Shown: piece after piece, positions 1 through 64,000 of the stretch
How positions within the stretch are numbered: the stretch's first letter is position 1
Layout of the letters: every line of letters begins with the position of its first letter
Source of the DNA: Hymenobacter sp. YIM 151858-1
GTDB taxonomy: Bacteria; Bacteroidota; Bacteroidia; Cytophagales; Hymenobacteraceae
Direction of reading: 5' to 3'
DNA length: 64,000 nucleotides
Assembly (NCBI RefSeq): GCF_025979705.1
Contig: NZ_CP110136.1
Location: 434,001-498,000, forward strand
Notes under the pieces: generated by a model
The model's database searches: none
Told to the model about the DNA's origin: nothing
The model's input: the letters and a program-made list of their open reading frames with translations, nothing else
Program-made: the position numbers and the translations under genes

Positions 1-411
1 GTTCTTCTTGGCGTTGTACTTGTGCGCATTATCCATGTACTGCTTCGTGCGGGTAATGTCCTGCGCCGAGCCGCTGATGTACGCGCGGTTATCGGGGCCC
101 AGCACGCGCACGGCCGTAAGGCAGAGCCACTGCCGGCGGCCATCCGGGTGTTTCAGGCGCAGCTCCAGGTCTTCTATCAGTTGGCCGTTGGGGGCTTGCG
201 CCAGCTTATCGGCCAGAAACTCCAGGTCGTCGGGGTGCATGCGGGCTTTCAGCTCCGGCAGCTCCTCGTTCACCAGCTCGGGGCTGCCGCCAAACACGCG
301 CGCGTAGGCCGGGCTGACGTAGGTCAGGCGGCGCGCATGCAAATCATAAGCGTAGTAAACCACTTGGCCGTGCTCGGCAAGAGGGGCAAATAGCAGCGAA
401 AAATCAATCAT
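1..411 (-). CDS. PAS-domain sensor protein, N-terminal part (probable histidine kinase)
   Basis: The reading frame opens at an ATG at 411 and runs off the left edge, giving 137 residues without a stop. It reads as one PAS fold of the PAS_3 type: an N-terminal hydrophobic helix (MIDFSLLFAPLA), a central YVSPAYARVFGGSPE segment, a PDDLEFL turn and a closing strand ending SGSAQDITRTKQ, the usual boundary of a PAS/PAC unit. The next residues (MDNAHKYNAKKN) look like the start of a dimerisation helix. In Bacteroidota such proteins usually continue into a HisKA-HATPase kinase, but that part is outside the window, so the kinase call is inference. No transmembrane segment precedes the PAS domain, so sensing is probably cytoplasmic. 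Confidence 0.75.
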   Translation of the reverse strand, partial: MIDFSLLFAPLAEHGQVVYYAYDLHARRLTYVSPAYARVFGGSPELVNEELPELKARMHPDDLEFLADKLAQAPNGQLIEDLELRLKHPDGRRQWLCLTAVRVLGPDNRAYISGSAQDITRTKQYMDNAHKYNAKKN

Positions 412-740
412 GGGATTAGGCTACAAGAATGGTGAGTGTACCATATTCCTGCTGGTATTGTTGTATTTGCTGCAGGCTTGGGAGGCTAAAAAGGCAGACA
501 GCACGGCCGCAGCCGTGTAAAATGGCGTGGCCGCACCAAAATGACGCAACGGCGGTAAGTAGTTCCGGCCTGCCAAAATCAGCAATTATCGGAGGGGCAA
601 ACCCGTATAAATCGTGGACCTAGGGCCCGATGAATGCCGTTTAAGGCAGTGTTGGTTGGCCGGGCGGCGGGGTATTCCGTAAGAGGGCCCGGCTACAACG
701 CTACTTGTATCATCTTTCATCTTGGGCATTTTCTGCCGTT
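412..740. other. Intergenic gap, no gene seen
   Basis: Gap between the divergent PAS sensor and the small gene at 741. The short open frames here look like chance. A CCTAGG hexamer is at 619-624. No repeat, RNA gene or clear terminator was recognised. It should contain the promoters of both flanking genes. Confidence 0.5.
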
Positions 741-1040
741 ATGCAACCTGCATCAGCTATTCAGCTACACCTCGTACCGGCGGGGCGTCGGCTCGATTTC
801 AACGTCAGCCCGGGCAACTACGCTTACGTTTACCGCCGCTGCCGCAACCAGGAGTGGCAATGCGTGGCCCACAACGCCTGCAGCCCCTACCTCGATAAGG
901 CCCCGATTGAACCCAGCGCCGCGCCCGAGTACATGGTGCACTACCGCAACGCCGACGGCACCGTTACGGCTGCCACCGACGTGGTGCGCGCCGACCCGGC
1001 CGGTATGCCACGCACCACCAGCTGGATTAACCTCGCCTAG
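741..1040 (+). CDS. Hypothetical protein, 99 aa
   Basis: Small soluble protein of unknown function starting at the ATG at 741 (MQPASAIQLHLVPAGRRLDF). Longer upstream starts would add an unlikely N-terminal stretch. It contains three cysteines within about 15 residues (RRCRNQEWQCVAHNAC), which could bind metal or form disulfides, but no known family was recognised. There is no signal peptide or membrane segment. Its TAG stop lies inside a CCTAGG hexamer at 1036-1041. It is followed by a strong hairpin at 1091 shared with the convergent gene at 1128. Confidence 0.55.
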   Translation: MQPASAIQLHLVPAGRRLDFNVSPGNYAYVYRRCRNQEWQCVAHNACSPYLDKAPIEPSAAPEYMVHYRNADGTVTAATDVVRADPAGMPRTTSWINLA

Positions 1041-1090
1041 GTAGCCCGGGGCTGCATTGGCCCTTGGGCTTTGTTACCACGTATCCAGCC

Positions 1091-1129
1091 AACGCGAAAG
1101 GGGCAAGCCGAGCTTGCCCCTTTCGCGTT
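1091..1129. terminator. Bidirectional hairpin terminator
   Basis: A perfect 17-bp inverted repeat (aacgcgaaaggggcaag and its complement) around a 5-base loop, between the convergent genes ending at 1040 and 1128. It overlaps the stop codon of the minus-strand gene. There is no long U-tract. Confidence 0.7.
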
Positions 1130-1400
1130 AATGGTAAAACAGCTTTTCTTCCTTCGTGATGTTCCAGTAGTACAGCATTTTGCCTTGCTCATCGGAGTAG
1201 CGCGGATCGGTGATGGTGCCCCAGTTCATGATGGAGCAGTTGGCCTCGAGGTGCACCGTTTTTTCCTTTGATTGGGCGATGGTGCGCAGGGCCTCTACCT
1301 CGCAGTTGTTTTCGAGCAGGTTGGAGCGGTCGTGGGCGGAGTAAAACCACGTGAGGCCCACCAGCAACGCGAGGTACCCGTACCGCCATGCGCCCCGCAA
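1128..1400 (-). CDS. Small membrane-anchored hypothetical protein, 90 aa
   Basis: Starts with RGAWRYGYLALLVGLTWFYS, a single N-terminal membrane segment of about 15-18 residues after a short positive stretch. The polar remainder (about 65 residues) has two cysteines and probably faces the periplasm. No family was recognised. The stop codon lies at the edge of the shared hairpin at 1091-1129. A poorly conserved region of about 290 bases separates it from the protease gene upstream on the same strand. Confidence 0.5.
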   Translation of the reverse strand: MRGAWRYGYLALLVGLTWFYSAHDRSNLLENNCEVEALRTIAQSKEKTVHLEANCSIMNWGTITDPRYSDEQGKMLYYWNITKEEKLFYH

Positions 1401-1626
1401 ATGGTAAATTTATGCATGCACCCGATACGCCATGTGTCGACTGGGTATTGGAGTTGGCCATAGATGGGCACCTTTGGAAGAGCACATTGATGCAGCAACG
1501 TGCAGATTTGACAGAGTAAGGGTATCGGCGGCAAATATCCAACAATGCCCGAGGATAGCTGTGCTGCCCGCTGCGAATCTGCCGCAATACGGCAATGGCC
1601 CGGCCGCTTGGGGTGCCCCCGAATGC

Positions 1627-1666
1627 CACAGCCCCCTAGGTCGGCTTGCTGACCTAGGGGGCTGTG
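1627..1666. terminator. Hairpin terminator of the subtilase gene
   Basis: Inverted repeat with 16-bp arms (cacagccccctaggtc and its complement) and an 8-base loop, just past the stop of the protease gene at 1693 on the minus strand. Both arms contain CCTAGG. Confidence 0.65.
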
Positions 1667-1692
1667 GGTGTTATCGGGCTGATAAGAGCCGC

Positions 1693-3192
1693 TTACTGCA
1701 CCGGCGAAACGGCCCGCAGGGCATTCAGGCGGCCGTAGCCGTAATACGGGTCGCGGCCGGGCTTGCCCAGGTCGTCGGCCGAGGCGCGCAGGGCGGCTTC
1801 TACCTGCGCCGGCGCCAGCTGGCCGCCGTGCTGCCCAATAATCAGGGCGGCTACGCCCGCCGCGTGGGGCGCCGCCATGCTCGTGCCCGCCGACCAGGTG
1901 TAGCCGCCGGCGCGGTTCGTGCTCAGCACCATGTCGAAAGCCCACACGTTCGAGCGGAAGCCCCGGAAGTTCACCAGCTCGTTGGTGGGGTAGGAGTAGT
2001 CGCCGCCCGGCGCGGCAAACGTGACATCGGCGGTGCCGTAGTTGGTGTAGGCGGCCATGCGGTCGAGGTTGGTGCCGGGCAGGTTGTTGGCCCAGCCCAT
2101 GGGGGCCGTGGCCGAAATGGAAATCACGCCCGGCGAGGTGGCGGGCACGTTCACGAGGTTGCCGTCTTTGTTGCCGTCGTTGGCATCGTTGCCGGCGGCG
2201 GCAATTACCGTTACGCCTTGCTGGCGGGCGTAGCTAGTGGCTTTGCCGATGGCGACCAGCAGCTCCTGAATCTCGCGGGTTTCGTTGACCAGCGCGTCGT
2301 CGGCGGGGTTGTCGGGCGTGCCGTTGTCGTCGAGGTAGCGGTTGTTGCGCGGCACGGCCGCTCCCAGGCTCAGGTTGATGACATCGGCCTGCTGGGCTAC
2401 GGCGTAGTAAATGCCGTTAATCATCCAGGAGAACGAGCCGGAGCCGTTGTCGTTCAGCACTTTCACCAGTATCAGCTTGGCATCGGGCGCCACGCCCACC
2501 ACGCCGCGGTTGTTATCGACGGCGGCTACGGTGCCGGCCGTGTGCGTGCCGTGGCTAAAGGCCATGCCCATAAATTGCGTGGGCTCGGTGGGTACAAACG
2601 AGCGGCTGGCCACGATGTTTGCCTGCAGATCGGGGTGCTGCAGATCGAAGCCACCATCGAGCACCGCTACGCGCACGTTCTGGCCGCGGGCGCCCTTGCT
2701 CCAGGCCTGTGGCACCTGCATAGCCTCGAAACCCCACTGCAGGGCAAAGAAAGGGTTGGTGCTACCTAGGGCCGTGCCGGCGGCCGCAGCGCTGGCATCG
2801 GCATCGAGGGTACGAGGCTGTGGGTTGTAGCCCTGGTAGCTGAAATCGTGGATAACCGAGCGTACGCCTTCGATTTTGGCCGCTTTGCTGGCAAACTCCG
2901 GATCGGTGGAGGTAGCGGTGGCCAGTCCTATTTCCGGTAGCTCGGCCGTGAGCTGGCCGTTGGCCGAGGCCGTTTTGCCCTGCAGGTCGGCGGGCAGCTT
3001 ATCGGTAGCCGAAAGGATGATGTACTGGTGCGCCCGCCGAACAAAAGCCGATGCGCCGGAAGTTGCGGCCGCATTGCTGGCCTGTGCGGTTGTGCTGGCG
3101 GGGGCTACCTCGTGCTTGTTGCAGCCGGTGGTAAATAGCAGACCTAGGCAGGTCGTGGTAATAGCAGCGACGTGGAATAGGTTGTTTTTCAT
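1693..3192 (-). CDS. S8 family serine protease (subtilase), lipoprotein
   Basis: A 499-residue secreted subtilisin-like peptidase. The N-terminus has a signal peptide ending in LFTTGC with Cys24 as probable lipidation site, so the enzyme is likely membrane-anchored. Residues about 45-120 look like an inhibitor_I9-type propeptide. The catalytic triad is visible: Asp in VAVLDGGFDL (about 179), His in SHGTHTAGTVAA (about 214) and Ser in GTSMAAPHAAGVAAL (about 437). An oxyanion Asn is in VIAAAGNDAND. No C-terminal secretion domain follows the catalytic domain. The gene stands alone between an intergenic region of about 460 bases and its own terminator. The substrate cannot be told. Confidence 0.93.
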   Translation of the reverse strand: MKNNLFHVAAITTTCLGLLFTTGCNKHEVAPASTTAQASNAAATSGASAFVRRAHQYIILSATDKLPADLQGKTASANGQLTAELPEIGLATATSTDPEFASKAAKIEGVRSVIHDFSYQGYNPQPRTLDADASAAAAGTALGSTNPFFALQWGFEAMQVPQAWSKGARGQNVRVAVLDGGFDLQHPDLQANIVASRSFVPTEPTQFMGMAFSHGTHTAGTVAAVDNNRGVVGVAPDAKLILVKVLNDNGSGSFSWMINGIYYAVAQQADVINLSLGAAVPRNNRYLDDNGTPDNPADDALVNETREIQELLVAIGKATSYARQQGVTVIAAAGNDANDGNKDGNLVNVPATSPGVISISATAPMGWANNLPGTNLDRMAAYTNYGTADVTFAAPGGDYSYPTNELVNFRGFRSNVWAFDMVLSTNRAGGYTWSAGTSMAAPHAAGVAALIIGQHGGQLAPAQVEAALRASADDLGKPGRDPYYGYGRLNALRAVSPVQ

Positions 3193-3655
3193 GCGCTTAG
3201 CTTGAGGGATTTGGAATACCCCAAGTGAGGCATTTGTCTAATCATATCAAAACAGTACAATCAACTAGTTATAAAATCACAATAATAATTATCTATATAG
3301 TGGCTGATGCGTTTTAACTAATCAAAGACCGGACTAGCTTACAAGCATAGAATGCCAGTTTGCGTAAGGCTTGTTTCTGTCGGGCTTGTTAGGGGCTTTT
3401 TGGTAAAATGCAATTGACTGAATTGGGTTATGTTGCTGATACATAAAACGCAAGCACAGCAGCAAGCCAACTGGGCAGCCAAATGCCAACGCGCAGATCT
3501 GGCGCAGAACATAGGACTTGCTACACTGCGCTGCCGAGACAAGTGAGGCCAGGCCATCGACCAGCTCGTCAATTGCTCGTATAAGGAGCTGTCAGCGGCA
3601 TTGTTCGCCTCGTTGCGGGCGCGCTGCAACCCCATTCATACCAACTTTCGGCCTT
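3193..3655. other. Intergenic gap, AT-rich, no gene seen
   Basis: About 460 bases between the divergent subtilase and the small gene at 3656. The first 150 bases are clearly AT-rich and probably hold the subtilase promoter. A minus-strand open frame here (3339-3635) has unlikely composition and no homology I recognise, so it is not called. Confidence 0.45.
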
Positions 3656-3985
3656 ATGCCTACCACACCCAACTTCCCGCACCAGCCCAACGACGAAGCT
3701 CCGCGCAAACCCGGCACCGACGCCCGCGTGAACGACGGCTCGAACGATAACCCCGACGAGTTCAGCGAATTCCGCAAATCCGGCTCGTCTGCTACCGAAG
3801 ACTACTCCCGCGAAAGCCGCCAAGCCGACCCTGCGCAGCAGCCTGGCCACGTAGAGCAAAACCAGAACCCCGAAGGCGTAGCCGCCGCCCAAAACGCCTC
3901 TTACGACGAGCAGCGCGAAGCCTGGGCCGACGACGACCCACGCTACGGCAGCGGCCCCCGGCCCGATACGGGCAGTGGTGCTTAA
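3656..3985 (+). CDS. Disordered hydrophilic protein, 109 aa
   Basis: Starts at the ATG at 3656 (MPTTPNFPHQPNDEAPRKPG). Almost the whole protein is Asp, Glu, Asn, Gln, Pro, Gly and Ser, with no hydrophobic core, so it is predicted to be intrinsically disordered. It resembles in style the two small proteins at 48561 and 49092 (runs such as VEQNQNPEG and PRYGSGPRPDTGSG). Such proteins in this phylum are often stress-linked, but that is inference. A strong terminator follows at 4026. It is the last host gene before the integrative element. Confidence 0.6.
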   Translation: MPTTPNFPHQPNDEAPRKPGTDARVNDGSNDNPDEFSEFRKSGSSATEDYSRESRQADPAQQPGHVEQNQNPEGVAAAQNASYDEQREAWADDDPRYGSGPRPDTGSGA

Positions 3986-4025
3986 GCATTGATAGCGCAA
4001 CCGGTTACCGGTTCTTATGCTAACA

Positions 4026-4065
4026 GCAAAACCCGCGTTCTACTGAGTAGAACACGGGTTTTTGC
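4026..4065. terminator. Terminator after the 109-aa gene
   Basis: Hairpin with arms gcaaaacccgcgttctac and gtagaacacgggtttttgc around a three-base loop, 40 bases past the stop at 3985. It ends in a T-run, so it terminates rightward transcription. Confidence 0.75.
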
Positions 4066-4229
4066 TTTCCGAATCGGAGACGTAAGCGGTTAAAAACAAG
4101 TAAGTCAGTGATTCGAAACAACCGTGCTGGAAGTAAAAAAGCCGCTTCGGCTTGGACTAGATAAGCGGCCAATTGGAGCGCAATAGCAGATTAGCAAGGG
4201 CCTGTAAATAACCCTCCGCCCAAACGCCG

Positions 4230-4237
4230 TACCTTTG
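4230..4237 (+). promoter_or_regulatory. Original ABC-F gene promoter (-7 box), now reading into the element
   Basis: The octamer tacctttg matches the Bacteroidota -7 consensus TAnnTTTG. It lies 34 bases upstream of an ATG at 4264 that begins MISIS, the start expected for the ABC-F gene whose body is now at 12014-13950. After insertion of the element this promoter faces the integrase gene. No clear -33 box was seen. Confidence 0.6.
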
Positions 4238-4263
4238 CCGTTCCTGCGCTGCAAGGTATCTAC

Positions 4264-4410
4264 ATGATTTCCATCTCGAATCTAATATGGTGGGATGATA
4301 AAATACTCTGTTTACAAAAACCTTGTTTTTGCCTTGTTTATGCGGTTTGCAGGAGAGCATCGGGGAATCGGTTCTACTCTGCTAGGCTCTGTTTGCTGAC
4401 TAAGTGCTGA
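4264..4410 (+). pseudogene. Orphaned 5' start of the ABC-F gene, cut off by the element
   Basis: An ATG at 4264 followed by ATTTCCATCTC encodes MISIS, then the frame leaves the ABC-F sequence at 4278 and continues into element DNA until TGA at 4410 (48 codons). The same 13 bases recur at 12014-12026, where they continue as SDLDFHFG, the genuine start of the ABC-F protein. Joining the host halves restores an ATG-initiated MISISDLDFHFGARTLYDG. The stop is only 13 bases before the integrase start, so the fragment may couple translation to the integrase. Confidence 0.75.
4265..4277 (+). repeat. attL core, 13-bp direct repeat
   Basis: tgatttccatctc, identical to 12014-12026. With one mismatch the match extends to 17 bases (tac[a/g]tgatttccatctc). 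It sits at codons 1-5 of the original ABC-F frame. Confidence 0.75.
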
Positions 4411-4415
4411 CTAAA
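4394..4415 (+). repeat. Integrase arm-type doublet, left
   Basis: Two adjacent 11-bp units, tgctgactaag and tgctgactaaa, in direct orientation 117 bases inside the left core. A matching doublet is at 11950-11971 near the right core. Paired short direct repeats flanking a core are typical of binding sites for the N-terminal arm domain of tyrosine integrases; assignment here is inferred from position. Confidence 0.55.
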
Positions 4416-4423
4416 TTCCCGAA

Positions 4424-5764
4424 ATGGCTGCTATCTTGCCATGGCGTCTAACAAAAGCGGGCGCCAGCGCATATATGCCCAAAAAGCCGAATTCCCGAAA
4501 TCTAACGGTGGTACTCCGCAACCTCGATAAGCACGGGTTTGCCAGCGTCTATGTGCAGTACACCTACCAACGGCAGCCCAAGCGTTTCCCGACCGGCGTA
4601 AAGGTGCTACCGGATGGCTTTGAAGATGGGAAGGTGGTGCCGTGCCAGAAGGTAGCCAAGTGGGCAGAGCATAACGCTACCGTAGCCGCCCGGAATTCCG
4701 ATATCGACAAGGTGAGAACGGAGTTAGACGGATTGATTCAGCTTCACCAACTGCAATTCAAGGCGCTGCCGCCGTTGGATTGGGTAGCGGAGCGGTTTGA
4801 GGCGCCTCGCAACGTGGAAAAAGGTGAGAGGCGGGACTTCTGGCAGTGCTTTGACGCCTTACAAATAGAGTCAGAGGCATCGGTAAAACAGAAGACTGCT
4901 AAAAACAACACGGTGCGGACGTTGAAGCCGCTGCGCACGCTGTTGCGGGAATTCGAAACGGCGCGGGGTATCCGGCTTACGTTCGACTCTTTCGATTACA
5001 AGCTGTTCGGGGAACTTAATTCGTTTATGCTGGCAGATGGAATGCTAAACGGCAGCATTCGCACGCGGCTGGCAAAGCTCAAAGCGGTACTTAACCATTT
5101 CGTGCGGGAGGGAGCGTGCAAGAATGTGGCGTTTCGGGAGTACCGATTCGACCGGACAAAGCAGAAGGATGCTCCCAACAACCAAAGGATTTTCGCGCTG
5201 AGTGAGCAAGAGTTTGATGAGTGGCGGGCGGTGAACTTGTCTGATAACCCTCGATTAGAGTATGCCAGGGATTTATTCGTGCTCTGCGCTTCTACAGGGT
5301 TGCGCTACAGTGATGCTATTAGGGTGAAGCCTACCAACGTAAGCGGGGGTGTGCTGCGCATTACCACACAGAAAACCGGGGATAACCTTGCCATTCCGTT
5401 GAACGAAAAGTCAGCCGCCGTACTGGCGAAGTATCCCAAGGGAATGAAGGCGGTTGACTTGGCTCTGTACAATGCGCGGCTGTTAGAAATAGCCCAACGT
5501 TGCCCCTCGTTACATGTGCCTTTCGAAACCATGGCCTACAGCGGAGGGCGGGAAGTGCGGCGTACGAAAGGAGGGGAGGTTAAGGAAATGCGCTGGCAGC
5601 ACGTAACCTCGCACGCAGGGCGCCGGACGTTTGTTTGCCTCTGCCTTGCCAAAGGATTTCCCGAATTCAAGATTCGCAGTTGGACGGGCCACAAAGACCT
5701 CAGCTCGTTTGTGCGGTACGTGGACACCGAAACGGGGGGAAACGCTATAATGGCCGGTTTCTAA
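4424..5764 (+). CDS. Tyrosine-type site-specific integrase
   Basis: A 446-residue phage-type integrase, or 429 residues if the second ATG at 4475 is used (MPKKPNSRNLTVVLRNLDKH), which better matches the family N-terminus. Order: arm-binding domain (about 20-110), SAM-like core-binding domain (about 130-250), catalytic domain (about 265-446). Catalytic residues visible: Arg in CASTGLRYSDAI, Lys in TTQKTGDN, His-x-x-Arg in SHAGRRTF, and His/Trp plus Tyr in SWTGHKDLSSFVRYVDTE. It should cut and join at the 13-bp core repeats. It lies just inside attL and probably reads from the captured ABC-F promoter at 4230. It is complete and likely active. Confidence 0.93.
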   Translation: MAAILPWRLTKAGASAYMPKKPNSRNLTVVLRNLDKHGFASVYVQYTYQRQPKRFPTGVKVLPDGFEDGKVVPCQKVAKWAEHNATVAARNSDIDKVRTELDGLIQLHQLQFKALPPLDWVAERFEAPRNVEKGERRDFWQCFDALQIESEASVKQKTAKNNTVRTLKPLRTLLREFETARGIRLTFDSFDYKLFGELNSFMLADGMLNGSIRTRLAKLKAVLNHFVREGACKNVAFREYRFDRTKQKDAPNNQRIFALSEQEFDEWRAVNLSDNPRLEYARDLFVLCASTGLRYSDAIRVKPTNVSGGVLRITTQKTGDNLAIPLNEKSAAVLAKYPKGMKAVDLALYNARLLEIAQRCPSLHVPFETMAYSGGREVRRTKGGEVKEMRWQHVTSHAGRRTFVCLCLAKGFPEFKIRSWTGHKDLSSFVRYVDTETGGNAIMAGF

Positions 5765-5827
5765 GCTGTTTTGTTGCGGGTTTATTCGTGGTAGCTTGCT
5801 CTACACTAATAAACCAACCATCCAATC

Positions 5828-6058
5828 ATGCTTGAAGTCAAAACAGAGAACGGCATTCGTTTAGTCAATCCTAATTACATCGTAGGCGCCCGTTGGGTTA
5901 GCAAAACCAGTGTGCTTATTCAGATGCAGCGCGAGCACTTGGACGCGGTTGTAGCCTTCGACAGTGCTGAAGCGGCTCAAGAATTTTGGGACAAGCTGAA
6001 AGGTAAAACCGGCAAAGAAGGCAGCGTGTACGATACCCGTGGGCTACTAGAATTCTAA
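5828..6058 (+). CDS. Hypothetical protein, 76 aa, element-borne
   Basis: Short soluble alpha/beta-looking protein beginning MLEVKTENGIRLVNPNYIVG and ending in an acidic-basic helix (AAQEFWDKLKGKTGKEG). No family was recognised. It is 63 bases past the integrase stop on the same strand and is followed by a hairpin terminator, so it may be the last gene of an integrase transcript. Confidence 0.6.
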   Translation: MLEVKTENGIRLVNPNYIVGARWVSKTSVLIQMQREHLDAVVAFDSAEAAQEFWDKLKGKTGKEGSVYDTRGLLEF

Positions 6059-6080
6059 GCCCTACGAATACAAGCTCAAT

Positions 6081-6112
6081 AGCCTCGTTGCCCATGGCGA
6101 CGGGGCTTTTTA
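6081..6112 (+). terminator. Terminator after the 76-aa gene
   Basis: Hairpin agcctcgttgcc / gcgacggggct with G-U pairs followed by five T residues, 22 bases past the stop at 6058. Confidence 0.6.
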
Positions 6113-6166
6113 GTGGAGCAATACAGCAATAGCGGGTTTGTAACCTTTCAGAGTTAATATTAGTCC

Positions 6167-6418
6167 ATGAAACGAATCGGGGCTATCGTAAGCTATATCC
6201 TCACTCTAATGGTCGGGGTACCCCTAATACTTGCTGCTGGCTGCGCACTTATCGCCTTTATCTACTGGCTGATGATTTTCGGCCCTTCCGAAATGTGGGC
6301 GGCGCTTACTACTGCTATTCGAGTCGGGTTCAATCACGAATGGAAATTTGCTGAAGTCTTACTGGTGTTGCTTGTGGCATATCTAGTGCTCCGCAAACGG
6401 AACCCAACTGGGGCATGA
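6167..6418 (+). CDS. Small membrane protein, 83 aa, element-borne
   Basis: Two predicted membrane spans: residues about 7-38 (IVSYILTLMVGVPLILAAGC onward, possibly a long or kinked pair) and about 60-77 (EVLLVLLVAYLVL), ending in a positive tail RKRNPTGA. No family was recognised. Its TGA overlaps the ATG of the next gene (ATGA at 6415-6418), so the two are translationally coupled and probably act together in the membrane. Confidence 0.6.
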   Translation: MKRIGAIVSYILTLMVGVPLILAAGCALIAFIYWLMIFGPSEMWAALTTAIRVGFNHEWKFAEVLLVLLVAYLVLRKRNPTGA

Positions 6419-6726
6419 AAAAGAGCTTCGAGAACTACGCCATTCAAGTTTATTCAGTAGTAGGCGGGTTGCTTTCAGCCGTATGGATGCTGCTTGTAGT
6501 ATGGGAGGTGCTGGTAAGAGTACTGCCAAGATTTGCAGAATGGGCTAACGAGGTTGGGCAAACGTTCATGCAGCATCATTGGCGTTGGGAAGAGGCCGTG
6601 CTTTATGGAGGGCTAGCCGCCATTGTTTACCATCGTTTTCATAAAGCATGGGAAAGCTTTCTCAGATGGTTGTGGGGAAAGGTGAGGCGCCGTGCTAGCC
6701 ACGTTGCAGAGGAAAAGTCACTGTAA
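6415..6726 (+). CDS. Small membrane protein, 103 aa, element-borne
   Basis: One strong membrane segment at about 11-37 (VVGGLLSAVWMLLVVWEVLV) and a second weaker hydrophobic stretch at about 58-75 (EAVLYGGLAAIVYH), then a basic tail (WGKVRRRASHVAEEK). Function unknown. It overlaps the previous gene by four bases and is followed by a terminator. The pair sits directly ahead of the restriction-modification gene, so a link to phage defence or element maintenance is possible but unproven. Confidence 0.6.
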   Translation: MKKSFENYAIQVYSVVGGLLSAVWMLLVVWEVLVRVLPRFAEWANEVGQTFMQHHWRWEEAVLYGGLAAIVYHRFHKAWESFLRWLWGKVRRRASHVAEEKSL

Positions 6727-6738
6727 GGTGGCTTTTTT
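6713..6738 (+). terminator. Terminator after the membrane-protein pair
   Basis: Hairpin aaaagtcac / gtggctttt with a T-run (ctttttt), overlapping the stop codon of the 103-aa gene. It separates that transcript from the restriction gene. Confidence 0.55.
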
Positions 6739-6909
6739 CGTTTTGGAGCAGCGGGAGAGGCTACCGCATGAATAAATTGTTGCTGTGGGGCGCCTATTTC
6801 ATGGGATTTTGAGTGGAGTGTCCAAGTATAAATCCAACCGGTTTCTTGTAAAAAAGATGGTAGCGACACCATAACTTGCTGCCCGCTTTTACCTGATACC
6901 GTTTGACCT

Positions 6910-9663
6910 GTGGCACTAAGCCTATTCGAGATTAAAGACCGTGCTATTCGCTTTGCGCAGGAGTGGCAAGGCGAAACCAGAGAGCACGCCGAAGCCAAGG
7001 CGTTCTGGGGAGAATTCTTCGATGTGTTCGGCATAAACCGCCGCCGCGTGGCCACTTTCGAAGAGCCCGTTAAAAAGCTATCGGGGCAGCAAGGGTTTAT
7101 TGATTTGCTCTGGAAAGGCACCCTGCTAGTAGAGCACAAATCGCGGGGCAAAGACCTCGACAAAGCCGTGCAGCAGGCCAAAGACTACTTTCCCGGCCTC
7201 AAAGACCACGAGCTGCCCAAGTACATCTTGGTTTCCGACTTCGCCCGCTTCCGTCTCTACGACCTCGATGAAGAGACCAGCTTCGACTTTCCGCTCGAAG
7301 AGCTGCACCAGCACCTACACCTGTTCTCGTTCCTGACGGGCTACCAGAAGCGCCAGTATAAAGCCGAAGACCCCGCCAACATCCGGGCGGCCGAGCTGAT
7401 GGGCGACCTGCACGACGCCTTGCTGCGCGGCGGTTACACAGGCCATAAGCTTGAGGTGTTGTTGGTGCGAATTCTCTTCTGCCTGTTTGCCGAAGACACT
7501 GCCATTTTCGAAAAAGACGCGTTCCGCTCTTTTCTGGAAGAGCACACCCGGGACGATGGCTCCGACGTGGGCACCCAGCTGGCCCAATGGTTTTCAGTGC
7601 TCGACCAACGCCCGCAAGACCGGCAGCGACAGCTACCCGCGCACTTGCAGCAGTTGCCTTACGTTAACGGTTCCCTCTTCACCGAGTTCTTCCCATTTCC
7701 GGCCTTCGATGCGGCCCTGCGGGAGCAGCTGATTCGCTGCACATATTTCGATTGGTCGCGCATTTCGCCAGCCATTTTCGGCTCACTGTTTCAATCCGTA
7801 ACCGACCCCATAAAGCGCCGCAACTTAGGCGCCCACTACACGTCTGAAGCCAACATACTGAAGGTAATTCAGGGGCTGTTTCTCGACGAGCTGCGTCAAG
7901 AGCTGGCCGCCGCTGGCCAAAACCGTCAGAAGCTCGACCAGCTGCACCGGCGCCTCGAAAAACTGCGCTTCCTCGACCCCTCATGCGGCTGCGGCAACTT
8001 CTTGGTTGTTACCTACCGCGAGTTGCGCCTGCTGGAGCAGGAAATCCTAGAGCGCCAGTTCGCCGCACAGGTAGCCAAAGGCCAGACCGTTGATTTAGCA
8101 TTGTATGCCCGCGTGCAGGTAGACCAAGCCTACGGCATTGAGGTAGAGGAATTCCCGGCCCGCATTGCCGAAGTGGCCATGTGGTTGATAGACCACCAAC
8201 TGAACCTGCGCCTCTCCGAAGCCTTTGGTAACCTCTACCTGCGTTTGCCCCTCACGCGGACTGCCAAAATTATACATGGCAACGCGCTGACCACTGATTG
8301 GGAGCAGGTAGCGCCGAAAGACCAGCTGACCTACATCCTGGGTAATCCGCCATTTATTGGCTCGAAGCTGATGACGGAGCAGCAGCGCAAGGAGTTACTG
8401 GCAGTGACGGGGCCAAAACTGCAAGGCGCGGGCGTGCTCGATTACGTAGCCGCGTGGTACCTCAAAGCCGCGCAGTACATCCAAGGCACCGCCGTGAAAG
8501 TAGCTCTGGTAAGCACCAACAGCATCACACAGGGCGAGCAGGTAAGCATCTTGTGGGGCGAAATGCTTAACCGCTACGGCATTCACATTCAGTTTGCACA
8601 CCGCACCTTTAAATGGAGCAATGAGGCGCGCGGAAATGCCAACGTGTTTTGCATTATCGTAGGATTCGGGCTTGATGCTCCTGCTGTTTGTCGGCTCTTT
8701 GATTACGTAACCCCTCGGTCTGAGCCGCAAGAGTTGCGCGTCAAGAACATCAACCCTTACCTAGTTGATGCAGGTAATATTGTAGTTGCAAGCCGTAGCA
8801 AACCTTTAGCACAGATTGCACCAATGCGCTTCGGCAATATGCCTCTTGACGGTGGGAACCTAATACTGGATGAGCAGGAAAAAGAGGAGTTATTATCAGC
8901 AGAACCATTAGCCGGAAAATTTATTCGTCCCCTCATAGGCGCCCATGAGTTCCTAAATAATAAGCATAGATGGTGCTTATGGCTAGTTGATGCAACCCCT
9001 ACAGACCTGAAGGAGTTGCCCTTGGTTCAAAAGCGAATTAAGCTTGTAAAAGAATTTCGGGAATCCAGCACCGCTCCCTCTACCCGGAAATTTGCACTAG
9101 TACCCAGCTTATTTCGTGATACCAAGCAGCCGACCAGTACCTACTTGGTTATTCCACTTCACTCATCCGAGTCAAGGCGATATATACCAATTGGTTTTAT
9201 TGAACCTCACTGTATTGCGAACAATAGCTGTTCGATAGTGCCAGATGCTAACTTGTATCAGTTCGGGGTAATGACGTCCGCTATGCACATGGCATGGGTA
9301 CGACAAATCTGTGGCCGTCTAAAAAGTGATTTCCGCTATTCAAAAGACCTCGTCTACAACAACTTCCCCTTTCCCGCCTCGCCCACGCCCAAGCAGGTAG
9401 CCGCCGTAGAGGCCGCGGCCGGGCAAGTGCTAGCGGCGCGGGCGCAATTCCCTACCGAGAGCCTAGCCACCCTCTACGACCCTTTAACCATGCCTCCGGC
9501 TTTGGTAAAGGCCCACCAGCAACTAGACAAAGCTGTTGACCTGTGCTACCGTGGCGCCGCATTCCCAACTGAATTGAGCAGATTAGAATATCTATTCGAG
9601 GAATACCGTCGTTTAGCCAGCGAGCCAGGGAAAGTAACAAAGGCAAAGCAGATTGCAGTATAA
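6910..9663 (+). CDS. Type IIL (MmeI-like) restriction-modification enzyme
   Basis: A 917-residue single-chain enzyme, almost the length of MmeI. It starts at GTG 6910. Order: N-terminal nuclease domain with a PD-(D/E)xK-type site (GFIDLLWKG at about 62, EHKSRG at about 74), a helical linker, an N6-adenine methyltransferase core with motif I DPSCGCGNFL (about 353) and motif IV LGNPPFIGS (about 478), then a target-recognition domain from about 620 (FIRPLIGAHEFLNNKHRWCLWL region near 673). In this family one protein both methylates one strand of its site and cuts unmodified DNA, so no separate methylase or specificity gene is needed. The target sequence cannot be read from the protein. It is the likely defensive cargo of the element. 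Confidence 0.92.
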   Translation: MALSLFEIKDRAIRFAQEWQGETREHAEAKAFWGEFFDVFGINRRRVATFEEPVKKLSGQQGFIDLLWKGTLLVEHKSRGKDLDKAVQQAKDYFPGLKDHELPKYILVSDFARFRLYDLDEETSFDFPLEELHQHLHLFSFLTGYQKRQYKAEDPANIRAAELMGDLHDALLRGGYTGHKLEVLLVRILFCLFAEDTAIFEKDAFRSFLEEHTRDDGSDVGTQLAQWFSVLDQRPQDRQRQLPAHLQQLPYVNGSLFTEFFPFPAFDAALREQLIRCTYFDWSRISPAIFGSLFQSVTDPIKRRNLGAHYTSEANILKVIQGLFLDELRQELAAAGQNRQKLDQLHRRLEKLRFLDPSCGCGNFLVVTYRELRLLEQEILERQFAAQVAKGQTVDLALYARVQVDQAYGIEVEEFPARIAEVAMWLIDHQLNLRLSEAFGNLYLRLPLTRTAKIIHGNALTTDWEQVAPKDQLTYILGNPPFIGSKLMTEQQRKELLAVTGPKLQGAGVLDYVAAWYLKAAQYIQGTAVKVALVSTNSITQGEQVSILWGEMLNRYGIHIQFAHRTFKWSNEARGNANVFCIIVGFGLDAPAVCRLFDYVTPRSEPQELRVKNINPYLVDAGNIVVASRSKPLAQIAPMRFGNMPLDGGNLILDEQEKEELLSAEPLAGKFIRPLIGAHEFLNNKHRWCLWLVDATPTDLKELPLVQKRIKLVKEFRESSTAPSTRKFALVPSLFRDTKQPTSTYLVIPLHSSESRRYIPIGFIEPHCIANNSCSIVPDANLYQFGVMTSAMHMAWVRQICGRLKSDFRYSKDLVYNNFPFPASPTPKQVAAVEAAAGQVLAARAQFPTESLATLYDPLTMPPALVKAHQQLDKAVDLCYRGAAFPTELSRLEYLFEEYRRLASEPGKVTKAKQIAV

Positions 9664-9696
9664 AAAAAGGGCGGCTGAAGAGCTGCCCTTTTTTAT
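9662..9696. terminator. Terminator of the restriction-modification gene
   Basis: Inverted repeat aaaaaagggcggc / gctgccctttttt with a T-run on either strand, starting at the stop codon. Confidence 0.75.
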
Positions 9697-9950
9697 AAAT
9701 GTTTAAAAATTAAAACGGAATTTATTTCTCGGTGATGTGTGCGTAGGTCCTACATTTTCCACTGCCCCGGCCTATCCTGGGGGGAGGAGGGGGATATGAG
9801 CGTATTTTGCTGTCCTATTATATTCAGTGTGCTTTGATTAACACCTGTGCTATATTGCCTGCATGAATAAAACATCGGTATAAGTGCAAAAAAACAACAT
9901 TAATTGAGGGTTAGGAACAAGGTGTTTTACGCCATGGTGGTATCGTACTG
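9697..9950. other. AT-rich gap inside the element
   Basis: About 250 AT-rich bases between the convergent restriction gene and the Rep-like gene. A G-run (cctggggggaggagggggatatg, positions about 9775-9798) stands out. No gene was seen. An origin site for the neighbouring Rep-like protein could lie here or at 11139-11332, but no defined iterons were found. Confidence 0.4.
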
Positions 9951-11138
9951 TTAACCCAGGTTGTTAATAGGGGTTAGGCAACGAAATACATGTTCAATGT
10001 TGACTTGACGAGTCATGGCTTCTTGCGTCGGCGCCCCATTGTAGGACTCCGCATACTTAGCTAGCAAATCAAACCACGAGGAAGCTCCCATTGGGATGGG
10101 CATGGAATTAATGAAATGTAGAATGTAATCCCTCTCCACACCCGAGCCCATTTCAACATACCGATGAACAGCACCCTTCAAGGTTACGCGGTTAAGCCAG
10201 TCTTTGGTTCTGCGGGTAGAACTTGCTGGCGCCATAGCTGGAGGCTCGCCATTCAAAGCATCTAGATTCAATAAGTTGTATCTGCGGTAACGTTTATTGC
10301 GGTGCTTGTCGCGCTCGAACTCTCTGGTATCAACAACTATTAAGGCATTGCCTAATGCTTTGCGGAATAGCCGTTCGAGCTGCATCGTGTCATTTAGTTC
10401 GTCGGGGCCGAATTGAAAAGCTCGCAGATACCGACGTACTAGCCGCACCTCGACTCGCTCGATGGTGGCGCCAACATCGAGACCGTTGCGACGGTGAAAT
10501 GAAGTAATATAGTGCTTCTGCGAGTGGAGGATTTCCTTGCTTTTGTTGTACACTGTTACCTGCTTGCCACAAGAGCCATTTTGGAAGACGCCACGACCAA
10601 AAATAAACTGCTCATCTCCATGGAAGCATCTTAAAGAGTGCTGCGCGGGCTTGAACCAAGCTTCAGGATTTTGTTTTATCCAAGTCGAGTGCCTGTAGAT
10701 ATAGCTTAAATCCTTCAATAAATTGCCGGCCATGTCAAGAGCCAATTCCATTGTGCTAATTTTCACAAATGAAAGCCCAAACGTGGCGCAAATATGTAGG
10801 TAGTAGTAATGCCATCCAGGCTCCGTGTAAAAAACCTCGTTTTCAAATCGTAATCTTACGATTGCCCGATTGGATGAATCATGAGCATTCGTATGTAGAA
10901 TGCCAACTTTGCGATTGTTAATCCAGATATCGAAGCGATAATGAAAATAAGTGTCAGGCTTCCTAAGCGGCCGGAGTACTATTTCAGGGCTAACTAAAAT
11001 AGAGCGCCCTTGTGATGGATACAATCTAGTTAGTTCAGAGTATCCAAGCTGCCCGGATGCAGGCTCTAAGTCTAAAGCAAGTTTGTCAAGAACAAGGGTG
11101 TGATTATTCGGTACAGATATACCGTCATTGATTAGCAT
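9951..11138 (-). CDS. Rep-like protein (possible rolling-circle initiator)
   Basis: A 395-residue soluble protein. Features reminiscent of Rep_trans-type rolling-circle initiators are an FVKISTMELALDMAG strand (about 155), a KQVTVYNKSKEIL strand (about 230) and an IERVEVRLVRRYLRAF segment (about 260), the order seen in those initiators. I could not assign the catalytic tyrosine with confidence. It is encoded opposite to the restriction gene and on the same strand as the excisionase-like gene. The alternative is a structurally similar element protein of other role. The family call is inference from local motifs only. Confidence 0.45.
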   Translation of the reverse strand: MLINDGISVPNNHTLVLDKLALDLEPASGQLGYSELTRLYPSQGRSILVSPEIVLRPLRKPDTYFHYRFDIWINNRKVGILHTNAHDSSNRAIVRLRFENEVFYTEPGWHYYYLHICATFGLSFVKISTMELALDMAGNLLKDLSYIYRHSTWIKQNPEAWFKPAQHSLRCFHGDEQFIFGRGVFQNGSCGKQVTVYNKSKEILHSQKHYITSFHRRNGLDVGATIERVEVRLVRRYLRAFQFGPDELNDTMQLERLFRKALGNALIVVDTREFERDKHRNKRYRRYNLLNLDALNGEPPAMAPASSTRRTKDWLNRVTLKGAVHRYVEMGSGVERDYILHFINSMPIPMGASSWFDLLAKYAESYNGAPTQEAMTRQVNIEHVFRCLTPINNLG

Positions 11139-11332
11139 TTAAGTTGGTGTGAGAGTAAGTACTACACACCAAACATTCCGACATCGAACGAGAATTTGGG
11201 GCCTTTTCGGAGGGAAGTAGCCGATTTTCGTGTTTTTCTATGCTTAGCAATAGTATTTGTTGGGCAACTGATACATTATTGCTCGTAGCTCAAAAAAAGC
11301 TGTGGGTGCTTCACGGCCGTTTCATAGGATTC
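11139..11332. other. Gap between the excisionase-like and Rep-like genes
   Basis: About 190 bases with no gene seen; upstream region of the Rep-like gene. It holds short T- and A-runs but no clear promoter box or repeat. Confidence 0.35.
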
Positions 11333-11758
11333 TTACGTTGGCAAATCCGTTTCCCAAACTCGCCAGCACGCCCTTTGATTTGTGCTCTTCTCATTGAGGT
11401 TGTGGGCCGGTAGTTGTCCGGCCTCTATCATCTTGTACACCTTGGCGGGGGTGATGCTCAGGCGTTGCGCTACCTCGGCAACAGTAAGGCGGCGGGCGCC
11501 AGTTGCGGCATTGGTGTTGCGGCGGGTTTCTTCGGCTGCATGATTTTCTTGGCGCTGCCAATCATCGGCCATAATAAAGCCTGACACGGCCACGGAAAGG
11601 CGGGAGAGAGTATCGGCTAAGGCTTGCAGTTCTTCGCGGGCTACGGCGAATGTTAGACGCTCGTAGCGGGATGCCAGGACGGGCGCCAACTCTGCCGGTT
11701 GAATTCGTTGCATGCGGTACAGGGTATCCTCTATCAATTGGCGGTGGTGTTGCTGCAT
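11333..11758 (-). CDS. Excisionase-like helix-turn-helix protein
   Basis: A 141-residue protein whose C-terminal 55 residues form a MerR/excisionase-type winged helix (HTH_17): RRLTVAEVAQRLSITPAKVYKMIEAG followed by LPAHNLN and WRVWETDLP. The first 80 residues are helical and may dimerise. Position at the end opposite the integrase, between a Rep-like gene and attR, fits a recombination directionality factor that promotes excision. Alternatively it regulates element genes. Confidence 0.7.
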   Translation of the reverse strand: MQQHHRQLIEDTLYRMQRIQPAELAPVLASRYERLTFAVAREELQALADTLSRLSVAVSGFIMADDWQRQENHAAEETRRNTNAATGARRLTVAEVAQRLSITPAKVYKMIEAGQLPAHNLNEKSTNQRACWRVWETDLPT

Positions 11759-11787
11759 GGTGTCGCGTTTACCGATAGTGGAAAACG

Positions 11788-11811
11788 AAAAAAGGCTCCC
11801 ATTGGGGAGCC
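11788..11811 (-). terminator. Leftward terminator near attR
   Basis: Read on the minus strand, ggctccc-caat-gggagcc is followed by six T residues. It terminates leftward transcripts entering from the right end, upstream of the excisionase-like gene. No leftward gene lies between it and attR, so in the integrated state its role is unclear; in the excised circle it could block antisense transcripts coming from the integrase side. Confidence 0.55.
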
Positions 11812-11901
11812 TCAGTCGGTGGTGTTGCTGTTTGGTGCATATATGGTTAAGCCATCGTGTTTGTTAGGACGGGGCACAACTTTTTCGCGGGCGGGGTTTC
11901 G

Positions 11902-11909
11902 TACCTTTG
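11902..11909 (+). promoter_or_regulatory. Element-supplied promoter for the ABC-F gene (-7 box)
   Basis: The octamer tacctttg matches TAnnTTTG and equals the captured host promoter box at 4230. It lies inside the element, 112 bases before the right core, and points at the ABC-F gene. In the excised circle it would point at the integrase instead. Confidence 0.6.
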
Positions 11910-11949
11910 CGGCGCGGCTGGGCTTCAAAAGTTGGGGTACGGCCGCTGT

Positions 11950-11971
11950 AGCTGACTGAATGCTGACTAAG
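11950..11971 (+). repeat. Integrase arm-type doublet, right
   Basis: Adjacent 11-bp units agctgactgaa and tgctgactaag, the second identical to the first unit of the left doublet at 4394. It ends 42 bases before the right core. Confidence 0.55.
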
Positions 11972-11982
11972 TGCCGTAAAAA

Positions 11983-13950
11983 GTGCTTCTGTTGGCTCCT
12001 AATGCGGATTACGTGATTTCCATCTCCGACCTCGACTTTCACTTCGGTGCCCGTACGCTTTACGACGGCGCCAACCTGCATATCAAGCCCAAAGACAAAA
12101 TCGGCCTTATCGGGCTGAACGGTCAGGGCAAATCGACGCTGCTGCGCCTGCTGGTGGGCGAATACAAGCCCGACGGCGGCAGCATATCCATGAGCAAAGA
12201 CGTATCGCTGGGCTTCCTGAACCAGGATTTGCTTAGCTACGACTCGCACGAGCCGATTCTGATCGTGGCCATGCAGGCTTTCGAGGAGGCCCTGGGTCTG
12301 CAGAAGAAGATCGACGAGGTGCTGCTGGAGTTTGAGAACAACTACACCGACGACCTCGTGGATAAGCTGGCTGCCCTGCAGGAGCGCTTCGAGGCCCTAG
12401 GTGGCTACACCATGCAGGCCCGCACGGAGGAGATTCTGGAAGGCCTCGGCTTTACCACCGAAGAGCTGCAGAAGCCGCTGAAGCTGTTTTCGGGTGGCTG
12501 GCGCATGCGCGTGATGCTGGCCAAGATTCTGCTGCAGCAACCCTCGCTGCTGCTCTTGGACGAACCCACCAACCACCTGGACTTGCCCTCCATTAAGTGG
12601 ATTGAGAACTACCTGGCCGATTACGAAGGCGCCGTCATCATTGTATCGCACGACCGCGAATTCCTCGACAACACTACCAACATGACGGTGGAGGTGACGG
12701 GCGGCAAGCTGGTGCCCTACGCCGGCAACTACTCCTATTACATGGAGGAAAAAGCCCTGCGCGACGAGATTCACCAGGGGGCCTACGAAAACCAGCAGGC
12801 GGCCATCCGGCAGGCCGAGCGGTTTATCGAGCGTTTCAAGGCTAAGGCCTCCAAGGCCAAGCAGGCCCAGAGCCGCCAGAAGATGCTCGACAAGATGGAC
12901 CGCATCGACTCGGTAGCGCCCGAGGCGGCCAAGGTCAACTTCTCGTTCCGCTTCTCGGTGCAGCCCGGCCGCCACATCCTGCGCATGGAGCACGTCACGA
13001 AGAAGTACGGCGAGAAGATCATCTTCCGCGATACGAACGTGCACATCGAGCGCGGCGACAAAATTGCCCTGATCGGGGCCAACGGCAAGGGTAAGTCTAC
13101 GCTGATGCGCTTGGTGTCGGGCACCGAAGCGCCCACGGCGGGCACGCACCAGCTGGGCCACAACGTGATTATGGCGTTCTATGCCCAGCACCAGCTCGAA
13201 AGCCTGAACGTGGACAACGAGGTGCTGCAGGAGATGGTGCAGGCCGGCTCGAAGCGCACCGAAATGGAGTTGCGCACGGTGCTGGGCTCGTTCCTGTTCA
13301 CCGGCGACTCGGTGTTCAAGAAGATTAAGGTGCTCAGCGGCGGCGAGAAAAGCCGCGTGGCCCTGGCCAAAACGCTGATTTCGGAAGCCAACTTCCTGCT
13401 GCTCGACGAACCGACCAACCACCTGGACATGCAGTCGGTAAACATCCTGATTCAGGCCCTGGATCAGTTTGAGGGCACCTTCCTGGTCATCAGCCACGAC
13501 CGGTACTTCGTGGAGAACGTGGCCACTAAAATCTGGTACATCGAGGACTACCAGCTGAAGGAATACCCCGGCACCTACCACGAGTACGAGCAGTGGCAGG
13601 AAGAGCGCGCCAAAGAAGCCAAAAAGCTTGGCCTGAATACGCCGGCTGCTTCCAAAGCCAAGCCCGTGGAGGTGAAAAAAGAACTGAGCCAATCGGAGCG
13701 CGAAACCGCCCAACGCGAGCTAAAGCAGGTAAGCAAACAGTTGCAGGAAGTAGAAGCCCGCGTAAGCAAGCTGGAGCAGGAGCTGGCCGGCTACGAAAAA
13801 CAGCTCGCCGACCCGAACATCTACAACAACGCCGCCCAGCTCAAGGACGCCACCGTGAAGTTTGAGCAGGTGAAGAAGGAGCTCGGCAAGGTGAACGACC
13901 AGTGGAGCGAGCTGGCCGAGAAAGTAGAAGTGCTGGAAGGCAAGCTATAG
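11983..13950 (+). CDS. ABC-F family ATPase (ribosome-associated), element-altered start
   Basis: A 655-residue protein with two ABC domains and no membrane part. First domain: Walker A GLNGQGKSTLL (about 43), signature LFSGGWRMRVMLAKILL, Walker B LLLLDEPTNHLD (about 189). Second: Walker A GANGKGKSTLM (about 365), signature LSGGEKSRVALAKTLI, Walker B LLLDEPTNHLD (about 471). An arm linker (about 260-310) and a C-terminal coiled coil (about 585-655) match Uup/YdiF-type ABC-F translation factors. The element replaced the first codons: translation may begin at GTG 11983 (adding about 10 residues, LLLAPNADY) or at GTG 12013, one base different from the original ATG. The body is intact, so it is probably still made. 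Confidence 0.92.
   Translation: MLLLAPNADYVISISDLDFHFGARTLYDGANLHIKPKDKIGLIGLNGQGKSTLLRLLVGEYKPDGGSISMSKDVSLGFLNQDLLSYDSHEPILIVAMQAFEEALGLQKKIDEVLLEFENNYTDDLVDKLAALQERFEALGGYTMQARTEEILEGLGFTTEELQKPLKLFSGGWRMRVMLAKILLQQPSLLLLDEPTNHLDLPSIKWIENYLADYEGAVIIVSHDREFLDNTTNMTVEVTGGKLVPYAGNYSYYMEEKALRDEIHQGAYENQQAAIRQAERFIERFKAKASKAKQAQSRQKMLDKMDRIDSVAPEAAKVNFSFRFSVQPGRHILRMEHVTKKYGEKIIFRDTNVHIERGDKIALIGANGKGKSTLMRLVSGTEAPTAGTHQLGHNVIMAFYAQHQLESLNVDNEVLQEMVQAGSKRTEMELRTVLGSFLFTGDSVFKKIKVLSGGEKSRVALAKTLISEANFLLLDEPTNHLDMQSVNILIQALDQFEGTFLVISHDRYFVENVATKIWYIEDYQLKEYPGTYHEYEQWQEERAKEAKKLGLNTPAASKAKPVEVKKELSQSERETAQRELKQVSKQLQEVEARVSKLEQELAGYEKQLADPNIYNNAAQLKDATVKFEQVKKELGKVNDQWSELAEKVEVLEGKL
12014..12026 (+). 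repeat. attR core, 13-bp direct repeat
   Basis: tgatttccatctc, identical to 4265-4277, encoding the second to fifth residues (ISIS, preceded by GTG) of the ABC-F protein in frame. Confidence 0.75.
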
Positions 13951-13990
13951 CTGAAAACACCTGGCCAACTGGCCGTCGTCACATCAATAC

Positions 13991-14030
13991 AAAAGCCCCG
14001 CCGGATGCAGCAGCTTCCGGCGGGGCTTTT
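13991..14030 (+). terminator. Terminator of the ABC-F gene
   Basis: Perfect arms aaaagccccgccgga / tccggcggggctttt around a 10-base loop, followed by a T-rich stretch. Confidence 0.85.
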
Positions 14031-14213
14031 GATTTTTTGAAAAGATATATCAGCTGTTTACCGCCAACGGAACAGGGCTTTGCGATGTCGTGGCATTCCG
14101 TGTTGGGTCAGTTTAAATTTGTTACTAAATTTTAATAGTATTACAATCGTTCAGTACTTGTTTATCAGCCACCATGTCGCAAAACCGGTGTAAGGCGATG
14201 TTTGTTTTGACGA

Positions 14214-14744
14214 CTACAAAAAAATGCCAGGGCGGTTATCTTCAATAACTTTCGATACTTTATCAATTACTTCAACACAGCCTTTTATAAATTTGTCATC
14301 GACGTCAATTAAGGCGGCTACTTCAGAAACATCCCCCTCATTGAAGAAATTTTCTGTAGATTTCTTGACTTGCGAGGTTAACGTCCCTCCATTTTTCGCA
14401 ACTAAAGCATTATAACTTCTTCCTTGCCCGTGTTTCAAAGCATTAATGGCTAATTCGATGTCTGTGAATTCTTGCAAAAGAGTTGCCTGACCTGCTTGCT
14501 TTAAAATGTTCTTTGCTTCGACAAAGCCGTTATTGCAACTTAATCTGTCTTGTAAAAGCGCTTCGAACACTGAAAATATTCCGACAGCGAAAATTATTTT
14601 GTCTAGTCGAACCATTTGTAGCGTTTTGACTAATGGTGTCACTGCACTTGTTTGCAATTCCTCAACTGTTTTGTCTTCCACTTCTTGCAAAGTTGTAAGT
14701 GTGAACGTAGCGCATCTATATGCTAATTCGGGAAAGCTGTGCAT
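14214..14744 (-). CDS. Orphan hypothetical protein, 176 aa, AT-rich
   Basis: Predicted all-helical soluble protein. Codon use and base composition are far more AT-rich than any neighbour, pointing to recent transfer. A segment DIELAINALKHGQGRSYNAL resembles the N-x-x-x-H turn seen in some HEPN-like proteins, but the preceding Arg is missing and no family can be claimed. It is alone on its strand, next to a broken integrase gene, so it is probably cargo of a decayed island (about 14040-15700). Confidence 0.6.
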   Translation of the reverse strand: MHSFPELAYRCATFTLTTLQEVEDKTVEELQTSAVTPLVKTLQMVRLDKIIFAVGIFSVFEALLQDRLSCNNGFVEAKNILKQAGQATLLQEFTDIELAINALKHGQGRSYNALVAKNGGTLTSQVKKSTENFFNEGDVSEVAALIDVDDKFIKGCVEVIDKVSKVIEDNRPGIFL

Positions 14745-14900
14745 ATCGTCGTTGATAAACTTATGAAATGCTCATTCAATTTCGCCTAACGCTCTTGTTA
14801 ACGCTAGCCGGTTTCGTGAAAGTAGAGTTAATAACTTTTTAAACCGAAGGGTAGTAGCGTTTAGCATACCAATCGGGCGCGCTTGCCGCTGCCGGAAGGA

Positions 14901-15698
14901 TTACAAGCCTAGGCTGTCGAGTGGAGAGGCCGGGCGGTTGCGTTGGGCGACATGGGTGTAGATTTCGGTGGTTTTGATACTGGCGTGTCCGAGCAAATCT
15001 TGGATGACCCGGATACCCGTCCCGGCTTCCAGCAGGTGCGTGGCATAGGAGTGGCGTAGCATGTGCAGCGTGACGGGGCGCCGGATACCGGCCCGCGCGG
15101 CGGCTTGTTTTACCAGCTGCTGCAGGCTTCGCTCGCTGTACGGCTCGCCCGGCTGCTGCCCCTCAAATAGGAACGTAACGGGCCGAAACTGCCGGTACTG
15201 CTTGCGCAATAAATGTAGTAAACTCACCGGCAGCGGCAGGTCGCGGTCTTTTTTGCCCTTGCCGCCGCGCACATACTGCGCCATTCGTTTGCTGTCGATG
15301 TCGGTGGGTGAGGGCCAGCACTTCGCTCAGCCGCAGGCCCAGGCCGTAGGCGAGCATCAGCATGTCCCGGTGTTTCCGGTTGTCGGTGCCGGCCAGCAGG
15401 GCGCGCACCTCCACTTTGGCCAATACTTTCGGATTGGTCAGGGGCTGCTTGGGGCGGGGCACGGCGTAGTGCTGCCGGGGCTGGCCTTCTACCTGCTCGT
15501 AGTAAAACTTGATGGCGTTGTTTGGTACGTCTCCGAAATACCGGTCCCCACGCGCGCCGCCAGGTAATCCAGCACGTCCTGTTTGCTCAGCTCCAGCGGC
15601 AGGCGCGGGGCGTGGTAGGCAAGCAACTGCTGGAAGGCCGTGCGGTAGTTTTTGAGGGTGGCCGGGCTGTACCTTGAGGCCGCGCATAGCAGTAGCAC
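14901..15698 (-). pseudogene. Tyrosine recombinase pseudogene (two frameshifts, 5' end lost)
   Basis: Three pieces in order. The N-terminal core-binding part (RYSPATLKNYRTAFQQLLAYH, from 15698) and the C-terminal catalytic part ([36 protein letters not shown], ending SPLDSLGL at 14901) share one frame. The middle (NNAIKFYYEQVEGQPRQHY to [17 protein letters not shown]) is in another frame. Two compensating indels, near 15540 and 15290, break it. The family is the solitary integrase common in Bacteroidota. The start is missing because the T9SS plug gene begins 40 bases away on the other strand. It is inactive unless the shifts are sequencing errors. Confidence 0.8.
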
Positions 15699-15725
15699 GA
15701 ATAGCAGGATAACATACGCCGCCCG

Positions 15726-15733
15726 TACCTTCG
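15726..15733 (+). promoter_or_regulatory. -7 box adjacent to the plug gene start
   Basis: taccttcg, a one-mismatch TAnnTTTG box, ends four bases before the ATG at 15738, suggesting a leaderless transcript. Confidence 0.45.
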
Positions 15734-15737
15734 CAAC

Positions 15738-17117
15738 ATGCGCATCTCCACCGTTGCCCTGCTACTCGCCGTATCCGCTGCCCCGGCCTGCGTGCCCCTG
15801 GGCACGCCCATCACCGACCCCAACGCCGGACGCCCCGGGCAGGGCAGCGCCGTGCAGGCACCTAGGGCCAACCAGCAGCTGCGCTTCGAGGATGCCGTTT
15901 ACGACCCCGACGTGCAGAGCGTGCAGTGCTACGCCGCTACCGGGCAGCCCACCGAAATCTTCAACCCGCCGGTGGTGCCGCTCGCGAGTAGCGGCAGCAT
16001 GGTGCTGGAGTTCGACATCCTGGGTAGCCAAAGCCGCCGCCTCACGGCGCGCCTCGTGCACTGCAACGCCGACTGGACGCCCTCCGTCCTCACCGATCTG
16101 CAGTTTCTCAACGAAATCAACGAGTTCAACCTCACGCAGTACCGCACTTCGGTGGGTACGCAGGTACCGTATTTTCATTACCGCTTGCCCATTCCGTCGG
16201 TAAGAATCTCGGGCAATTTTCTGTTGGTGGTGCAGGATGGCACCACCCGGCAGCCGTTGTTGTCGCGGCGCTTGCTGGTGTTTGATAACCTCGTGGAAGT
16301 GGCCGCGCAGCCTGGGCTGGCCCCCGGCGGCAACGCCCGCTACACCATGCAGCAAATTGATTTTGCCATTCGCTACGGCAACTACCCGCTCGTGAACCCG
16401 GCCGTGGAAACCAAGGTGGTGCTGCGCCAGAACTTCCGCTGGGACAACGCCAAGTACAACCTGCGGCCCACCTTCGTGCGCGATGCCGAGCAGCAGCTCG
16501 ATTACCAGTACTTCAACTTCGAGAATGCCTTTCCGGCGTTCAACGAGTTTCGCTTCGCCGATTTACGCTCCTTGCGAACCGCGGGCCTGGGCGTAGCTCA
16601 GCTCAATATCGAAGCCTCCCCGCGCGAGGTGCTGCTGCTGCCCGAAGAAACCCGCGCCAGCCGCGCCTACACGCAGTACGAAGATGCCGACGGGCAGCGC
16701 GTGTTCGAGAGCCGCGAATACGGCAACGGCGCCACCAACGCTGATTATGTCTGGACAACGTTTCAGCTGCGCGCCCCCAGCGTGGCGCCGGGCCCCGTGT
16801 ACGTGTTCGGCGCCCTCACCGACTGGAAGCTGAAAGACGATTTCAAGCTTACCTACAACGCCGCCCAACAGCTCTATACCGGCCGGGCGTTGCTTAAGCA
16901 GGGCTACTACAACTACTACTACGTGGTGGGCCAGCCCGGCAGCGCCCCCGATGCGGGCTATTTCGAGGGCAGCTACCAGCTCACCCAAAACCAGTACGAT
17001 ATTTTGGTGTACTACCGCCCGCCCGGCACCCGCACCGATTTGCTCATCGGCTACCGCCCACTGCAGGTAAACGGCTCGCAAGTGCGCCAAAGCCAGCCGG
17101 GCCTGTTTCGGAGGTAG
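15738..17117 (+). CDS. Type IX secretion system plug protein (DUF5103)
   Basis: A 459-residue envelope protein matching the DUF5103 family, which includes the plug that closes the SprA translocon on its periplasmic side. It has a short signal peptide with a possible lipobox (SAAPAC), an N-terminal beta domain with the typical LRFEDAVYDPDVQSVQCY and LTARLVHCNADWTPS segments (about 50-115), and a C-terminal beta domain (VYVFGALTDWKLKDDFKLTY, about 355) ending in an immunoglobulin-like fold. Length is as usual for the family. Its presence implies T9SS secretion and gliding-type machinery elsewhere in the genome. It converges on the tandem repeat at 17223. Confidence 0.85.
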   Translation: MRISTVALLLAVSAAPACVPLGTPITDPNAGRPGQGSAVQAPRANQQLRFEDAVYDPDVQSVQCYAATGQPTEIFNPPVVPLASSGSMVLEFDILGSQSRRLTARLVHCNADWTPSVLTDLQFLNEINEFNLTQYRTSVGTQVPYFHYRLPIPSVRISGNFLLVVQDGTTRQPLLSRRLLVFDNLVEVAAQPGLAPGGNARYTMQQIDFAIRYGNYPLVNPAVETKVVLRQNFRWDNAKYNLRPTFVRDAEQQLDYQYFNFENAFPAFNEFRFADLRSLRTAGLGVAQLNIEASPREVLLLPEETRASRAYTQYEDADGQRVFESREYGNGATNADYVWTTFQLRAPSVAPGPVYVFGALTDWKLKDDFKLTYNAAQQLYTGRALLKQGYYNYYYVVGQPGSAPDAGYFEGSYQLTQNQYDILVYYRPPGTRTDLLIGYRPLQVNGSQVRQSQPGLFRR

Positions 17118-17222
17118 CGGCTGATGGGTGCGGAGTAGTTGGTATTGAGTAGGTAGTGTTGGGTACTGAGACCAAGAAAAAGGTGCGCAGCGGCGCAACC
17201 CGCGGCCTAGGTCGGCCATACA

Positions 17223-17366
17223 CCCTAAGCCCTAAGCCCTAAGCCCTAAGCCCTAAGCCCTAAGCCCTAAGCCCTAAGCCCTAAGCCCTAAGCCCTAAGC
17301 CCTAAGCCCTAAGCCCTAAGCCCTAAGCCCTAAGCCCTAAGCCCTAAGCCCTAAGCCCTAAGCCCT
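17223..17366. repeat. Tandem array of CCCTAAG, 20 perfect copies
   Basis: Twenty uninterrupted copies of the 7-mer ccctaag (17223-17362) plus a partial ccct, between two convergent genes. The complement, cttaggg, is telomere-like. Because 7 is not a multiple of 3, the array carries TAA (plus strand) or TAG (minus strand) in every frame, so it stops translation in both directions. The stop codon of the minus-strand gene at 17358 is inside the last copy. Perfect copies imply recent expansion by slippage. Confidence 0.95.
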
Positions 17367-17903
17367 GGCTCCCAGCACCCGCTGCGAATCGCGCACCACG
17401 GTTGCCCAGGTTTGTTGCATCAGCTCTGCCTCTACGCCAGTACGCTCCACGTACTGCTGCTGATAGCGCTGCAGGCGGTCGTGCAGGGCGCGGCAGCGGG
17501 CCTGAAAGCGGGCGAAATCGGCTACCAGTTGGCTTTTTTGCTCGGGTTGCAGCAGGCGTTGGGCGTGTACTTTAAAGTAGGTGTCGGCCAGGTAGCGGCG
17601 CGATACCAGCAGGCGCTGCAGCTCGTCGCGGTCGGCATCGGCGAGTTGGTAGGCCAGCTGGGTTTCCACGGCCAGAATGTCGGCGGGCTTGTCGGCGGCG
17701 GCGTATTCCTCAAAAATAGCGCTGTACTGCTCCGGCGTTTCGGGCTTCACCTGAAACAGCTTATCGAAGATGAGCATGTTGGCCAGCTGCTGCTCCACGG
17801 CCTGGCCGAAATATACCGCCAGCCCGAAATGCGCGTAAACTTCCTTGGTTTGCTCTTCGGGGCTGAGCTGCTGAAAATGGTCGAGGATGGGCTGAATGTT
17901 CAT
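17358..17903 (-). CDS. Hypothetical helical protein, 181 aa
   Basis: Start chosen at ATG 17903 (MNIQPILDHFQQLSPEEQTK); longer starts add an improbable Gly/Arg-rich leader. The protein is almost entirely helical with many Gln and Glu, and resembles a coiled-coil or four-helix protein. No family was recognised. The C-terminus (VLGARA) and TAG stop come from the edge of the CCCTAAG array, so the array may have replaced the original end. It is divergent from the M48 protease gene. Confidence 0.6.
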   Translation of the reverse strand: MNIQPILDHFQQLSPEEQTKEVYAHFGLAVYFGQAVEQQLANMLIFDKLFQVKPETPEQYSAIFEEYAAADKPADILAVETQLAYQLADADRDELQRLLVSRRYLADTYFKVHAQRLLQPEQKSQLVADFARFQARCRALHDRLQRYQQQYVERTGVEAELMQQTWATVVRDSQRVLGARA

Positions 17904-18108
17904 GGTGACTGTGGAGCAGCCTGCAAGTACGGCAAAAAGCAGTTGGCCCGGTATTGGCAAACGCCCAGGTGCCCCGGCCACTGTTATGGCTCGTGCACCT
18001 AGGGCCGTGGCCCTAGGTACCGGCACGCGTAACCTTAGCCCGCACCTGGGCCGTTGCAGGCATAGTTGCACTTGTAACCACTTACCCACCCCAAGTACTT
18101 CCACACAT

Positions 18109-19560
18109 ATGCATAACAACTTGCTCCGCCGACTCCGGCCTTTGGCCTTGCTCGGCTTGTTGCTGCCGCTGGCGGGCTCTACCAGCCCCGCGCTCTACGC
18201 TCCGGCTCCGGCCAAGCGCGTACCCGTGCAGGGGGCGCAGCCCGATCCGCAGGTGGTAGCCATGTTCGGCCTGCTCGACAACGCCAAGCTGCAGAGCTAC
18301 ATCGACGAGAAAGGCCTGCAGATGGGCCGCATTTCCGACCGCCCCGCCGATGTGAAAGGCTTTACCATCGTCGATTCGCCCATCATCAATGCCTTTGCCA
18401 CGCCCGATGGCCACGTATACTTTACGCGCGGCATCATGGCGCACTTCAACAACGAGGCGCAGTTTGCCGGCGTGCTCGGCCACGAAATCGGCCACATTAC
18501 GGCGCGCCACGGCCAGAAGCAGCAAACCCGCTCCACCGTGGCCAACGGGGCGCTCATCCTGGGCTCAATCCTGTCGCGGCGGGTCGCGTCTATTGCCCAG
18601 CCGTTGTCGCAGGTGGCGGGCCTGGGCCTGCTGAAGTACGGCCGCGACGACGAAAACGAATCCGACAAGCTTGGGGTGAAGTACTCCAGCAAAATCGGTT
18701 ACGACCCGGCCTCCATGGCCGATTTCTTTCTGACCTTGCAGCGCACCGAGCAAAGCAGCGGCGCTGCCACGGTGCCCACGTTCCTGTCGTCGCACCCGAA
18801 CTCGGCCGACCGCTACCAGAACGTGAAAAAGATGGCCGTGCAAGCCGAGCAGCAAGCCGGCCGCCAGCTGGCCGTCAACCGCGACCAGTACCTGCGCATG
18901 ATCGACGGGCTGGCCTACGGCGACGACCCGCGCCAGGGCTACGTGGAGGGCGGGGCCTTTTACCACCCCGAGCTGAAGTTTCAGTTCCCGGTGCCGCAGG
19001 GCTGGAAAACCCAAAACTCGCCGCAGCAATTTCAGATGGCTGAGCCCAACGGCCAGGCCGTGCAGGTGCTGCTGCTAGCTCCCGGCAACTCCCTCGACCA
19101 AGCCGCCCAAGCCCTGGCCGAACAGCTGAAGCTGCAAAACGCGCAGGCCTCGCGCACCACCATCAACAGCTTCCCGGCCATTGCCGTGCAAGGCGACCAA
19201 ATTGGCCAGAACCAGCAGGGGCAGCAGGGCATTACGGCCCGTACGCTGTCCTACCTCATTCAGGATGGCCAAACCATTTATGCCTTGGTAGGCATGAGCG
19301 CGCCTAGCACCTTCAGCTCCTACGGCCCCACGTTCCAGCGCGTGGCGCAAGGTTTCCGCCGCCTCACCGATGCCAATAAAATCAACCGCCAGCCCGAGCG
19401 CGTGCGCATCAAAACCGCTACCGGCACTCAAACGCTGGCGCAGGCCCTGGCCGCCAACGGCGTGCCCAGCCGCCGCTACGAGGAAATGGCTATCCTCAAC
19501 GGCATGAAGCAGAGCGATAAGCTTTCGAAGGGACAGTTGTTTAAGGTGGTGGGCCGCTAA
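18109..19560 (+). CDS. M48 family metalloprotease with C-terminal LysM-like domain
   Basis: A 483-residue exported zinc protease. Start at ATG 18109 gives a clean signal peptide (NNLLRRLRPLALLGLLLPLA). The M48 active site is HEIGH at about 125 (GHEIGHITARHGQ) with a downstream glutamate in DENESDKLG. After the protease domain (to about 270) comes a domain seen in YfgC/LoiP-like Bacteroidota proteins (about 285-420). A final LysM-like unit (TLAQALAANGVPSRRYEEMA to KLSKGQLFKVVG) may bind peptidoglycan. The family handles quality control of outer-membrane proteins in the periplasm; the exact substrate is inferred. Confidence 0.9.
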   Translation: MHNNLLRRLRPLALLGLLLPLAGSTSPALYAPAPAKRVPVQGAQPDPQVVAMFGLLDNAKLQSYIDEKGLQMGRISDRPADVKGFTIVDSPIINAFATPDGHVYFTRGIMAHFNNEAQFAGVLGHEIGHITARHGQKQQTRSTVANGALILGSILSRRVASIAQPLSQVAGLGLLKYGRDDENESDKLGVKYSSKIGYDPASMADFFLTLQRTEQSSGAATVPTFLSSHPNSADRYQNVKKMAVQAEQQAGRQLAVNRDQYLRMIDGLAYGDDPRQGYVEGGAFYHPELKFQFPVPQGWKTQNSPQQFQMAEPNGQAVQVLLLAPGNSLDQAAQALAEQLKLQNAQASRTTINSFPAIAVQGDQIGQNQQGQQGITARTLSYLIQDGQTIYALVGMSAPSTFSSYGPTFQRVAQGFRRLTDANKINRQPERVRIKTATGTQTLAQALAANGVPSRRYEEMAILNGMKQSDKLSKGQLFKVVGR

Positions 19561-19578
19561 CGGCAGCCGCTCCTGCGC

Positions 19579-20130
19579 CTACCAAACCAAGCGCGTACCC
19601 AGGCTAAGCTGCGTAATCAGCTCGGTGTAGGTGCCGTAGGCGTCGCGCTCCTGGTAGGGGCCGGTGGCGTTCAGCTCGGCGGTTAGCTGGTGCGGGCCCA
19701 CCGGAAAGGCGTAGCCCAACCGAAACGCCGGCAGCACGTTCCGGCGCACCGTGTGCCAGCCACCGGTCCAGTCGGCGCGGTATTCATCTTCCAGGCGCTG
19801 GGCGGCCACCCCGGCGGCAGCAAATAGGCCCCGCTCGGGCTTGGCGCCTAGGTGCACCTGGGCCAGCAACGCAACGGTGCGGCAATCGAAGCGGCCATCC
19901 TCAAAGCTGGCGCCGCTGGCCCGGTCAATTTTGCGGCGGAAGTAATGCACATATGCCGTGGCGCCCAGCACATGGTTAAACCGGTAATCGGCCCCCAGCT
20001 GGCCCGACGGCCCCAAGTAGTACATCTGGGCATCGCCGCTGGCATGCAAGCCCGCGTAAGGCCGTAGTTTGTGCTGCGCCTGGCCCGTAAACGGCAGCAA
20101 GCCGGCCAGCAGGAATAATGTTTTTCGCAT
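19579..20130 (-). CDS. Predicted outer-membrane beta-barrel protein, 183 aa
   Basis: Signal peptide (MRKTLFLLAGLLPFTGQAQ) followed by alternating strands with aromatic ends (YYLGPSGQLGADYRF, ATAYVHYFRRK, FRLGYAFPVG) and a terminal strand LSLGTRLVW, the pattern of a small eight-strand outer-membrane barrel. No named family was recognised. It converges on the M48 gene with an 18-base gap. Confidence 0.65.
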   Translation of the reverse strand: MRKTLFLLAGLLPFTGQAQHKLRPYAGLHASGDAQMYYLGPSGQLGADYRFNHVLGATAYVHYFRRKIDRASGASFEDGRFDCRTVALLAQVHLGAKPERGLFAAAGVAAQRLEDEYRADWTGGWHTVRRNVLPAFRLGYAFPVGPHQLTAELNATGPYQERDAYGTYTELITQLSLGTRLVW

Positions 20131-20237
20131 CGGCTACCTTGATAATTGCTTCGTTATAAAGGTATAAGGCACGCCCGAGTTGCCACCATGATTCGGCAGC
20201 CATACGGCACGACAGCAACAACCTTAGGCACCAAACC

Positions 20238-20271
20238 AAAACGCCCCAGCCGAATACCGGCCGGGGCGTTT
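20238..20271 (-). terminator. Terminator of ychF
   Basis: Imperfect hairpin aaacgccccagccg / cggccggggcgttt about 50 bases past the ychF stop; on the minus strand it runs into ttttggttt. Confidence 0.6.
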
Positions 20272-20319
20272 AAGTTACTACCTAGCCTGCGCTCGGCATA
20301 ACGACCTAGGGCGAACTGC

Positions 20320-21420
20320 TTACACGTTGAAGCGGAAGTGCATGATGTCGCCGTCCTGCACCACGTATTCTTTGCCTTCCACGGCCATTTTGCCGGCTTC
20401 CTTGATCTTGGCTTCCGAACGGTACTGTACGTAGTCGTCGAGCTTAATCACCTCGGCACGGATGAAGCCTTTCTCGAAGTCAGAGTGGATAACGCCGGCG
20501 GCAGCGGGGGCTTTGTCGCCGCGGTGAATGGTCCAGGCGCGTACTTCCTTCACGCCCGCGGTGAAGTAGGTGATGAGGTTGAGGATGTCATACGAAGCGC
20601 GGATGAGCTTATCCAAGCCCGACTCCGTGAGGCCGTACTCACCCAGGAACATGGCTTTTTCCTCGGGGTCGTCCATCTCAGCAATCTGCGATTCGATGGC
20701 GGCCGAAATCACCACTACCTGGGCGTTTTCGTTGGCAATGTGGGCGCGCAGAGCCTCCACGTAAGCGTTGCCGCCGGCCGGGATGCTGGCTTCGTCAACG
20801 TTGGCAGCGTAGATAACGGGCTTGATGGTGAGCAGTTGCAGGTCTTCTACCGCGGCCAGTTCTTCCTCCGAGGCATCGAGCGAGCGGGCGTTGTTGCCAG
20901 CCTCCAGGTGCGCCTTAAAGCGTTGCAGCGCGGCAACCTCTTTCTTGGCAACAGCGTCGCCACTTTTAGCCGAGCGCTCCGACTTCTGCAGCTTCTTGTC
21001 GATGCTTTCGAGGTCTTTCAGCTGCAGCTCCGTGTCGATTACGTCCTTGTCGAACACAGGATCAACGCCGCCGGCTACGTGCACGATGTTGGGGTCGTCG
21101 AAGCAGCGCACCACGTGGATGATGGCATCAACCTCGCGGATGTTGGCCAGGAACTTGTTGCCCAGGCCTTCGCCTTTAGAGGCGCCTTTCACCAGACCGG
21201 CAATGTCGACGAACTCCACAATGGTGGGCACCACGCGCTCGGGCTTCACGATTTCCTCCAGCACTTGCAGGCGCGAGTCGGGCACGGTTACCACGCCCAC
21301 GTTGGGCTCGATGGTGCAAAAAGGGTAGTTGGCCGATTCGGCCTTGGCGTTCGACAACGCGTTGAACAGGGTAGACTTACCTACGTTAGGCAGCCCGACA
21401 ATACCGCAGCGAAGACCCAT
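20320..21420 (-). CDS. ychF: Redox-regulated ATPase YchF (OLA1 family)
   Basis: A 366-residue Obg-type P-loop protein that prefers ATP and associates with ribosomes. Visible: G1 GLPNVGKSTLFNAL at about 8, switch and G3 VDIAGLVKGASKGEGLGNKF at about 70, a coiled-coil insertion (about 130-180), YAANVDEAS in the G4 position, and a C-terminal TGS domain (about 280-366) ending DIMHFRFNV. Length and all motifs are standard. A -7 promoter box is at 21486-21493, giving a leader of about 60 bases. Confidence 0.97.
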   Translation of the reverse strand: MGLRCGIVGLPNVGKSTLFNALSNAKAESANYPFCTIEPNVGVVTVPDSRLQVLEEIVKPERVVPTIVEFVDIAGLVKGASKGEGLGNKFLANIREVDAIIHVVRCFDDPNIVHVAGGVDPVFDKDVIDTELQLKDLESIDKKLQKSERSAKSGDAVAKKEVAALQRFKAHLEAGNNARSLDASEEELAAVEDLQLLTIKPVIYAANVDEASIPAGGNAYVEALRAHIANENAQVVVISAAIESQIAEMDDPEEKAMFLGEYGLTESGLDKLIRASYDILNLITYFTAGVKEVRAWTIHRGDKAPAAAGVIHSDFEKGFIRAEVIKLDDYVQYRSEAKIKEAGKMAVEGKEYVVQDGDIMHFRFNV

Positions 21421-21485
21421 GTCTTTCTATAATTCTGAATGTTGGATGCTGAGTGCTGAATCAGACCTAGGGCCCAATGCGGGGG

Positions 21486-21493
21486 CAAAGGTA
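21486..21493 (-). promoter_or_regulatory. -7 box of ychF
   Basis: On the minus strand tacctttg, an exact TAnnTTTG box, 66 bases before the ychF ATG. Confidence 0.55.
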
Positions 21494-21735
21494 CGAAGCC
21501 CGGCCGGGGTTAGCACCGTGGCCCTAGGTGTGGCGCGGAGTGGCACTCCGCGGGCGGCCAGAAGCCGCCATCCGGCAGCGCGCAGCTACGCGTTCAAGGG
21601 GTGCCTGGTACCACCTTAGCGCCGCACGCGCCAGTACCGAGTACCATGCAGCGCTATACACGCAACAACGCGCTACCATCGGGGCCGGAGCCGCGGCGGA
21701 AGCGCGTTGCGTGAGAAAGAGGGATGTTGTAAAGC
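21494..21735. other. Gap with short palindromes, no gene seen
   Basis: GC-rich intergenic DNA with a small palindrome (cggagtggcactccg, about 21537-21551) akin to the ends of the repeat at 39139, a CCTAGG at 21523, and several partial inverted repeats. It looks like degraded copies of the dispersed repeats found elsewhere in the window. Confidence 0.45.
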
Positions 21736-22083
21736 TTAGTAGTTGTCGGGCGTATAGGCAGGGCCGTCGTAGCGGTTGGGGTCTTCGAAAGCAGGGCGGG
21801 GGCGGTCGAGCTCGGCTACTTCTTCGGGCGTGAGCAGCTCCTGGCGCACGTAGTCGATGGCGTCTTGCAGCGCATCGGCAAACTTCAAGAAGTCCTCTTT
21901 GTACAGGAAAATCTTGTGTTTCTCGTAGGAGAAAGTGTCGTCGTCGCGGAGGCGGCGCTTGCTTTCGGTAATCGTCAGGTAGTAATCCTGACCGCGCGTT
22001 GCCTTCACGTCGAAAAAGTACGTGCGCTTGCCGGCTTTAATGCGCTGGGAATAAATCTCGTCCTGTTCGTAGCGGTCTTCCAC
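21736..22083 (-). CDS. DUF3276 / PUR-family nucleic-acid-binding protein
   Basis: A 115-residue protein of the DUF3276 family, a Bacteroidota and spirochaete PUR-alpha-like fold that binds single-stranded DNA or RNA. The core is SQRIKAGKRTYFFDVKATRG, DYYLTITESKRR and KHKIFLYKEDFLKFADALQ; length and order match the family. The only in-frame start in a sensible place is GTG at 22083 (VEDRYEQDE). The tail is acidic and Pro/Asp-rich. It stands alone. Confidence 0.85.
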   Translation of the reverse strand: MEDRYEQDEIYSQRIKAGKRTYFFDVKATRGQDYYLTITESKRRLRDDDTFSYEKHKIFLYKEDFLKFADALQDAIDYVRQELLTPEEVAELDRPRPAFEDPNRYDGPAYTPDNY

Positions 22084-22345
22084 GGGGTCCAGCTTAAAGA
22101 TGAAGAAATGGAAAATTTATTGGGTTATTTTGAGAAGATTGAAAATTCTCCGGCTAAAGCTACCGGTTAGGCGCCGTATATGAAAATTTATTGCTAAAAA
22201 TAGTGTCTAGCCAAGTTTAAGGCCAATTTCCTGGCCCTCGGCGTGGCACATTTCCGCGGCAGCTCGGCCGTGGCGGGCACTCGCCCGGCAACTTGCGCGT
22301 TACTTTCGCAGTCTGTATTGCTTCGCACCTGCTTTATCCGTTGCT

Positions 22346-23269
22346 ATGGCTTCTCAACCACTCGATTTAGCTGCCGTCCGCTCGTTTGAAAACCTGGAGT
22401 TTCTGGCGCGCCAGCTGGTCGATGGGTTCATCACGGGCTTGCACCAGTCGCCGTACCACGGGTTTTCGGTGGAGTTTTCGGAGCACCGCCTCTACAACCC
22501 CGGCGAAAGCACGCGCCACCTCGACTGGAAAGTGCTGGCCCGCACCGATAAGCTTTTCGTGAAGCGCTACGAGGAGGAAACCAACCTGCGCTGCCACATC
22601 CTGCTCGACGTGTCGTCGTCGATGTACTACCCGCGGCCGAGCAACGACAAGCTGCACTTTTCGGTGCTGTGCGCGGCGGCGCTGGCTACGCTTCTGCAAA
22701 AGCAGCGCGACGCGGTGGGCCTCGTTACGTTTTCCGACAAAGTAGAGCTGCAAACGCCCGTGCGCTCTACCAGCACGCACCGCCACACCTTGCTGCTGCA
22801 GCTGCAGCAGCTGATGGAGCGGCAGGCCCCCACCGAGCGCGGCGGCACCGAGGTAGCCAGCGTAATTCACCAGATTGCGCAGCAAATCCCGAAACGCTCG
22901 CTTGTCATTATCTTCTCGGATATGCTCGGGCGCAGCCAACAAAAGCAAGCCGATACGCTGGCCGCGTTGCAGCACCTGCGCCACCAGCACCACGAGGTGC
23001 TGCTGTTCCACGTGATGGACCGCGCCACCGAGGCCGAATTCGAATTTGCCGAGCGCCCCTACGTGTTTGAGGACGTAGAAACCGGCGAACGGGTGAAGCT
23101 GAGCCCGGCGCAAGTGCGCGAGCAATACCGCGCCGCCATGCAGCAGTTTACCAAGGAGCTGGCCGAGCGCTGCGGCCAGTACCGCATCGATTTTGTACCC
23201 GTTGATATTCGCGAGCCGTTCGATCGGGTGCTGTACGCTTACCTGGTAAAGCGCGGCAAAGTGCGCTAG
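22346..23269 (+). CDS. DUF58 domain protein (vWA-like)
   Basis: A 307-residue cytoplasmic protein. The DUF58 core FSEHRLYNPGESTRHLDWKV is at about 45-65 and continues with KRYEEETNLRCHILLDVSSSM, a von Willebrand A-type metal site (DxSxS). Members usually work with MoxR AAA ATPases and Bat proteins in envelope stress or maturation. No moxR gene is next to it. A second, more distant DUF58 protein is at 41641. The start follows a weak -7-like box (ttactttcg near 22302). Confidence 0.9.
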   Translation: MASQPLDLAAVRSFENLEFLARQLVDGFITGLHQSPYHGFSVEFSEHRLYNPGESTRHLDWKVLARTDKLFVKRYEEETNLRCHILLDVSSSMYYPRPSNDKLHFSVLCAAALATLLQKQRDAVGLVTFSDKVELQTPVRSTSTHRHTLLLQLQQLMERQAPTERGGTEVASVIHQIAQQIPKRSLVIIFSDMLGRSQQKQADTLAALQHLRHQHHEVLLFHVMDRATEAEFEFAERPYVFEDVETGERVKLSPAQVREQYRAAMQQFTKELAERCGQYRIDFVPVDIREPFDRVLYAYLVKRGKVR

Positions 23270-23287
23270 CCAGCTTCCTTTCCCGAA

Positions 23288-23482
23288 ATGATTGACTTTC
23301 CGTTACTGATTATCTGCGTTGTTCTCACGTTTTTCAGCGCGCTCATTACCACGTACATCGCCCAGGGCAAGCCGTTCTGGCGCTGGTTCCTCATTGGCAT
23401 GGTGCTGCCCTATGTGAGTATCTTCATTGCCATGATCGTGACCTACCTTGATCAGAAAAAGGAAGAGCAGGCGCAGAAGTAA
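23288..23482 (+). CDS. Small membrane protein, 64 aa
   Basis: Two membrane helices: IDFPLLIICVVLTFFSALIT (about 2-22) and RWFLIGMVLPYVSIFIAMIV (about 31-52), joined by a short GKPFW loop, with a basic-acidic tail DQKKEEQAQK. It begins 18 bases after the DUF58 stop, so it is probably co-transcribed. Function unknown. Confidence 0.65.
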   Translation: MIDFPLLIICVVLTFFSALITTYIAQGKPFWRWFLIGMVLPYVSIFIAMIVTYLDQKKEEQAQK

Positions 23483-23494
23483 CGCATCCTGAAT

Positions 23495-23592
23495 TGTCAT
23501 TCCGAGCGGCAGCGAGGAATCTGGGGCAGTGCTTTGAACGACAACCCGCCGGGCAGTTCGCACCCATATTCCTCGCTGCGCTCGGAATGACA
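23495..23592. repeat. Extragenic palindromic repeat
   Basis: Arms tgtcattccgagcggcagcg / cgctgcgctcggaatgaca with about 46 bases between them, between convergent genes. The same outer word tgtcatt...aatgaca bounds the nested repeat at 57245. It may also act as a bidirectional terminator. Confidence 0.75.
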
Positions 23593-23617
23593 AGTCTAGC
23601 GCACTATGCCAATGGAG

Positions 23618-24256
23618 CTACTTCGCCGGCTCGTTGTCGAGCGACTGCCACAGGTACTTGCAGGCCAGCGAGCGGTAGGGGCGCCACGGTCCGGCCAGTT
23701 CCGTCATGCGGCGCAGCAGGGCGCGGCCGGTTTCCTCGAGCTGGTAGTGGCGGCGCATGGCATTTTGAATCCCTAGGTCGCCTTCAGCGAAAACATCGGG
23801 CTGATCGAGGGCGAACATCTGCAGCATCTGGGCCGTCCAGCGGCCTACGCCTTTTATTTGGGTGAGGTGCTGGGTAAAGGCGTCCTCATCAAGCTGCGAG
23901 AGGTGGGCATGATCGAGCTGGCCTTGCAGGGCAAACTCGGCAATGGCCCGCAGGTAGCCGGCTTTTTGCCTGGAGATGCCGGCGGCGCGCAGCTCGTCGT
24001 CGGAGAGGTGTACCAGCACGTTGGGCTCGGGGTAGCCATCGGGCTTGAACAGGCCTTCGAGCTTGCGCCAGATGGCCGCGGCGGCCTTGGTGGAAATCTG
24101 TTGGCTCACCACGGCCTTCAGCAAAGCCAGGTACAGGTCTTCGTGCGCCGAGGGTTTGACGGGCCGGCCCTGGGCAATAAGCGCAGCCAAAATAGGGTCG
24201 GCTTGGCTGAGGTGTTGCAGGGCGGCAGCCATGTCGAAGGAGGCAGGAGCGGGCAT
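23618..24256 (-). CDS. DNA-3-methyladenine glycosylase II (AlkA-like, HhH-GPD)
   Basis: A 212-residue base-excision glycosylase. The helix-hairpin-helix is LTQIKGVGRWTAQMLQMFAL (about 128-147) and the catalytic aspartate is in DVFAEGDLGIQNAM (about 155). Upstream LALLKAVVSQQISTKAAAAI is the usual substrate-pocket helix. Start taken at ATG 24256; longer starts would overlap the next gene. It lacks the N-terminal domain of E. coli AlkA, like many short family members. It flips out and removes alkylated purines. A 28-base gap to the phosphoesterase gene upstream suggests an operon. Confidence 0.92.
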   Translation of the reverse strand: MPAPASFDMAAALQHLSQADPILAALIAQGRPVKPSAHEDLYLALLKAVVSQQISTKAAAAIWRKLEGLFKPDGYPEPNVLVHLSDDELRAAGISRQKAGYLRAIAEFALQGQLDHAHLSQLDEDAFTQHLTQIKGVGRWTAQMLQMFALDQPDVFAEGDLGIQNAMRRHYQLEETGRALLRRMTELAGPWRPYRSLACKYLWQSLDNEPAK

Positions 24257-24284
24257 GTGCTTTCGGATCAGCAGGTAAAACGAC

Positions 24285-24938
24285 CTAGGCAATATCGAGC
24301 GCAACGGTAGGCACCGAAAACTGACCTAGGATGTCGCCGGTAGGGGCGAGGCGCAGGCCGGTGAGGCACGCGCCGCGGTAGGCGCCGGTGTCGATGTAAA
24401 GCGCGTCGTGGGCAGTGTCGTGGTAGTAGCGGCCGTTGTCGGTGGGGGTGTGGCCTACCACCTGCCGCTTGCCTAGGTGCCGCAAAGGACCGCGGCGCCA
24501 CAGGATGCCGTCGGTGTTGTCGGGGTCGAAGGGGTCGGCGGTGTCGGCTATGCCGGCGTGGCTTACCACCACGTGCTCGTTTTCCCAGGCCATGGGGCGC
24601 TGGGTAAGCCAGGCCAGGTGCTCGCGCAGCAGGTTGGGGCGGCCGTTGTACTGCGCCACCGTGCTTTTGCCACCCCAGCTTAACCAGTTGCGGTTGGGGC
24701 CATCGGGGCCGTAGTGAATTAGCATTTCGTACTCGTGGTTGCCGAGTAAAAAGGCGGTGTGGCCGGGGTGCTGCGCCTCCAGCTCGCGGGCCAGCTGCAC
24801 GCACTCGGGGCTGTAGCGGCCGCGGTCGACCAGGTCGCCCACCTGGATCAGCAGTTCCTCGGCGGGTTTCCAGTGCTGCAGCAGAGCCTCGAAGGTGTGG
24901 TAGCAGCCGTGCACATCTCCAACTACAAACAAATTCAT
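24285..24938 (-). CDS. Metallophosphoesterase (PPP-type phosphatase / ApaH-like)
   Basis: A 217-residue calcineurin-type phosphoesterase. Metal-binding motifs in order: VVGDVHGCYHTFEALL (about 5), GDLVDRGRYSPE (about 36), LLGNHEYEMLI (about 64) and VVSHAGI (about 122), then VVGHTPT (about 158). This layout fits bacterial PPP-family serine/threonine phosphatases and symmetrical Ap4A hydrolases, which cannot be told apart here. It is upstream of, and probably co-transcribed with, the AlkA-like gene. Confidence 0.88.
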   Translation of the reverse strand: MNLFVVGDVHGCYHTFEALLQHWKPAEELLIQVGDLVDRGRYSPECVQLARELEAQHPGHTAFLLGNHEYEMLIHYGPDGPNRNWLSWGGKSTVAQYNGRPNLLREHLAWLTQRPMAWENEHVVVSHAGIADTADPFDPDNTDGILWRRGPLRHLGKRQVVGHTPTDNGRYYHDTAHDALYIDTGAYRGACLTGLRLAPTGDILGQFSVPTVALDIA

Positions 24939-24993
24939 GCGGGGCGGGAGTTTGGGGCTGATGAATTGGAGCCTGCGGAACAGGGCGGCAAAG

Positions 24994-26241
24994 TTACTTG
25001 CCCATGCTTTTCAGCACCCGTCGGATAAGGCCGTCCATGGCTTTATCCTCAATCCAGCGCGCTACAATTACAAGGTCGTTTTCCTGATCGACGTACACGA
25101 TGTTGGCACCGGCCCCTAGGTGGGCGAAAGCCGTGGCGGGGGCACTGGGGTACAGCTTGCGGTCGGTATTCAGGAAGTAGTTCATGAAGCCGTAGGTGGG
25201 CTGCGCAGGCGTGGGCGTACGGGCCAGTTTCAGCCACTCGGGCGCAATTAGCTGTTTGCCGTTCCACTGGCCGTTGCGCAAGGTGAGGTAGCCGAAGCGG
25301 GCTTGGTCGAGCGCCGAGATGAACAGACCGCCGCCCCAGTGCGAGCCGCCGCTTACGGCCTGCATGGGCACGCCATCCATTACCACCCAAGAGTTTTCGT
25401 AGCCCGTCCAGCGCCACGAGTTAGAGGCGCCGATGGGGTCCATAATCCGCTCTTTGAGCACCTGCGGCAGCGGGCGGCGCCACACGTTCATGATGGACAG
25501 GGCCAGCACGTTCACGCGGGTGTCGTTGTACTTGTACACCGAGCCGGGCGCGTTGCGCGGCCGGGTGCGCCATTCGTTGGCGGGGCCCTGCGGGCGGTCG
25601 GCCCAATCGGGCTTGCCCCACAGCGTGCCTTCCCAATCGGAGGTTTGGCGCAGTAGGTGGTCCCAAGTGATGAGGCGGTTGTGCTCGGTGCCGAACAACT
25701 CAATTACATCCTGCTGGCCCAGCTCGTCGGCTTTGTTGGCGGGCGTGTTCCAGGGGTTGAACGGGATGATGGGCGCCATGTAGGGCGCTACTTTGTCGTC
25801 GGGGCTGCGAATGAGGCCATCCTGATGGGCCAGGCCTACCATCGTCGAAACGAAGCTTTTGGCTACGCTGAAAGTGAGGTCGACGCGCTGCGGCTCGCCC
25901 CATTGCGCCACGATGTAGCCGTTTTTGATGATGAGCCCGGTGGGAGCGCCGCGCTCCTTCATCGGCCCGATGGGGTAGCCGAAAGGCTCGCGCCCGAATG
26001 CGCTTTGGTAATGCGCGTCGCGCAGGTCGCGCGGGGCTTTGCTTTCGTTGGCAATGGCGTATTGCACGGCCTCTTGCAGCGCTGCCGGGTCCAGGCCCAG
26101 GGCCTCGGGCCGACGCTGCTCCCAATTGTTGGCCGGCGGAAAGTAGGCTTTGGATTTGCGTTGCGCCTGCGCCTGGCCTAGGTGCATCAGGCAAAGCAGC
26201 AGCAACAGCAACAAACGAGCAGAGGTAGCGGAGCGAGGCAT
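24994..26241 (-). CDS. Secreted serine hydrolase (beta-lactamase class C family)
   Basis: A 415-residue exported protein with signal peptide (LLLLLLLCLMHLGQAQA). The catalytic SxxK is in TFSVAKSFVSTMVG (about 125), the second motif YxN in VYKYNDTRVNVLA (about 237), with a likely third motif near the end (AFAHLGAGANIVYVD). Members of this family include penicillin-binding-protein-like peptidases and esterases rather than true lactamases, so substrate is open. It is a single gene, 55 bases from the phosphatase gene. Confidence 0.88.
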   Translation of the reverse strand: MPRSATSARLLLLLLLCLMHLGQAQAQRKSKAYFPPANNWEQRRPEALGLDPAALQEAVQYAIANESKAPRDLRDAHYQSAFGREPFGYPIGPMKERGAPTGLIIKNGYIVAQWGEPQRVDLTFSVAKSFVSTMVGLAHQDGLIRSPDDKVAPYMAPIIPFNPWNTPANKADELGQQDVIELFGTEHNRLITWDHLLRQTSDWEGTLWGKPDWADRPQGPANEWRTRPRNAPGSVYKYNDTRVNVLALSIMNVWRRPLPQVLKERIMDPIGASNSWRWTGYENSWVVMDGVPMQAVSGGSHWGGGLFISALDQARFGYLTLRNGQWNGKQLIAPEWLKLARTPTPAQPTYGFMNYFLNTDRKLYPSAPATAFAHLGAGANIVYVDQENDLVIVARWIEDKAMDGLIRRVLKSMGK

Positions 26242-26535
26242 AACAACAAACCTAGTGTTTTCGGGCGCTGCTTGCTGCGGTGGGGTATAGATGCTGCACC
26301 TGCCGCACGGCGTTCCGGCCGGTGCACGGGTACCGCCGTAACAGCTTGAGCAGCTTAAAGGACAGCTTTTGTAGCGTGTGCTTAAAGTTTGAGCCGTAAA
26401 TTCGTGTGGCTATCACGGTAAGATGCGCGTGGTAGCCGTATGCAAAGTATTGCCGAGCGGGCAATGCTGTATCTGCCAATTTTGCCAGCAGTCGGGCTTG
26501 CGTGCCCGTTGCGTGGCGCCAGTACCATTGTTTTC

Positions 26536-27714
26536 ATGCCCCTCCGACGCATTATTATCCCCATTCGCGAGCTGTCCGAAAGCGGAAAGCTGGCCGGCTT
26601 GCTGCTATTGCTGGCCACCGTGGTATCGTTGGTGCTGAGCAATACCACGGCCGGCCCGGGCTACCTGGCTTTCTGGGAAACCCACGTTGGCTACGGCGCG
26701 CTCGATAAGTCGGTGTCGCACTGGGTCAACGACGGGCTCATGGCGGTATTTTTCTTTGTAGTAGGGCTCGAAATCAAGCGCGAGGTGCTGTACGGCGAGT
26801 TGGCTGAGCCGCGGCAGGCCCTGCTGCCGGCCGTGGCCGCGGTGGGCGGCGTGCTGCTGCCGGCGGTGATTCACCTGGCGTTTACGCGCGGCACACCGGC
26901 CGCTTCGGGCTGGGCCATTCCTACCGCTACCGATATTGCTTTCTCCCTGGGTATTTTGTCGTTGTTGGGCGATAGGGTGCCGTTTGGGCTGCGGGTGTTC
27001 CTCACGGCGCTGGCCATTATCGATGATCTGCTGGCCGTTATCATCATCGCGGCGTTTTACACCAGCGGCATACACAGCGGCTTTTTGCTGGGGGCGGCCG
27101 CCATTTTTGCCGTGCTGGTACTGCTCAACCGCTTCAAGGTAAAGCCGCTTGGGCTATATATTTTGCTGGGCTTGGGGTTGTGGTTTTGCGTGCTGAAATC
27201 AGGCATACACGCCACCATTGCGGGTGTGTTGCTGGCCCTGAGCATTCCTACCGATCGGCTCGAAGACCTCGAACATGCCCTGCAAAAACCCGTCAACTAC
27301 TTTATCCTGCCGCTATTTGCGCTGTGCAATACCGCTATTGTGCTGTCGGCCGACATCGTGCCTGAGCTGTTTTCGGGGCTGGCCCTAGGTGTAGGGCTTG
27401 GCCTGATGGTGGGCAAGCCGCTCGGCATTGTGGGCGTAACGTGGCTGGTGGTGCGCATGGGCCAGGCACAGCTGCCCACCAACGTTAACTGGCGGCGGTT
27501 TATCGGGCTGGGCTTCACGGCGGGTATTGGTTTCACCATGGCCATTTTCATCGCCACGCTGTCGTTTAACAACGAAGCAGCCGTGGACCTGGCCAAGCTG
27601 GCGGTGCTCATCGGCTCGGCGATTTCAGCCATCATCGGCATGATTATCCTGGCGCCGGGGCAGCTCACCGAAGAACCCGCCGATCCGATTCCGCTTAAAG
27701 AAGAGGTACGCTAG
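26536..27714 (+). CDS. nhaA: Na+/H+ antiporter NhaA
   Basis: A 392-residue membrane antiporter. Start at ATG 26536 (MPLRRIIIPIRELSESGKLA) gives the family N-terminus; an upstream start adds a Cys-rich leader with no counterpart. Motifs: GLMAVFFFVVGLEIKRE (TM II), AIPTATDIAFSLGIL (TM IV with the crossing chain), LTALAIIDDLLAVIIIA with the paired aspartates of the ion site (TM V), and GIGFTMAIFIATLSF. About 11-12 membrane segments. It exchanges external protons for internal sodium. A very strong terminator follows. Confidence 0.97.
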   Translation: MPLRRIIIPIRELSESGKLAGLLLLLATVVSLVLSNTTAGPGYLAFWETHVGYGALDKSVSHWVNDGLMAVFFFVVGLEIKREVLYGELAEPRQALLPAVAAVGGVLLPAVIHLAFTRGTPAASGWAIPTATDIAFSLGILSLLGDRVPFGLRVFLTALAIIDDLLAVIIIAAFYTSGIHSGFLLGAAAIFAVLVLLNRFKVKPLGLYILLGLGLWFCVLKSGIHATIAGVLLALSIPTDRLEDLEHALQKPVNYFILPLFALCNTAIVLSADIVPELFSGLALGVGLGLMVGKPLGIVGVTWLVVRMGQAQLPTNVNWRRFIGLGFTAGIGFTMAIFIATLSFNNEAAVDLAKLAVLIGSAISAIIGMIILAPGQLTEEPADPIPLKEEVR

Positions 27715-27720
27715 CATAAC

Positions 27721-27776
27721 CCCTCCAACGAGCAAGGCCCCGTAACGCTGGTTACGGGGCCTTGCTCGTTGGAGGG
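27721..27776. terminator. Bidirectional terminator, 26-bp perfect arms
   Basis: Inverted repeat with 26 matching bases per arm (ccctccaacgagcaaggccc and onward) and a 4-base loop, between the convergent nhaA and threonine aldolase genes. Confidence 0.85.
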
Positions 27777-27786
27777 CATTCGCCAC

Positions 27787-28812
27787 CTAGGCGTACTGCG
27801 GCACGGCCCGGATGGCCTCGAGCACGCGCTCAATGCCGGCGTCGTCTACGTCGAGGTGGGTTACAAAGCGTACCATTTGCGGGCCGAAGGCCGAGGCCTT
27901 CACGCCGAACTCGCCCAGGTGGGCGAGGAACTGGTCTTCGGTAAGGCCCTCGCGAAGGCGGAAAATGACCAAGTTTGTTTCGGCGGGCAGCACGTAGTCG
28001 ACGTACGGCGCCTGCTCCAGCGCTTCGGCCAACTGGCGGGCCCGGCGGTGGTCGTCGGCAAGGCGCTCCACGTGGTTTTCGAGGGCGTACAGGCCAGCCG
28101 CCGCCAGGTACCCTGCCTGGCGCCAGCCGCCGCCCATGGCCTTGCGAATGCGCTTGCACTTACGAATGAACTCCTGCGTGCCCACCAGCACCGAGCCCAC
28201 GGGCGTACCCAGGCCTTTGCTCAGGCAGATGGAAATGGAGTCGAACAGCTGGCCGTAATCTTCGCTGCGCTGCCCGGTGGCCACCAAGGCGTTGAAGATG
28301 CGGGCGCCGTCGAGGTGCAGCGGAATGCCTTTGCTCTGGGCCAGCTCGGCAATTTCCTCGAGGGCCTGCCAGCTGTAGCAGCTGCCGCCGCCGCGGTTGT
28401 GCGTGTTTTCGAGGCTGATGAGGCTGGTGTTGGGGTAGTGCACGTTTTCGGAGCGGATGGCCGCGGCCACTTGCGCCGCCGTAAGCCGGCCCCGCTCGCC
28501 GGGCAGCAGCGCTACCGAAGCGCCTGAGTGAAAGGCAATGCCGCCCACTTCCCACAGGTAAATGTGCGAGGTTTGCTCGCACACCACTTCCGACATGGGC
28601 TGTGTGTGTGCTTTAATGGCAATTTGGTTGGTCATGGTGCCAGACGGGCAGAACAAGCCGGCCTCCATGCCGAAGCGGCGGGCGCATTCGTTTTCCAGCT
28701 CGCGCACGGTGGGGTCTTCTTCGTACACGTCGTCGCCTACCTGCGCCCGAAACATGGCCTCGAGCATGGCAGGGGTAGGGCGGGTAATGGTATCGGAGCG
28801 TAAATCAATCAT
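27787..28812 (-). CDS. ltaE: Low-specificity L-threonine aldolase
   Basis: A 341-residue fold-type I PLP enzyme that splits L-threonine or allo-threonine to glycine and acetaldehyde. Start at ATG 28812 gives the family's IDLRSDTITRPTPAMLEAM opening; upstream starts are unsupported. Visible: GDDVYEEDPTV (about 28), PSGTMTNQIA (about 56), ENTHNRGGG (about 122), HLDGARIFNA (about 166) and SICLSKGLGTPVGS with the PLP lysine (about 197). Single gene. Confidence 0.93.
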   Translation of the reverse strand: MIDLRSDTITRPTPAMLEAMFRAQVGDDVYEEDPTVRELENECARRFGMEAGLFCPSGTMTNQIAIKAHTQPMSEVVCEQTSHIYLWEVGGIAFHSGASVALLPGERGRLTAAQVAAAIRSENVHYPNTSLISLENTHNRGGGSCYSWQALEEIAELAQSKGIPLHLDGARIFNALVATGQRSEDYGQLFDSISICLSKGLGTPVGSVLVGTQEFIRKCKRIRKAMGGGWRQAGYLAAAGLYALENHVERLADDHRRARQLAEALEQAPYVDYVLPAETNLVIFRLREGLTEDQFLAHLGEFGVKASAFGPQMVRFVTHLDVDDAGIERVLEAIRAVPQYA

Positions 28813-28990
28813 GGTTGTTGAGGTAGAAGCACCTAGGGCGCCGTTGCAGTTGCCGATGAGCTGGCCGCGCTGCTTGATGCGGCCGTTTGCGAATACCAAA
28901 CTACTGCCCCGGCGCCAACTTGCTGCTATATTTGGCGCCCGAATCGGCAACAATCACTGGGCGAGCAGCAAAACGTGTCGAACTTTTGCT

Positions 28991-28998
28991 TACCTTTG
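28991..28998 (+). promoter_or_regulatory. -7 box of the 52-aa gene
   Basis: tacctttg, an exact TAnnTTTG box, 39 bases before the ATG at 29038. Confidence 0.55.
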
Positions 28999-29037
28999 CC
29001 CCCTCATTCTGCAGAATAGACTCAAACCGACCGCGTC

Positions 29038-29196
29038 ATGACCGTTACTCGTCTTAAGCGTAAGCACCGCAAGAACATCGCCCGCGCCAACAACAAGGTG
29101 CAGGAAATTAAAGATCTGCTCCGCACGCCCGTTCTGAAGAACGTGGATATCGAGGAGCTGAAGGCTAGCTTCAAAAAGAACGAAGCAGCTGCCTAA
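29038..29196 (+). CDS. Small lysine-rich protein, 52 aa
   Basis: A very short gene with its own exact promoter box and its own strong terminator. The protein begins MTVTRLKRKHRKNIARANNK and continues with an amphipathic helix (VQEIKDLLRTPVLKNVDIEE) and a lysine-rich end. The first half is highly basic, like a small ribosomal or nucleic-acid-binding protein. Coding bias (third-position GC) and the compact transcription unit support a real gene. I do not know its function. Confidence 0.75.
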   Translation: MTVTRLKRKHRKNIARANNKVQEIKDLLRTPVLKNVDIEELKASFKKNEAAA

Positions 29197-29260
29197 GTTT
29201 TAAGCCGCGGCTTCCTCCGCGGGAAGCCGAAACGGCACTCCGGCCGGTCGGCTGGTAATA

Positions 29261-29298
29261 GCAAAAGCGCCTTGCGTGGCCACGCAAGGCGCTTTTGC
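29261..29298. terminator. Terminator of the 52-aa gene
   Basis: Perfect 19-bp arms (gcaaaagcgccttgcgtgg and complement) with no loop spacer, followed by a T-run. Confidence 0.85.
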
Positions 29299-29317
29299 TT
29301 TTTCGTGTGGTATGAGG

Positions 29318-29567
29318 TAGCGCGGGCTTTGGCTACGCCGACCTGCGGTTGCAGTCCGCGTCCTTGGATAGTAATGTCTGGCCTAGGTCGGTAGCGCGTG
29401 GTGGCTGGAACAGAATCGTTGAGGCGAAACCGCGCGGTACCACTCGTGCCGGCATACGCGGGCTGAAGCCCACGCTACACCGCGTCGCCCGCAACGATTG
29501 AGAATACTATCCGGGGCCGCGGCCTACAACCGAAGGTCGGCGTAGCCAAAGCCCGCGCTACTGCGCG
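29318..29567. repeat. Dispersed nested inverted-repeat element
   Basis: About 250 bases bounded by tagcgcgggctttggctacg at left and its counterpart cgtagccaaagcccgcgcta at right, with inner complementary parts (gcgtccttggatagtaatgt / actatccggggccgcg; acgcgggctgaagcccacgctac). Shares words with 45621, 49531 and 57331. No coding sequence. Confidence 0.75.
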
Positions 29568-30062
29568 CTACACCCGCGGGCCGAGCTCCACTGCCTGCAA
29601 CTGCTCCACTTTCCCATTCTCGACCCGAAACTTGAGCAGGGTGCGCACTTTATGAAAGCCGTGCTTGCCGGCTGCACCGGGATTCAGGTGCAACAGGCCC
29701 AACTGGCGGTCGGGCATTACGCGCAAAATGTGCGAGTGGCCGCAGATAAACAGCCCCGGCCGCTCGTGCTGCAGCAGCGGGCGGGCGGGCGGGGCGTAGC
29801 GGCCCGGGTAGCCGCCGATGTGCGTGATGAGCACCTTCAGCCCGTTTACCTCGAAAATATGGTGCTCGGGGCAGCGCAAGCGAATGCTGCGGTCGTCGAT
29901 GTTGCCGAAAACGGCACGCAGCGGCGCAACGGCTTGCAGCTCGTCCAGAACTTTTTCGTGGCCTACGTCGCCGGCGTGCCATATCTCGTCGCAACCTTGC
30001 AAGTGGTGCAAAATGCGGTCATCGAGGTAGCTGTGTGTATCGGAAAGCAGGCCGATTTGCAT
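29568..30062 (-). CDS. YfcE/MJ0936-type metallophosphoesterase
   Basis: A 164-residue phosphodiesterase. Start at ATG 30062 places the first motif at the N-terminus: MQIGLLSDTHSYLDD. Then HAGDVGHEKVLDEL (about 30), VFGNIDDRSIR (about 50), LITHIGGYPGR (about 76) and ICGHSHILRV (about 108): the five metal-binding blocks of the YfcE class. The natural substrate of this class is uncertain. The stop lies next to the dispersed repeat at 29318. Confidence 0.9.
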   Translation of the reverse strand: MQIGLLSDTHSYLDDRILHHLQGCDEIWHAGDVGHEKVLDELQAVAPLRAVFGNIDDRSIRLRCPEHHIFEVNGLKVLITHIGGYPGRYAPPARPLLQHERPGLFICGHSHILRVMPDRQLGLLHLNPGAAGKHGFHKVRTLLKFRVENGKVEQLQAVELGPRV

Positions 30063-30310
30063 GGCGGTACGGTTGAGTTGGCGGTTGCAAAGTACGCGCC
30101 CGGCAAACCTGGGGTGCTGCAATGAAGTGAATATTCGGGGAGCGTGTTACCTTTCTCGCTCACAACCGTATTCCGCCTAACTAGCCGAAGCACCCGGCTA
30201 CCTCAGCTGGCCTTTTAGCATCCAAGCACCTTTCGTATACCGAAATTAATGCTGTGTTTTGCAGCCTGCCGGACGACCATCTGCTCCCATTTTCCTTCCG
30301 ACTTGCCGCG

Positions 30311-31003
30311 ATGAATGTTTTCATCAACGACATCCCAATAATCATCAAGAAGACCTCCGAAAAGGTCTACAAGCACCGCTACGACCTCATCCTAGGTCCC
30401 GAAGACGAGTTCATCTCGAAGGACCTGGTGGGCGATGTGCTGGTGCGCGACGTAACGCCGGCTTTTATCGACCGCATGCTGCGCCTGATGGAGGTAAAAA
30501 AGCTCAAGAAGCTTACCTCGCTCACGCTCATGGCGAAAAAGAAAAAGGCCCTCATCCTGCACCTCAAAGACCAGTTTAAAATTGCCAAGGCCGCTGGTGG
30601 TCTGGTAGTGAAAGACGGCTTGGTGCTCATGATTTACCGCCTCGGCAAATGGGATTTGCCCAAGGGTAAGCTTAAGAAAGACGAGGACCCGGCCGAAGGT
30701 GCGCTGCGGGAAGTAGAGGAGGAATGCAACATCAAGGTGGCCCTAGGCGACGAGCTGCCCAGCACCTGGCACTCCTACGCCTACAACGGCAACAAAATCC
30801 TGAAGAAAACCAACTGGTACATCATGCAGTGCCTCGATGATACCCTCATGAAGCCGCAGGCGGAGGAGTACATCGAAGAAGTGCGCTGGATGCAGCCCCA
30901 GGAGGCCCTCAAAGCCCTCGAAGAGTCGTACGCCTCTATTTCGTTGGTGGTGCGCCACTACCTGAGCGAGGTGGCCGGCGCGGCTACCGTAACCAACAAG
31001 TAG
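30311..31003 (+). CDS. Nudix hydrolase with N-terminal extension
   Basis: A 230-residue protein starting at ATG 30311 (MNVFINDIPIIIKKTSEKVY). The first 100 residues are a domain found ahead of Nudix in many Bacteroidota proteins. The Nudix box is GKLKKDEDPAEGALREVEEE followed by CNI (about 140-162), satisfying Gx5Ex7REUxEExGU except that the last glycine is Asn. The preceding GLVLMIYRLGKWDLPKG strand is standard. It hydrolyses a nucleoside diphosphate derivative; the substrate is unknown. The changed last box residue could alter specificity. Confidence 0.85.
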   Translation: MNVFINDIPIIIKKTSEKVYKHRYDLILGPEDEFISKDLVGDVLVRDVTPAFIDRMLRLMEVKKLKKLTSLTLMAKKKKALILHLKDQFKIAKAAGGLVVKDGLVLMIYRLGKWDLPKGKLKKDEDPAEGALREVEEECNIKVALGDELPSTWHSYAYNGNKILKKTNWYIMQCLDDTLMKPQAEEYIEEVRWMQPQEALKALEESYASISLVVRHYLSEVAGAATVTNK

Positions 31004-31054
31004 CCTTAGCCTGCCGGGGCGGCCGCACTGGCTCCGGCTTCATGCGTGTAGCTT

Positions 31055-31537
31055 ATGCGTTCAAGCCGTTCGTGCTTGCTGATGCTGGTGTTATTGGTAT
31101 GCGCGGGTGCTGCCTGCACCCGCACTACCCCGGCCATCGAAAGGGATGCCGCACCGCCTGCGCAAGCCAAGCCCGTGACCGGGCTAAACATGCCGGCTCT
31201 GGTGGGGCGCAACATCGACGAAGTGCGCCAGGTGCTGGGCAAGCCCCGCGAAGCGGAGGCGGCTTCGGTAGGTGCCGAGCCTACCGCTAAGCAGCTGCGC
31301 ACCAACCAGGCCGACGAATGGCTCAATACCTTTGACTACCAAGGCGCCACGGTTGTAGCCACTTTTAATGCCCGCACCCGCAAAGTGCGCGACCTGGTGT
31401 TGCTCGGTACCAACGAAGACGAGTTGATGCGCCGTGGCAACCTCGACTTGGTAAGCGACACTTATTTGGTGCTGCCTGTACCGAACCCCGCCGAACCGTC
31501 GAAAATCACGGGAATTCGGGTGCTGGCCCGCAAATAG
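31055..31537 (+). CDS. Lipoprotein of unknown function, 160 aa
   Basis: Signal peptide with a clear lipobox (LLVCAGAAC, Cys21), so it is anchored in the envelope. The mature part contains GRNIDEVRQVLGKPREAE, a fold reminiscent of SmpA/OmlA (BamE-like) modules, and two beta segments (ATVVATFNARTRKVRDLVL). The resemblance is weak and no family can be claimed. It is 51 bases after the Nudix gene and may share its transcript. Confidence 0.65.
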   Translation: MRSSRSCLLMLVLLVCAGAACTRTTPAIERDAAPPAQAKPVTGLNMPALVGRNIDEVRQVLGKPREAEAASVGAEPTAKQLRTNQADEWLNTFDYQGATVVATFNARTRKVRDLVLLGTNEDELMRRGNLDLVSDTYLVLPVPNPAEPSKITGIRVLARK

Positions 31538-31545
31538 ATGGGTCA

Positions 31546-31597
31546 ACCCATGCCTGCCGCGGAAGTAACCTAGGTTGCTTCCGCGGCAGGCATGGGT
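31546..31597. terminator. Hairpin between convergent genes
   Basis: 20-bp arms (acccatgcctgccgcggaag and complement) around a 12-base centre that itself contains the palindrome aacctaggtt. No T-run, so a terminator role is probable but not certain. Confidence 0.65.
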
Positions 31598-31614
31598 GAG
31601 AAGATGTTCAGGGC

Positions 31615-32082
31615 CTAGGGTTGTTGGGCCGGGGGCATCTGGAATGGCACGAAGTCATCGACGTTGCCACCAAAGCGGTGAATTTCGCGGATGATGGTGC
31701 TGCTGATGGCGGCCAGGGCAGGGGAGGTAATCAGGAAAACGGTTTCCAGCTCGGGGTTTACGTGGCGGTTGGCCTGCGCAATGGTGTTTTCGTACTCGAA
31801 ATCGGTGGTGTTGCGCAGCCCGCGCAGCAGAAACCTAGCACCCGTTTCGCGCGCGAAGTCGGCCGTGAGTCCCTTGTAGGCCTGCACCGACACGCGCGGC
31901 TCGTCGCGAAACACCTCGTTGATGATATCAACCGTTTGCTCAACCGGCAGGTAGCGCGTTTTGCTGCTGTTGTTGCCAATGGCAATGATGATGTGGTCGA
32001 ACAGCTCGGCGCCGCGCCGCACCACATCGAGGTGGCCGTTGGTAAACGGATCGAACGAGCCGGGAAATAGGGCAATGCGCAT
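31615..32082 (-). CDS. coaD: Phosphopantetheine adenylyltransferase
   Basis: A 155-residue nucleotidyltransferase catalysing the fourth step of coenzyme A synthesis (4'-phosphopantetheine plus ATP to dephospho-CoA). Motifs: FPGSFDPFTNGHLDVV with the T/HxGH ATP site (about 6-21), RFLLRGLRNTTDFEYE (about 82), and the ISSTIIRE end (about 128). Length is standard. The DUF3822 gene is upstream on the same strand, but a four-helix-bundle cassette sits between them. Confidence 0.96.
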   Translation of the reverse strand: MRIALFPGSFDPFTNGHLDVVRRGAELFDHIIIAIGNNSSKTRYLPVEQTVDIINEVFRDEPRVSVQAYKGLTADFARETGARFLLRGLRNTTDFEYENTIAQANRHVNPELETVFLITSPALAAISSTIIREIHRFGGNVDDFVPFQMPPAQQP

Positions 32083-32104
32083 TGGGTTAATTAATAATTA
32101 TGAA

Positions 32105-32464
32105 TTAGTAATTATTAATTGTTGCTCTTGGTGCTGACCAGAATGCGGGTGATGATTTTGCCAAGCTCATTGATATCCGAAAAAAGGGAAAGATGGGAGT
32201 CGGAAGAAAATCGTTGTCGTGCAGTAGCCGCAACCAGTAGTTGGTTTCGCGGGCTTCTTTTGCCGCGATGGTTAGTTTATGAACAAAATCGGCGCGGGAA
32301 GCTGCTGCCAATGCTTCTTCCACGTTTGCCCCGATTGACGTACCGCTCCGCAAAAGCTGTTTCGACAATACATACTCCCGGTGTTCGGCCACCAGGTACC
32401 GATATGCCTTCACAATTCGGGAAGCAAAGGCATACGATTTCGTCTGAATAATATTTTCACGCAT
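32105..32464 (-). pseudogene. Four-helix-bundle protein gene, frameshifted
   Basis: The first 86 residues match the S23/IVS-type four-helix bundle family: YAFASRIVKAYRYLVAEHRE, SKQLLRSGTSIGANVEEALA, FVHKLTIAAKEARETNYWLR, LLHDNDFL. Near 32200 one base appears missing. The open frame then reads PTPIFPFFRIS and stops at 32105, while the neighbouring frame continues the expected fourth helix (FSDINELGKIITRILVSTKS) to a stop at 32115. The family's role is unknown; members occur inside 23S rRNA genes or alone. It is flanked by AT-rich 12-bp direct repeats. Confidence 0.8.
32109..32120 (+). repeat. 12-bp direct repeat, left copy
   Basis: taattattaatt, repeated exactly at 32475-32486. Overlaps the intact-frame stop of the four-helix gene. 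Surrounded by further taatta-type AT-rich repeats (32088-32121). Confidence 0.6.
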
Positions 32465-32474
32465 TACTAATTAC

Positions 32475-32486
32475 TAATTATTAATT
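32475..32486 (+). repeat. 12-bp direct repeat, right copy
   Basis: taattattaatt, same orientation as 32109-32120. It overlaps the stop codon (32485-32487) of the DUF3822 gene and precedes the start of the four-helix gene. Confidence 0.6.
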
Positions 32487-33441
32487 ACTCGCAGAGGTGC
32501 AGGCTGTACAGCTCGAAGTAGCGGTACTCGAACACGTCGTTGAGGCGGTAGCTGTAACTAAGGTCGTAGGGGCGGTTGCCGAAGCGCACGTTGCGGATGT
32601 ACTTGCGCAGCACCGAAAACAGCTCCGAGTCGTGCATCAGGTCGCCGTACACGGCCACGGGGTCGTCGTCGGGGTTCAGGCCCAGCTCCTGCATCACCAG
32701 GATGACGTAGTAAATGAAGTCCTCGGCGGTGCTGAAGCTGAACACGTTGCAGAACAACGGGCGCTTTTCGCGCACTACGGCAATGGTAAGCTCGTGCGGG
32801 CCCACGCTCAAAAACAACCTAGGCGGGCCCTGTCGCTCGCTTTGGTGCACTACGCCTTCGAGCAGGGCGCTGGTTTGATGGAGCAGCTTTTGTTGCGGGT
32901 AGGTGCGTTCAAACCAATCGGCCAAGGCCTTTTCAACCGAAAATACGCTTACCACCTCTCGGTTGGGGTGCAGAAAGCGGCGCACTACCTCGTGTTGCGC
33001 ATCGAAGCGGTGGTGCAGGCGCAGGTATGCCGCCTCGTCGCCGTCGCGGAAAAGCGGAGCGGGCAGCAGCGTGAAGTGGCGGTTTTGCACGGCCAGGCGC
33101 ACGCGGTTCCAGCCCTGCAGGCCAACCAGGTCGTGGTGGCTGGCCAGGGCTTGCAGCTGCCCGGCCAGCGAGGTAGCAGGCTCGGGGGCGTAATCCTCGA
33201 GCACCACAAACTTGTTGCGGCGCACGTCGGCTACGCCTACGCGCAGGCCGTGGGCCCCGGCAGTCAGGTACAGGTTGTAGCCCGCCAGGTTAGCGGTATC
33301 GAGGGTTTCGTCGCGCAGGCGGTGCAAGGCTGTAGGCAAAGCCGCAGCGGCAACGAAATCGGCAGAATCGGCGTGAGACACAGGCGGCACAGCAGAACTA
33401 ATATCTGCTAAAGGTAAGCAGGCCGCCGTTTTGTGCCGCAA
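32485..33441 (-). CDS. DUF3822 family protein
   Basis: A 318-residue cytoplasmic protein of the Bacteroidota-specific DUF3822 family, an actin-like (ASKHA) two-lobed fold. Visible: NLYLTAGAHGLRVGVADVRR (about 57), VFSVEKALADWFERTYPQQK (about 170), LFLSVGPHELTIAVVREKRP (about 208), and EDFIYYVILVMQELGLNPDD (about 240). Function unknown. The family often lies near RNA methyltransferase and coaD genes, which fits the coaD downstream. A variant -7 box (minus strand tacctttag, about 33407-33415) lies within the N-terminal codons, so a later start is possible. It begins immediately after the Nudix stop. Confidence 0.85.
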   Translation of the reverse strand: MRHKTAACLPLADISSAVPPVSHADSADFVAAAALPTALHRLRDETLDTANLAGYNLYLTAGAHGLRVGVADVRRNKFVVLEDYAPEPATSLAGQLQALASHHDLVGLQGWNRVRLAVQNRHFTLLPAPLFRDGDEAAYLRLHHRFDAQHEVVRRFLHPNREVVSVFSVEKALADWFERTYPQQKLLHQTSALLEGVVHQSERQGPPRLFLSVGPHELTIAVVREKRPLFCNVFSFSTAEDFIYYVILVMQELGLNPDDDPVAVYGDLMHDSELFSVLRKYIRNVRFGNRPYDLSYSYRLNDVFEYRYFELYSLHLCE

Positions 33442-33945
33442 TTAGCGCAAGCGGAGTTGCGGAATATACGCGTCGTCGGCGCTGATGAGGTCGCGCAGAA
33501 TGGGGTGCACTTGCCGCGGCGGCAGCTTCACCAACTCGCGCGGCGTAAGCCAGGCCAGCTGCGTAAGCAGCTGCCTGTCGGGGTGGTGCTCGGGGTCGGA
33601 ACCTAGGCGCGGCAACGCTTTGGGGTTGGTGGGCAGCACCTCAAAAAACATTTCGAGGGCTTGCAGCCGGTCGCCGTGGTACTCGTGCAGGTGCAAAAAG
33701 CGGCCAACTTGCACTACCAGGCCGGTTTCTTCCCGAAACTCGCGCACCACGCCTTCGCGTAGGGTTTCGCCAAACTGCCATCCGCCGCCCGGCGGCGACC
33801 AAAACGGCTCGTCGTTGGCCAACAGGCCGCGGTGGGCAGTCAGGAGCAACGAACCATCGTGCACCAGCAGGCCACAAACGCGCACGCGGGCGCGTTCGGT
33901 GTAGGCGTGCAGCAACGATTCGGGCGAGGCAGAGGAAACAGGCAT
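33442..33945 (-). CDS. Nudix hydrolase
   Basis: A 167-residue protein with the Nudix fold from about 20. The box is GGGWQFGETLREGVVREFRE followed by ETGL (about 52-75), a complete Gx5Ex7REUxEExGU. RVCGLLVHDGSLLLTAHRG is the preceding strand. Likely cytosolic housekeeping hydrolase of nucleotide derivatives. The stop is adjacent to the DUF3822 start, indicating an operon of Nudix, DUF3822 and originally coaD. Confidence 0.9.
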   Translation of the reverse strand: MPVSSASPESLLHAYTERARVRVCGLLVHDGSLLLTAHRGLLANDEPFWSPPGGGWQFGETLREGVVREFREETGLVVQVGRFLHLHEYHGDRLQALEMFFEVLPTNPKALPRLGSDPEHHPDRQLLTQLAWLTPRELVKLPPRQVHPILRDLISADDAYIPQLRLR

Positions 33946-33981
33946 AGGTGCGGAAAGCGGAGCGGTAACAGGCCCCTAAAC

Positions 33982-34593
33982 CTATGAAATGCCCGTATGG
34001 TTGGGGCTGCCGGCCGAAAAATTTGCCTGCCTGCGCCGCCGCAGGCGGCGCAACCGGCTGCCGATGAATACGATAGCGGCAATAGCTGCCCCCGCTACCA
34101 GCAAGGGCAAAAGCAGCCCCAGTACCGAGCCTACCACGGCCAACGTATTTTCGATGGTGGCCAGCACGGGGTTGCCCAGGCCGCCGGTAGCCGCCGTAGA
34201 GCCCGCCCGCAGCACGGCCGTGCCGGTTTGGATAATTCCTGCTGTACCGCCGCCCACCAGCACCCCCAAACCCCAGCGCAGCACTGGGTTTAGCTCGGGC
34301 AAAGCGGCCGTCATCAGCAGCGTACCGGCCACAAACGAGGCCGGCGTGGTGAGCGAATCGAGCAGATTATCGACCACCGGAAAGTAATAGGCCAGCATTT
34401 CGGCCAGGGTGGCGGTGCTCAGCACACCTAGGGCGGCCCAAGTGCCCAGCCACGCAAACCCCGGCGACGGCGCCAGGTAGCCGGTGCGGTAGGCAATGCT
34501 GGCCGCCAGCAACGGCACAAACACCCGAAAGCCGCTGCACGCCGCCAAAGCCAAGCCCAACGCGCCCGAAATAAGGTAATCCGACAGGTTCAT
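33982..34593 (-). CDS. DUF4126 family membrane protein
   Basis: A 203-residue protein from ATG 34593 (MNLSDYLISGALGLALAACS). About five membrane segments are visible: ALGLALAACSGFRVFVPLLA, LGTWAALGVLSTATLAEML, SFVAGTLLMTAALPEL, VLRWGLGVLVGGGTAGIIQ and LAVVGSVLGLLLPLLVAGAA. It ends in a very basic tail (RLRRLRRRRQ). Typical DUF4126, function unknown. Probably first gene of the Nudix-DUF3822 transcript (36-base gap). Confidence 0.85.
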   Translation of the reverse strand: MNLSDYLISGALGLALAACSGFRVFVPLLAASIAYRTGYLAPSPGFAWLGTWAALGVLSTATLAEMLAYYFPVVDNLLDSLTTPASFVAGTLLMTAALPELNPVLRWGLGVLVGGGTAGIIQTGTAVLRAGSTAATGGLGNPVLATIENTLAVVGSVLGLLLPLLVAGAAIAAIVFIGSRLRRLRRRRQANFSAGSPNHTGIS

Positions 34594-34665
34594 GATTATC
34601 AGCAGTGAAGCCTGCGAAAAGATACGCGCTTTGGCTGCCAATTGGCACGGGCAAACCTAGGGCGG

Positions 34666-34673
34666 TACCTTTG
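34666..34673 (+). promoter_or_regulatory. -7 box five bases before the thioesterase start
   Basis: tacctttg, exact TAnnTTTG, with TTG at 34642-34644 at a spacing near that expected for the -33 box. The ATG at 34679 follows after five bases, so transcription should begin at or near the start codon (leaderless). Confidence 0.65.
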
Positions 34674-34678
34674 CGGCA

Positions 34679-35137
34679 ATGTCTACTTCGCCTACCACTG
34701 CCCCCACCGACGACCTCACGGCGCGTATTCGTCGCAAGCTGGAGCGCCAGCACTTTATGCACCTTATTGGTGCCGATATCACGACCATCGAGCCAGGCCG
34801 CGTGCAGGCCGAACTCGACCTAGGCACGCAACACCAGCAGCAGCGCGGCTTTGCCCACGGCGGCCTCGTAGCCACCATGGCCGACCTTGTGGCCGGGTTT
34901 GCCGGCGTTACGCTCATCCCCGACGACCACGGCCTCGTTACGGCCGAGCTGAAGGTAAGTTACCTGCACCCCGGCCTGGGTGATAAGCTGATTGCCACTG
35001 GCTGGGTGCTGAAAGGCGGGCGCCGGCTGCATTTCTGCGAAGCAGAAGTGCGGGCATTTGGCGGCCAAAACCCCGAAGAGGGGTTGCTAATTGCCAAGGC
35101 CACAGCTACAATGGCCGTGGTAGAGCCAGCCGCCTAG
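34679..35137 (+). CDS. PaaI-type hotdog thioesterase
   Basis: A 152-residue acyl-CoA thioesterase of the 4HBT/PaaI group. FAHGGLVATMADLVAGFAGV (about 57-77) holds the catalytic HGG region and active-site Asp on the central helix; VTAELKVSYLHPGLGDKLIA is the dimer strand. It is the right length for one hotdog unit. The substrate is not predictable. Its TAG stop lies inside CCTAGG (35133-35138). The next gene starts 11 bases downstream. Confidence 0.88.
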   Translation: MSTSPTTAPTDDLTARIRRKLERQHFMHLIGADITTIEPGRVQAELDLGTQHQQQRGFAHGGLVATMADLVAGFAGVTLIPDDHGLVTAELKVSYLHPGLGDKLIATGWVLKGGRRLHFCEAEVRAFGGQNPEEGLLIAKATATMAVVEPAA

Positions 35138-35148
35138 GAGCCGGAGTT

Positions 35149-35430
35149 GTGAAAAGGCTTATTTCCTCGGCATGGGCCAACTGGGTGGTGTTGCTGTTGT
35201 ACTTAATAGCGGCTGTAAACGCCTTTGGAGCTGTTAACACGGCCGTAAGCCTGAAGTACGAAACGAACGGCCCACCCGAGTGCATTTCGCTGGTAACGGG
35301 GCGTAACTTGTGTGCCGACCTGCAGTTCTGCAAGTACATGGCCCTGGCATGCTTCGGGCTTGGCTCCGTGCTGTTGGCGGGGCGGCTTTACGCGCTTGTT
35401 TGGGGCGCACCGAAAAAGCCAAGTGCATAG
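35149..35430 (+). CDS. Small membrane protein, 93 aa
   Basis: Starts at GTG 35149. Two membrane segments (WANWVVLLLYLIAAVNAFGA, about 9-28, and MALACFGLGSVLLAGRLYAL, about 62-82) flank a loop with three cysteines (PPECIS, NLCADLQFCKY). No family was recognised. It is 11 bases after the thioesterase and probably co-transcribed. Confidence 0.6.
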   Translation: MKRLISSAWANWVVLLLYLIAAVNAFGAVNTAVSLKYETNGPPECISLVTGRNLCADLQFCKYMALACFGLGSVLLAGRLYALVWGAPKKPSA

Positions 35431-35522
35431 GCCCAAGCAGCCGTGCAGCTTGGCAAATATCGCATCGGCATCGAATGCGCTTGCTCAATCTTTTGTTCTG
35501 CTAGCTGAGTTATAAGTCTCGA

Positions 35523-36968
35523 ATGCTGACGACAAGAATACCCTCTGTTCGCAACTATTTTCCCTACGAGCCCACCGAAGATCAATCGTATCTGTTTGGG
35601 CAGCTCGATGGGTTTTTGAAAGACCAACTGCCCGGCCGGAAGGTTTTTTTGCTGCGCGGCTACGCCGGTACCGGCAAAACCACGGTGGTAAGCGCCTTGG
35701 TAAAGTGGCTCGACAAAATGGGCCGGAAGTACGTGCTGATGGCGCCCACGGGCCGCGCGGCCAAGGTAATGTCGCAGTACTCGGGGGTGCCAGCCAGCAC
35801 CATTCACAAGCGCATTTACCGTAAGTCGGGCGGTTCGGAGAGCATGGCCTTTGCGCGGCAACCCAACCGCTCCGGCGAAACCATCTTCATCGTCGACGAA
35901 GCCTCGATGATTTCAAACGAGAAGTCGTTTGGCGAAAGTGCTTTGCTCGACGACCTGCTCGGCTACGTGTTCGAGAAAACCACCAACCGCCTGCTGCTCA
36001 TCGGCGATACGGCCCAGCTGCCGCCGGTGGGCCAAAGCATTAGCCCCGCCCTCGACCCCGGCGTGCTGGCTAGCTCGTACCGCTGCCGCGTGGAGGCCGC
36101 CGAGCTGCGTCAGGTAATGCGTCAGGCTGAGTCGTCGGGTATTCTGATGAACGCCACCGTGCTGCGCGAGGAGCTGCGCGATGCGCAGGAAGCCACGCCC
36201 GGTTCGGCGGAGGCTTCGCCCAACATTCAGTTTGTTACCAAAGGCTACCCCGACATCTACAAAATGGGCGGCGACAAGTTGGAGGACGGCTTGCGCTGGG
36301 CCTACCGGCACTACGGCCACGAGAACACCACCATTATCTGCCGCTCCAACAAAAACGCCAACCAGTACAACCAACTGATTCGGCGCACCTTGTTTGATGC
36401 CGAAGACGAAATTGAGGCCGGCGACTACCTGATGGTGGTGCGCAACAACTACACCTGGCTGCCGGCCGAATCGGAAGCGGGCTTTTTGGCCAACGGCGAC
36501 TTTGTGGAGGTAACCAAAATTGTGCGGCGCATGGAGGAGTTTGGCTGCCGCTTTGCCGATGCCCGCCTGCGCCTCGTCGACTACCCCGACGAGCCCGAGC
36601 TAGAAGCACGCTTGCTGCTCGATACCCTGCACACCGAAAGCCCCGCTTTCCCGGCCGACCGCTCCAAGGCGTTGTACGAAGCCGTAAGCGAGGATTACTC
36701 TCACCTGACTACCAAGAAGGAGAAAGCCGCCGCCATGCGCGCCGACCCGTACCTGAACGCCCTGCAGGTGAAGTTTGCCTACGCGCTTACCTGCCACAAG
36801 GCGCAGGGTGGTCAGTGGCCCGCCGTGTTCGTCGACCACGGTTTTCTGAAGGAAGACATGATCAATGCCGAGTTTACGCGCTGGCTGTACACGGCCGTTA
36901 CGCGTGCCTCCGAAAAGCTCTTTTTGCTGAATTTCAACGCCAAACTTGTCGACGGAGGCGCGGAATGA
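35523..36968 (+). CDS. RecD/Dda-like superfamily 1 DNA helicase
   Basis: A 481-residue ATP-dependent 5'-3' helicase of the short RecD2/Dda type. Motif I RGYAGTGKTTVVSAL (about 44), Ia VLMAPTGRAAKVMSQYSG, II FIVDEASMI (about 121), III LLIGDTAQLPPVGQS (about 159), V/VI FAYALTCHKAQGGQW (about 418) and LYTAVTRASEKLFLLNF (about 455). There is no RecB/RecC gene nearby, so it works outside a RecBCD complex, as is usual in this phylum. Role in repair or replication is inferred. Confidence 0.93.
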   Translation: MLTTRIPSVRNYFPYEPTEDQSYLFGQLDGFLKDQLPGRKVFLLRGYAGTGKTTVVSALVKWLDKMGRKYVLMAPTGRAAKVMSQYSGVPASTIHKRIYRKSGGSESMAFARQPNRSGETIFIVDEASMISNEKSFGESALLDDLLGYVFEKTTNRLLLIGDTAQLPPVGQSISPALDPGVLASSYRCRVEAAELRQVMRQAESSGILMNATVLREELRDAQEATPGSAEASPNIQFVTKGYPDIYKMGGDKLEDGLRWAYRHYGHENTTIICRSNKNANQYNQLIRRTLFDAEDEIEAGDYLMVVRNNYTWLPAESEAGFLANGDFVEVTKIVRRMEEFGCRFADARLRLVDYPDEPELEARLLLDTLHTESPAFPADRSKALYEAVSEDYSHLTTKKEKAAAMRADPYLNALQVKFAYALTCHKAQGGQWPAVFVDHGFLKEDMINAEFTRWLYTAVTRASEKLFLLNFNAKLVDGGAE

Positions 36969-37013
36969 ATTGGGCAGGGCAGGTGTTGGGGTAGCAACTT
37001 GTAACTGCCCCGC

Positions 37014-37280
37014 ATGAAGCTTGCTTGCGCCCTAGGTATCGGTTGTTGGTTGTGGCTGGGCAGCGCTCAGGTAGCTACGGCGCAGGTGCGGACGCCGCGC
37101 AAGGCCGCGCCGCCTGCTGCCGCCCGCAGCAACATGCCCTCGGTGTGGCGCAACCAACCCGCCCCCGAGGCCCGGCAGCAGCTGCCGCTTTCGCGGCAGG
37201 ATAAGCAAGCCTACGAAAACTGCCCCGACCCCAAACGCTACGCCCGCAAACACCGCCGCCGAATGGTACGCATCTGGTAG
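37014..37280 (+). CDS. Small secreted basic protein, 88 aa
   Basis: Signal peptide (KLACALGIGCWLWLGSAQVA, cleavage after ATA about residue 23) then a Pro/Arg/Gln-rich tail ending RKHRRRMVRIW. Low complexity and no recognised family. It lies between the helicase and the DUF1573 gene on the same strand. Confidence 0.5.
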   Translation: MKLACALGIGCWLWLGSAQVATAQVRTPRKAAPPAAARSNMPSVWRNQPAPEARQQLPLSRQDKQAYENCPDPKRYARKHRRRMVRIW

Positions 37281-37379
37281 CTTTGCCCGAGGCAGCTGCC
37301 CGCAATTGGTCCGATTGTTGGCTAGCGGCGCGAAAGGCTTAACTTGAATTACCCTCCAACTCTTACTGTCACCCGCAAC

Positions 37380-37886
37380 ATGAAAAAGGCACTTGCTCTG
37401 GCGCTGTCGCTCTCGTTGGCCGGCTTCGCCGCTCAGGCTCAAACCCCCGCGGCTCCCGCACAAGCCGCTACTGCCAAGGCAAATGGCCCAGCCATCAGCT
37501 TTACCGAAATGAAGTACGATTTCGGCAAAATCAAGCAGGGCGACGTGGTAGAGCACACGTTCAAGTTCAAGAACACGGGCACGGCTCCGCTGGTAATCTC
37601 GAACATCGGCACCAGCTGCGGCTGCACCACTCCTGACTGGACGAAGGACCCCATCATGCCAGGCAAAACCGGCAGCATCACGGCCAAGTTTAACTCGGCC
37701 GGCAAGCTGGGCATGCAAAACAAAGTCCTGACCATCGAGTCGAACGCGGCCGGTGGCAGCACCATGGTTTCGCTGGTAGGCGAAATTCTCGACCCGGCTG
37801 CAGCCCCTGCCGAAACGGCCGTGGAGGCCAAAACCAAGACCAAGGAAACCGAGACCAAAACCAAGGTAAAAGCCAAGAAGTCGTAA
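37380..37886 (+). CDS. DUF1573 domain secreted protein
   Basis: A 168-residue exported protein. Signal peptide KKALALALSLSLAGFAAQAQ from ATG 37380, then one DUF1573 (Ig-like, ASH-related) domain at about 35-135: EMKYDFGKIKQGDVVEHTFK, TGTAPLVISNIGTSCGCTTP with the conserved CGC, and GKLGMQNKVLTIESNA. The last 30 residues are an unusual Lys/Glu/Thr repeat (KTKTKETETKTKVKAKKS). The family is common in Bacteroidota; function unknown, probably periplasmic. Confidence 0.9.
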   Translation: MKKALALALSLSLAGFAAQAQTPAAPAQAATAKANGPAISFTEMKYDFGKIKQGDVVEHTFKFKNTGTAPLVISNIGTSCGCTTPDWTKDPIMPGKTGSITAKFNSAGKLGMQNKVLTIESNAAGGSTMVSLVGEILDPAAAPAETAVEAKTKTKETETKTKVKAKKS

Positions 37887-37904
37887 CAATAGCCTGGCTG
37901 ATAA

Positions 37905-37946
37905 ACACAAAGGCCCGGTTGGCAGCTGCCAACCGGGCCTTTGTGT
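37905..37946. terminator. Bidirectional terminator
   Basis: Perfect 21-bp arm palindrome (acacaaaggcccggttggca and onward) with a T-run, between convergent DUF1573 and DUF423 genes. Confidence 0.9.
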
Positions 37947-37964
37947 TTTTTGCTTTGCGGCTAC

Positions 37965-38345
37965 CTAGGCGAGGCGCATGGCCGCTACGGCCAGCATCAC
38001 CCAGCCAATGATAAACAGCACCCCGCCAATGGGCGTAATGGCGCCCAGCCACCGCAAGCCGGTGAGGCACAGCAGGTACAACGAGCCGCTGAATATGATG
38101 ATACCGCCCAGCCACAGCCAAGCCACCGTACCCAGGCTAACCGCATCGGGGCGAACGAAGCGCAGCACACCTAGGGCCATGAGGGCAAGGGTATGATAAA
38201 ACTGGTAGCGCACCGCCGTTTCGAAGGTTTCGAGGCGGCCGGTAGCCTCGAGGTGCGCCTTAAAGGCGTGGGCCCCGAAAGCACCCAGCGAAACCCCCAG
38301 GGCACCCAAAATGGCAGCGGTGATAAGGATGAGGCGAGCATTCAT
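37965..38345 (-). CDS. DUF423 family membrane protein (YgdD-like)
   Basis: A 126-residue protein with four membrane segments: LILITAAILGALGVSLGAFG with the family GAFGAHAF motif, YQFYHTLALMALGVL, WLWLGGIIIFSGSLYLLCL and GVLFIIGWVMLAVAAM. All conserved family features are present (RYQFYH, GSLYLL, TPIGG). Function unknown. A -7 box for it is at 38386-38393. Confidence 0.92.
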   Translation of the reverse strand: MNARLILITAAILGALGVSLGAFGAHAFKAHLEATGRLETFETAVRYQFYHTLALMALGVLRFVRPDAVSLGTVAWLWLGGIIIFSGSLYLLCLTGLRWLGAITPIGGVLFIIGWVMLAVAAMRLA

Positions 38346-38385
38346 GCAGCAGAAGTATGTAATAAGCTAATGGCGGGGAGCCGTG

Positions 38386-38393
38386 CAAAGGTA
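38386..38393 (-). promoter_or_regulatory. -7 box of the DUF423 gene
   Basis: On the minus strand tacctttg, 40 bases before the ATG at 38345. Confidence 0.55.
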
Positions 38394-38445
38394 AGCCGCT
38401 TTTAGCGGGCAACGCCCGGAGCCTGGCTACCGCCGAGGTTGCAAC

Positions 38446-39123
38446 CTAGGCCGGGTAGGCGCGGTGGCCGAAGATGGCGCTGCCCACCCGGATGAGCGTG
38501 CTGCCCTCTTCGATTGCCAGGCGGTAGTCGCCGCTCATGCCCATCGATATTTCGCTGAACTCTTGGTTGTTGGCAAGGAGCTCGGCCTTCAGCCGCTCGA
38601 AGTAGCCGCGCAGCGTGCCGAACTCCTGGCGCAGCTTGCTTTCATCATCGGTGTTGGTAGCAATGCCCATTACGCCGGCAATGCGCACGTGCTGCAGTTG
38701 CTGCACCGCCGCGTCGCGCAGCATGGCTTCGGCCTCCTCCCACGACAACCCGAACTTGGTTTCTTCGTCGGCGATGTGGAACTGCAGCAGCACGCGTATC
38801 TGGCGCTGGTGCCTGGCCGCCTGGCGCTCCACTTCCAGCAGCAGCTTCAGGCTATCGATGCTCTGGATGGTGTGTACAAACGGGGCGATGTACTTTACCT
38901 TGTTGGTTTGCAGGTGCCCGATGAGGTGCCACTCGATATCGGCGGGCAGCGCAGGCTGCTTGGCCGTAAGCTCCTGCACGCGGTTTTCGCCAAACAGCCG
39001 CTGCCCCGCGTCGTAGGCTTCCTGGATTAGCTCGACGGGGTGGGTTTTGGACACGGCAACCAGGCGGCAGCGGGTACCGGTTAGCTCTTGCTGGAAAGCA
39101 CGAATGTTATCAGCTATCGACAT
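38446..39123 (-). CDS. YggS/PROSC family PLP homeostasis protein
   Basis: A 225-residue single-domain PLP-binding barrel. The PLP lysine is in RCRLVAVSKTHPVELIQEAY (about 25); LFGENRVQELTAK, EWHLIGHLQTNKVKYI, TKFGLSWEEAEAML and FSEISMGMSGDYRLAIEEGS follow in the family order, ending VRVGSAIFG-type (IRVGSAIFGHR). It buffers free PLP rather than acting as an enzyme. Start at ATG 39123 is fixed by a promoter box five bases upstream; the longer frame runs into a repeat. Confidence 0.94.
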   Translation of the reverse strand: MSIADNIRAFQQELTGTRCRLVAVSKTHPVELIQEAYDAGQRLFGENRVQELTAKQPALPADIEWHLIGHLQTNKVKYIAPFVHTIQSIDSLKLLLEVERQAARHQRQIRVLLQFHIADEETKFGLSWEEAEAMLRDAAVQQLQHVRIAGVMGIATNTDDESKLRQEFGTLRGYFERLKAELLANNQEFSEISMGMSGDYRLAIEEGSTLIRVGSAIFGHRAYPA

Positions 39124-39128
39124 GGCGG

Positions 39129-39136
39129 CAAAGGTA
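39129..39136 (-). promoter_or_regulatory. -7 box five bases before the yggS-type start
   Basis: On the minus strand tacctttg then ccgcc and ATG, implying a leaderless mRNA. The large repeat at 39139 begins two bases further upstream. Confidence 0.65.
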
Positions 39137-39138
39137 GG

Positions 39139-39541
39139 GTGTGGCACCGAGTGGCACTCGGTGCTGGCGCCGCAGGCGCCAAGGCGGGACCGGGCTATGC
39201 GGCCCATAATGCGCGGCACCGCAAGGTCTCACACTGGCGCGAGTCTTAGCGCCTTCGGCGCGCGACTCGTGCCCAAACATGGAGGGGAGTCTCTGACTCC
39301 CGTGCCGTGAACGAGGCGGCCTAGGTGCTTTTCTTACTGGAAACATCAGGCAGCCCAAGCCGGCAAGCCGTTATGGTGCGTTATGGTGACGGGAGTCTGG
39401 AGACTCCCCTCCATGCTGCGGCACGAGTCGCGCGCTTCGCGCTAAGACTCGCGCCAGTGTGACTGCGCGGCCACGACCCAAGCGGCCCGCTCCCGCCTTG
39501 GCGCCTGCGGCGCCAGCACCGAGTGCCACTCGGTGCCACAC
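39139..39541. repeat. Large imperfect palindrome, about 160-bp arms
   Basis: Left arm 39139-39302 (gtgtggcaccgagtggcact onward) and right arm about 39385-39541 (ending gagtgccactcggtgccaca-c) are inverted copies with scattered changes, around a loop of about 80 bases containing CCTAGG. Each arm holds smaller palindromes (accgagtggcactcggt, tggcgccgcaggcgcca, ggcgcgagtcttagcgc). No coding sequence. It fills the gap between the yggS-type and batA-like genes. Confidence 0.85.
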
Positions 39542-39545
39542 GCGG

Positions 39546-40595
39546 TTAGTCTTCCATGGCGCTTACCATAAAGGTGTTTTTCAGCCCGAGCCACAGCAGC
39601 CACAGGCCAATGCACCAGTACAGGTAAAAGCGGTAGTAATCGTGGGTGTTGCGGTAGCGCGTCAGCTTTACCTCGGTTTTCTCGAGCTGATCGATTTGGG
39701 CGAATACGCGCTGCAAGGCCGAGTTATCGGTGGCCCGGAAAAACTGGCCCGCGCCGGCCTCGGCAATCTGGCGCATGGTGGTTTCGTCGAGGCGGGTTTC
39801 CACGAACCTGGGGCGACCTTGCTCGTCGCGGCCGTAGGGCACGGTGCCGTCTTTGCCCAGGCCAATAGTGTAGAGCTTCAGCCCGAAAGCGTGGGCGAGC
39901 TGCGCGGCCGTCAGCGGGTCGAGCGAGCCGGCGGTGTTTTCGCCATCGGAGAGGAGGATGCACACCCGCGAGCGGCCCGGCGAGTTGCGCAGGCGGTTGG
40001 TGGCCACGCCCAGAGCGGTGCCAATGGCGGTGCCGTCGGTGGGGATCAGGCCCAGGCGCAAGTTGTTAAGCTCTTCGTTGAGCAGCTCGTAGTCGGTGGT
40101 GAGGGGCAGTACGGAGTAAGCGTCGCCGGCAAACGCCACCACGCCGATCCGGTCGCCGCGGCGGCCGCGCACAAACGCCTGCGCCATGCGCTTGGCCGCT
40201 TCCAGGCGGTTGGGCTGAAAATCCTGCAGCTCCATGGAGGCCGACACGTCGACGGCCAGCACGATATCAATGCCGCGGCCCGATTGCTCCACGCGCTCGT
40301 CGGTGCGTTGGGGGCGGGCCAGGGCCAGCAAGCCCATCATCAGGCTAAGCGCCAGCACCAAATCGGGCACAAAACGCAGCAACGAGCTCCAATGGCTGCG
40401 GGCCTGCCCCCGCACGAAGGCCACGCCGAGCTTACGGCGGCGGCGCTGGGCCAGGGCTTCGCGCAGCAGAAACAGCAGTGGTACAGCGGCCAGCAGCAAC
40501 AGCACCCGGGGGTAAGCCCAGGTGTAGCTGGTGAGGGTGGAGTAGCGGAGCCCATCGAACGCCGGTACTACTACTTGCTGCCAAAACTGCTCCAT
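39546..40595 (-). CDS. BatA-like von Willebrand factor A protein
   Basis: A 349-residue inner-membrane protein: N-terminal BatA domain with two membrane helices (VLLLLAAVPLLFLLREAL and LVLALSLMMGLLALARP), a vWA domain with MIDAS DVSASMELQDF (about 105) and downstream TDGTAIGTAL and LSDGENTAGSL, and a C-terminal membrane helix (YWCIGLWLLWLGLKNTFM). Bat proteins work with DUF58 and MoxR proteins in envelope stress tolerance. It is the last of three genes read leftward (DUF58, BatD-like, BatA). Confidence 0.92.
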   Translation of the reverse strand: MEQFWQQVVVPAFDGLRYSTLTSYTWAYPRVLLLLAAVPLLFLLREALAQRRRRKLGVAFVRGQARSHWSSLLRFVPDLVLALSLMMGLLALARPQRTDERVEQSGRGIDIVLAVDVSASMELQDFQPNRLEAAKRMAQAFVRGRRGDRIGVVAFAGDAYSVLPLTTDYELLNEELNNLRLGLIPTDGTAIGTALGVATNRLRNSPGRSRVCILLSDGENTAGSLDPLTAAQLAHAFGLKLYTIGLGKDGTVPYGRDEQGRPRFVETRLDETTMRQIAEAGAGQFFRATDNSALQRVFAQIDQLEKTEVKLTRYRNTHDYYRFYLYWCIGLWLLWLGLKNTFMVSAMED

Positions 40596-40672
40596 GCAGC
40601 CGGAAAGTTAAGCAGAAGCATTGGCAGCACCGCGGCGCCCTAGGTGCCATTGGGCCGAAACCGCGCCGGCAC

Positions 40673-41641
40673 CTAGGCGCCGCGCAGCGACGCGGTGCGC
40701 ACCAATTGGTAGCGGCGGTCGGCAAAGCGGCGGAGCAGCTCCAGGGCGTGGTCGGTTTGCTCGGCGGCTTCGTCGGGCAGCTGGTTGCCGTAAATCATGC
40801 GGTCGGAGAGGCGCAGGGCCGTGGCCACGTCGGAGTCGCCCTGGTAATGGGCTACAATCTCGCGGGTGGTTAGGGTATTCAGCGAGTTGCCTTCGAGGCG
40901 GGCCAGGTAGTTTTTCCAGAGCGTGATGGAGCGCTCCATGTTGGCGAGCGAGCGGCTCAGCTGAAAACGCTCCAAGTGGCGGGCGTACTGCGCCATAAAA
41001 TACACGTGGTTGCGGGCCATGCGGTAGCGCCGGTAGCGCTGGCGCAGGTTGCGCCCAAACGTCCACCAGATTACGCCCGCTACGGCCAGTACCGCCAGAG
41101 CCCCGGCAATCCAGTAGGGGTAATTAAACAGCGGCTCAACGGGCAAAGGGCGCAAATCCTGTCGCAGCGGGGGCAGGTCGGCGCCGGGGGCCACGGTGGG
41201 GGCGGTGCGTACCAACCGCACGGCGGCGGGCGCGGCGTACAAGAGCACGGTGTCGCGGCCGCGCAGCACCGTTACGGGCACTTGCAGCTGCTGCACCGAG
41301 TCGAGCGAAAACGTGCGCAGCGTGTAGCGGCACCGGTCAAGACTGATGCCGTTGCGGGTGCGCGTGGGCCAGTACTCGCGCCGCACGTACTCAAACGGCT
41401 TAAACCCGGCCGTGGAATCGGGAAAAACGACATTGAGCGCGGGCTCGTGCCGGAAGGTCAGCTCAAACTCCACCAACTCGCCAACCCTCGCCGCAGGGCG
41501 CAGAAAACGGCCTTTCGGCAGCGAGTCGGGCACGGAGGCGGGCGGGGTGGCAGGTGCCTTTGCCGGGGCTTGCGCACCGGCACCTAGGGCGCCGAACAGC
41601 AACCCCAGCAGCCACAACCAACGAACTACGCGCAGCTGCAT
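40673..41641 (-). CDS. Bat-operon membrane protein (BatD-like)
   Basis: A 322-residue protein with signal peptide (RVVRWLWLLGLLFGALGAGA), a periplasmic beta domain (AARVGELVEFELTFRHEP, about 48), one membrane helix at about 195 (YWIAGALAVLAVAGVIWWTF), and a cytoplasmic helical part resembling the C-terminal domain of BatD/DUF4381 proteins (SRSLANMERSITLWKNYLAR). The start ATG overlaps the stop of the DUF58 gene (TGATG), so they are translationally coupled. Its position between DUF58 and BatA supports the assignment; sequence support is moderate. Confidence 0.72.
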   Translation of the reverse strand: MQLRVVRWLWLLGLLFGALGAGAQAPAKAPATPPASVPDSLPKGRFLRPAARVGELVEFELTFRHEPALNVVFPDSTAGFKPFEYVRREYWPTRTRNGISLDRCRYTLRTFSLDSVQQLQVPVTVLRGRDTVLLYAAPAAVRLVRTAPTVAPGADLPPLRQDLRPLPVEPLFNYPYWIAGALAVLAVAGVIWWTFGRNLRQRYRRYRMARNHVYFMAQYARHLERFQLSRSLANMERSITLWKNYLARLEGNSLNTLTTREIVAHYQGDSDVATALRLSDRMIYGNQLPDEAAEQTDHALELLRRFADRRYQLVRTASLRGA

Positions 41642-42564
41642 CAGGAAGCGGGCGAAGCCTGAGGTTGAGCGCCGCGGCGGTTGCGCAGGCGAAACAAATT
41701 GAGCAGCTGCGGCACGTAATCGACATCGGTAGCGATGCTGAGAAACGACGTGCGGTGGCGGCGGCAAATCTGGCCGATTTGCTCGCGGTTTTGCTCGTAG
41801 GTAGCGCGGTAGCGTGCCCGCCACGCCTTGGAGGAGGTATTTACCCACACGGTGCGGCCGGTTTCCTCGTCGCGCAAGGGCACAATACCCAGGGGCGGAA
41901 ACTCCTGCTCGCGGCGGTCGTGCAGCTGCACCACAATCAAGTCGTGCTTGCGGGCCAGCATGGTCAGCTCGCGTTCGTATTCGGTGTCGATGAAGTCGGA
42001 GAGGAGCAGCACGAGGCTCCGGCGCTTCAGCAGACCCAGGGCCTGCCGGATGCCCGCGGCCACGTTGGTGCCGGGGCTCTGCGGCTCCAGCCCGAACACC
42101 GATTTGATAAGCGCATAAGCGTGGCGCAAGCCTTTGCCGGGCGGCAGGTACAGCTCCTTCTGATCGGAAAAAGCCAGTACGCCCAGCTGGGCATCCTGCC
42201 GCGCCGCCGACAGGGCCAGAATGCCGCAGATTTCGCGGGCCACATCGAGCTTGCGGCGGCCTTCGGCCCCCACGCGCTGCGAGCGGCTCACGTCGAGCAG
42301 CAGCAGCACCGATTGCTCGCGCTCCTCCTTGTACGTTTTCACGAAGGTGCCGTGGCCTTTGGCCGTTACGGCCCAGTCGATGGCGCGCACTTCGTCGCCG
42401 TACTGGTACAGGCGCACCTCGTCGAACTCCAGCCCGGTGCCCTTGAACACCGAGTGAAAGTCGCCCTGCAGCTGGGCATCCACCACCTTGCGGATGCGGA
42501 TTTCGAGCTGGCGCAGGCGCCGCAAAATGCTTTGAAGGGAGTTGTCGGGGCTGGGCTGACTCAT
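41641..42564 (-). CDS. DUF58 domain protein of the Bat operon
   Basis: A 307-residue protein with an N-terminal helix (LQSILRRLRQLEIRIRKVVD) and the DUF58 signature EFDEVRLYQYGDEVRAIDWA at about 48-68, followed by vWA strands (SVLLLLDVSRSQRVG, VLLLSDFIDTEYERE). It begins the leftward Bat operon and overlaps the next gene by one base. The MoxR ATPase gene that usually precedes it is not here; the divergent gene at 42615 takes that place. It is a different subfamily from the DUF58 protein at 22346. Confidence 0.92.
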   Translation of the reverse strand: MSQPSPDNSLQSILRRLRQLEIRIRKVVDAQLQGDFHSVFKGTGLEFDEVRLYQYGDEVRAIDWAVTAKGHGTFVKTYKEEREQSVLLLLDVSRSQRVGAEGRRKLDVAREICGILALSAARQDAQLGVLAFSDQKELYLPPGKGLRHAYALIKSVFGLEPQSPGTNVAAGIRQALGLLKRRSLVLLLSDFIDTEYERELTMLARKHDLIVVQLHDRREQEFPPLGIVPLRDEETGRTVWVNTSSKAWRARYRATYEQNREQIGQICRRHRTSFLSIATDVDYVPQLLNLFRLRNRRGAQPQASPAS

Positions 42565-42602
42565 GAGCGGTGGCTAAAATAACGCGTTGGAACCGCAGCT
42601 GT

Positions 42603-42610
42603 TATTTTTG
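42603..42610 (+). promoter_or_regulatory. -7 box four bases before the DUF4296 start
   Basis: tatttttg, exact TAnnTTTG, four bases before GTG 42615. It supports that start over the upstream GTG at 42570 and implies a leaderless mRNA. Confidence 0.6.
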
Positions 42611-42614
42611 GGCC

Positions 42615-42974
42615 GTGAAGAATCCTCTGATTGTATTCGTTTTGTTGCTGAACACGCTGCTGTTCAGCCAGTGCGACCGGCCCGAAGAGCCCGCGCGCCC
42701 CGCCCAATTGTTGCCCCGCGACAAGATGGTGCGCATACTCGTGGATTTGCACCTGACTGAAGCCCGCGTAGAAAACGCCGGCACCACCCCCGATTCGGCC
42801 CGCGCTTTGTTTCTGCGCGAGTCGAAGAACCTGTACCGCCGCCACAACACCACCGAGCCAGTATTCCGGCAAAGTATGCGGTACTACGCCATCCACGGCA
42901 AGGACCTGGAGGAGATTTACGGCGTGGTGATTGACAGCATCAGCGCCCGCGAGGTAAAGCTGCCGCGGCAGTAA
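42615..42974 (+). CDS. DUF4296 family lipoprotein
   Basis: A 119-residue lipoprotein from GTG 42615: signal peptide KNPLIVFVLLLNTLLFSQC with lipidated Cys20, then the DUF4296 domain (LPRDKMVRILVDLHLTEARV, about 33, and EPVFRQSMRYYAIHGKDLEE IY region, about 80). The family is small, helical and limited to Bacteroidota; function unknown. The start is chosen because it gives a clean signal peptide and lies next to a promoter box. Divergent from the Bat operon. Confidence 0.85.
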   Translation: MKNPLIVFVLLLNTLLFSQCDRPEEPARPAQLLPRDKMVRILVDLHLTEARVENAGTTPDSARALFLRESKNLYRRHNTTEPVFRQSMRYYAIHGKDLEEIYGVVIDSISAREVKLPRQ

Positions 42975-43008
42975 CCCGACGGTAGCCCACGCTACACGCG
43001 TTGCCGCC

Positions 43009-43362
43009 TTACGCCAGGCGGCTGCCGTTGGGCACGGGGCCGGCCAGCGAAGCCAGCACAATATGGCCTTCGGCATCGGGGGCGCCGGTTACCAGCACCT
43101 CGGAGCGGAACGGGCCGATTTGTTTTGATGGGAAGTTAACCACGCAAAGCACCTGCCGGCCCACGAGGGTTTCGGGGGTGTAGTGCCTGGTAATCTGGGC
43201 ACTCGACTTCTTCAGGCCTAGCTCGGGGCCTAGGTCGAGGAGCAGCTGATAAGCCGGCTTGCGCGCTTCGGGGAAGGGGCGGGCCTCCACAATGGTGCCC
43301 ACGCGGATATCCACGCGCTCGAAGTCGGACCAGGTAATTACAGAAGGTTGTTCGGCTGACAT
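43009..43362 (-). CDS. csaA: CsaA-type tRNA-binding/chaperone protein
   Basis: A 117-residue homodimer-type OB-fold protein. [20 protein letters not shown] is the first strand pair, then [19 protein letters not shown] and [20 protein letters not shown], and the end [19 protein letters not shown]. This is the full CsaA layout, related to the C-terminal domain of MetG. CsaA has been reported to bind tRNA and to help protein export. The start ATG 43362 follows a near-consensus -7 box by four bases (minus strand taccttgc at 43367-43374). Confidence 0.92.
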
Positions 43363-43435
43363 GGCCGCAAGGTACGCGGGGCAGTTGTAGCGCGGAACCG
43401 AAGGTCGGCGTAGCCAACGGATTTGCGCGCCGCGT

Positions 43436-44074
43436 TTATTGGCCGCCGCTGGTGCTGGCTGCCGTAGCCTCGGGCGCGGCAAAAGCCTGCAACTGCGTGA
43501 GGCGCTGCTGCACCTGCTCGTGCCAGGCTTTTTGCTTTATCAGGTTCAGGCCGTGGTTGGTTTCTACGTCGTAGCGTTGCTGCTCGCGCTGCCAGGCCGT
43601 AATGGCCACCTTCATCAGGTTGTTGAAGGCCGGTTGCAGCCGCTCGCAGTCGAACTTGATGGTTTGCAGGCGCTGGCGCAGCATGCGGGCGTGCACCTCC
43701 GTGAGGTCGAAGTGTACTTGCTCGTGGTGGAGCAGGGCGGCCGAAGCGGTTTGCGGCGCCTTCACCCACGATTCAGTAGGCGTGAAGGTGGCCTGCACGT
43801 TGGCTGAGAAAACGTAGTCTTTGCAGCCAATTTGCGCGCCAATGTTGGCCGTGGTAAGGGCGTGCAGCGGATCGGCGGTGTTGGGACGGGCTTTGAAATC
43901 GGCCCAGGTAAGCGGGCGTTTGGCCGACCAGGCCAGTAGCTCGGGCTTGGCTTGGGCGGCGGGCTGTTGCTGCTGCACCGCGGGTTTGGGAGCTACCTGC
44001 TGCTGGGCAGGTGCGGTAAACGGAAGCGCCAAAAAAGAACGCAGAAGCAGCGGGAAGAGCAGCAGATCGAGCAT
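43436..44074 (-). CDS. DUF922 putative zinc protease, secreted
   Basis: A 212-residue protein. Signal-like N-terminus ([20 protein letters not shown]), a Gln/Pro-rich linker, and a DUF922 domain with [20 protein letters not shown] (about 55) and the metal-binding [16 protein letters not shown] (about 117) as HExxH-like HxxxH. The last 20 residues are low complexity. Zinc binding is predicted from the motif; activity is not shown for the family. It lies 70 bases from csaA with a half copy of a dispersed repeat (43383-43432) overlapping its stop. Confidence 0.82.
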
Positions 44075-44113
44075 AAATCGAAACCTAGGAAAGCGAAGCT
44101 ACGTACTGCCGCG

Positions 44114-45493
44114 CTAACGCGCGAGCACGGCACTTTCGTTCATTGCCGAACCGGCCACGGGAGCAGCTTGCGTTTCGCGGGCGAAGCGGCGTAATAAGAT
44201 AGCAGCTACCGACGAAAGGCCCACCAGCAGGCCCACCCAAACGCCCTGCGCGCCCCAATCGAGCCAAAAGCCGAGCACGTAGCTGAGCGGCAGCGCCAGC
44301 ACCCAGTAGGAAAGCAGGGCCACCAGCGAAGGCACCTTCACGTCTTCGAGCCCGCGCAAGGCACCCAGGCCCACCACTTGCAGGCCATCGGAAATCTGGA
44401 ACAAGGCCGCAATCAGCAGCAGACTAGCCGCTTGGGCCACCACGGCCGGGTCGGAATTGTAGAAAAGCGGGACGTAATGACGGGCCACCACCAGCAGCAG
44501 CCCGCACGTTGCCATGAACAGGAAAGTGAGCAGGTAGGCCGTGAAGCCCGCCCGGCGTGCCCCGGCCAGGTCGCCGATGCCGCGCAGGTTGCCCACCCGA
44601 ATGGTGGCCGCCGTGGCTACGCCGCTCACGGCCATAAACGTTACCGAGGCTACGTTGATGGCAATTTGGTGGGCGGCCTGCGTGCTGGCGCCCAACCAGC
44701 CCGCCATGATGGCCGAAACGCTGAACGCGCCTACCTCAAACACCAAATGCGCCCCAATGGGCAAGCCGATATCGAGCAGCCGGCGCTGAATGTGCCACTC
44801 GGGCTGCCAGCTGACGATGGCCTCGCGGTAGGGGCGCAGGCGCCCGGCGCGCAGCACATACGCCGCCATGAGCGCGGCCATAATTACGCGAGCAATGAGG
44901 GTGGCCCAGGCGGCGCCCATCATGCCGAGGTTGGGGGCGCCCAGGCGGCCGTACACGAAAGCGTAGCACAGCACGGCATTTATCACGTTGGCCAGTACCG
45001 ACAGTATCATGGCCTGGCGCGTGAGGCCCAGGCCTTCGGCAAACTGCCGGAAACCCTGAAACACCATCAGCGGAATGAGCGACAGGAACATGACGCGCAC
45101 CCACGGCGCGGCCAGCGCCACCACCTCGGCTGGTTGGTTCAGGTACTTCAGCAATGGCGTAATCAGCCAGCCCAAGCCGGCCAACGCTACTCCCGCAACC
45201 GTGCTCATGATTACGCCGCCCGTAAGCAGCTGGCCCAGGCGGGCAATGTCGCGCTGGCCATCGGCGGCCGCTACCAGGGGCGTAATGCCCATCGAAAGGC
45301 CCATACCCAGCACCATCAGCAAAGTGGTAACGCTTACGCCCAACGAAACCGCCGCCAGCGGCACCGTGCCGGTGTGGCCCACCACCATGCTGTCGACCAC
45401 ATTCACGAGCACGTGGCCCAACTGGCTGAGCATTACGGGGTAAGCAAGCAGCAGAGTGGGGCGGATGTGCGGGCGCAACGAAGTCAGAGCCAT
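44114..45493 (-). CDS. MATE family multidrug efflux transporter
   Basis: A 459-residue transporter with 12 membrane helices in two MatE repeats. LLLAYPVMLSQLGHVLVNVV and DSMVVGHTGTVPLAAVSLGV are TM1-2; IGLPIGAHLVFEVGAFSVSA begins the second repeat; a final helix ends at LLVGLSSVAAILLRRF. It exports cationic or aromatic compounds using Na+ or H+. Start ATG 45493 is chosen because an exact -7 box lies at 45517-45524, just inside the longer open frame; the leader is then about 17 bases. Confidence 0.93.
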   Translation of the reverse strand: MALTSLRPHIRPTLLLAYPVMLSQLGHVLVNVVDSMVVGHTGTVPLAAVSLGVSVTTLLMVLGMGLSMGITPLVAAADGQRDIARLGQLLTGGVIMSTVAGVALAGLGWLITPLLKYLNQPAEVVALAAPWVRVMFLSLIPLMVFQGFRQFAEGLGLTRQAMILSVLANVINAVLCYAFVYGRLGAPNLGMMGAAWATLIARVIMAALMAAYVLRAGRLRPYREAIVSWQPEWHIQRRLLDIGLPIGAHLVFEVGAFSVSAIMAGWLGASTQAAHQIAINVASVTFMAVSGVATAATIRVGNLRGIGDLAGARRAGFTAYLLTFLFMATCGLLLVVARHYVPLFYNSDPAVVAQAASLLLIAALFQISDGLQVVGLGALRGLEDVKVPSLVALLSYWVLALPLSYVLGFWLDWGAQGVWVGLLVGLSSVAAILLRRFARETQAAPVAGSAMNESAVLAR

Positions 45494-45516
45494 AACCAAA
45501 GCGAGTAAGCGAACCA

Positions 45517-45524
45517 CAAAGGTA
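45517..45524 (-). promoter_or_regulatory. -7 box of the MATE gene
   Basis: On the minus strand tacctttg, 23 bases before ATG 45493. It rules out the upstream GTG at 45529 as the start of the main transcript. Confidence 0.55.
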
Positions 45525-45620
45525 ACCACCCGGCCGGCTCCCTAGGTGGCGAGCGGGCCGGGCAGCAGCTACGCAATTGGTTGGGGCGGCGTTAGCAGTG
45601 CGGGAACGACTAAGCCGGAA

Positions 45621-45741
45621 TGTAGCGCGGGCTTTAGCCCGCGTTGGCCTGAACGAAATCTTAGGGCGAAACCGTGCAGGACCAACCGTTCAGGCCAACG
45701 CGGGCTGAACCGCAGGAAGGCGTAGCCAAGCCCGCGCTACT
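45621..45741. repeat. Dispersed inverted repeat
   Basis: Left tgtagcgcgggctttagccc gcgttggcctgaacg and right cgttcaggccaacgcgggct ... gcccgcgctac are inverted copies. The same words occur at 29318 and 57389. Non-coding, between the MATE and egtD genes. Confidence 0.8.
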
Positions 45742-45749
45742 GCGCGCAG

Positions 45750-46850
45750 TTAGCCCTGCGGCGCGAAGAGCACGTCGGCAAACCACTGTTGCTCGTCGGT
45801 GAACACCTGCTGCACCGCCAACCCCGCGGCGGCACCTAGGGCCTCAATTTGTGGCAGCGTGAACTTGTAGGAGTTTTCGGTATGGATCGTCTCCCAGGCG
45901 GCAAATGCAAAGCTGCGACCTAGGGCCGCCACGTGCACCTGCTGCGCCCGGCGGCTCACGAGGTACGAGCGGATAACGCCCACCTGCGGGTCGTAGTCGG
46001 TAAAATGCTCCCACTGCCCTAGGTCGAAATCGGCGCCCAGCTCGCGGTTGAGGCGCGTGAGCAGGTTCAGGTTGAACGCGGCCGTTACGCCTTGGGCGTC
46101 GTCGTAGGCGGCGCGGATCTGGCGCGGGTTTTTTTGCAAATCGAACCCGATGAGCAGGCGGTCGTTGGGGGTGAGCTGGCTGCTGAGCGCACGCAGGAAC
46201 TGCTGCCGGGCCTCGGGATGAAAGTTGCCGATGTTGGAACCCAGGAACAGCACCGCTTTGCGGCCTGCCTGCGTGCGCATCTGGGTCAGGGCTGCCGCGT
46301 ATTCCGCCACCAACGGTTGCACCTGCAGCGCGGGCATTTCGTGGCGCAGGCTGCTGGCTAAGCCCTCCAGGGCCGAAGCCGAAATGTCGACGGGCGCATA
46401 GACGACATTTGTGCCCGTATCGAGCAATTGGCGCAGCAGAATTTTAGTTTTCAACCCGTCACCGGCGCCGAGCTCCAGCAAGTGAAAAGCGTCCTCGTTT
46501 TCCGGGGTTAAAGCCGTGCAAATAGCTTCGCGGTGTCGGGTAAGCAGCTGAAACTCGGTGCGGGTGGGGTAATACTCCGGCAGCTCCATGATCTGCTGGA
46601 ACAAGCGGCTCCCGGCCTCGTCGTAGAAATACATCGACGACAACGCCCGCTGCGGTTTGCTGAGGCCCTCGAGCACGTGCTGCGCTAGTTCATTGTTCGT
46701 TGCTCGGTTTTCGTTGTTTGTTGTCCGTTGTTCGCTTTCCGACTCGGGTTTGTCGTTGTGCAACGCTGGTTGCGCTTGGGTTACGGCTGAAGCATCAGCA
46801 GCCAACGGGCTGGCGGCCGGGCCGGAAACAGAAGAAATAGGTGCAGACAT
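45750..46850 (-). CDS. egtD: L-histidine N-alpha-methyltransferase (EgtD)
   Basis: A 366-residue SAM-dependent enzyme that trimethylates histidine to hercynine, the first step of ergothioneine synthesis. LSSMYFYDEAGSRLFQQIME and LPEYYPTRTEFQLL (about 65-100) mark the substrate domain; LLELGAGDGLKTKILL (about 120) is the SAM loop; FLGSNIGNFHPEARQQFLRA and ENSYKFTLPQIEALGAAAGL follow. Start ATG 46850 is used; the first 55 residues are an unusual Ser/Asn/Glu-rich extension (RTTNNENRATNNE) derived from a DNA repeat. It follows egtB by about 57 bases. Confidence 0.92.
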   Translation of the reverse strand: MSAPISSVSGPAASPLAADASAVTQAQPALHNDKPESESEQRTTNNENRATNNELAQHVLEGLSKPQRALSSMYFYDEAGSRLFQQIMELPEYYPTRTEFQLLTRHREAICTALTPENEDAFHLLELGAGDGLKTKILLRQLLDTGTNVVYAPVDISASALEGLASSLRHEMPALQVQPLVAEYAAALTQMRTQAGRKAVLFLGSNIGNFHPEARQQFLRALSSQLTPNDRLLIGFDLQKNPRQIRAAYDDAQGVTAAFNLNLLTRLNRELGADFDLGQWEHFTDYDPQVGVIRSYLVSRRAQQVHVAALGRSFAFAAWETIHTENSYKFTLPQIEALGAAAGLAVQQVFTDEQQWFADVLFAPQG

Positions 46851-46910
46851 AAATGCAGAAAAGCCGAAAACGAAAAACGAACAACCAATAACGAACAACG
46901 AGAACCCTAC
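46690..46910. repeat. Degenerate gttcgttg-type repeats around the egtD start
   Basis: Blocks of gttcgttg/cgttgtttgttg words at 46684-46740 (inside egtD) and their inverted counterparts (aaaacgaaaaacgaacaac) at 46864-46905 (between egtD and egtB). They encode the Asn/Glu-rich extension of EgtD. Confidence 0.6.
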
Positions 46911-48229
46911 CGCACCAGCCGGATGCCGGTGTACTGCCAGCGCTTATCGGGATGGAAGAAGTTGCGGTAGCTCAGCCGAATGTGGCTTGCGGGCGTAGCG
47001 CACGAGCCACCGCGCAGCACCATCTGGTTGATCATGAACTTGCCGTTGTACTCGCCCAGGGCGCCGGGCGCTTTCTGATAGCCGGGGTAGGGGTGGTAGG
47101 CCGAGTACGTCCACTCCCAACAGTCGCCGAGCAGCTGGTGGCACTGCGTGGGGTCGGCGGAGGCGGGCACGGGCGTTGGGTCGAAGCGGTTGCTTTCCAG
47201 AAACTGAGCCGCCCCACCATCGGGCGCAAAGTGCCGCGCCGCCAGCTCCCACTCCTGCTCGGTGGGCAGGCGCGCCCCGGCCCAATGCGCGTAGGCATCG
47301 GCCTCGTAAAAGCTGACGTGCGTAACGGGTGCGGCCGGGTCGAGGGGCTGCAGGCCGTGGTGCGTAAAGCGGTGCCAGCTGCCATTGGGCTGCTCCACCC
47401 AGTACAGCGGCGCCTGCCAGCCTTGCTGCTGCACCAAATCCCAGCCTTCGCCCAGCCAGTACCGGAAATCACGGTAGCCGCCGGCCTCCACAAACTGCAG
47501 GTATTCGGCGTTGGTAACCAGGCGGTTTTGCATCTGAAAAGCCTCCACGTACACCGCGTGCGCCGCTAGCTCGTTATCAAAGCAAAAGCCGGGAGGGTCG
47601 CCGGCTTCGGGCTGGTAACCGATGGTGCCTAGGCCGCCGGGTACTGGCAGCCACGCCGGAGCCGGGGCGGCCACCGTTGCGGGCAGCACTGCGTTCGGCT
47701 CGCCCCAGTAGGAGGGCGCCAGCGGGTTGGTGCTGAGGATGTATTTGATGTCGGTAACGAGCAACTCCTGGTGCTGCTGCTCGTGCTGCAGGCCCAGCTC
47801 CAGCACTTCGGCAAAGGGGGCATCGGCCACGGTGGGGTACGGCGCCAGCAGCTGCTGCATGTGCTCGTCGACGTAGGCGCGGTAGGCGTACACATCAGCC
47901 AAAGGCGGGCGCGACAGGGTGCCGCGGTCGGCGCGGTTTACGCGCGACCCCAGCGAGTTGTAGTACGAGTTGAACAAGTAGGCGTACTGCGGGTGGTACA
48001 CGCGGTAGCCGGGCAAGTGCTCCTTCAGCAGAAACGTTTCGAAAAACCACGTGGTGTGGGCCAGGTGCCACTTGGGCGGGCTCACATCGATAATGGGCTG
48101 CACCACGGTGTCTTCGGGCAGCAAGGGGCGGCACAGCGCCTCGGTTTGGGCGCGCACGGCGGCGTAGCGTTCGGCAACGGTGGCAGCGGCACTAACCGCG
48201 GGAGGGGCTGAAGCGGCAACGGAAGACAT
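46907..48229 (-). CDS. egtB: Ergothioneine biosynthesis protein EgtB
   Basis: A 440-residue non-haem iron sulfoxide synthase that joins hercynine to a thiol. N-terminal DinB-like domain with the metal ligands LAHTTWFFETFLL (about 52) and LELGLQHEQQHQELLVTDIK (about 140, HxxxHxE); C-terminal FGE-sulfatase domain (about 190-440) with PGFCFDNELAAHAVYV, FRYWLGEGWDLVQQQGWQAP, RLPTEQEWELAARH, LGDCWEWTYSAYHPYPGY and the ending YTGIRLVR. Start ATG 48229 (MSSVAASAPP). First gene of the egtB-egtD pair. The thiol used (cysteine or gamma-glutamylcysteine) cannot be told. Confidence 0.95.
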   Translation of the reverse strand: MSSVAASAPPAVSAAATVAERYAAVRAQTEALCRPLLPEDTVVQPIIDVSPPKWHLAHTTWFFETFLLKEHLPGYRVYHPQYAYLFNSYYNSLGSRVNRADRGTLSRPPLADVYAYRAYVDEHMQQLLAPYPTVADAPFAEVLELGLQHEQQHQELLVTDIKYILSTNPLAPSYWGEPNAVLPATVAAPAPAWLPVPGGLGTIGYQPEAGDPPGFCFDNELAAHAVYVEAFQMQNRLVTNAEYLQFVEAGGYRDFRYWLGEGWDLVQQQGWQAPLYWVEQPNGSWHRFTHHGLQPLDPAAPVTHVSFYEADAYAHWAGARLPTEQEWELAARHFAPDGGAAQFLESNRFDPTPVPASADPTQCHQLLGDCWEWTYSAYHPYPGYQKAPGALGEYNGKFMINQMVLRGGSCATPASHIRLSYRNFFHPDKRWQYTGIRLVR

Positions 48230-48560
48230 AGGCTGCAGGAACAGGAAACGTGGGCTAGCTACGGGAATACGGCCAACGGCGGCCTGATACGTAAGCGAAT
48301 TACGGGCGGATTGTTGGGGATAAATATCTGGTTTGTAGTATGTATTAGTGGATAAATATATCCAGAAAATACTTGGCAAAACTCAACCCGAGGCGGGGGC
48401 GGGCGTACACAAAAGCCCGCCGCAAGGCCGGTGGCTGCCCCGCTTTGGGCCGCCGTTGGTGCGGCGCCCGCCTAGGTGGTAGCTGCGGCAATCGGCCGCA
48501 GCAGCGCTGGGCTTTGGGGCCGTATTTGTGACTCACAACCATCACCTAACCGCATTTCCC
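48230..48560. other. Intergenic gap upstream of egtB and the 131-aa gene
   Basis: Divergent promoter region. An AT-rich stretch (48315-48380) contains ataaatat repeats on both strands (gataaatatctgg, ggataaatatatcc), which could be the egtB promoter or an operator. A CCTAGG is at 48471. No gene was seen. Confidence 0.4.
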
Positions 48561-48956
48561 ATGGCTAATAATCAGCAAGGCAAACGCAGCCAGAACGACC
48601 CGAACGCCCCGCAAAACCAGGGCGATAAGCAAAGCATCCAGTCGTCGGACCAGGCGCAGCACATGGGCTCTACCGACCAGAACAGCTCCATTCAGAGCGG
48701 GGTGTCGGGCATTCCGAGCCAGATGCACGTGGGCGCCGACCGCGGCGACGACCTCGAAGACCAGGTAAACACCACCATGACGAGCGGCATGGGCCAGAAC
48801 CGCGAAGGCGAAGGCCAGAACCAGAGCCGCCCCGGCAACTTTGGCACCAGCCCCTCGCAGAAAGGCGGCGAAAGCCGCAGCGGTGGCGACACCGGCAGCG
48901 GCATGGGTACGCAAAGCGACCAGAACGCCACCAGCGGCAACCGCCGCAACGGCTAA
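48561..48956 (+). CDS. Disordered Gln/Gly/Ser-rich protein, 131 aa
   Basis: Starts at ATG 48561 (MANNQQGKRSQNDPNAPQNQ). The entire chain is hydrophilic and low complexity, rich in Gln, Asn, Gly, Ser and Asp (GSGMGTQSDQNATSGNRRNG at the end), with no predicted helix or membrane part. Comparable to hydrophilin-like stress proteins by composition only. It has its own terminator and is followed by a second such gene. Confidence 0.6.
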   Translation: MANNQQGKRSQNDPNAPQNQGDKQSIQSSDQAQHMGSTDQNSSIQSGVSGIPSQMHVGADRGDDLEDQVNTTMTSGMGQNREGEGQNQSRPGNFGTSPSQKGGESRSGGDTGSGMGTQSDQNATSGNRRNG

Positions 48957-48986
48957 GCCCTAGGTGCCTACCGGCAATAATTGCCC

Positions 48987-49019
48987 ACTGCCCCTGCAGG
49001 CCCCGCTTGCAGGGGCAGT
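48987..49019 (+). terminator. Terminator of the 131-aa gene
   Basis: Arms actgcccctgca / tgcaggggcagt with a 9-base loop, 30 bases past the stop, followed by a short T/G stretch. Confidence 0.65.
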
Positions 49020-49091
49020 TGTGTAACCGATGGGTTCCGGATTGGCGTATGCTCATCAGCACCCGATGTTCAACCACACTCCCGATTAATC

Positions 49092-49382
49092 ATGGCAGAG
49101 CAACAGCAACCCAACTCGCAACACAACCTGCGCGAGGATAAAATTGAACAGAACACGCCCGGCAGCCAGAGCAGCAGCGGCATGAGCGACCAAATCAACG
49201 ACTCGTTGGTGGAAGCCCTGGAGCGCGAAAAACTGCAGCGCGGCGAAGACCTCGACGTGCCGGCCGATGCCCTGGGTGGCGTGGCCAACAACCAAGCCCA
49301 GGGCCGTGCCACCGAGGACAACCAGCCCGGTTCGCCTATCAATCGCGACCCGGAGGCCACCACGGGGCCGGTGATTGATTAA
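49092..49382 (+). CDS. Disordered hydrophilic protein, 96 aa
   Basis: Starts at ATG 49092 (MAEQQQPNSQHNLREDKIEQ). One short amphipathic helix (QINDSLVEALEREKLQRGED) in an otherwise unstructured Gln/Asn/Asp/Pro chain. Related in style to the neighbour at 48561 and to the gene at 3656. Function unknown. Followed directly by the repeat at 49384. Confidence 0.6.
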   Translation: MAEQQQPNSQHNLREDKIEQNTPGSQSSSGMSDQINDSLVEALEREKLQRGEDLDVPADALGGVANNQAQGRATEDNQPGSPINRDPEATTGPVID

Positions 49383-49383
49383 A

Positions 49384-49770
49384 AGGGCCTTAGTGGTGCC
49401 TCACCCCCCGGCCCCCTCTCCGTAGAGAGGGGGAGCCACGGCGGCGCGGACGTCAGCAACATCAGCAACGATTGCGGGGCCGCCGAACTTTGGGTTCGGC
49501 GGCCCCGCCGCGTTTCCGGCACCTAGGGCGTGTAGCGCGGAAATCCGTTCCGCGACGCGCCCGAAGGCGCGTATGTCCGTAATGCGCGGTTTCAGATACG
49601 CGCCTTCAGCGCGTCGCAGAACCGAAGGTCGGCGCAGCGAACGGATTTCCGCGCTACACCGGGGCGGCGGCGAAGGCGCCAGCCGCAGCCGCCGCAATCG
49701 TTGAACGAAATCGTTGCTGACGCCTGGCTCCCCCTCTCTACGGAGAGGGGGCCGGGGGGGTGAGGCCCTT
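49384..49770. repeat. Nested inverted-repeat element
   Basis: Outer arms: 49384-49437 (caccccccggccccctctcc region) against 49726-49770. Middle: cgtcagcaac...cagcaacgat (about 49450) against caatcgttga...cgttgctgacg (about 49695-49722). Inner: tgtagcgcggaaatccgttc (49531) against gaacggatttccgcgctaca (ending 49658). Three nested inverted pairs, no coding sequence; CCTAGG at 49522. Confidence 0.82.
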
Positions 49771-49825
49771 TGCCCGCTGCACCAAGCCATCCTACTTTTG
49801 AGCCACCCACATTCGCCCACTCCGC

Positions 49826-50893
49826 ATGCCCCTACAGCTACGATACTCGCACCGTGCGTTGCGCTTCAACTTTCCGGCCCGCACCTCGCGCGGCGCGCTT
49901 ACCGAGCACGTAGCCTGGTACCTGCACCTTTCCGATGACGACTCAGGAGTTGAAGGCATAGGCGAGGCGGCTCCGCTGGCCGGACTCAGCCCCGACCACC
50001 GCCTCGACTTTGAAGGCCGCCTGCAACGGCTGTGCGAGGAGTTCAACCACCTAGGGCTTGCCGAGGTACCGGCCAACTGGCAGGAGCTGGTAGAGCCCGA
50101 ATGGCCTGCGCTGCGCTTCGGCCTCGAAACGGCCCTGCTCGATTACCAGGGCGGCGGCCGCCACCAATTATTCGATAATGCCTTTAGCCGCGGCGAAGCG
50201 GGCGTACCCATCAACGGCTTGGTTTGGATGGGCGACGCCGCGTTTATGCAGGAGCAAATCCGGAAAAAACTCGGCGAGGGCTACCGCTGCCTGAAAATGA
50301 AAATCGGCGGCATCGACTTTGATACCGAGCTGGCCCTGCTGCGCAGCATTCGGGAGGTGGCCAGCCCCGCCGAGCTGGTGCTGCGCGTGGATGCCAACGG
50401 TGCCTTTGCCCTGCCCGATGCCCAACGCAAGCTCGAGCAGTTGGCCGCGTTCGGGTTGCACTCCATCGAGCAGCCCATAAAAGCCGGGCAGTGGCAGGCC
50501 CTGGCCGAGCTATGCCGCACCTCGCCCGTGCCCATCGCCCTCGACGAAGAGCTGATCGGCGTAACCGACCTAGGGCAGCAGCGCCGGTTGCTGGAGCAGG
50601 TGCAACCGGCCTACGTGGTGCTCAAGCCCACGCTGCTCGGCGGCCTGGGTGCTGCGGGCCAATGGATTGCCGAGGCCACTCACCGCAACATTGGCTGGTG
50701 GATGACCTCGGCGCTGGAATCCAACGTAGGCCTGAACGCCATCAGCCAATACACGGCCCAGTACCCCATGGCCGATTTTGCTCAGGGCCTGGGCACCGGG
50801 CAGTTGTACCACAACAACGTGCGCAGCCCGCTGCAGGTAGCAGGCGGCTATTTGCACTACAACCCCTTGGGTAGCTGGGAGGAGCCCCGCTAA
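49826..50893 (+). CDS. menC: o-Succinylbenzoate synthase (enolase superfamily)
   Basis: A 355-residue enzyme of the MLE subgroup that makes o-succinylbenzoate for menaquinone. Catalytic sites: KxK in RCLKMKIGGIDF (about 155), metal Asp in LVLRVDANGAF (about 188), Glu in HSIEQPIKAGQW (about 214), Asp-Glu in IALDEELIGV (about 239) and Lys in YVVLKPTLLGGLG (about 266). The N-terminal capping domain starts LRYSHRALRFNFPARTSRGA. In Bacteroidota this sequence type is the menaquinone enzyme; a dipeptide epimerase role is the alternative. No other men gene is in the window. Confidence 0.88.
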   Translation: MPLQLRYSHRALRFNFPARTSRGALTEHVAWYLHLSDDDSGVEGIGEAAPLAGLSPDHRLDFEGRLQRLCEEFNHLGLAEVPANWQELVEPEWPALRFGLETALLDYQGGGRHQLFDNAFSRGEAGVPINGLVWMGDAAFMQEQIRKKLGEGYRCLKMKIGGIDFDTELALLRSIREVASPAELVLRVDANGAFALPDAQRKLEQLAAFGLHSIEQPIKAGQWQALAELCRTSPVPIALDEELIGVTDLGQQRRLLEQVQPAYVVLKPTLLGGLGAAGQWIAEATHRNIGWWMTSALESNVGLNAISQYTAQYPMADFAQGLGTGQLYHNNVRSPLQVAGGYLHYNPLGSWEEPR

Positions 50894-50952
50894 AACATGT
50901 GGTTGCGGGGCGGAATATTTTGTATCTTATTACGCCCCAATTCTTCAGCCCC

Positions 50953-52245
50953 ATGGCCTCGTCAAGCCCGTGTCGTTGTCCGTTGCTTGGCCGCGTGCGG
51001 CTTTGGGTGCTGGCCTGGTTGGCAGGGGTGGTTGTAGCGGCCTGGGCACCTAGGGCCGGCGCGGCACAAACCACGTTGTTTAAGCTCACGCAGAGCAAAA
51101 GCACCAGGTGCCGCCTGCCGTTTACGCTGCAGCGCAACCTTATTGTGGTGCCCGTAATGCTCAACGGCCGCGGGCCCTACTACTTCATGCTCGATACGGG
51201 CGTGGGCACCTCGCTGATAACCGACCCCGGCCTGCGCGATTCGCTCGATTTACGCCTGGGCCAGCGCTTTTTGGTGGCCGGGGTAGGCGAGGAGGCCCCG
51301 TTGGTAGCCTTTCAGACCGATAGCGTGCGCGTGCAGCTGGGCGACAAAGCCTCGTCGCCCAGCATTTCCTTTCTGCTGCTCTCCGACGATGTTTTCGACC
51401 TCTCGAGCTACGTGGGCCAGCCTATTCACGGCATTTTGGGGGCCGATGTCTTCCGCAGCTTTGTGGTGGAGGTGGATGCCGAGGAGCAAGTGCTCATCCT
51501 GCACGACCCTACCCGTTTCCGGGCGCCGCGCGGCCGCCGCTGGACGCACCTGCCCCTCGATATCGAAGGCGATAAATCGTACATCAACACCGAGGTGGCC
51601 CTCAACGACTCGGTGCGCATGCCCCTCAAGCTGATTCTGGATACCGGCGCCGGCCACGCGCTTTCCATCGAAACCAGCTCCGATGCCCGCCTTACCCTGC
51701 CGCCCAAGCGCCTGCGCACGCACCTGGGGCGCGGCCTCAGCGGCGATGTGCACGGCTACCTGGGGCGCGTGCAGGGCCTGCAGCTGGGCCGCTACTACGT
51801 CAATTCGCTTATCACCTCTTTCCCCGACGACAAGGCCGTGCAGGCCAAAGTGAACGTGCCCCGCAACGGCAACGTGGGTTTCGAGCTGCTCAAGCGTTTC
51901 AACGTCATCATCGATTACCCGCACAACAAGCTGTGGCTGAAGCCAAACGGCCTGTACCGCGACCCGTTTGAGCACGATATGTGCGGCCTGGAGCTGCTGG
52001 CCACCGGGCCGCAGTACCGCCGCTACGTGGTGCAGCGCGTGGAGCCCGGCTCGCCGGCCGACAACGCCAACATAAAGCCGCGCGACGAGATTTTGTCGCT
52101 TAACCTGGCCCCGGCCGAGTCGTTTTCGCTCACGCAGCTCAGCCGCCTGCTGCACTCGGCCGATGGCCGCGAGCTGATCCTGTTTCTGCGCCGGCCCGAC
52201 GGCGAAATCTACGTGGCGCGCATTACCCTGAAACGGCAGATTTAA
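50953..52245 (+). CDS. Secreted retropepsin-like aspartic protease with PDZ domain
   Basis: A 430-residue exported protein. Signal peptide (LWVLAWLAGVVVAAWAPRAG), then two retropepsin-like halves, each with an active-site DTG: YYFMLDTGVGTSLI (about 77) and LKLILDTGAGHALS (about 227), and hydrophobic strands GILGADVFRSFVVEVD and GFELLKRFNVIIDYPHNKLW. A C-terminal PDZ domain (about 345-430) holds VVQRVEPGSPADNANIKPRD. This DTG-DTG-PDZ layout is common in Bacteroidota; substrates are unknown. Start ATG 50953 gives the clean signal peptide. The acyltransferase gene begins 6 bases downstream. Confidence 0.86.
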   Translation: MASSSPCRCPLLGRVRLWVLAWLAGVVVAAWAPRAGAAQTTLFKLTQSKSTRCRLPFTLQRNLIVVPVMLNGRGPYYFMLDTGVGTSLITDPGLRDSLDLRLGQRFLVAGVGEEAPLVAFQTDSVRVQLGDKASSPSISFLLLSDDVFDLSSYVGQPIHGILGADVFRSFVVEVDAEEQVLILHDPTRFRAPRGRRWTHLPLDIEGDKSYINTEVALNDSVRMPLKLILDTGAGHALSIETSSDARLTLPPKRLRTHLGRGLSGDVHGYLGRVQGLQLGRYYVNSLITSFPDDKAVQAKVNVPRNGNVGFELLKRFNVIIDYPHNKLWLKPNGLYRDPFEHDMCGLELLATGPQYRRYVVQRVEPGSPADNANIKPRDEILSLNLAPAESFSLTQLSRLLHSADGRELILFLRRPDGEIYVARITLKRQI

Positions 52246-52251
52246 GGCACC

Positions 52252-53523
52252 ATGACCACGAATCGGCCAAACGCGTATCTTGGGTTCAACCCCGGCGCCT
52301 TCGGGGGCTTCCACCAGCTTCGTAGTGCCCCCGCCCCGATGTCCTCGGCCACCGTTTCTGCCGCCTCTACCCAGCCGCCTAGCTCGGCAGCCATCCGGGC
52401 CAATCAGCGCATCTACCACGATCATTACGACCCGGACTTCGTTCGCGCCCTCGACGAAAACATCCTGCAGCTGCTCGACCGGGTGTGGTTCCGCTCCGAG
52501 CTGGTGGGCTTTGAGGAGCACTACCCCGAGCGCAACAACCCGCACCGGCCGCTCATTTTCTGCTCCAACCACTCGGGCATGGCTTTCCCCTGGGATGCCA
52601 TCGTGGCCCTCTCGCACCTCTACCGCCGGGTAGCGCACAAGTCCGATTTGCCCCGGCCGCTGTCGGCGCCGCTGCTCAGCCAATCGGCCCTGATGAACCC
52701 CTTCCTGCTCCGCGACTTCTGGAAGCGGGCCGGCTGCGTGGATGCCACCACGCTGAACTTCGAGACGATGATGTACTACAACGACCACAACCTGATGCTG
52801 TACCCCGAGGGGGTACCCGGCATCGGCAAGGGGTTCAACCGGAAGTACCAGTTGCAGCGCCTCGCCAGCAGCATCGTGCGCCTCAGCATTCAGCACAACA
52901 CCGATCTGGTGCTGTTTTCCACCGTCAACGGCGAGTACCTCAACCCCGGCGCTTATAGCTGGGATTGGCTTAACCACCTGAGCAAGAAAATCGGCATTCC
53001 GTTTTTGCCCGTCACGCTGCTGCTCATCGGCATTATCCTGCAGCCCTGGATGTTTTACATGGCCTTTCCGGCCAAGCTCACCTTTGTGCTAGGCAGCCGC
53101 ATGCGCCCCGCCGATTGGGTTGATAAACCCTTTGAGGAGCTTACCCGCGAAGACTTTGTAGTCCTGACGGAGCGCGTGCAGCAGCAAATGCAGCTGGAAC
53201 TCAACGATGCCGTGGCGCGCTACGGCCAGCAGCCTTACCGCCTAAGCGAGCTGTGGCAGCGCATGAAAGAGAACTGGCGCTACTTCCCGTTCTTCCTGCC
53301 GCCGTTCTGGCCCATGTTGTTTCACGAGTTCGAACGGCAATATTCCAAGAACGGCCGCAAGCAGTTTCGGCTGCGGCTCGCGGGGTTTGGTACCACGCTG
53401 CGGCTGCTGTGGCGCAATCCGTTTGTTATCAATTTCTTTATACCGATCCTGGGCTGGATACCTATTGCTATCCGGGGATACTACAAAAACCGCATCGGCC
53501 AGAAACTGCCCGGCCAGCGGTAG
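52252..53523 (+). CDS. PlsC-like lysophospholipid acyltransferase
   Basis: A 423-residue membrane-associated acyltransferase. Motif I is degenerate, NHSGMAFPWDAIV (about 104, H-x7-D rather than HX4D); motif III is YPEGVPGIGKGFNRKYQLQR (about 184). A hydrophobic stretch IPFLPVTLLLIGIILQPWMF (about 245) and a C-terminal one (FVINFFIPILGWIPIA) anchor it. Longer than a typical PlsC, so acceptor and acyl donor are uncertain. The first 30 residues are disordered; a later start at ATG 52339 is possible. Translationally adjacent to the protease gene (6-base gap). Confidence 0.78.
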   Translation: MTTNRPNAYLGFNPGAFGGFHQLRSAPAPMSSATVSAASTQPPSSAAIRANQRIYHDHYDPDFVRALDENILQLLDRVWFRSELVGFEEHYPERNNPHRPLIFCSNHSGMAFPWDAIVALSHLYRRVAHKSDLPRPLSAPLLSQSALMNPFLLRDFWKRAGCVDATTLNFETMMYYNDHNLMLYPEGVPGIGKGFNRKYQLQRLASSIVRLSIQHNTDLVLFSTVNGEYLNPGAYSWDWLNHLSKKIGIPFLPVTLLLIGIILQPWMFYMAFPAKLTFVLGSRMRPADWVDKPFEELTREDFVVLTERVQQQMQLELNDAVARYGQQPYRLSELWQRMKENWRYFPFFLPPFWPMLFHEFERQYSKNGRKQFRLRLAGFGTTLRLLWRNPFVINFFIPILGWIPIAIRGYYKNRIGQKLPGQR

Positions 53524-53774
53524 CAGCTACGCCAAAGCGGGCGAGCTATGTCAGTAGAAAATTTCTAAGAACGCAGGAGCTGGCATTAGCTTCAAAATAC
53601 GCTATATTTTCAACTCCGCCCGAACGGGTTGCGTACTCAGCGTAGCGTTTGCTTTTGAGTACCCAAGCGCGGTTCCGAGTTACATAGTAGTCAGTTAAGC
53701 TCCTCGCATGCAAGTCCGCGCCCCGGGCTTGTCCGCTCCGCTCGCACTGCGCTTCCTACCTGCATTTCCCCACC
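53524..53774. other. Intergenic gap, no gene seen
   Basis: About 250 bases, moderately AT-rich, between the acyltransferase and alpha/beta hydrolase genes. A tatattttc stretch (about 53603) may be a promoter. Nothing else recognised. Confidence 0.4.
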
Positions 53775-54779
53775 ATGCCTTCCTTTCAGCATCAGCTGGT
53801 CAAAACCTTGCTTTCGGCCGCAGCCGGGCCCATTGCCCGTCGGCGGCCTGCCATCAATACCTTGCGCCTGGGCCTGGAGCTAAGCACGTTGCTGCAGTTT
53901 ATGCCCTGGAACGTGCACTTCGAGCGGGCCGATACGGGCACTACCGGCGTGGTAGCCGAGTGGATTGAGCCCGACGGCGCCGATTGCCGCCGCGTGCTGC
54001 TCTACCTGCACGGCGGCGCCTACGTAATGGGCTCCCTCAACACGCACCGGGGTTTTATTGGCGCCTTAGCGCAGCACTGCGGCCTACGCGCCCTATCGGC
54101 CGATTACCGCAAAGCGCCTGAGCATCCTTTTCCGGCTGCTTTGCACGATGCCGCCGCCGCCTGGCACTGGCTGCTTAGCCAAGGCTACCGCCCGCAAGAT
54201 GTAATCCTGGCCGGCGACTCGGCCGGTGGCGGCTTGGTGCTGGCGCTGATGCTGTACCTGCGCGAGGCCGGCTTGCCCCAGCCCGCAGCTGCCTTGTGCC
54301 TTTCGCCCTGGAGCGACCTAGCCATACCGGGTAGTGCCGCCAACAACTCAGGCAAATTGCCCGACGAGGCCAAGCTGGTGGAGGCCCTCGAGATAAAAGC
54401 CTGGGGCCGGCAATATGCCGGCACTACGCCGCTTACGCACCCCATGCTCTCGCCCTTGTTTGCCGAGCTGCACGATTTGCCCCCGTTGCTGCTGCAAGTA
54501 TCCGATGGCGAGTTACTCTACCCCGATACCCTGGCCTTGGCCGCCAAAGCGCGTGCAGCCGGTGTTCCCGTAACCCTCCAAACCTTCGAGGGGCTGGTGC
54601 ACTGGTGGCACTTATTTTGGCGCACCGTGCCCGAGGCCAAAGTGGCCTTGCAGCGGGCTGCTGGCTTTGTGCAAGGCGTGTGGCGTGCCCAGGCCGCTGC
54701 CGAGCAGCTGCTGGCCCCAAAGCACCTAGGCGCACGGCGGCCGAAAGTCGTTCGGCCGGTGGCCAGAGCGGCGGCCTAA
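53775..54779 (+). CDS. Alpha/beta hydrolase (hormone-sensitive lipase family)
   Basis: A 334-residue esterase of family IV (HSL). Oxyanion motif LYLHGGAYVMGSLNTHRG (about 76), nucleophile elbow VILAGDSAGGGLVLAL (about 143), catalytic Asp in LLLQVSDGELLYPDTLAL and His in TFEGLVHWWHLFW (about 273). RALSADYRKAPEHPFPAALH is the usual DYRxAPEHPFPAA signature. No signal peptide, so cytoplasmic. It hydrolyses short-chain esters by family; substrate unknown. Confidence 0.93.
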   Translation: MPSFQHQLVKTLLSAAAGPIARRRPAINTLRLGLELSTLLQFMPWNVHFERADTGTTGVVAEWIEPDGADCRRVLLYLHGGAYVMGSLNTHRGFIGALAQHCGLRALSADYRKAPEHPFPAALHDAAAAWHWLLSQGYRPQDVILAGDSAGGGLVLALMLYLREAGLPQPAAALCLSPWSDLAIPGSAANNSGKLPDEAKLVEALEIKAWGRQYAGTTPLTHPMLSPLFAELHDLPPLLLQVSDGELLYPDTLALAAKARAAGVPVTLQTFEGLVHWWHLFWRTVPEAKVALQRAAGFVQGVWRAQAAAEQLLAPKHLGARRPKVVRPVARAAA

Positions 54780-54955
54780 CTGGCTTCAAATACCCGAGTT
54801 AATGGTTGAGAAAAATCATGCAAGAAATTGGTGCTCAATCATCCGCGAATATTTACCTTTTCGTAGGTTTGTGACAGGTAGTCGGCATGCATACTACTTT
54901 GGGTTTGCCTCACCAGCCGCGCCGGTTTTAGTTAACCTCAACCATTTCTCAAGTC

Positions 54956-55441
54956 ATGGAAGACCTGTTTAAGAAGTTCATCTACGCTGGCGTTGGGTTT
55001 GTTTCGCGCACCAACGACCGGGTGCAGGACACGATCAACCAACTGGTGCAGGAAAACAAACTCTCGCAGAAAGAGGGGCAGAAAATCCTGAACGAGCTGC
55101 AAAAGAACACCGACACCAAGCGCAAGGAGTTCGAAACCCAGATCAACAGCATTGCCAAGCGCGTGATGAAGGGCATGGGCGTAGCCTCGAACTCGGATGT
55201 GGAAGAGCTGAAGAAAGCCGTAAAAGGCAACGGTAGCAAAGCCGGGGGCGCCGCTACCAAAGCTTCGGGCACCGCCACGGCCAGCAAAACCAAGAGCACC
55301 ACTGCCAAAAAGGCCGATAGCGCCACGGCTGCGGCTCCGGCTAAAAAAGCCGCAACGGGCGGTAGCAAAAGCAGCTCGGCTAAAAAATCGGGCGCCTCGG
55401 CCGCTACGGGCAGTACCGCTGCTGCTTCCGACAACGCTTAA
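54956..55441 (+). CDS. Phasin-like protein with Lys/Ala-rich tail
   Basis: A 161-residue protein. The N-terminal 85 residues are a coiled coil (MEDLFKKFIYAGVGFVSRTN, QLVQENKLSQKEGQKILNEL, KKNTDTKRKEFETQINSI region) matching the phasin/PhaF-like helical module found on polyhydroxyalkanoate granules. The last 75 residues are a repetitive Ala/Lys/Ser/Thr tail, histone-H1-like, that could bind DNA. Such two-part proteins can link granules and nucleoid; here that is inference. It has its own terminator. Confidence 0.65.
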   Translation: MEDLFKKFIYAGVGFVSRTNDRVQDTINQLVQENKLSQKEGQKILNELQKNTDTKRKEFETQINSIAKRVMKGMGVASNSDVEELKKAVKGNGSKAGGAATKASGTATASKTKSTTAKKADSATAAAPAKKAATGGSKSSSAKKSGASAATGSTAAASDNA

Positions 55442-55461
55442 CGTCCGGAACGTATTTGCAC

Positions 55462-55497
55462 AGCCCCGCCGGCCCTAGGTCGGCGGGGCTTTCTTTT
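55462..55497 (+). terminator. Terminator of the phasin-like gene
   Basis: Arms agccccgccg / cggcggggct around ccctaggt-type loop, followed by ttctttt. Confidence 0.8.
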
Positions 55498-55544
55498 AGG
55501 CAAGGGGCCTGCGCCGCGCCCGATTTTTTCCGATTTTGGCCGCA

Positions 55545-57230
55545 ATGTTCAAAAACACGATAACCAACCTCGGTCGCATTCGCCAAGTGGTGGAGGTGCT
55601 GCTGCGCTATGGCTTTGAGGACGCCGTAACCACCACGGCCTTGCGGCGGCTGGTGCCCGAGCGGCAGCGCCGCAGCTGGCACCACGGCTCGCAGTCGGTG
55701 TTCGAGATGTCGCGTTGGGAGCGGGTGCGCATGGTTATCGAGGAGTTGGGCCCCACGTTTATCAAGCTGGCGCAGGTGCTCAGCAACCGCGCCGATTTGC
55801 TGCCCCAGCCCTTGGTTGATGAGTTTGCCAAGCTGCAGAGCAGCGTGCCGCCCTTTGATAGCGCCGTGGCCCGCCAGATTGTGGCGCAGGAGCTGGGCCG
55901 TCCCATCGAGGAAGTGTTCAGCGAGTTCGACGACGTGCCCCTGGGTTCGGCCTCTATTGGGCAGGTGCACCGCGCCCGCCTGCTCGATGGGCAGGAAGTG
56001 GTGGTGAAGGTGCAGCGCCCCGATGCCCGCGACAAAATCACGACGGACCTGAGTTTGCTGCGCGAGCTGGTTCGCCTGACGGGCGGCTACCTGCGCCGCC
56101 AAGGCATCAGCAACCCGCAGGACATTGTGGAGGCCTTTGAGCGCAGCATGATGCAGGAGCTCGACTACACCTCCGAAGCGCGGGCCATGGAGCAGTTTCG
56201 CAAGCTCTACGCCGAGTACCACACGTTTTACGTGCCCGAGCCGCACCGCGCGCTAAGCACGGCCCGCGTGCTGGTGATTGAGTTTATCAGCGGCTGCAAA
56301 ATTACCGACAAAGAGCAGCTGCTGCGCTGGAACCTTGACCCCGCCACGGTGGCCGAAACCGGCATGGACATCTACCTGACGCAGATTTTCGAGTTCGGGA
56401 TATTCCACGCCGATCCGCACCCCGGCAACGTGCTGGTGCGCCCCGATGGCAGCATCGTGCTCATCGACTTTGGCATGGTGGGCCGCCTTACCAAGCAGCA
56501 GAAGTACGCGTTTGCGGGCGTGTTCATCAGCATGGGCCAGCAAGATGCCCGCGGCATGGCGCTCAACTTCCGGCGCCTGGCCCTCACCTCCGATATCCGC
56601 GACATGCGCACCTTCGAGGCCGAGCTGCAGCAGCTCATCGACGACTTCACGGGCCTCGATGTGAAGGAGATGAGCATGAGCGCCCTGGCCGAGCGCCTGC
56701 AAGGCGTTATTTATCGCTACAAGCTGCAGGTGCCCGGTTCGGTGTTCCTGATTCTGCGGGCGTTGGTAATCTTGGAAGGCATTGGCAAGGTGCTGCACCC
56801 GGCCTTCAACACCTTCGAGTTTGTGCGCCCCTACGGCCGCCGGCTGATTATGGAGCAGTACTCCATGAGCAACATCGGCGCCGAGCTGCAGTACACCGGC
56901 CAGCAGCTGCTGGCTCTCATGTACACGCTGCCCACCGATTTGCGCCAGATTGTGCGCAAGCTCTCCAAAGGCGATTTGCGGGTGCAGGCGCAGCTTTCGG
57001 GCTACGCACCACTGCTTAGCACGGCCGAAAAGCTGGTATCGCGCACCATTATTACGCTGCTGGCGGTGGCGTTTCTGCTGTTTTCGGGTTTGTCGTTGCT
57101 GGGCAATTACCCGGCCGGCCAAATGCCCTATTACCGCGGCTTACCGGCCGTTACGTGGTGGGGCCTGGGCGGCACGGCCTTCTGGCTGCTGGTGCTGTTT
57201 ATTCTGACCATCCGCAAGGAAGAGCAGTAG
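55545..57230 (+). CDS. ABC1/UbiB family atypical kinase
   Basis: A 561-residue membrane-associated protein. Start ATG 55545. Family KxGQ region appears as FIKLAQVLSNRADLLP (about 75), the Ala-rich loop as LGSASIGQVHRARL (about 142), the catalytic loop as FHADPHPGNVLV (about 288) and the metal motif as VLIDFGMVGRLT. Two C-terminal membrane helices (IITLLAVAFLLFSGLSLLGN and GLGGTAFWLLVLFILTI). The family supports quinone biosynthesis; in this menaquinone-type organism its exact role is uncertain. The usual lysine-glycine of the KxGQ motif is Lys-Leu-Ala here. Confidence 0.9.
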   Translation: MFKNTITNLGRIRQVVEVLLRYGFEDAVTTTALRRLVPERQRRSWHHGSQSVFEMSRWERVRMVIEELGPTFIKLAQVLSNRADLLPQPLVDEFAKLQSSVPPFDSAVARQIVAQELGRPIEEVFSEFDDVPLGSASIGQVHRARLLDGQEVVVKVQRPDARDKITTDLSLLRELVRLTGGYLRRQGISNPQDIVEAFERSMMQELDYTSEARAMEQFRKLYAEYHTFYVPEPHRALSTARVLVIEFISGCKITDKEQLLRWNLDPATVAETGMDIYLTQIFEFGIFHADPHPGNVLVRPDGSIVLIDFGMVGRLTKQQKYAFAGVFISMGQQDARGMALNFRRLALTSDIRDMRTFEAELQQLIDDFTGLDVKEMSMSALAERLQGVIYRYKLQVPGSVFLILRALVILEGIGKVLHPAFNTFEFVRPYGRRLIMEQYSMSNIGAELQYTGQQLLALMYTLPTDLRQIVRKLSKGDLRVQAQLSGYAPLLSTAEKLVSRTIITLLAVAFLLFSGLSLLGNYPAGQMPYYRGLPAVTWWGLGGTAFWLLVLFILTIRKEEQ

Positions 57231-57244
57231 CCGCTCCCCGCCGC

Positions 57245-57672
57245 TGTCATTGCGAGGAGGCACGACGAGGCAATCGGTCCTGGGCCGAGTACAACCGTTC
57301 AGCTAGCACTAAGCGAAAAAGGTTGCCTGCTGTAGCGCGGACTCTGCAAGTTCGCGTCCACAGATAGTAAAATCAATCGTTGCAGGTAGCGCGGGCTTTA
57401 GCCCGCGTTTGCGTGAACGACGGTTTCGCGCGGTTTCGCCCTATTGATTTCGTGCTGGCCAACGCGGGCTGAAGCCCGCGCTACACGCGCTGCATCCCTA
57501 GGTCAGACATTACTATCCGGGGACGCGGACTACAACCGCAGGTCGGCGTAGCCAAAGTCCGCGCTACACCGCGCTACATCGTTCTGCCACGCCCTAGGTC
57601 GGTTTGGTTTGCTGTTGGGAGAAGAGTTGTGCCCTGCCCGGGACCGATTGCTTCGCTTGGCTCGCAATGACA
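57245..57672. repeat. Nested inverted-repeat element, 428 bp
   Basis: Outer arms tgtcattgcgaggaggcacg (57245) / ccgattgcttcgcttggctc gcaatgaca (ending 57672). Second pair: tagcgcggactctgc (57332) with actatccggggacgcggact ... gtccgcgctaca (57510-57570). Third pair: gtagcgcgggctttagcccg (57387) with cgggctgaagcccgcgctac (about 57464-57483). At least three inverted pairs nested like Russian dolls; two CCTAGG inside. Confidence 0.85.
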
Positions 57673-57794
57673 GCGGGCGCAACGGCGGCTTTTCACTTTT
57701 TCAGGAACATTTCATTGCAGCAACGCCGCAAGGCCATGAACTTTGCACCCGTTTAGCCAGGCCGGATGTATCGGCCGCGTTTGGGATCTGCATC

Positions 57795-59978
57795 GTGCGT
57801 TTTTGTTCTGCCTTCCGTTTGCTCGGCGCCCTGCTGGGGCTGTTGTTCTTGAATCCGGCCACCGCCAACGCGCAAAGCTCGCTGCTGCGCGACGTCATCA
57901 TTCGCACCGATACGGCCACCTACCAGCTTAGCCGCCACACAGCAAATGTGCAGGGCGAGCCGACGCTGTTTTTCTGGTTTCGGCGCGACGACGAAACCGT
58001 GGAGCTGCGCCTGTTGCCCGAGGGCAAATTGCCCGGCCAAAAGCCCTTGCGTCTGCGCCACTCTGCCGATTTTCAGCAACTCGATTCGCTTACGCTCGAA
58101 GCCGACGGCACCTACCGCACCCGCCTGAAATTTCAGGACCTGACCAGCAGCCAGTTTATCCGGTTGGTGGTGGAGCAACCCGCCGACGCCCCGGGCCAGG
58201 AGGCCTGGCGCGACGTGGTGCCGCTGCTGCCCGTGGCCCGCACCTCGGTTTCCATCCGCCGCACCGACGACGAACTGTACGTGGGCGAGGAGAAGGTATT
58301 TGAGCTGAACAGCTCGAACCCGCGCAACGTGCGCGCCACCGGCGAGTGGGTGCGCGGCGAGGATTTCGACTACCGCGTGGTGCGCGAGCAAAACGGCACT
58401 TTGCGCCTGCATGTGCTGCCCAACCAGCTGGGCCGCAAAGCCCTAGGTGTGCGCCTGCAAACCGAGCGCCCGCAGTTGCTCAGCGGCGGCAAGCTCAGCT
58501 ACCAGCTGCCGCTGCTGCGCCAGGAGTTTACCGTGAAAGCCTCGCGCCTGCGGTTTTTGTCGCCCGATAAGCGCAGCATCACGCTCGATGATGTAAGCCG
58601 GCGCCGCGGCGTGGAGCTGATACTGGACAACGGCCGCGCGTTTGAGCTGCGCCGTACCTACCGCCTCGAAGACCAGGAGGAGCCCGGTGGCGCGCTCATT
58701 GCCGAGCTCTATACGCGCCAGTACCTCAGCAACGACCGCGTGCTGTGCTACCTGCGCCCCTTCAACACGCACCGCCAAACCGAGGGCTACCTCTACATCA
58801 AGCAAAACGACCAGGCGCAGTACGTCACCAACCTCGACATTACCCCCAAAACCACCATTACCAGCGTGCAGGTGCTGCACCGCGGCGGCGACTGGACGTC
58901 GTCGCTCAATGTAAGCCCCGGCGAAACCGTGGACGTGCGCCTGGAAGGGGAGGGGCTGCAGAAAGCACGCTTTCATTTGGAGGATTTGCAGGTAATTCCG
59001 TCCGATTCGTCGGTGCGGACGGAGGCGCGGGTGGTGCTGCGGGTGCAGGTGCCCGTAACGTTCGACAAGCGCAAGAGCATGATCCTGAACGCCGGGCAAC
59101 CCACCGGCTTTGCGCTTACGGTGCGCGAGTTTCAGCGCCCGCACCCGCTCGATTTCGTGTCGGTGAGCTACGGCGAGTCGTCGCGGCCGATTACGCGCCT
59201 CAACGGCCCGGTGCTCTACGAGCACACCATCCGCGACGTGGTGTTCAACTTCAACACCAACGCCATCGATACCGACAAGTCGCTCTACGGCAAGCAGTTC
59301 CTGTCGTTCGAGATTCGTACGCTCAACAGCAAAGGCGAGCTGATCGAAATCCGCAACGTCGAGAACGTCGTCATCTGCCCCGGCGACAACTCGCCCCGCG
59401 CCGCCTTTTACCAGGACAAGCAGTGCCGCACCGATCCGCTGAGCCTCAACAGCCTGCTGGGCCGCAAAACCTACGACCTCGACGAATGGAGCCGCATTGT
59501 GGTGGTGGTGCGACATCAAGCTTCGCAGTACAGCGAGCCGCCCTCCACCCAAACCGTGGAGCTGGTGCTGAAGCGTAATTTCAAATTTGATATCGATATC
59601 AGTTTCCCGGCTGGTTTGCTGACGCGTAAGCTGGGCCAACCCGATGCCAACTACACTTCCTTCGGGGGTATTTCGCTGGCCACCTTGGCGCAGTTCAGCT
59701 TCTACAACCCCGAGAAAATCAACCGCCTCCGGCCCTACAAAATCGGTGCGGGCTTCGTGGCGCTCAACGCGTTCAACCTCAGTAGCTCCAGTGATGTCAA
59801 CCGCGACCTAGGCATCGTAATCCTGGGCTCGGTATACCCTACGCGCCGCGACGCCAAACTCACCTTCCCGCTGTACCTGGGCGGCGGCTACCTGCTCAAC
59901 GGCAAAGTGCCAACCGACCAAGGCAAAGCTTATCACTGGTTTGTGCTGTTTGGGCCAGGTATTGGGGTGCGGTTGTAA
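57795..59978 (+). CDS. Large secreted protein with C-terminal beta-barrel-like part
   Basis: A 727-residue exported protein of unknown function. Start GTG 57795 gives a clean signal peptide (RFCSAFRLLGALLGLLFLNP, cleavage after ANA); longer starts run into the nested repeat. The body (about 30-600) is a series of Ig-like beta segments (RRDDETVELRLLPEGKLPG, NLDITPKTTITSVQVLHRGG, GQPTGFALTVREFQRPHPLD). The last 130 residues (FDIDISFPAGLLTRKLG, SLATLAQFSFYNPEKINRL, KLTFPLYLGGGYLLNG to GPGIGVRL) look like outer-membrane strands. It is likely an outer-membrane or surface protein. Confidence 0.7.
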   Translation: MRFCSAFRLLGALLGLLFLNPATANAQSSLLRDVIIRTDTATYQLSRHTANVQGEPTLFFWFRRDDETVELRLLPEGKLPGQKPLRLRHSADFQQLDSLTLEADGTYRTRLKFQDLTSSQFIRLVVEQPADAPGQEAWRDVVPLLPVARTSVSIRRTDDELYVGEEKVFELNSSNPRNVRATGEWVRGEDFDYRVVREQNGTLRLHVLPNQLGRKALGVRLQTERPQLLSGGKLSYQLPLLRQEFTVKASRLRFLSPDKRSITLDDVSRRRGVELILDNGRAFELRRTYRLEDQEEPGGALIAELYTRQYLSNDRVLCYLRPFNTHRQTEGYLYIKQNDQAQYVTNLDITPKTTITSVQVLHRGGDWTSSLNVSPGETVDVRLEGEGLQKARFHLEDLQVIPSDSSVRTEARVVLRVQVPVTFDKRKSMILNAGQPTGFALTVREFQRPHPLDFVSVSYGESSRPITRLNGPVLYEHTIRDVVFNFNTNAIDTDKSLYGKQFLSFEIRTLNSKGELIEIRNVENVVICPGDNSPRAAFYQDKQCRTDPLSLNSLLGRKTYDLDEWSRIVVVVRHQASQYSEPPSTQTVELVLKRNFKFDIDISFPAGLLTRKLGQPDANYTSFGGISLATLAQFSFYNPEKINRLRPYKIGAGFVALNAFNLSSSSDVNRDLGIVILGSVYPTRRDAKLTFPLYLGGGYLLNGKVPTDQGKAYHWFVLFGPGIGVRL

Positions 59979-59982
59979 AAAG

Positions 59983-59999
59983 CCGAGCGGGGTGCTCGG
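59983..59999 (+). terminator. Weak terminator after the 727-aa gene
   Basis: Short hairpin ccgagc / gctcgg just past the stop codon, with A-run before and TT after. Confidence 0.4.
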
Positions 60000-60016
60000 T
60001 TAACAAGCCTCGCTGC

Positions 60017-61126
60017 TTAACGCAACCAATGGTAGCCTACCTGAACTCCAGCAAAGCTCAGCCCCGTCAGCAACAGATTGCGGTACCACCCCTGCAGGCG
60101 CAACTCCCGTTGGGCACCTAGGGGCAGGTGCACGCCGGCGGTCAGGTCGAGGTGCGCGGCAACGCCACGCCCGCCATGGTAACTTTCGGCCACCCGAAAC
60201 GGCCCCGCGCTGCCCGCCGGGCGCTGCTGCACCTCGTTGAACTGATGAGCCATAAACGAAAGGCCCATGCCCGCTCCTGCGTGCAGGCCTACTCGCTGGG
60301 GCTGCCCCCAGCGCTTACCTAGGGCAGTGGTAGCCGCTGCCATGCCTGCCCGGCTGTACTCGCGCTGCTCCACGGGGGCGTTGAAGTTGTTGGTTGTCCT
60401 GGTCACGCCGGAATAAGCACTCAGGTAGCTGTAATCAAGCTGCAGGCTGGCGTACAATCCGCTGGCCCGCAGGCCCGTCCACTCAAAGCCAACCTGCGGC
60501 AGCAAATTGGTCTGGCCTTTGTTGCCCAACAAGCCGAATAACCCGGTCGCTCGCACGGCAAAGCCCTCCTGCCAAGCAGATGAAACCGAAGGCTGGCGCA
60601 GGCGCCACTCCCGATCAACGCAGGTGTTGTACTCCGTTAGTACCCGTCGCACATTTTCGGGCGAGTAGGGTAGTTCCAGCACACGGGCATCGGTTTGCTT
60701 TAAGGTAGCGCAACCCGTTAGGTAGCGGTTGAACAACACATGCCAATTACTCGGGCTGAGTTCGTAAAGCGTATCGTTAGCGGCGGGACGCAGTAGCATA
60801 CCGCTCTGCGAGGCATCCATGTATAGGCTGGCGGGGCCGATTAGCTGCGGCAACACAAACCACACCGAATCGGCGCCGGAGGCCAAGCGCACCACCGAGC
60901 TGTGAATAGGCGCGTTGGCCCCAACGGCGTAGGCCTTAACCTGGCTCGGGCCGACCCGCTGGGGCGTTGCTGCATTTGCTTGGCGCAGGTACACCTGGCC
61001 GCGGCGCTCGGTAATGGTTCCGCGTACGGTGTCGCCGCTCAGCTTAAGTACGTAGCCCGGCAGGCCTTGGGCCAAAGCTGCAATTGGTAATAGTACAAGG
61101 GAAATCAGCGTGTAAAGTCGAATCAT
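60017..61126 (-). CDS. Predicted outer-membrane protein, tandem paralogue 1
   Basis: A 369-residue exported protein. Signal peptide IRLYTLISLVLLPIAALAQ from ATG 61126, then GLPGYVLKLSGDTVRGTITE, an N-terminal beta module, a central helix with two cysteines (LTGCATLKQ, LTEYNTCVDREWR) and a C-terminal barrel (ASLQLDYSYLSAYSG, GVHLPLGAQRELRLQGWYRN, ending GVQVGYHWLR). It shares layout with the next gene at 61362 (GLPGY-x-VK-x2-GDT-x-RG; DTLYEL-x3-NW-x-x-LF-x-R-(Y/F)-L-(T/S)-GCA). Function unknown. Confidence 0.72.
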   Translation of the reverse strand: MIRLYTLISLVLLPIAALAQGLPGYVLKLSGDTVRGTITERRGQVYLRQANAATPQRVGPSQVKAYAVGANAPIHSSVVRLASGADSVWFVLPQLIGPASLYMDASQSGMLLRPAANDTLYELSPSNWHVLFNRYLTGCATLKQTDARVLELPYSPENVRRVLTEYNTCVDREWRLRQPSVSSAWQEGFAVRATGLFGLLGNKGQTNLLPQVGFEWTGLRASGLYASLQLDYSYLSAYSGVTRTTNNFNAPVEQREYSRAGMAAATTALGKRWGQPQRVGLHAGAGMGLSFMAHQFNEVQQRPAGSAGPFRVAESYHGGRGVAAHLDLTAGVHLPLGAQRELRLQGWYRNLLLTGLSFAGVQVGYHWLR

Positions 61127-61361
61127 GCATTCGGTTGTAAAGCGGTGCATTCAAGCAAAAAGTAAGTCTCCCACCAAGCCTGGGCTTGGTGGAGTAGATG
61201 ATGACCGAGCATACGGCAGCCACACTCCCTAAATGATGCACTAGGTATGGCGGTTGGGGTGCTGCTTATGTATGCAGCGGGCAATTGCCGCAGTAGTGCA
61301 AATGGTGGTACCTGATGCGGCGGCGCTGCGTGGCTGGTTTGCAATGGTTGCACCTGCCGCC

Positions 61362-62576
61362 TTACCGCGGCTTGCTGCTAATATCCATTCCCAGTTCAGC
61401 GGATACGAAACTGCTTCGAAGAACCGGATTAGAGAATAAGCCATACTGGCCATATTGTACGCTCAGTTGCAGCTCACGCGCGGCTGATAGAGGTACACTC
61501 AGGCCGCCGCCTAGGCTGGCTTGTGCGCCAAAATTGCCGTAGAGTTTTTCCTTGACGCCAAAATCGGTTAGCGTGTTGGAGTAGTCGTAACGGCTCTGGT
61601 ACTTACCGGTTAGTGCAAAGGACGGAGCTGCCTGAAAATGCACAAAAGGCCGGGTACGCCCCGGTACGCCAAAGTAGCGTCCGGTGCTGAGTCTGAATAA
61701 AAAGCTGCTGACGTGGTAGGTTTCCGAATAGGACAAACTGAACATTGTGCTGCCGGTAAACGCCTGATAGGGCTTAAGGCCGCCGCGAAACTGTTGGGCT
61801 GCTACCCCCAATCCCAACCAAAACCCATCGGGGCGTAGCAAACGCATATCAACGCCTAATGCCCAGCCTGGGCGGCGTTCTTTTGGCGACTTAGTGCCCT
61901 CGTAAGCACCGTTGTATGTGTAGTTCGCCACTACCATTGTGCCGGCCCAAATATGCAAGCCAGACCGAACAAAGGAGGTCTTTTGCTTCTGAGGTCGCCA
62001 ACCAGGTTGGCGGCACCGGTTGTACTGCTCCACCAAATCGGTAATAAATTTGGGGGTATACCGGTGGCCGATTACCCGCAAATCGGTCAGGTTTGGCTGT
62101 GCGCAGCCTGATAAGAAACGCACAAACAGCAGGTTCCAATTACGAGACGTGAGCTCATACAGGGTATCCTGCGCCGGCGGAGCCAGCCAAAGCGTGGCGC
62201 TATCAAACGAGGTCCTGTAAATGCTGGCGTGCCCCACCAGCACGGGTTGCGCAAACCGTAGCGAGTCTTGGCCGGTGCGCAAACGAGCAGGGCGGCTCAC
62301 GAATGTTGTATGTTCGCCTACGCCATAAGCTTTGGCCAGCGAAGGAGTAAAATACTGCGGCTGAGCCTCTGGCCGCACCCAATACGCTATGCGCTGGTGG
62401 CTGATTTCAGCAACCAGGCCCCGCAGGGTGTCGCCATTGGCCTTTACGATGTAGCCGGGCAGCCCCTGGGCATCCGCACTTGAGCGTGCGAGTAGCCAGA
62501 ACGTGGCAAGCATCAGCAACCATAAAAACAAAGCATTGCCTTGGCGGGCATCCATAGAGGAGTAAGGTTTGATCAT
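61362..62576 (-). CDS. Predicted outer-membrane protein, tandem paralogue 2
   Basis: A 404-residue exported protein. Start ATG 62576 or 62555 (MDARQGNALFLWLLMLATFW); signal peptide ends SADAQ. Then GLPGYIVKANGDTLRGLVAE, TLYELTSRNWNLLFVRFLSG with Cys, and EQYNRCRQPGW, matching the paralogue in order and spacing. The C-terminal half is barrel-like (MFSLSYSETYHVSSFLFRL, ELQLSVQYGQYGLFSNPVLR). The 235-base gap to the paralogue has no other gene. The pair arose by duplication and has diverged a lot. Confidence 0.72.
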   Translation of the reverse strand: MIKPYSSMDARQGNALFLWLLMLATFWLLARSSADAQGLPGYIVKANGDTLRGLVAEISHQRIAYWVRPEAQPQYFTPSLAKAYGVGEHTTFVSRPARLRTGQDSLRFAQPVLVGHASIYRTSFDSATLWLAPPAQDTLYELTSRNWNLLFVRFLSGCAQPNLTDLRVIGHRYTPKFITDLVEQYNRCRQPGWRPQKQKTSFVRSGLHIWAGTMVVANYTYNGAYEGTKSPKERRPGWALGVDMRLLRPDGFWLGLGVAAQQFRGGLKPYQAFTGSTMFSLSYSETYHVSSFLFRLSTGRYFGVPGRTRPFVHFQAAPSFALTGKYQSRYDYSNTLTDFGVKEKLYGNFGAQASLGGGLSVPLSAARELQLSVQYGQYGLFSNPVLRSSFVSAELGMDISSKPR

Positions 62577-62700
62577 AGATTAACTAGTGTATTGCTGCAG
62601 TCAAAAGCCAATGTTGCACGTTGCTCAATCACGATGAATAGCAAAGCGTAAGGTGTTTTCTGCTTCGGCCCGTGAAGGTACCTAGCAAGTATTAGTAATG

Positions 62701-62732
62701 AAAAAGCCCAACCGTTACGGTAAGGCTTTTTC
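62701..62732 (-). terminator. Terminator of the phosphoglucomutase gene
   Basis: On the minus strand aaaaagcctt-accgtaacggt-tgggctttttc: hairpin with T-run, just past the stop at 62756. Confidence 0.75.
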
Positions 62733-62755
62733 TTATTTAGGCAAGTCGGCTGGGG

Positions 62756-64000
62756 TTACTGCAGCTGCATCTCCCGAATAATCTGCTGAATGCGGCCATC
62801 CAGCTGCTGCTGGGCTTGCTCGAAATCGGCGCCGTTGCCGAAGGGCTGCTTCAGGCTGAAGTAGAACTTGATTTTGGGCTCGGTGCCCGAGGGGCGGGCC
62901 GATACCTTGGAGCCGTCTTCGGTGAGGAACTGCAGCACGTTGCTGCGCTCCAACTCCAGGGGGCGCTCCTGGCCGGTGCGCAGGTCGCGGGCCACTTGCT
63001 GCTGGTAGTCGAGGAGCTGCACCACGGGCGAGCCACCTAGGGAAGCGGGCGGGTTCTGGCGGAGCTGGGCCATCATTTCCTGAATTTCCTCGGCGCCGCG
63101 CTGGCCTTTTTTGGTCAGCGAAATCAAGTCTTCTTTGTAGAGGCCGTAGGTGCGGTACATCTGCACCATTTCCTCGTACAGCGTGCGGCCCTGGTCTTTG
63201 GCCACGGCGGCCATTTCGGCAATTAGGCAGCAGGCCGAAACGGCGTCTTTGTCGCGCACGAACGAGCCGATCATGAAGCCGTAGCTTTCCTCGCCGCCGC
63301 CAATGTAGTAGTGGCCTTCGTTGCGGGCCTCCAGGTCGCGGATGATGCCGGCAATGTACTTGAAGCCGGTAAGGGTTTGGTAAGAGCGGATGCCGTAGTG
63401 CCGGGCCACGTCGCCGAGCACGTCGCTCGTCACGATGGTGTACACGATGTAATCCTTCTCCTTATCGAGCTGGCCGGCTTGCTGGCGGGCCGATACAAGG
63501 TAGTGCGTGAGCAGCGCGGCGGTTTGGTTGCCGTTCACGAGCACCCACTCGCCATGGGTGTTCTTCACGCCAATGCCTACGCGGTCGGCGTCGGGGTCGG
63601 TGGCAATTACAATGTCGGCATCGAGCTGCTTGGCCTGGTCGAGGGCCATCTGCATGGCTACTTTCTCCTCGGGGTTCGGCGACTTCACCGTCGGGAAGTT
63701 GCCATCGGGCGTGGCCTGTTCCTGCACGATGTGGATGTTGTCGAAGCCGAAGCGCTGCAAGGCCTTGGGCACCATGGTAATGCCCGTGCCGTGCAGCGGC
63801 GTGTACACGATTTTGAGGTCGTGCTGGCGCTTAATGGCATCGGGGTTGATGCTCAGCTTGGCAACTTCGCCTAGGTAAGCATTGTCAAGGTCTTCGCCGA
63901 TGATGTGGATGCGCGACGGATCGGCCTGGAACTTCACCGCATCGACCGATTGAATGGCGTTTACCTCGCGGATGATGTTTTTGTCGTGCGGCGCTACTAC
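62756..64000 (-). CDS. Phosphoglucomutase/phosphomannomutase, C-terminal part
   Basis: The frame is open to the right edge, giving 414 residues of the C-terminal portion. Visible: metal loop IVIATDPDADRVGIG, sugar-binding loop YYIGGGEESYGFMIG, and phosphate-binding loop SARPSGTEPKIKFYFSL near the end, the layout of alpha-D-phosphohexomutases with an extended length typical of PgcA-type phosphoglucomutase. It interconverts glucose-1- and glucose-6-phosphate (or mannose phosphates). The catalytic phosphoserine domain lies outside the window. Probably the complete gene is about 570-580 residues. Confidence 0.93.
   Translation of the reverse strand, partial: VVAPHDKNIIREVNAIQSVDAVKFQADPSRIHIIGEDLDNAYLGEVAKLSINPDAIKRQHDLKIVYTPLHGTGITMVPKALQRFGFDNIHIVQEQATPDGNFPTVKSPNPEEKVAMQMALDQAKQLDADIVIATDPDADRVGIGVKNTHGEWVLVNGNQTAALLTHYLVSARQQAGQLDKEKDYIVYTIVTSDVLGDVARHYGIRSYQTLTGFKYIAGIIRDLEARNEGHYYIGGGEESYGFMIGSFVRDKDAVSACCLIAEMAAVAKDQGRTLYEEMVQMYRTYGLYKEDLISLTKKGQRGAEEIQEMMAQLRQNPPASLGGSPVVQLLDYQQQVARDLRTGQERPLELERSNVLQFLTEDGSKVSARPSGTEPKIKFYFSLKQPFGNGADFEQAQQQLDGRIQQIIREMQLQ

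Follow-up and report, generated by a model that had tools for sequence, protein, structure and literature searches.

A 7.75-kb integrative element lies within codons 1-5 of an ABC-F gene of Hymenobacter sp. YIM 151858-1, in a stretch of 64,000 nucleotides referred to here as the window. An integrase gene by one end, core sequences in direct repeat and relatives in which the site is uninterrupted identify it as a site-specific tyrosine-recombinase integrative element. Comparison with relatives shows the insertion, its empty site in sister species and a layout conserved in related elements. At the right end, the sequence shows a promoter-type box ahead of a start codon. We consider it quite probable that this small element with a restriction cargo inserts into ABC-F codons 1-5 by tyrosine recombination, and that the crossover exchanges promoters.

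As originally predicted, the 13-bp core repeat TGATTTCCATCTC is present at 4265-4277 and 12014-12026, and these are its only two exact copies in the window; allowing up to 2 mismatches, 3 sites are found, where 100 shuffles gave 0.55 on average. With the same tolerance, the 20-base arm-type repeat GCTGACTRANTGCTGACTAA has just two sites, 4395 and 11951, each close to one end of the element, and 100 shuffles produced none. The prediction of a site in codons 1-5 with an empty form in relatives also holds: in 7/7 sister species of the same genus (that is, not in the species of the window itself) the promoter-ATG-ABC-F junction is uninterrupted, and the host flanks of the two ends align with a single unbroken stretch. 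In these alignments, 31-37 positions are identical among the 38-41 columns preceding the ATG; in the core 13-14 of 14 bases agree, and after it 65-74 of 74. On the element side, only 14-18 of 74 bases match after the left core, and before the right core there are 16-22 identities over 39-42 gapped columns. The same arrangement in relatives without any empty site, which would have spoken against insertion, was not encountered, all seven sisters being empty.

Table 1. Features of the element and of its insertion site (window coordinates).
Feature	Position	Strand	Basis and remarks
-7-type box TACCTTTG, native ABC-F promoter	4230..4237	+	Putative; now at left end, reads toward integrase
Native ATG and left core repeat (attL)	4264..4277	+	Repeat count and sister alignments; 13-bp repeat at 4265-4277
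Left pair of arm-type repeats	4395..4414	+	TGACT twice, 11 bp apart; putative role
Tyrosine integrase	4475..5764	+	PF00589, PF13102 and PF17293 above cut-off
Small ORF, 76 aa	5828..6058	+	No family above cut-off
Small ORF, 83 aa	6167..6418	+	No family above cut-off
Small ORF, 103 aa	6415..6726	+	No family found
MmeI-type restriction enzyme-methyltransferase (cargo)	6910..9663	+	Five MmeI domains (Pfam); PADLOC REase_MTase_IIG, 1190.9 bits
Rep-like replication initiator	9951..11138	-	Weak; own best PHROG match E=0.037
Excisionase-like HTH protein	11333..11758	-	HTH_17; TIGR01764 'excise', 30.2 bits (cut-off 28.8)
Element-borne -7-type box TACCTTTG	11902..11909	+	Putative; reads toward ABC-F; same place in 4/4 complete ABC-site elements
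Right pair of arm-type repeats	11951..11970	+	Between box and start codon; putative role
Four-codon out-of-frame ORF	12002..12016	+	From sequence; GTGA overlap with the GTG start
ABC-F gene	12013..13950	+	Start codon now GTG 12013; in-frame alternative GTG 11983
Right core repeat (attR)	12014..12026	+	Repeat count and sister alignments

The genes of the element are listed in Table 1. The integrase start was placed by alignment, the longest reading frame opening at 4424, and single-sequence scans of genome contigs and viral contigs returned no close relatives of this integrase. Among nine homologues of the Rep-like protein, three match a PHROG 'replication initiation protein' and one matches Pfam Rep_trans. 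The Rep-like protein itself had zero matches in phage records, plasmid records and viral contigs, a profile of the nine homologues found no convincing solved structure, and a single-sequence model was useless (pLDDT 33.3). No relaxase or conjugation genes were recognised among the seven element proteins with Pfam and NCBIfam, the sole hint being the Rep_trans-like kinship of the one homologue. For phage structural genes, PHROGs gave no convincing family among the same seven proteins (one weak tail match, E=0.017), which does not fit a prophage.

The expected pair of identical promoter boxes, of the -7 type of Bacteroidota, is present, with TACCTTTG at both 4230 and 11902, the native copy standing 34 bases before ATG 4264. 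The number of such boxes was discarded as evidence: TAnnTTTG occurs 24 times on both strands of the window, and the Markov mean is 24.0. The box carries weight because of its position. It lies within 200 bp upstream of the gene in 35/35 element-free ABC-F loci (the loci examined being those of the best 30 of 148 genomes and of 8 chosen genomes), as against 4.8% (367/7600) of random 200-bp stretches from these same loci, and its distance from the ATG is 28-39 or 87-101 bp in all 35.

Related elements occupy the same ABC-F codons in two other species, with integrases about 50% identical. In a third species the target is an mlaF-like ABC ATPase gene (lipid transport), entered at the corresponding codons. 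Each has an exact core repeat of 13-14 bp and an integrase co-directional with its target, and the two further ABC-F elements keep the native box at the left end. All three share the predicted right end with box and start codon. Across the four complete elements the box TACCTTT(G/A), which reads TACCTTTG and once TACCTTTA, stands 111, 114, 123 and 114 bp before the start codon; by chance, a given 21-bp range would hold a box of this kind in about 0.6% of cases. Paired TGACT repeats of integrase type lie between box and start codon in 4/4 right ends; a -33 element, judged by eye, is not evident in all four. The box at the mlaF-like gene (G226) departs from the consensus at its final base. It was added by the element, since 10/10 measured mlaF loci without an element have no box within 150 bp. 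Twenty mlaF loci were taken for this comparison, of which nine failed the start pattern and eleven, including the G226 element, were measured; the marker mlaE was found upstream in seven of the ten element-free loci and not found in three. One pair of integrases with different targets is 68-70% identical. A further element, G217, was left out of the right-end counts, its contig ending inside the element; a second contig of the same MAG has mlaF directly behind mlaE, probably reflecting mixed strains.

Through the element, the start codon at the site has changed from ATG to GTG, and the ABC-F reading frame behind it is intact. GTG codons at 11983 and 12013 had been anticipated and both exist. 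Translation probably begins at GTG 12013, probably more weakly than from the native codon, in which case ATG to GTG would be the only change. A start at GTG 11983, from which the frame is open, would add ten residues to the N-terminus in the manner of dusA elements and DusA. We hold this to be unlikely: the aligned codon is ATG in 35/35 element-free ABC-F loci and in the other two ABC-F elements, and the sequence of the upstream extension of the frame is not shared. Use of GTG 11983 in strains without an integrase, which the original prediction had named as contrary evidence, is likewise not what these 35 loci contain.

More distant relatives place the right end in context. Five of them sit at tRNA 3' ends, and there the matching end bears a replacement terminator without the box. 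A terminator hairpin was detected at the right end of 5/5 tRNA-site elements vs 0/4 ABC-site elements (best -4.5 kcal/mol), by a scan that is not fully specific, as it also returned one irregular -12.5 match in the host flank of the window. Conversely, at that end TACCTTTN occurs within 200 bp in 0/5 tRNA-site and 4/4 ABC-site elements. One element (G020) is tRNA-type in the integrase tree by its left end only, its repeat not being refound in 28.7 kb downstream, and was excluded from the terminator count. Three loci with Rep-like matches and no integrase found in the stretch (L090, L091 and L093) were left out together with L098, none of the four being resolved to two ends. In the tree, 33/44 integrases are without a resolved site.

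From this layout we infer promoter activity, excision, changed expression and integrase promoter switching. The element would insert by tyrosine recombination into ABC-F codons 1-5, leaving the host promoter and ATG at the left end, where they would face the co-directional integrase gene, and ABC-F would take its promoter, leader and start codon from the right end of the element. As the integrase is co-directional with the target gene, integration would therefore exchange promoters, and once the circle is excised, the promoter of the element would point through attP to the integrase. Retention of a promoter at the right end is most likely explained by the target, a conserved gene whose expression the host needs; relatives at tRNA sites have a replacement terminator in its place.

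The main role of the right-end box might instead be to serve the integrase once the circle is excised, with transcription of ABC-F in the integrated state as a by-product. The geometry of the circle agrees, since the box reads across the joined ends toward the integrase, and ICEKp1 does so (PMC13023037). The integrase is co-directional with the host promoter in 5/5 left ends, and the box faces it across attP in 4/4 right ends. Against this, the tRNA-site relatives, which share the layout of the integrase end, have a box at that place in 0/5 cases, and a box-like motif lies near the start of the integrase gene in several relatives (exact in G217). This motif suggests that the integrase may have a promoter of its own, and its transcription from the host promoter may therefore be unneeded. 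We regard this alternative as slightly less probable still than the upstream start, and note that the two roles of the box are compatible.

It is quite improbable that the element silences or strongly lowers ABC-F, with a box ineffective as a promoter and a dispensable gene. The GTG start and the out-of-frame ORF across it in the window element point that way, and expression of dusA fell after integration (PMC8409611). However, the insertion leaves the reading frame intact, the remaining three complete elements re-create an ATG and the box is conserved in 4/4. That repeats and boxes arose by chance without any element would agree with the chance number of TAnnTTTG, but is contradicted by the seven empty sites and by three more elements whose repeats and layout correspond, and can be dismissed. 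As for the proposed change in antibiotic response, support was wanting: the gene is present in 90/90 family genomes searched. The ABC-F protein passes the broad 'ribosomal protection-like ABC-F' model of NCBIfam and reached the cut-off of no other NCBIfam family among 25 of 205 listed, and a resistance reading was dropped for want of evidence.

The use of a 5' end with promoter replacement is less rare than had been supposed: the available text demonstrates it for dusA elements and mentions it for SXT at prfC (PMC8409611). dusA elements such as IMEVchUSA3 resemble the window element in that they insert at the 5' end of a gene that is conserved and translation-related, bring a new promoter and keep the frame; they differ in supplying a new N-terminal stretch and in that expression was measured (PMC8409611, PMC4482086). 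In the window element the change is probably confined to start codon and leader; ABC ATPase genes are the targets and a member of the Bacteroidota is the host. SXT also enters a translation factor gene at its 5' end and supplies a new promoter, but is a large conjugative element of Gammaproteobacteria that gives a new N-terminus (PMC8409611). SpyCI at mutL shares the 5' end of a conserved gene and consequences for expression, whereas SpyCIM1 blocks mutL transcription, which a cryptic promoter restores only in a decayed copy (PMC3430984, PMC4689407). Integrase promoter switching is known from ICEKp1 and ICEclc, where the integrated integrase lies downstream of a co-directional host promoter and a 3'-end promoter faces it once excised; in our case the likeness is one of geometry alone (PMC13023037). 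ICEKp1 differs in its tRNA 3' end, and the accessible part of that source does not describe the 3'-end promoter as driving a protein-coding host gene (PMC13023037). In the limited collection of literature searched, titles and visible abstracts do not name the start codons of ABC-F or mlaF among integration sites. What we consider new is the targeting of ABC-ATPase start codons in Bacteroidota, together with the contrast of promoter and terminator inside one family.

More tentatively, and with doubts that outweigh our confidence, these elements may form one family with an exchangeable 'repair end', a terminator at tRNA 3' ends and a promoter with start codon at ABC ATPase genes, whose integrases moved from ABC-F to mlaF, between the homologous start regions of these paralogues. 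Because arm sites lie in the new leader, binding of integrase or excisionase there might directly tune the translation factor and couple host translation to excision.

If the proposed exchange is true, compensation of the host gene would be a selectable module, terminator or promoter according to the target end that is cut, and the fate of a target, silenced or spared, could be predicted by a sequence rule. The known 5'-end integration sites would gain the start codons of ABC-F and mlaF-like genes in Bacteroidota, and the integrase pair with different targets (68-70% identical) would offer natural material on specificity change.

The integrative element within codons 1-5 of the ABC-F gene measures 7749 bp core to core, in a genome of 4.62 Mb on three contigs. 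It encodes a tyrosine integrase, three small ORFs, an MmeI-type restriction enzyme and, on the minus strand, a Rep-like protein and an excisionase-like HTH protein. The Rep label is tentative and derives from homologues: the best PHROG match of the protein itself is weak (E=0.037), three of nine homologues match a PHROG replication initiator and one of nine matches Pfam Rep_trans. The two flanking copies of the 13-bp repeat are identical, and an uninterrupted ABC-F gene (box, ATG, ISISDLDFHFG) was recovered in 7/7 element-free relatives, all sister species of the same genus rather than members of the window's own species. Their continuous sequence matches the host side of each element end but not the element side. 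Left of the element, the window aligns with one of the seven (76.6% over 1319 bp); for the other six, represented by short fetched loci, only 39-49 bp adjoining the site align. Judged by sequence comparison, the insertion is real. Just downstream of ABC-F, another tyrosine recombinase, judged XerC/D-like by eye, is spread over overlapping frames, apparently because of a frameshift. Elsewhere the genome carries a further integrase/Rep element, distantly related to this one, at the 3' end of a tRNA-Phe gene.

When 204 genomes of the family were searched for the integrase, 22 had matches at E 1e-30 or better. Five of the matching integrases, that of the window among them, form a close group, and its four other members share 48-51% identity with the window's integrase. 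Elements occupy the same ABC-F codons in Hymenobacter sp. BRD67 (9506 bp core to core) and H. duratus BT646 (4255 bp), with an exact core repeat and the native box retained at the left. In Hymenobacter sp. CA1UV-4 a 12,937-bp element with core ATGATTGAAGTATC occupies codons 1-5 of a gene for an ABC ATPase, which follows the gene of an MlaE-family permease. The target protein matched many ABC ATPase models, that of MlaF included, all below cut-offs, and we call it mlaF-like because of this neighbourhood. A Hymenobacter MAG (loci L123 and L168) shows a left end only, core ATGATTGAAGTCTC, behind an MlaE-like end and, apart from it, an element-free mlaE-mlaF locus; the two mlaE loci probably represent mixed strains. 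The BRD67 element carries a C5 methylase, a DUF4928 protein and a Vsr nuclease, and its Rep-like gene appears to be divided into two separate ORFs. The CA1UV-4 cargo comprises a type I restriction system and a DUF1883-TIR protein, and no restriction gene was seen by eye among the BT646 ORFs, one of which was scanned.

Positions of features in the window and in fetched loci
Feature	Locus	Position	Strand
Native box	window	4230	
Left core	window	4265	
Element box	window	11902	
Right core	window	12014	
ABC-F gene	window	12013-13950	+
Second tyrosine recombinase	window	14901-15698	-
Second integrase/Rep element	L088 (window's genome, C1)	about 3477000-3483000	
Rep-like gene, BRD67 element	L092	9138-10264	
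DUF1883-TIR protein beside type I restriction system, CA1UV-4 element	L124	15874-16665	-

At all five left ends the integrase comes after the core and reads the same way as the target gene. In all four right ends TACCTTT(G/A) lies upstream of the start codon, at 111, 114, 123 and 114 bp, and TGACT repeats spaced by 11 bp separate it from the core; the chance of a box-like 8-mer within a given 21-bp range is about 0.6%. The Bacteroidota -33/-7 consensus is quoted as TTTG/TANNTTTG (PMC6847099), and not every right end has an evident -33 element. Insertion would thus exchange promoters, with the integrase placed behind the core, co-directional with the target, and the right-end box facing the host gene. 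Element-free ABC-F loci have a box 28-39 or 87-101 bp before the ATG in 35/35 examined. Of these, 29 belong to the 30 loci that scored best among 148 genomes (the remaining one is the window itself) and six come from eight chosen genomes, of which BRD67 and BT646 are outside the count. No box was found within 150 bp of element-free mlaF at 10/10 loci measured (mlaE directly upstream in seven), so the CA1UV-4 element supplies a box that the gene normally lacks there. TAnnTTTG also stands close before the integrase start in several relatives, with TATCTTTG in the MAG and a near match in the window; the integrase may therefore have its own promoter, and transcription from the host promoter may be additional.

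Five more distantly related elements, both of whose ends are resolved, lie at tRNA 3' ends (adjoining tRNA found by ARAGORN in 5/5), and their integrases start 155-196 bp downstream of the left core. In the direction leading from the tRNA into the element, every right end shows a hairpin followed by a T-rich tail (-12.8 to -25.1 kcal/mol). A displaced host hairpin lies at the left in 5/5 (-13.5 to -25.0), whereas the best value at the four ABC-site right ends is -4.5. On the opposite strand the nine right ends reached -4.6 at best; one irregular match (-12.5) in the window host flank means that the scan is not fully specific. TACCTTTN was absent within 200 bp of all five tRNA-site right ends, one of which has TAGCTTTG at 163. 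With terminator hairpins at one kind of end and boxes at the other, each kind of element appears to carry the signal that its own target loses, a contrast that supports function across five tRNA-site and four ABC-site elements.

Among the 44 integrases placed in a tree, those of the five ABC-site elements share one branch (100/100), nested in a group of 15 (99/96) with all six labelled as tRNA-site and four without a known site. The mlaF pair clusters with the ABC-F integrase of BRD67 (100/99), suggesting that the target shifted from ABC-F to mlaF; the BT646 integrase is placed beside these three with weak support (83/40). The group was not seen outside the family in two samples. Among 390 genomes from the order, the strongest match outside the family reached 1.6e-51, versus 4.8e-214 for the window's own; among 395 genomes from the phylum, searched at E 1e-80, the window's own genome was the sole match.

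Provision of a new promoter by a 5'-end element has been shown at dusA and stated for SXT at prfC (PMC8409611). SpyCIM1 silences mutL (PMC4689407), a cryptic promoter rescues mutL in a decayed copy (PMC3430984), and integrase promoter switching was shown for ICEKp1 (PMC13023037). Among the papers listed, no title or visible abstract describes integration at the start codon of ABC-F or mlaF. At the window site the element changes the start codon from ATG to GTG, and a four-codon out-of-frame ORF spans the ABC-F start and ends in a GTGA overlap; additional AUGs near starts are described as under-represented in Bacteroidetes (PMC6847099). The other three complete elements restore ATG, and we infer that translation of the window's ABC-F would be weaker than with these three. 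As the arm repeats are located downstream of the box and upstream of the start codon, binding of integrase or excisionase could also affect ABC-F transcription.
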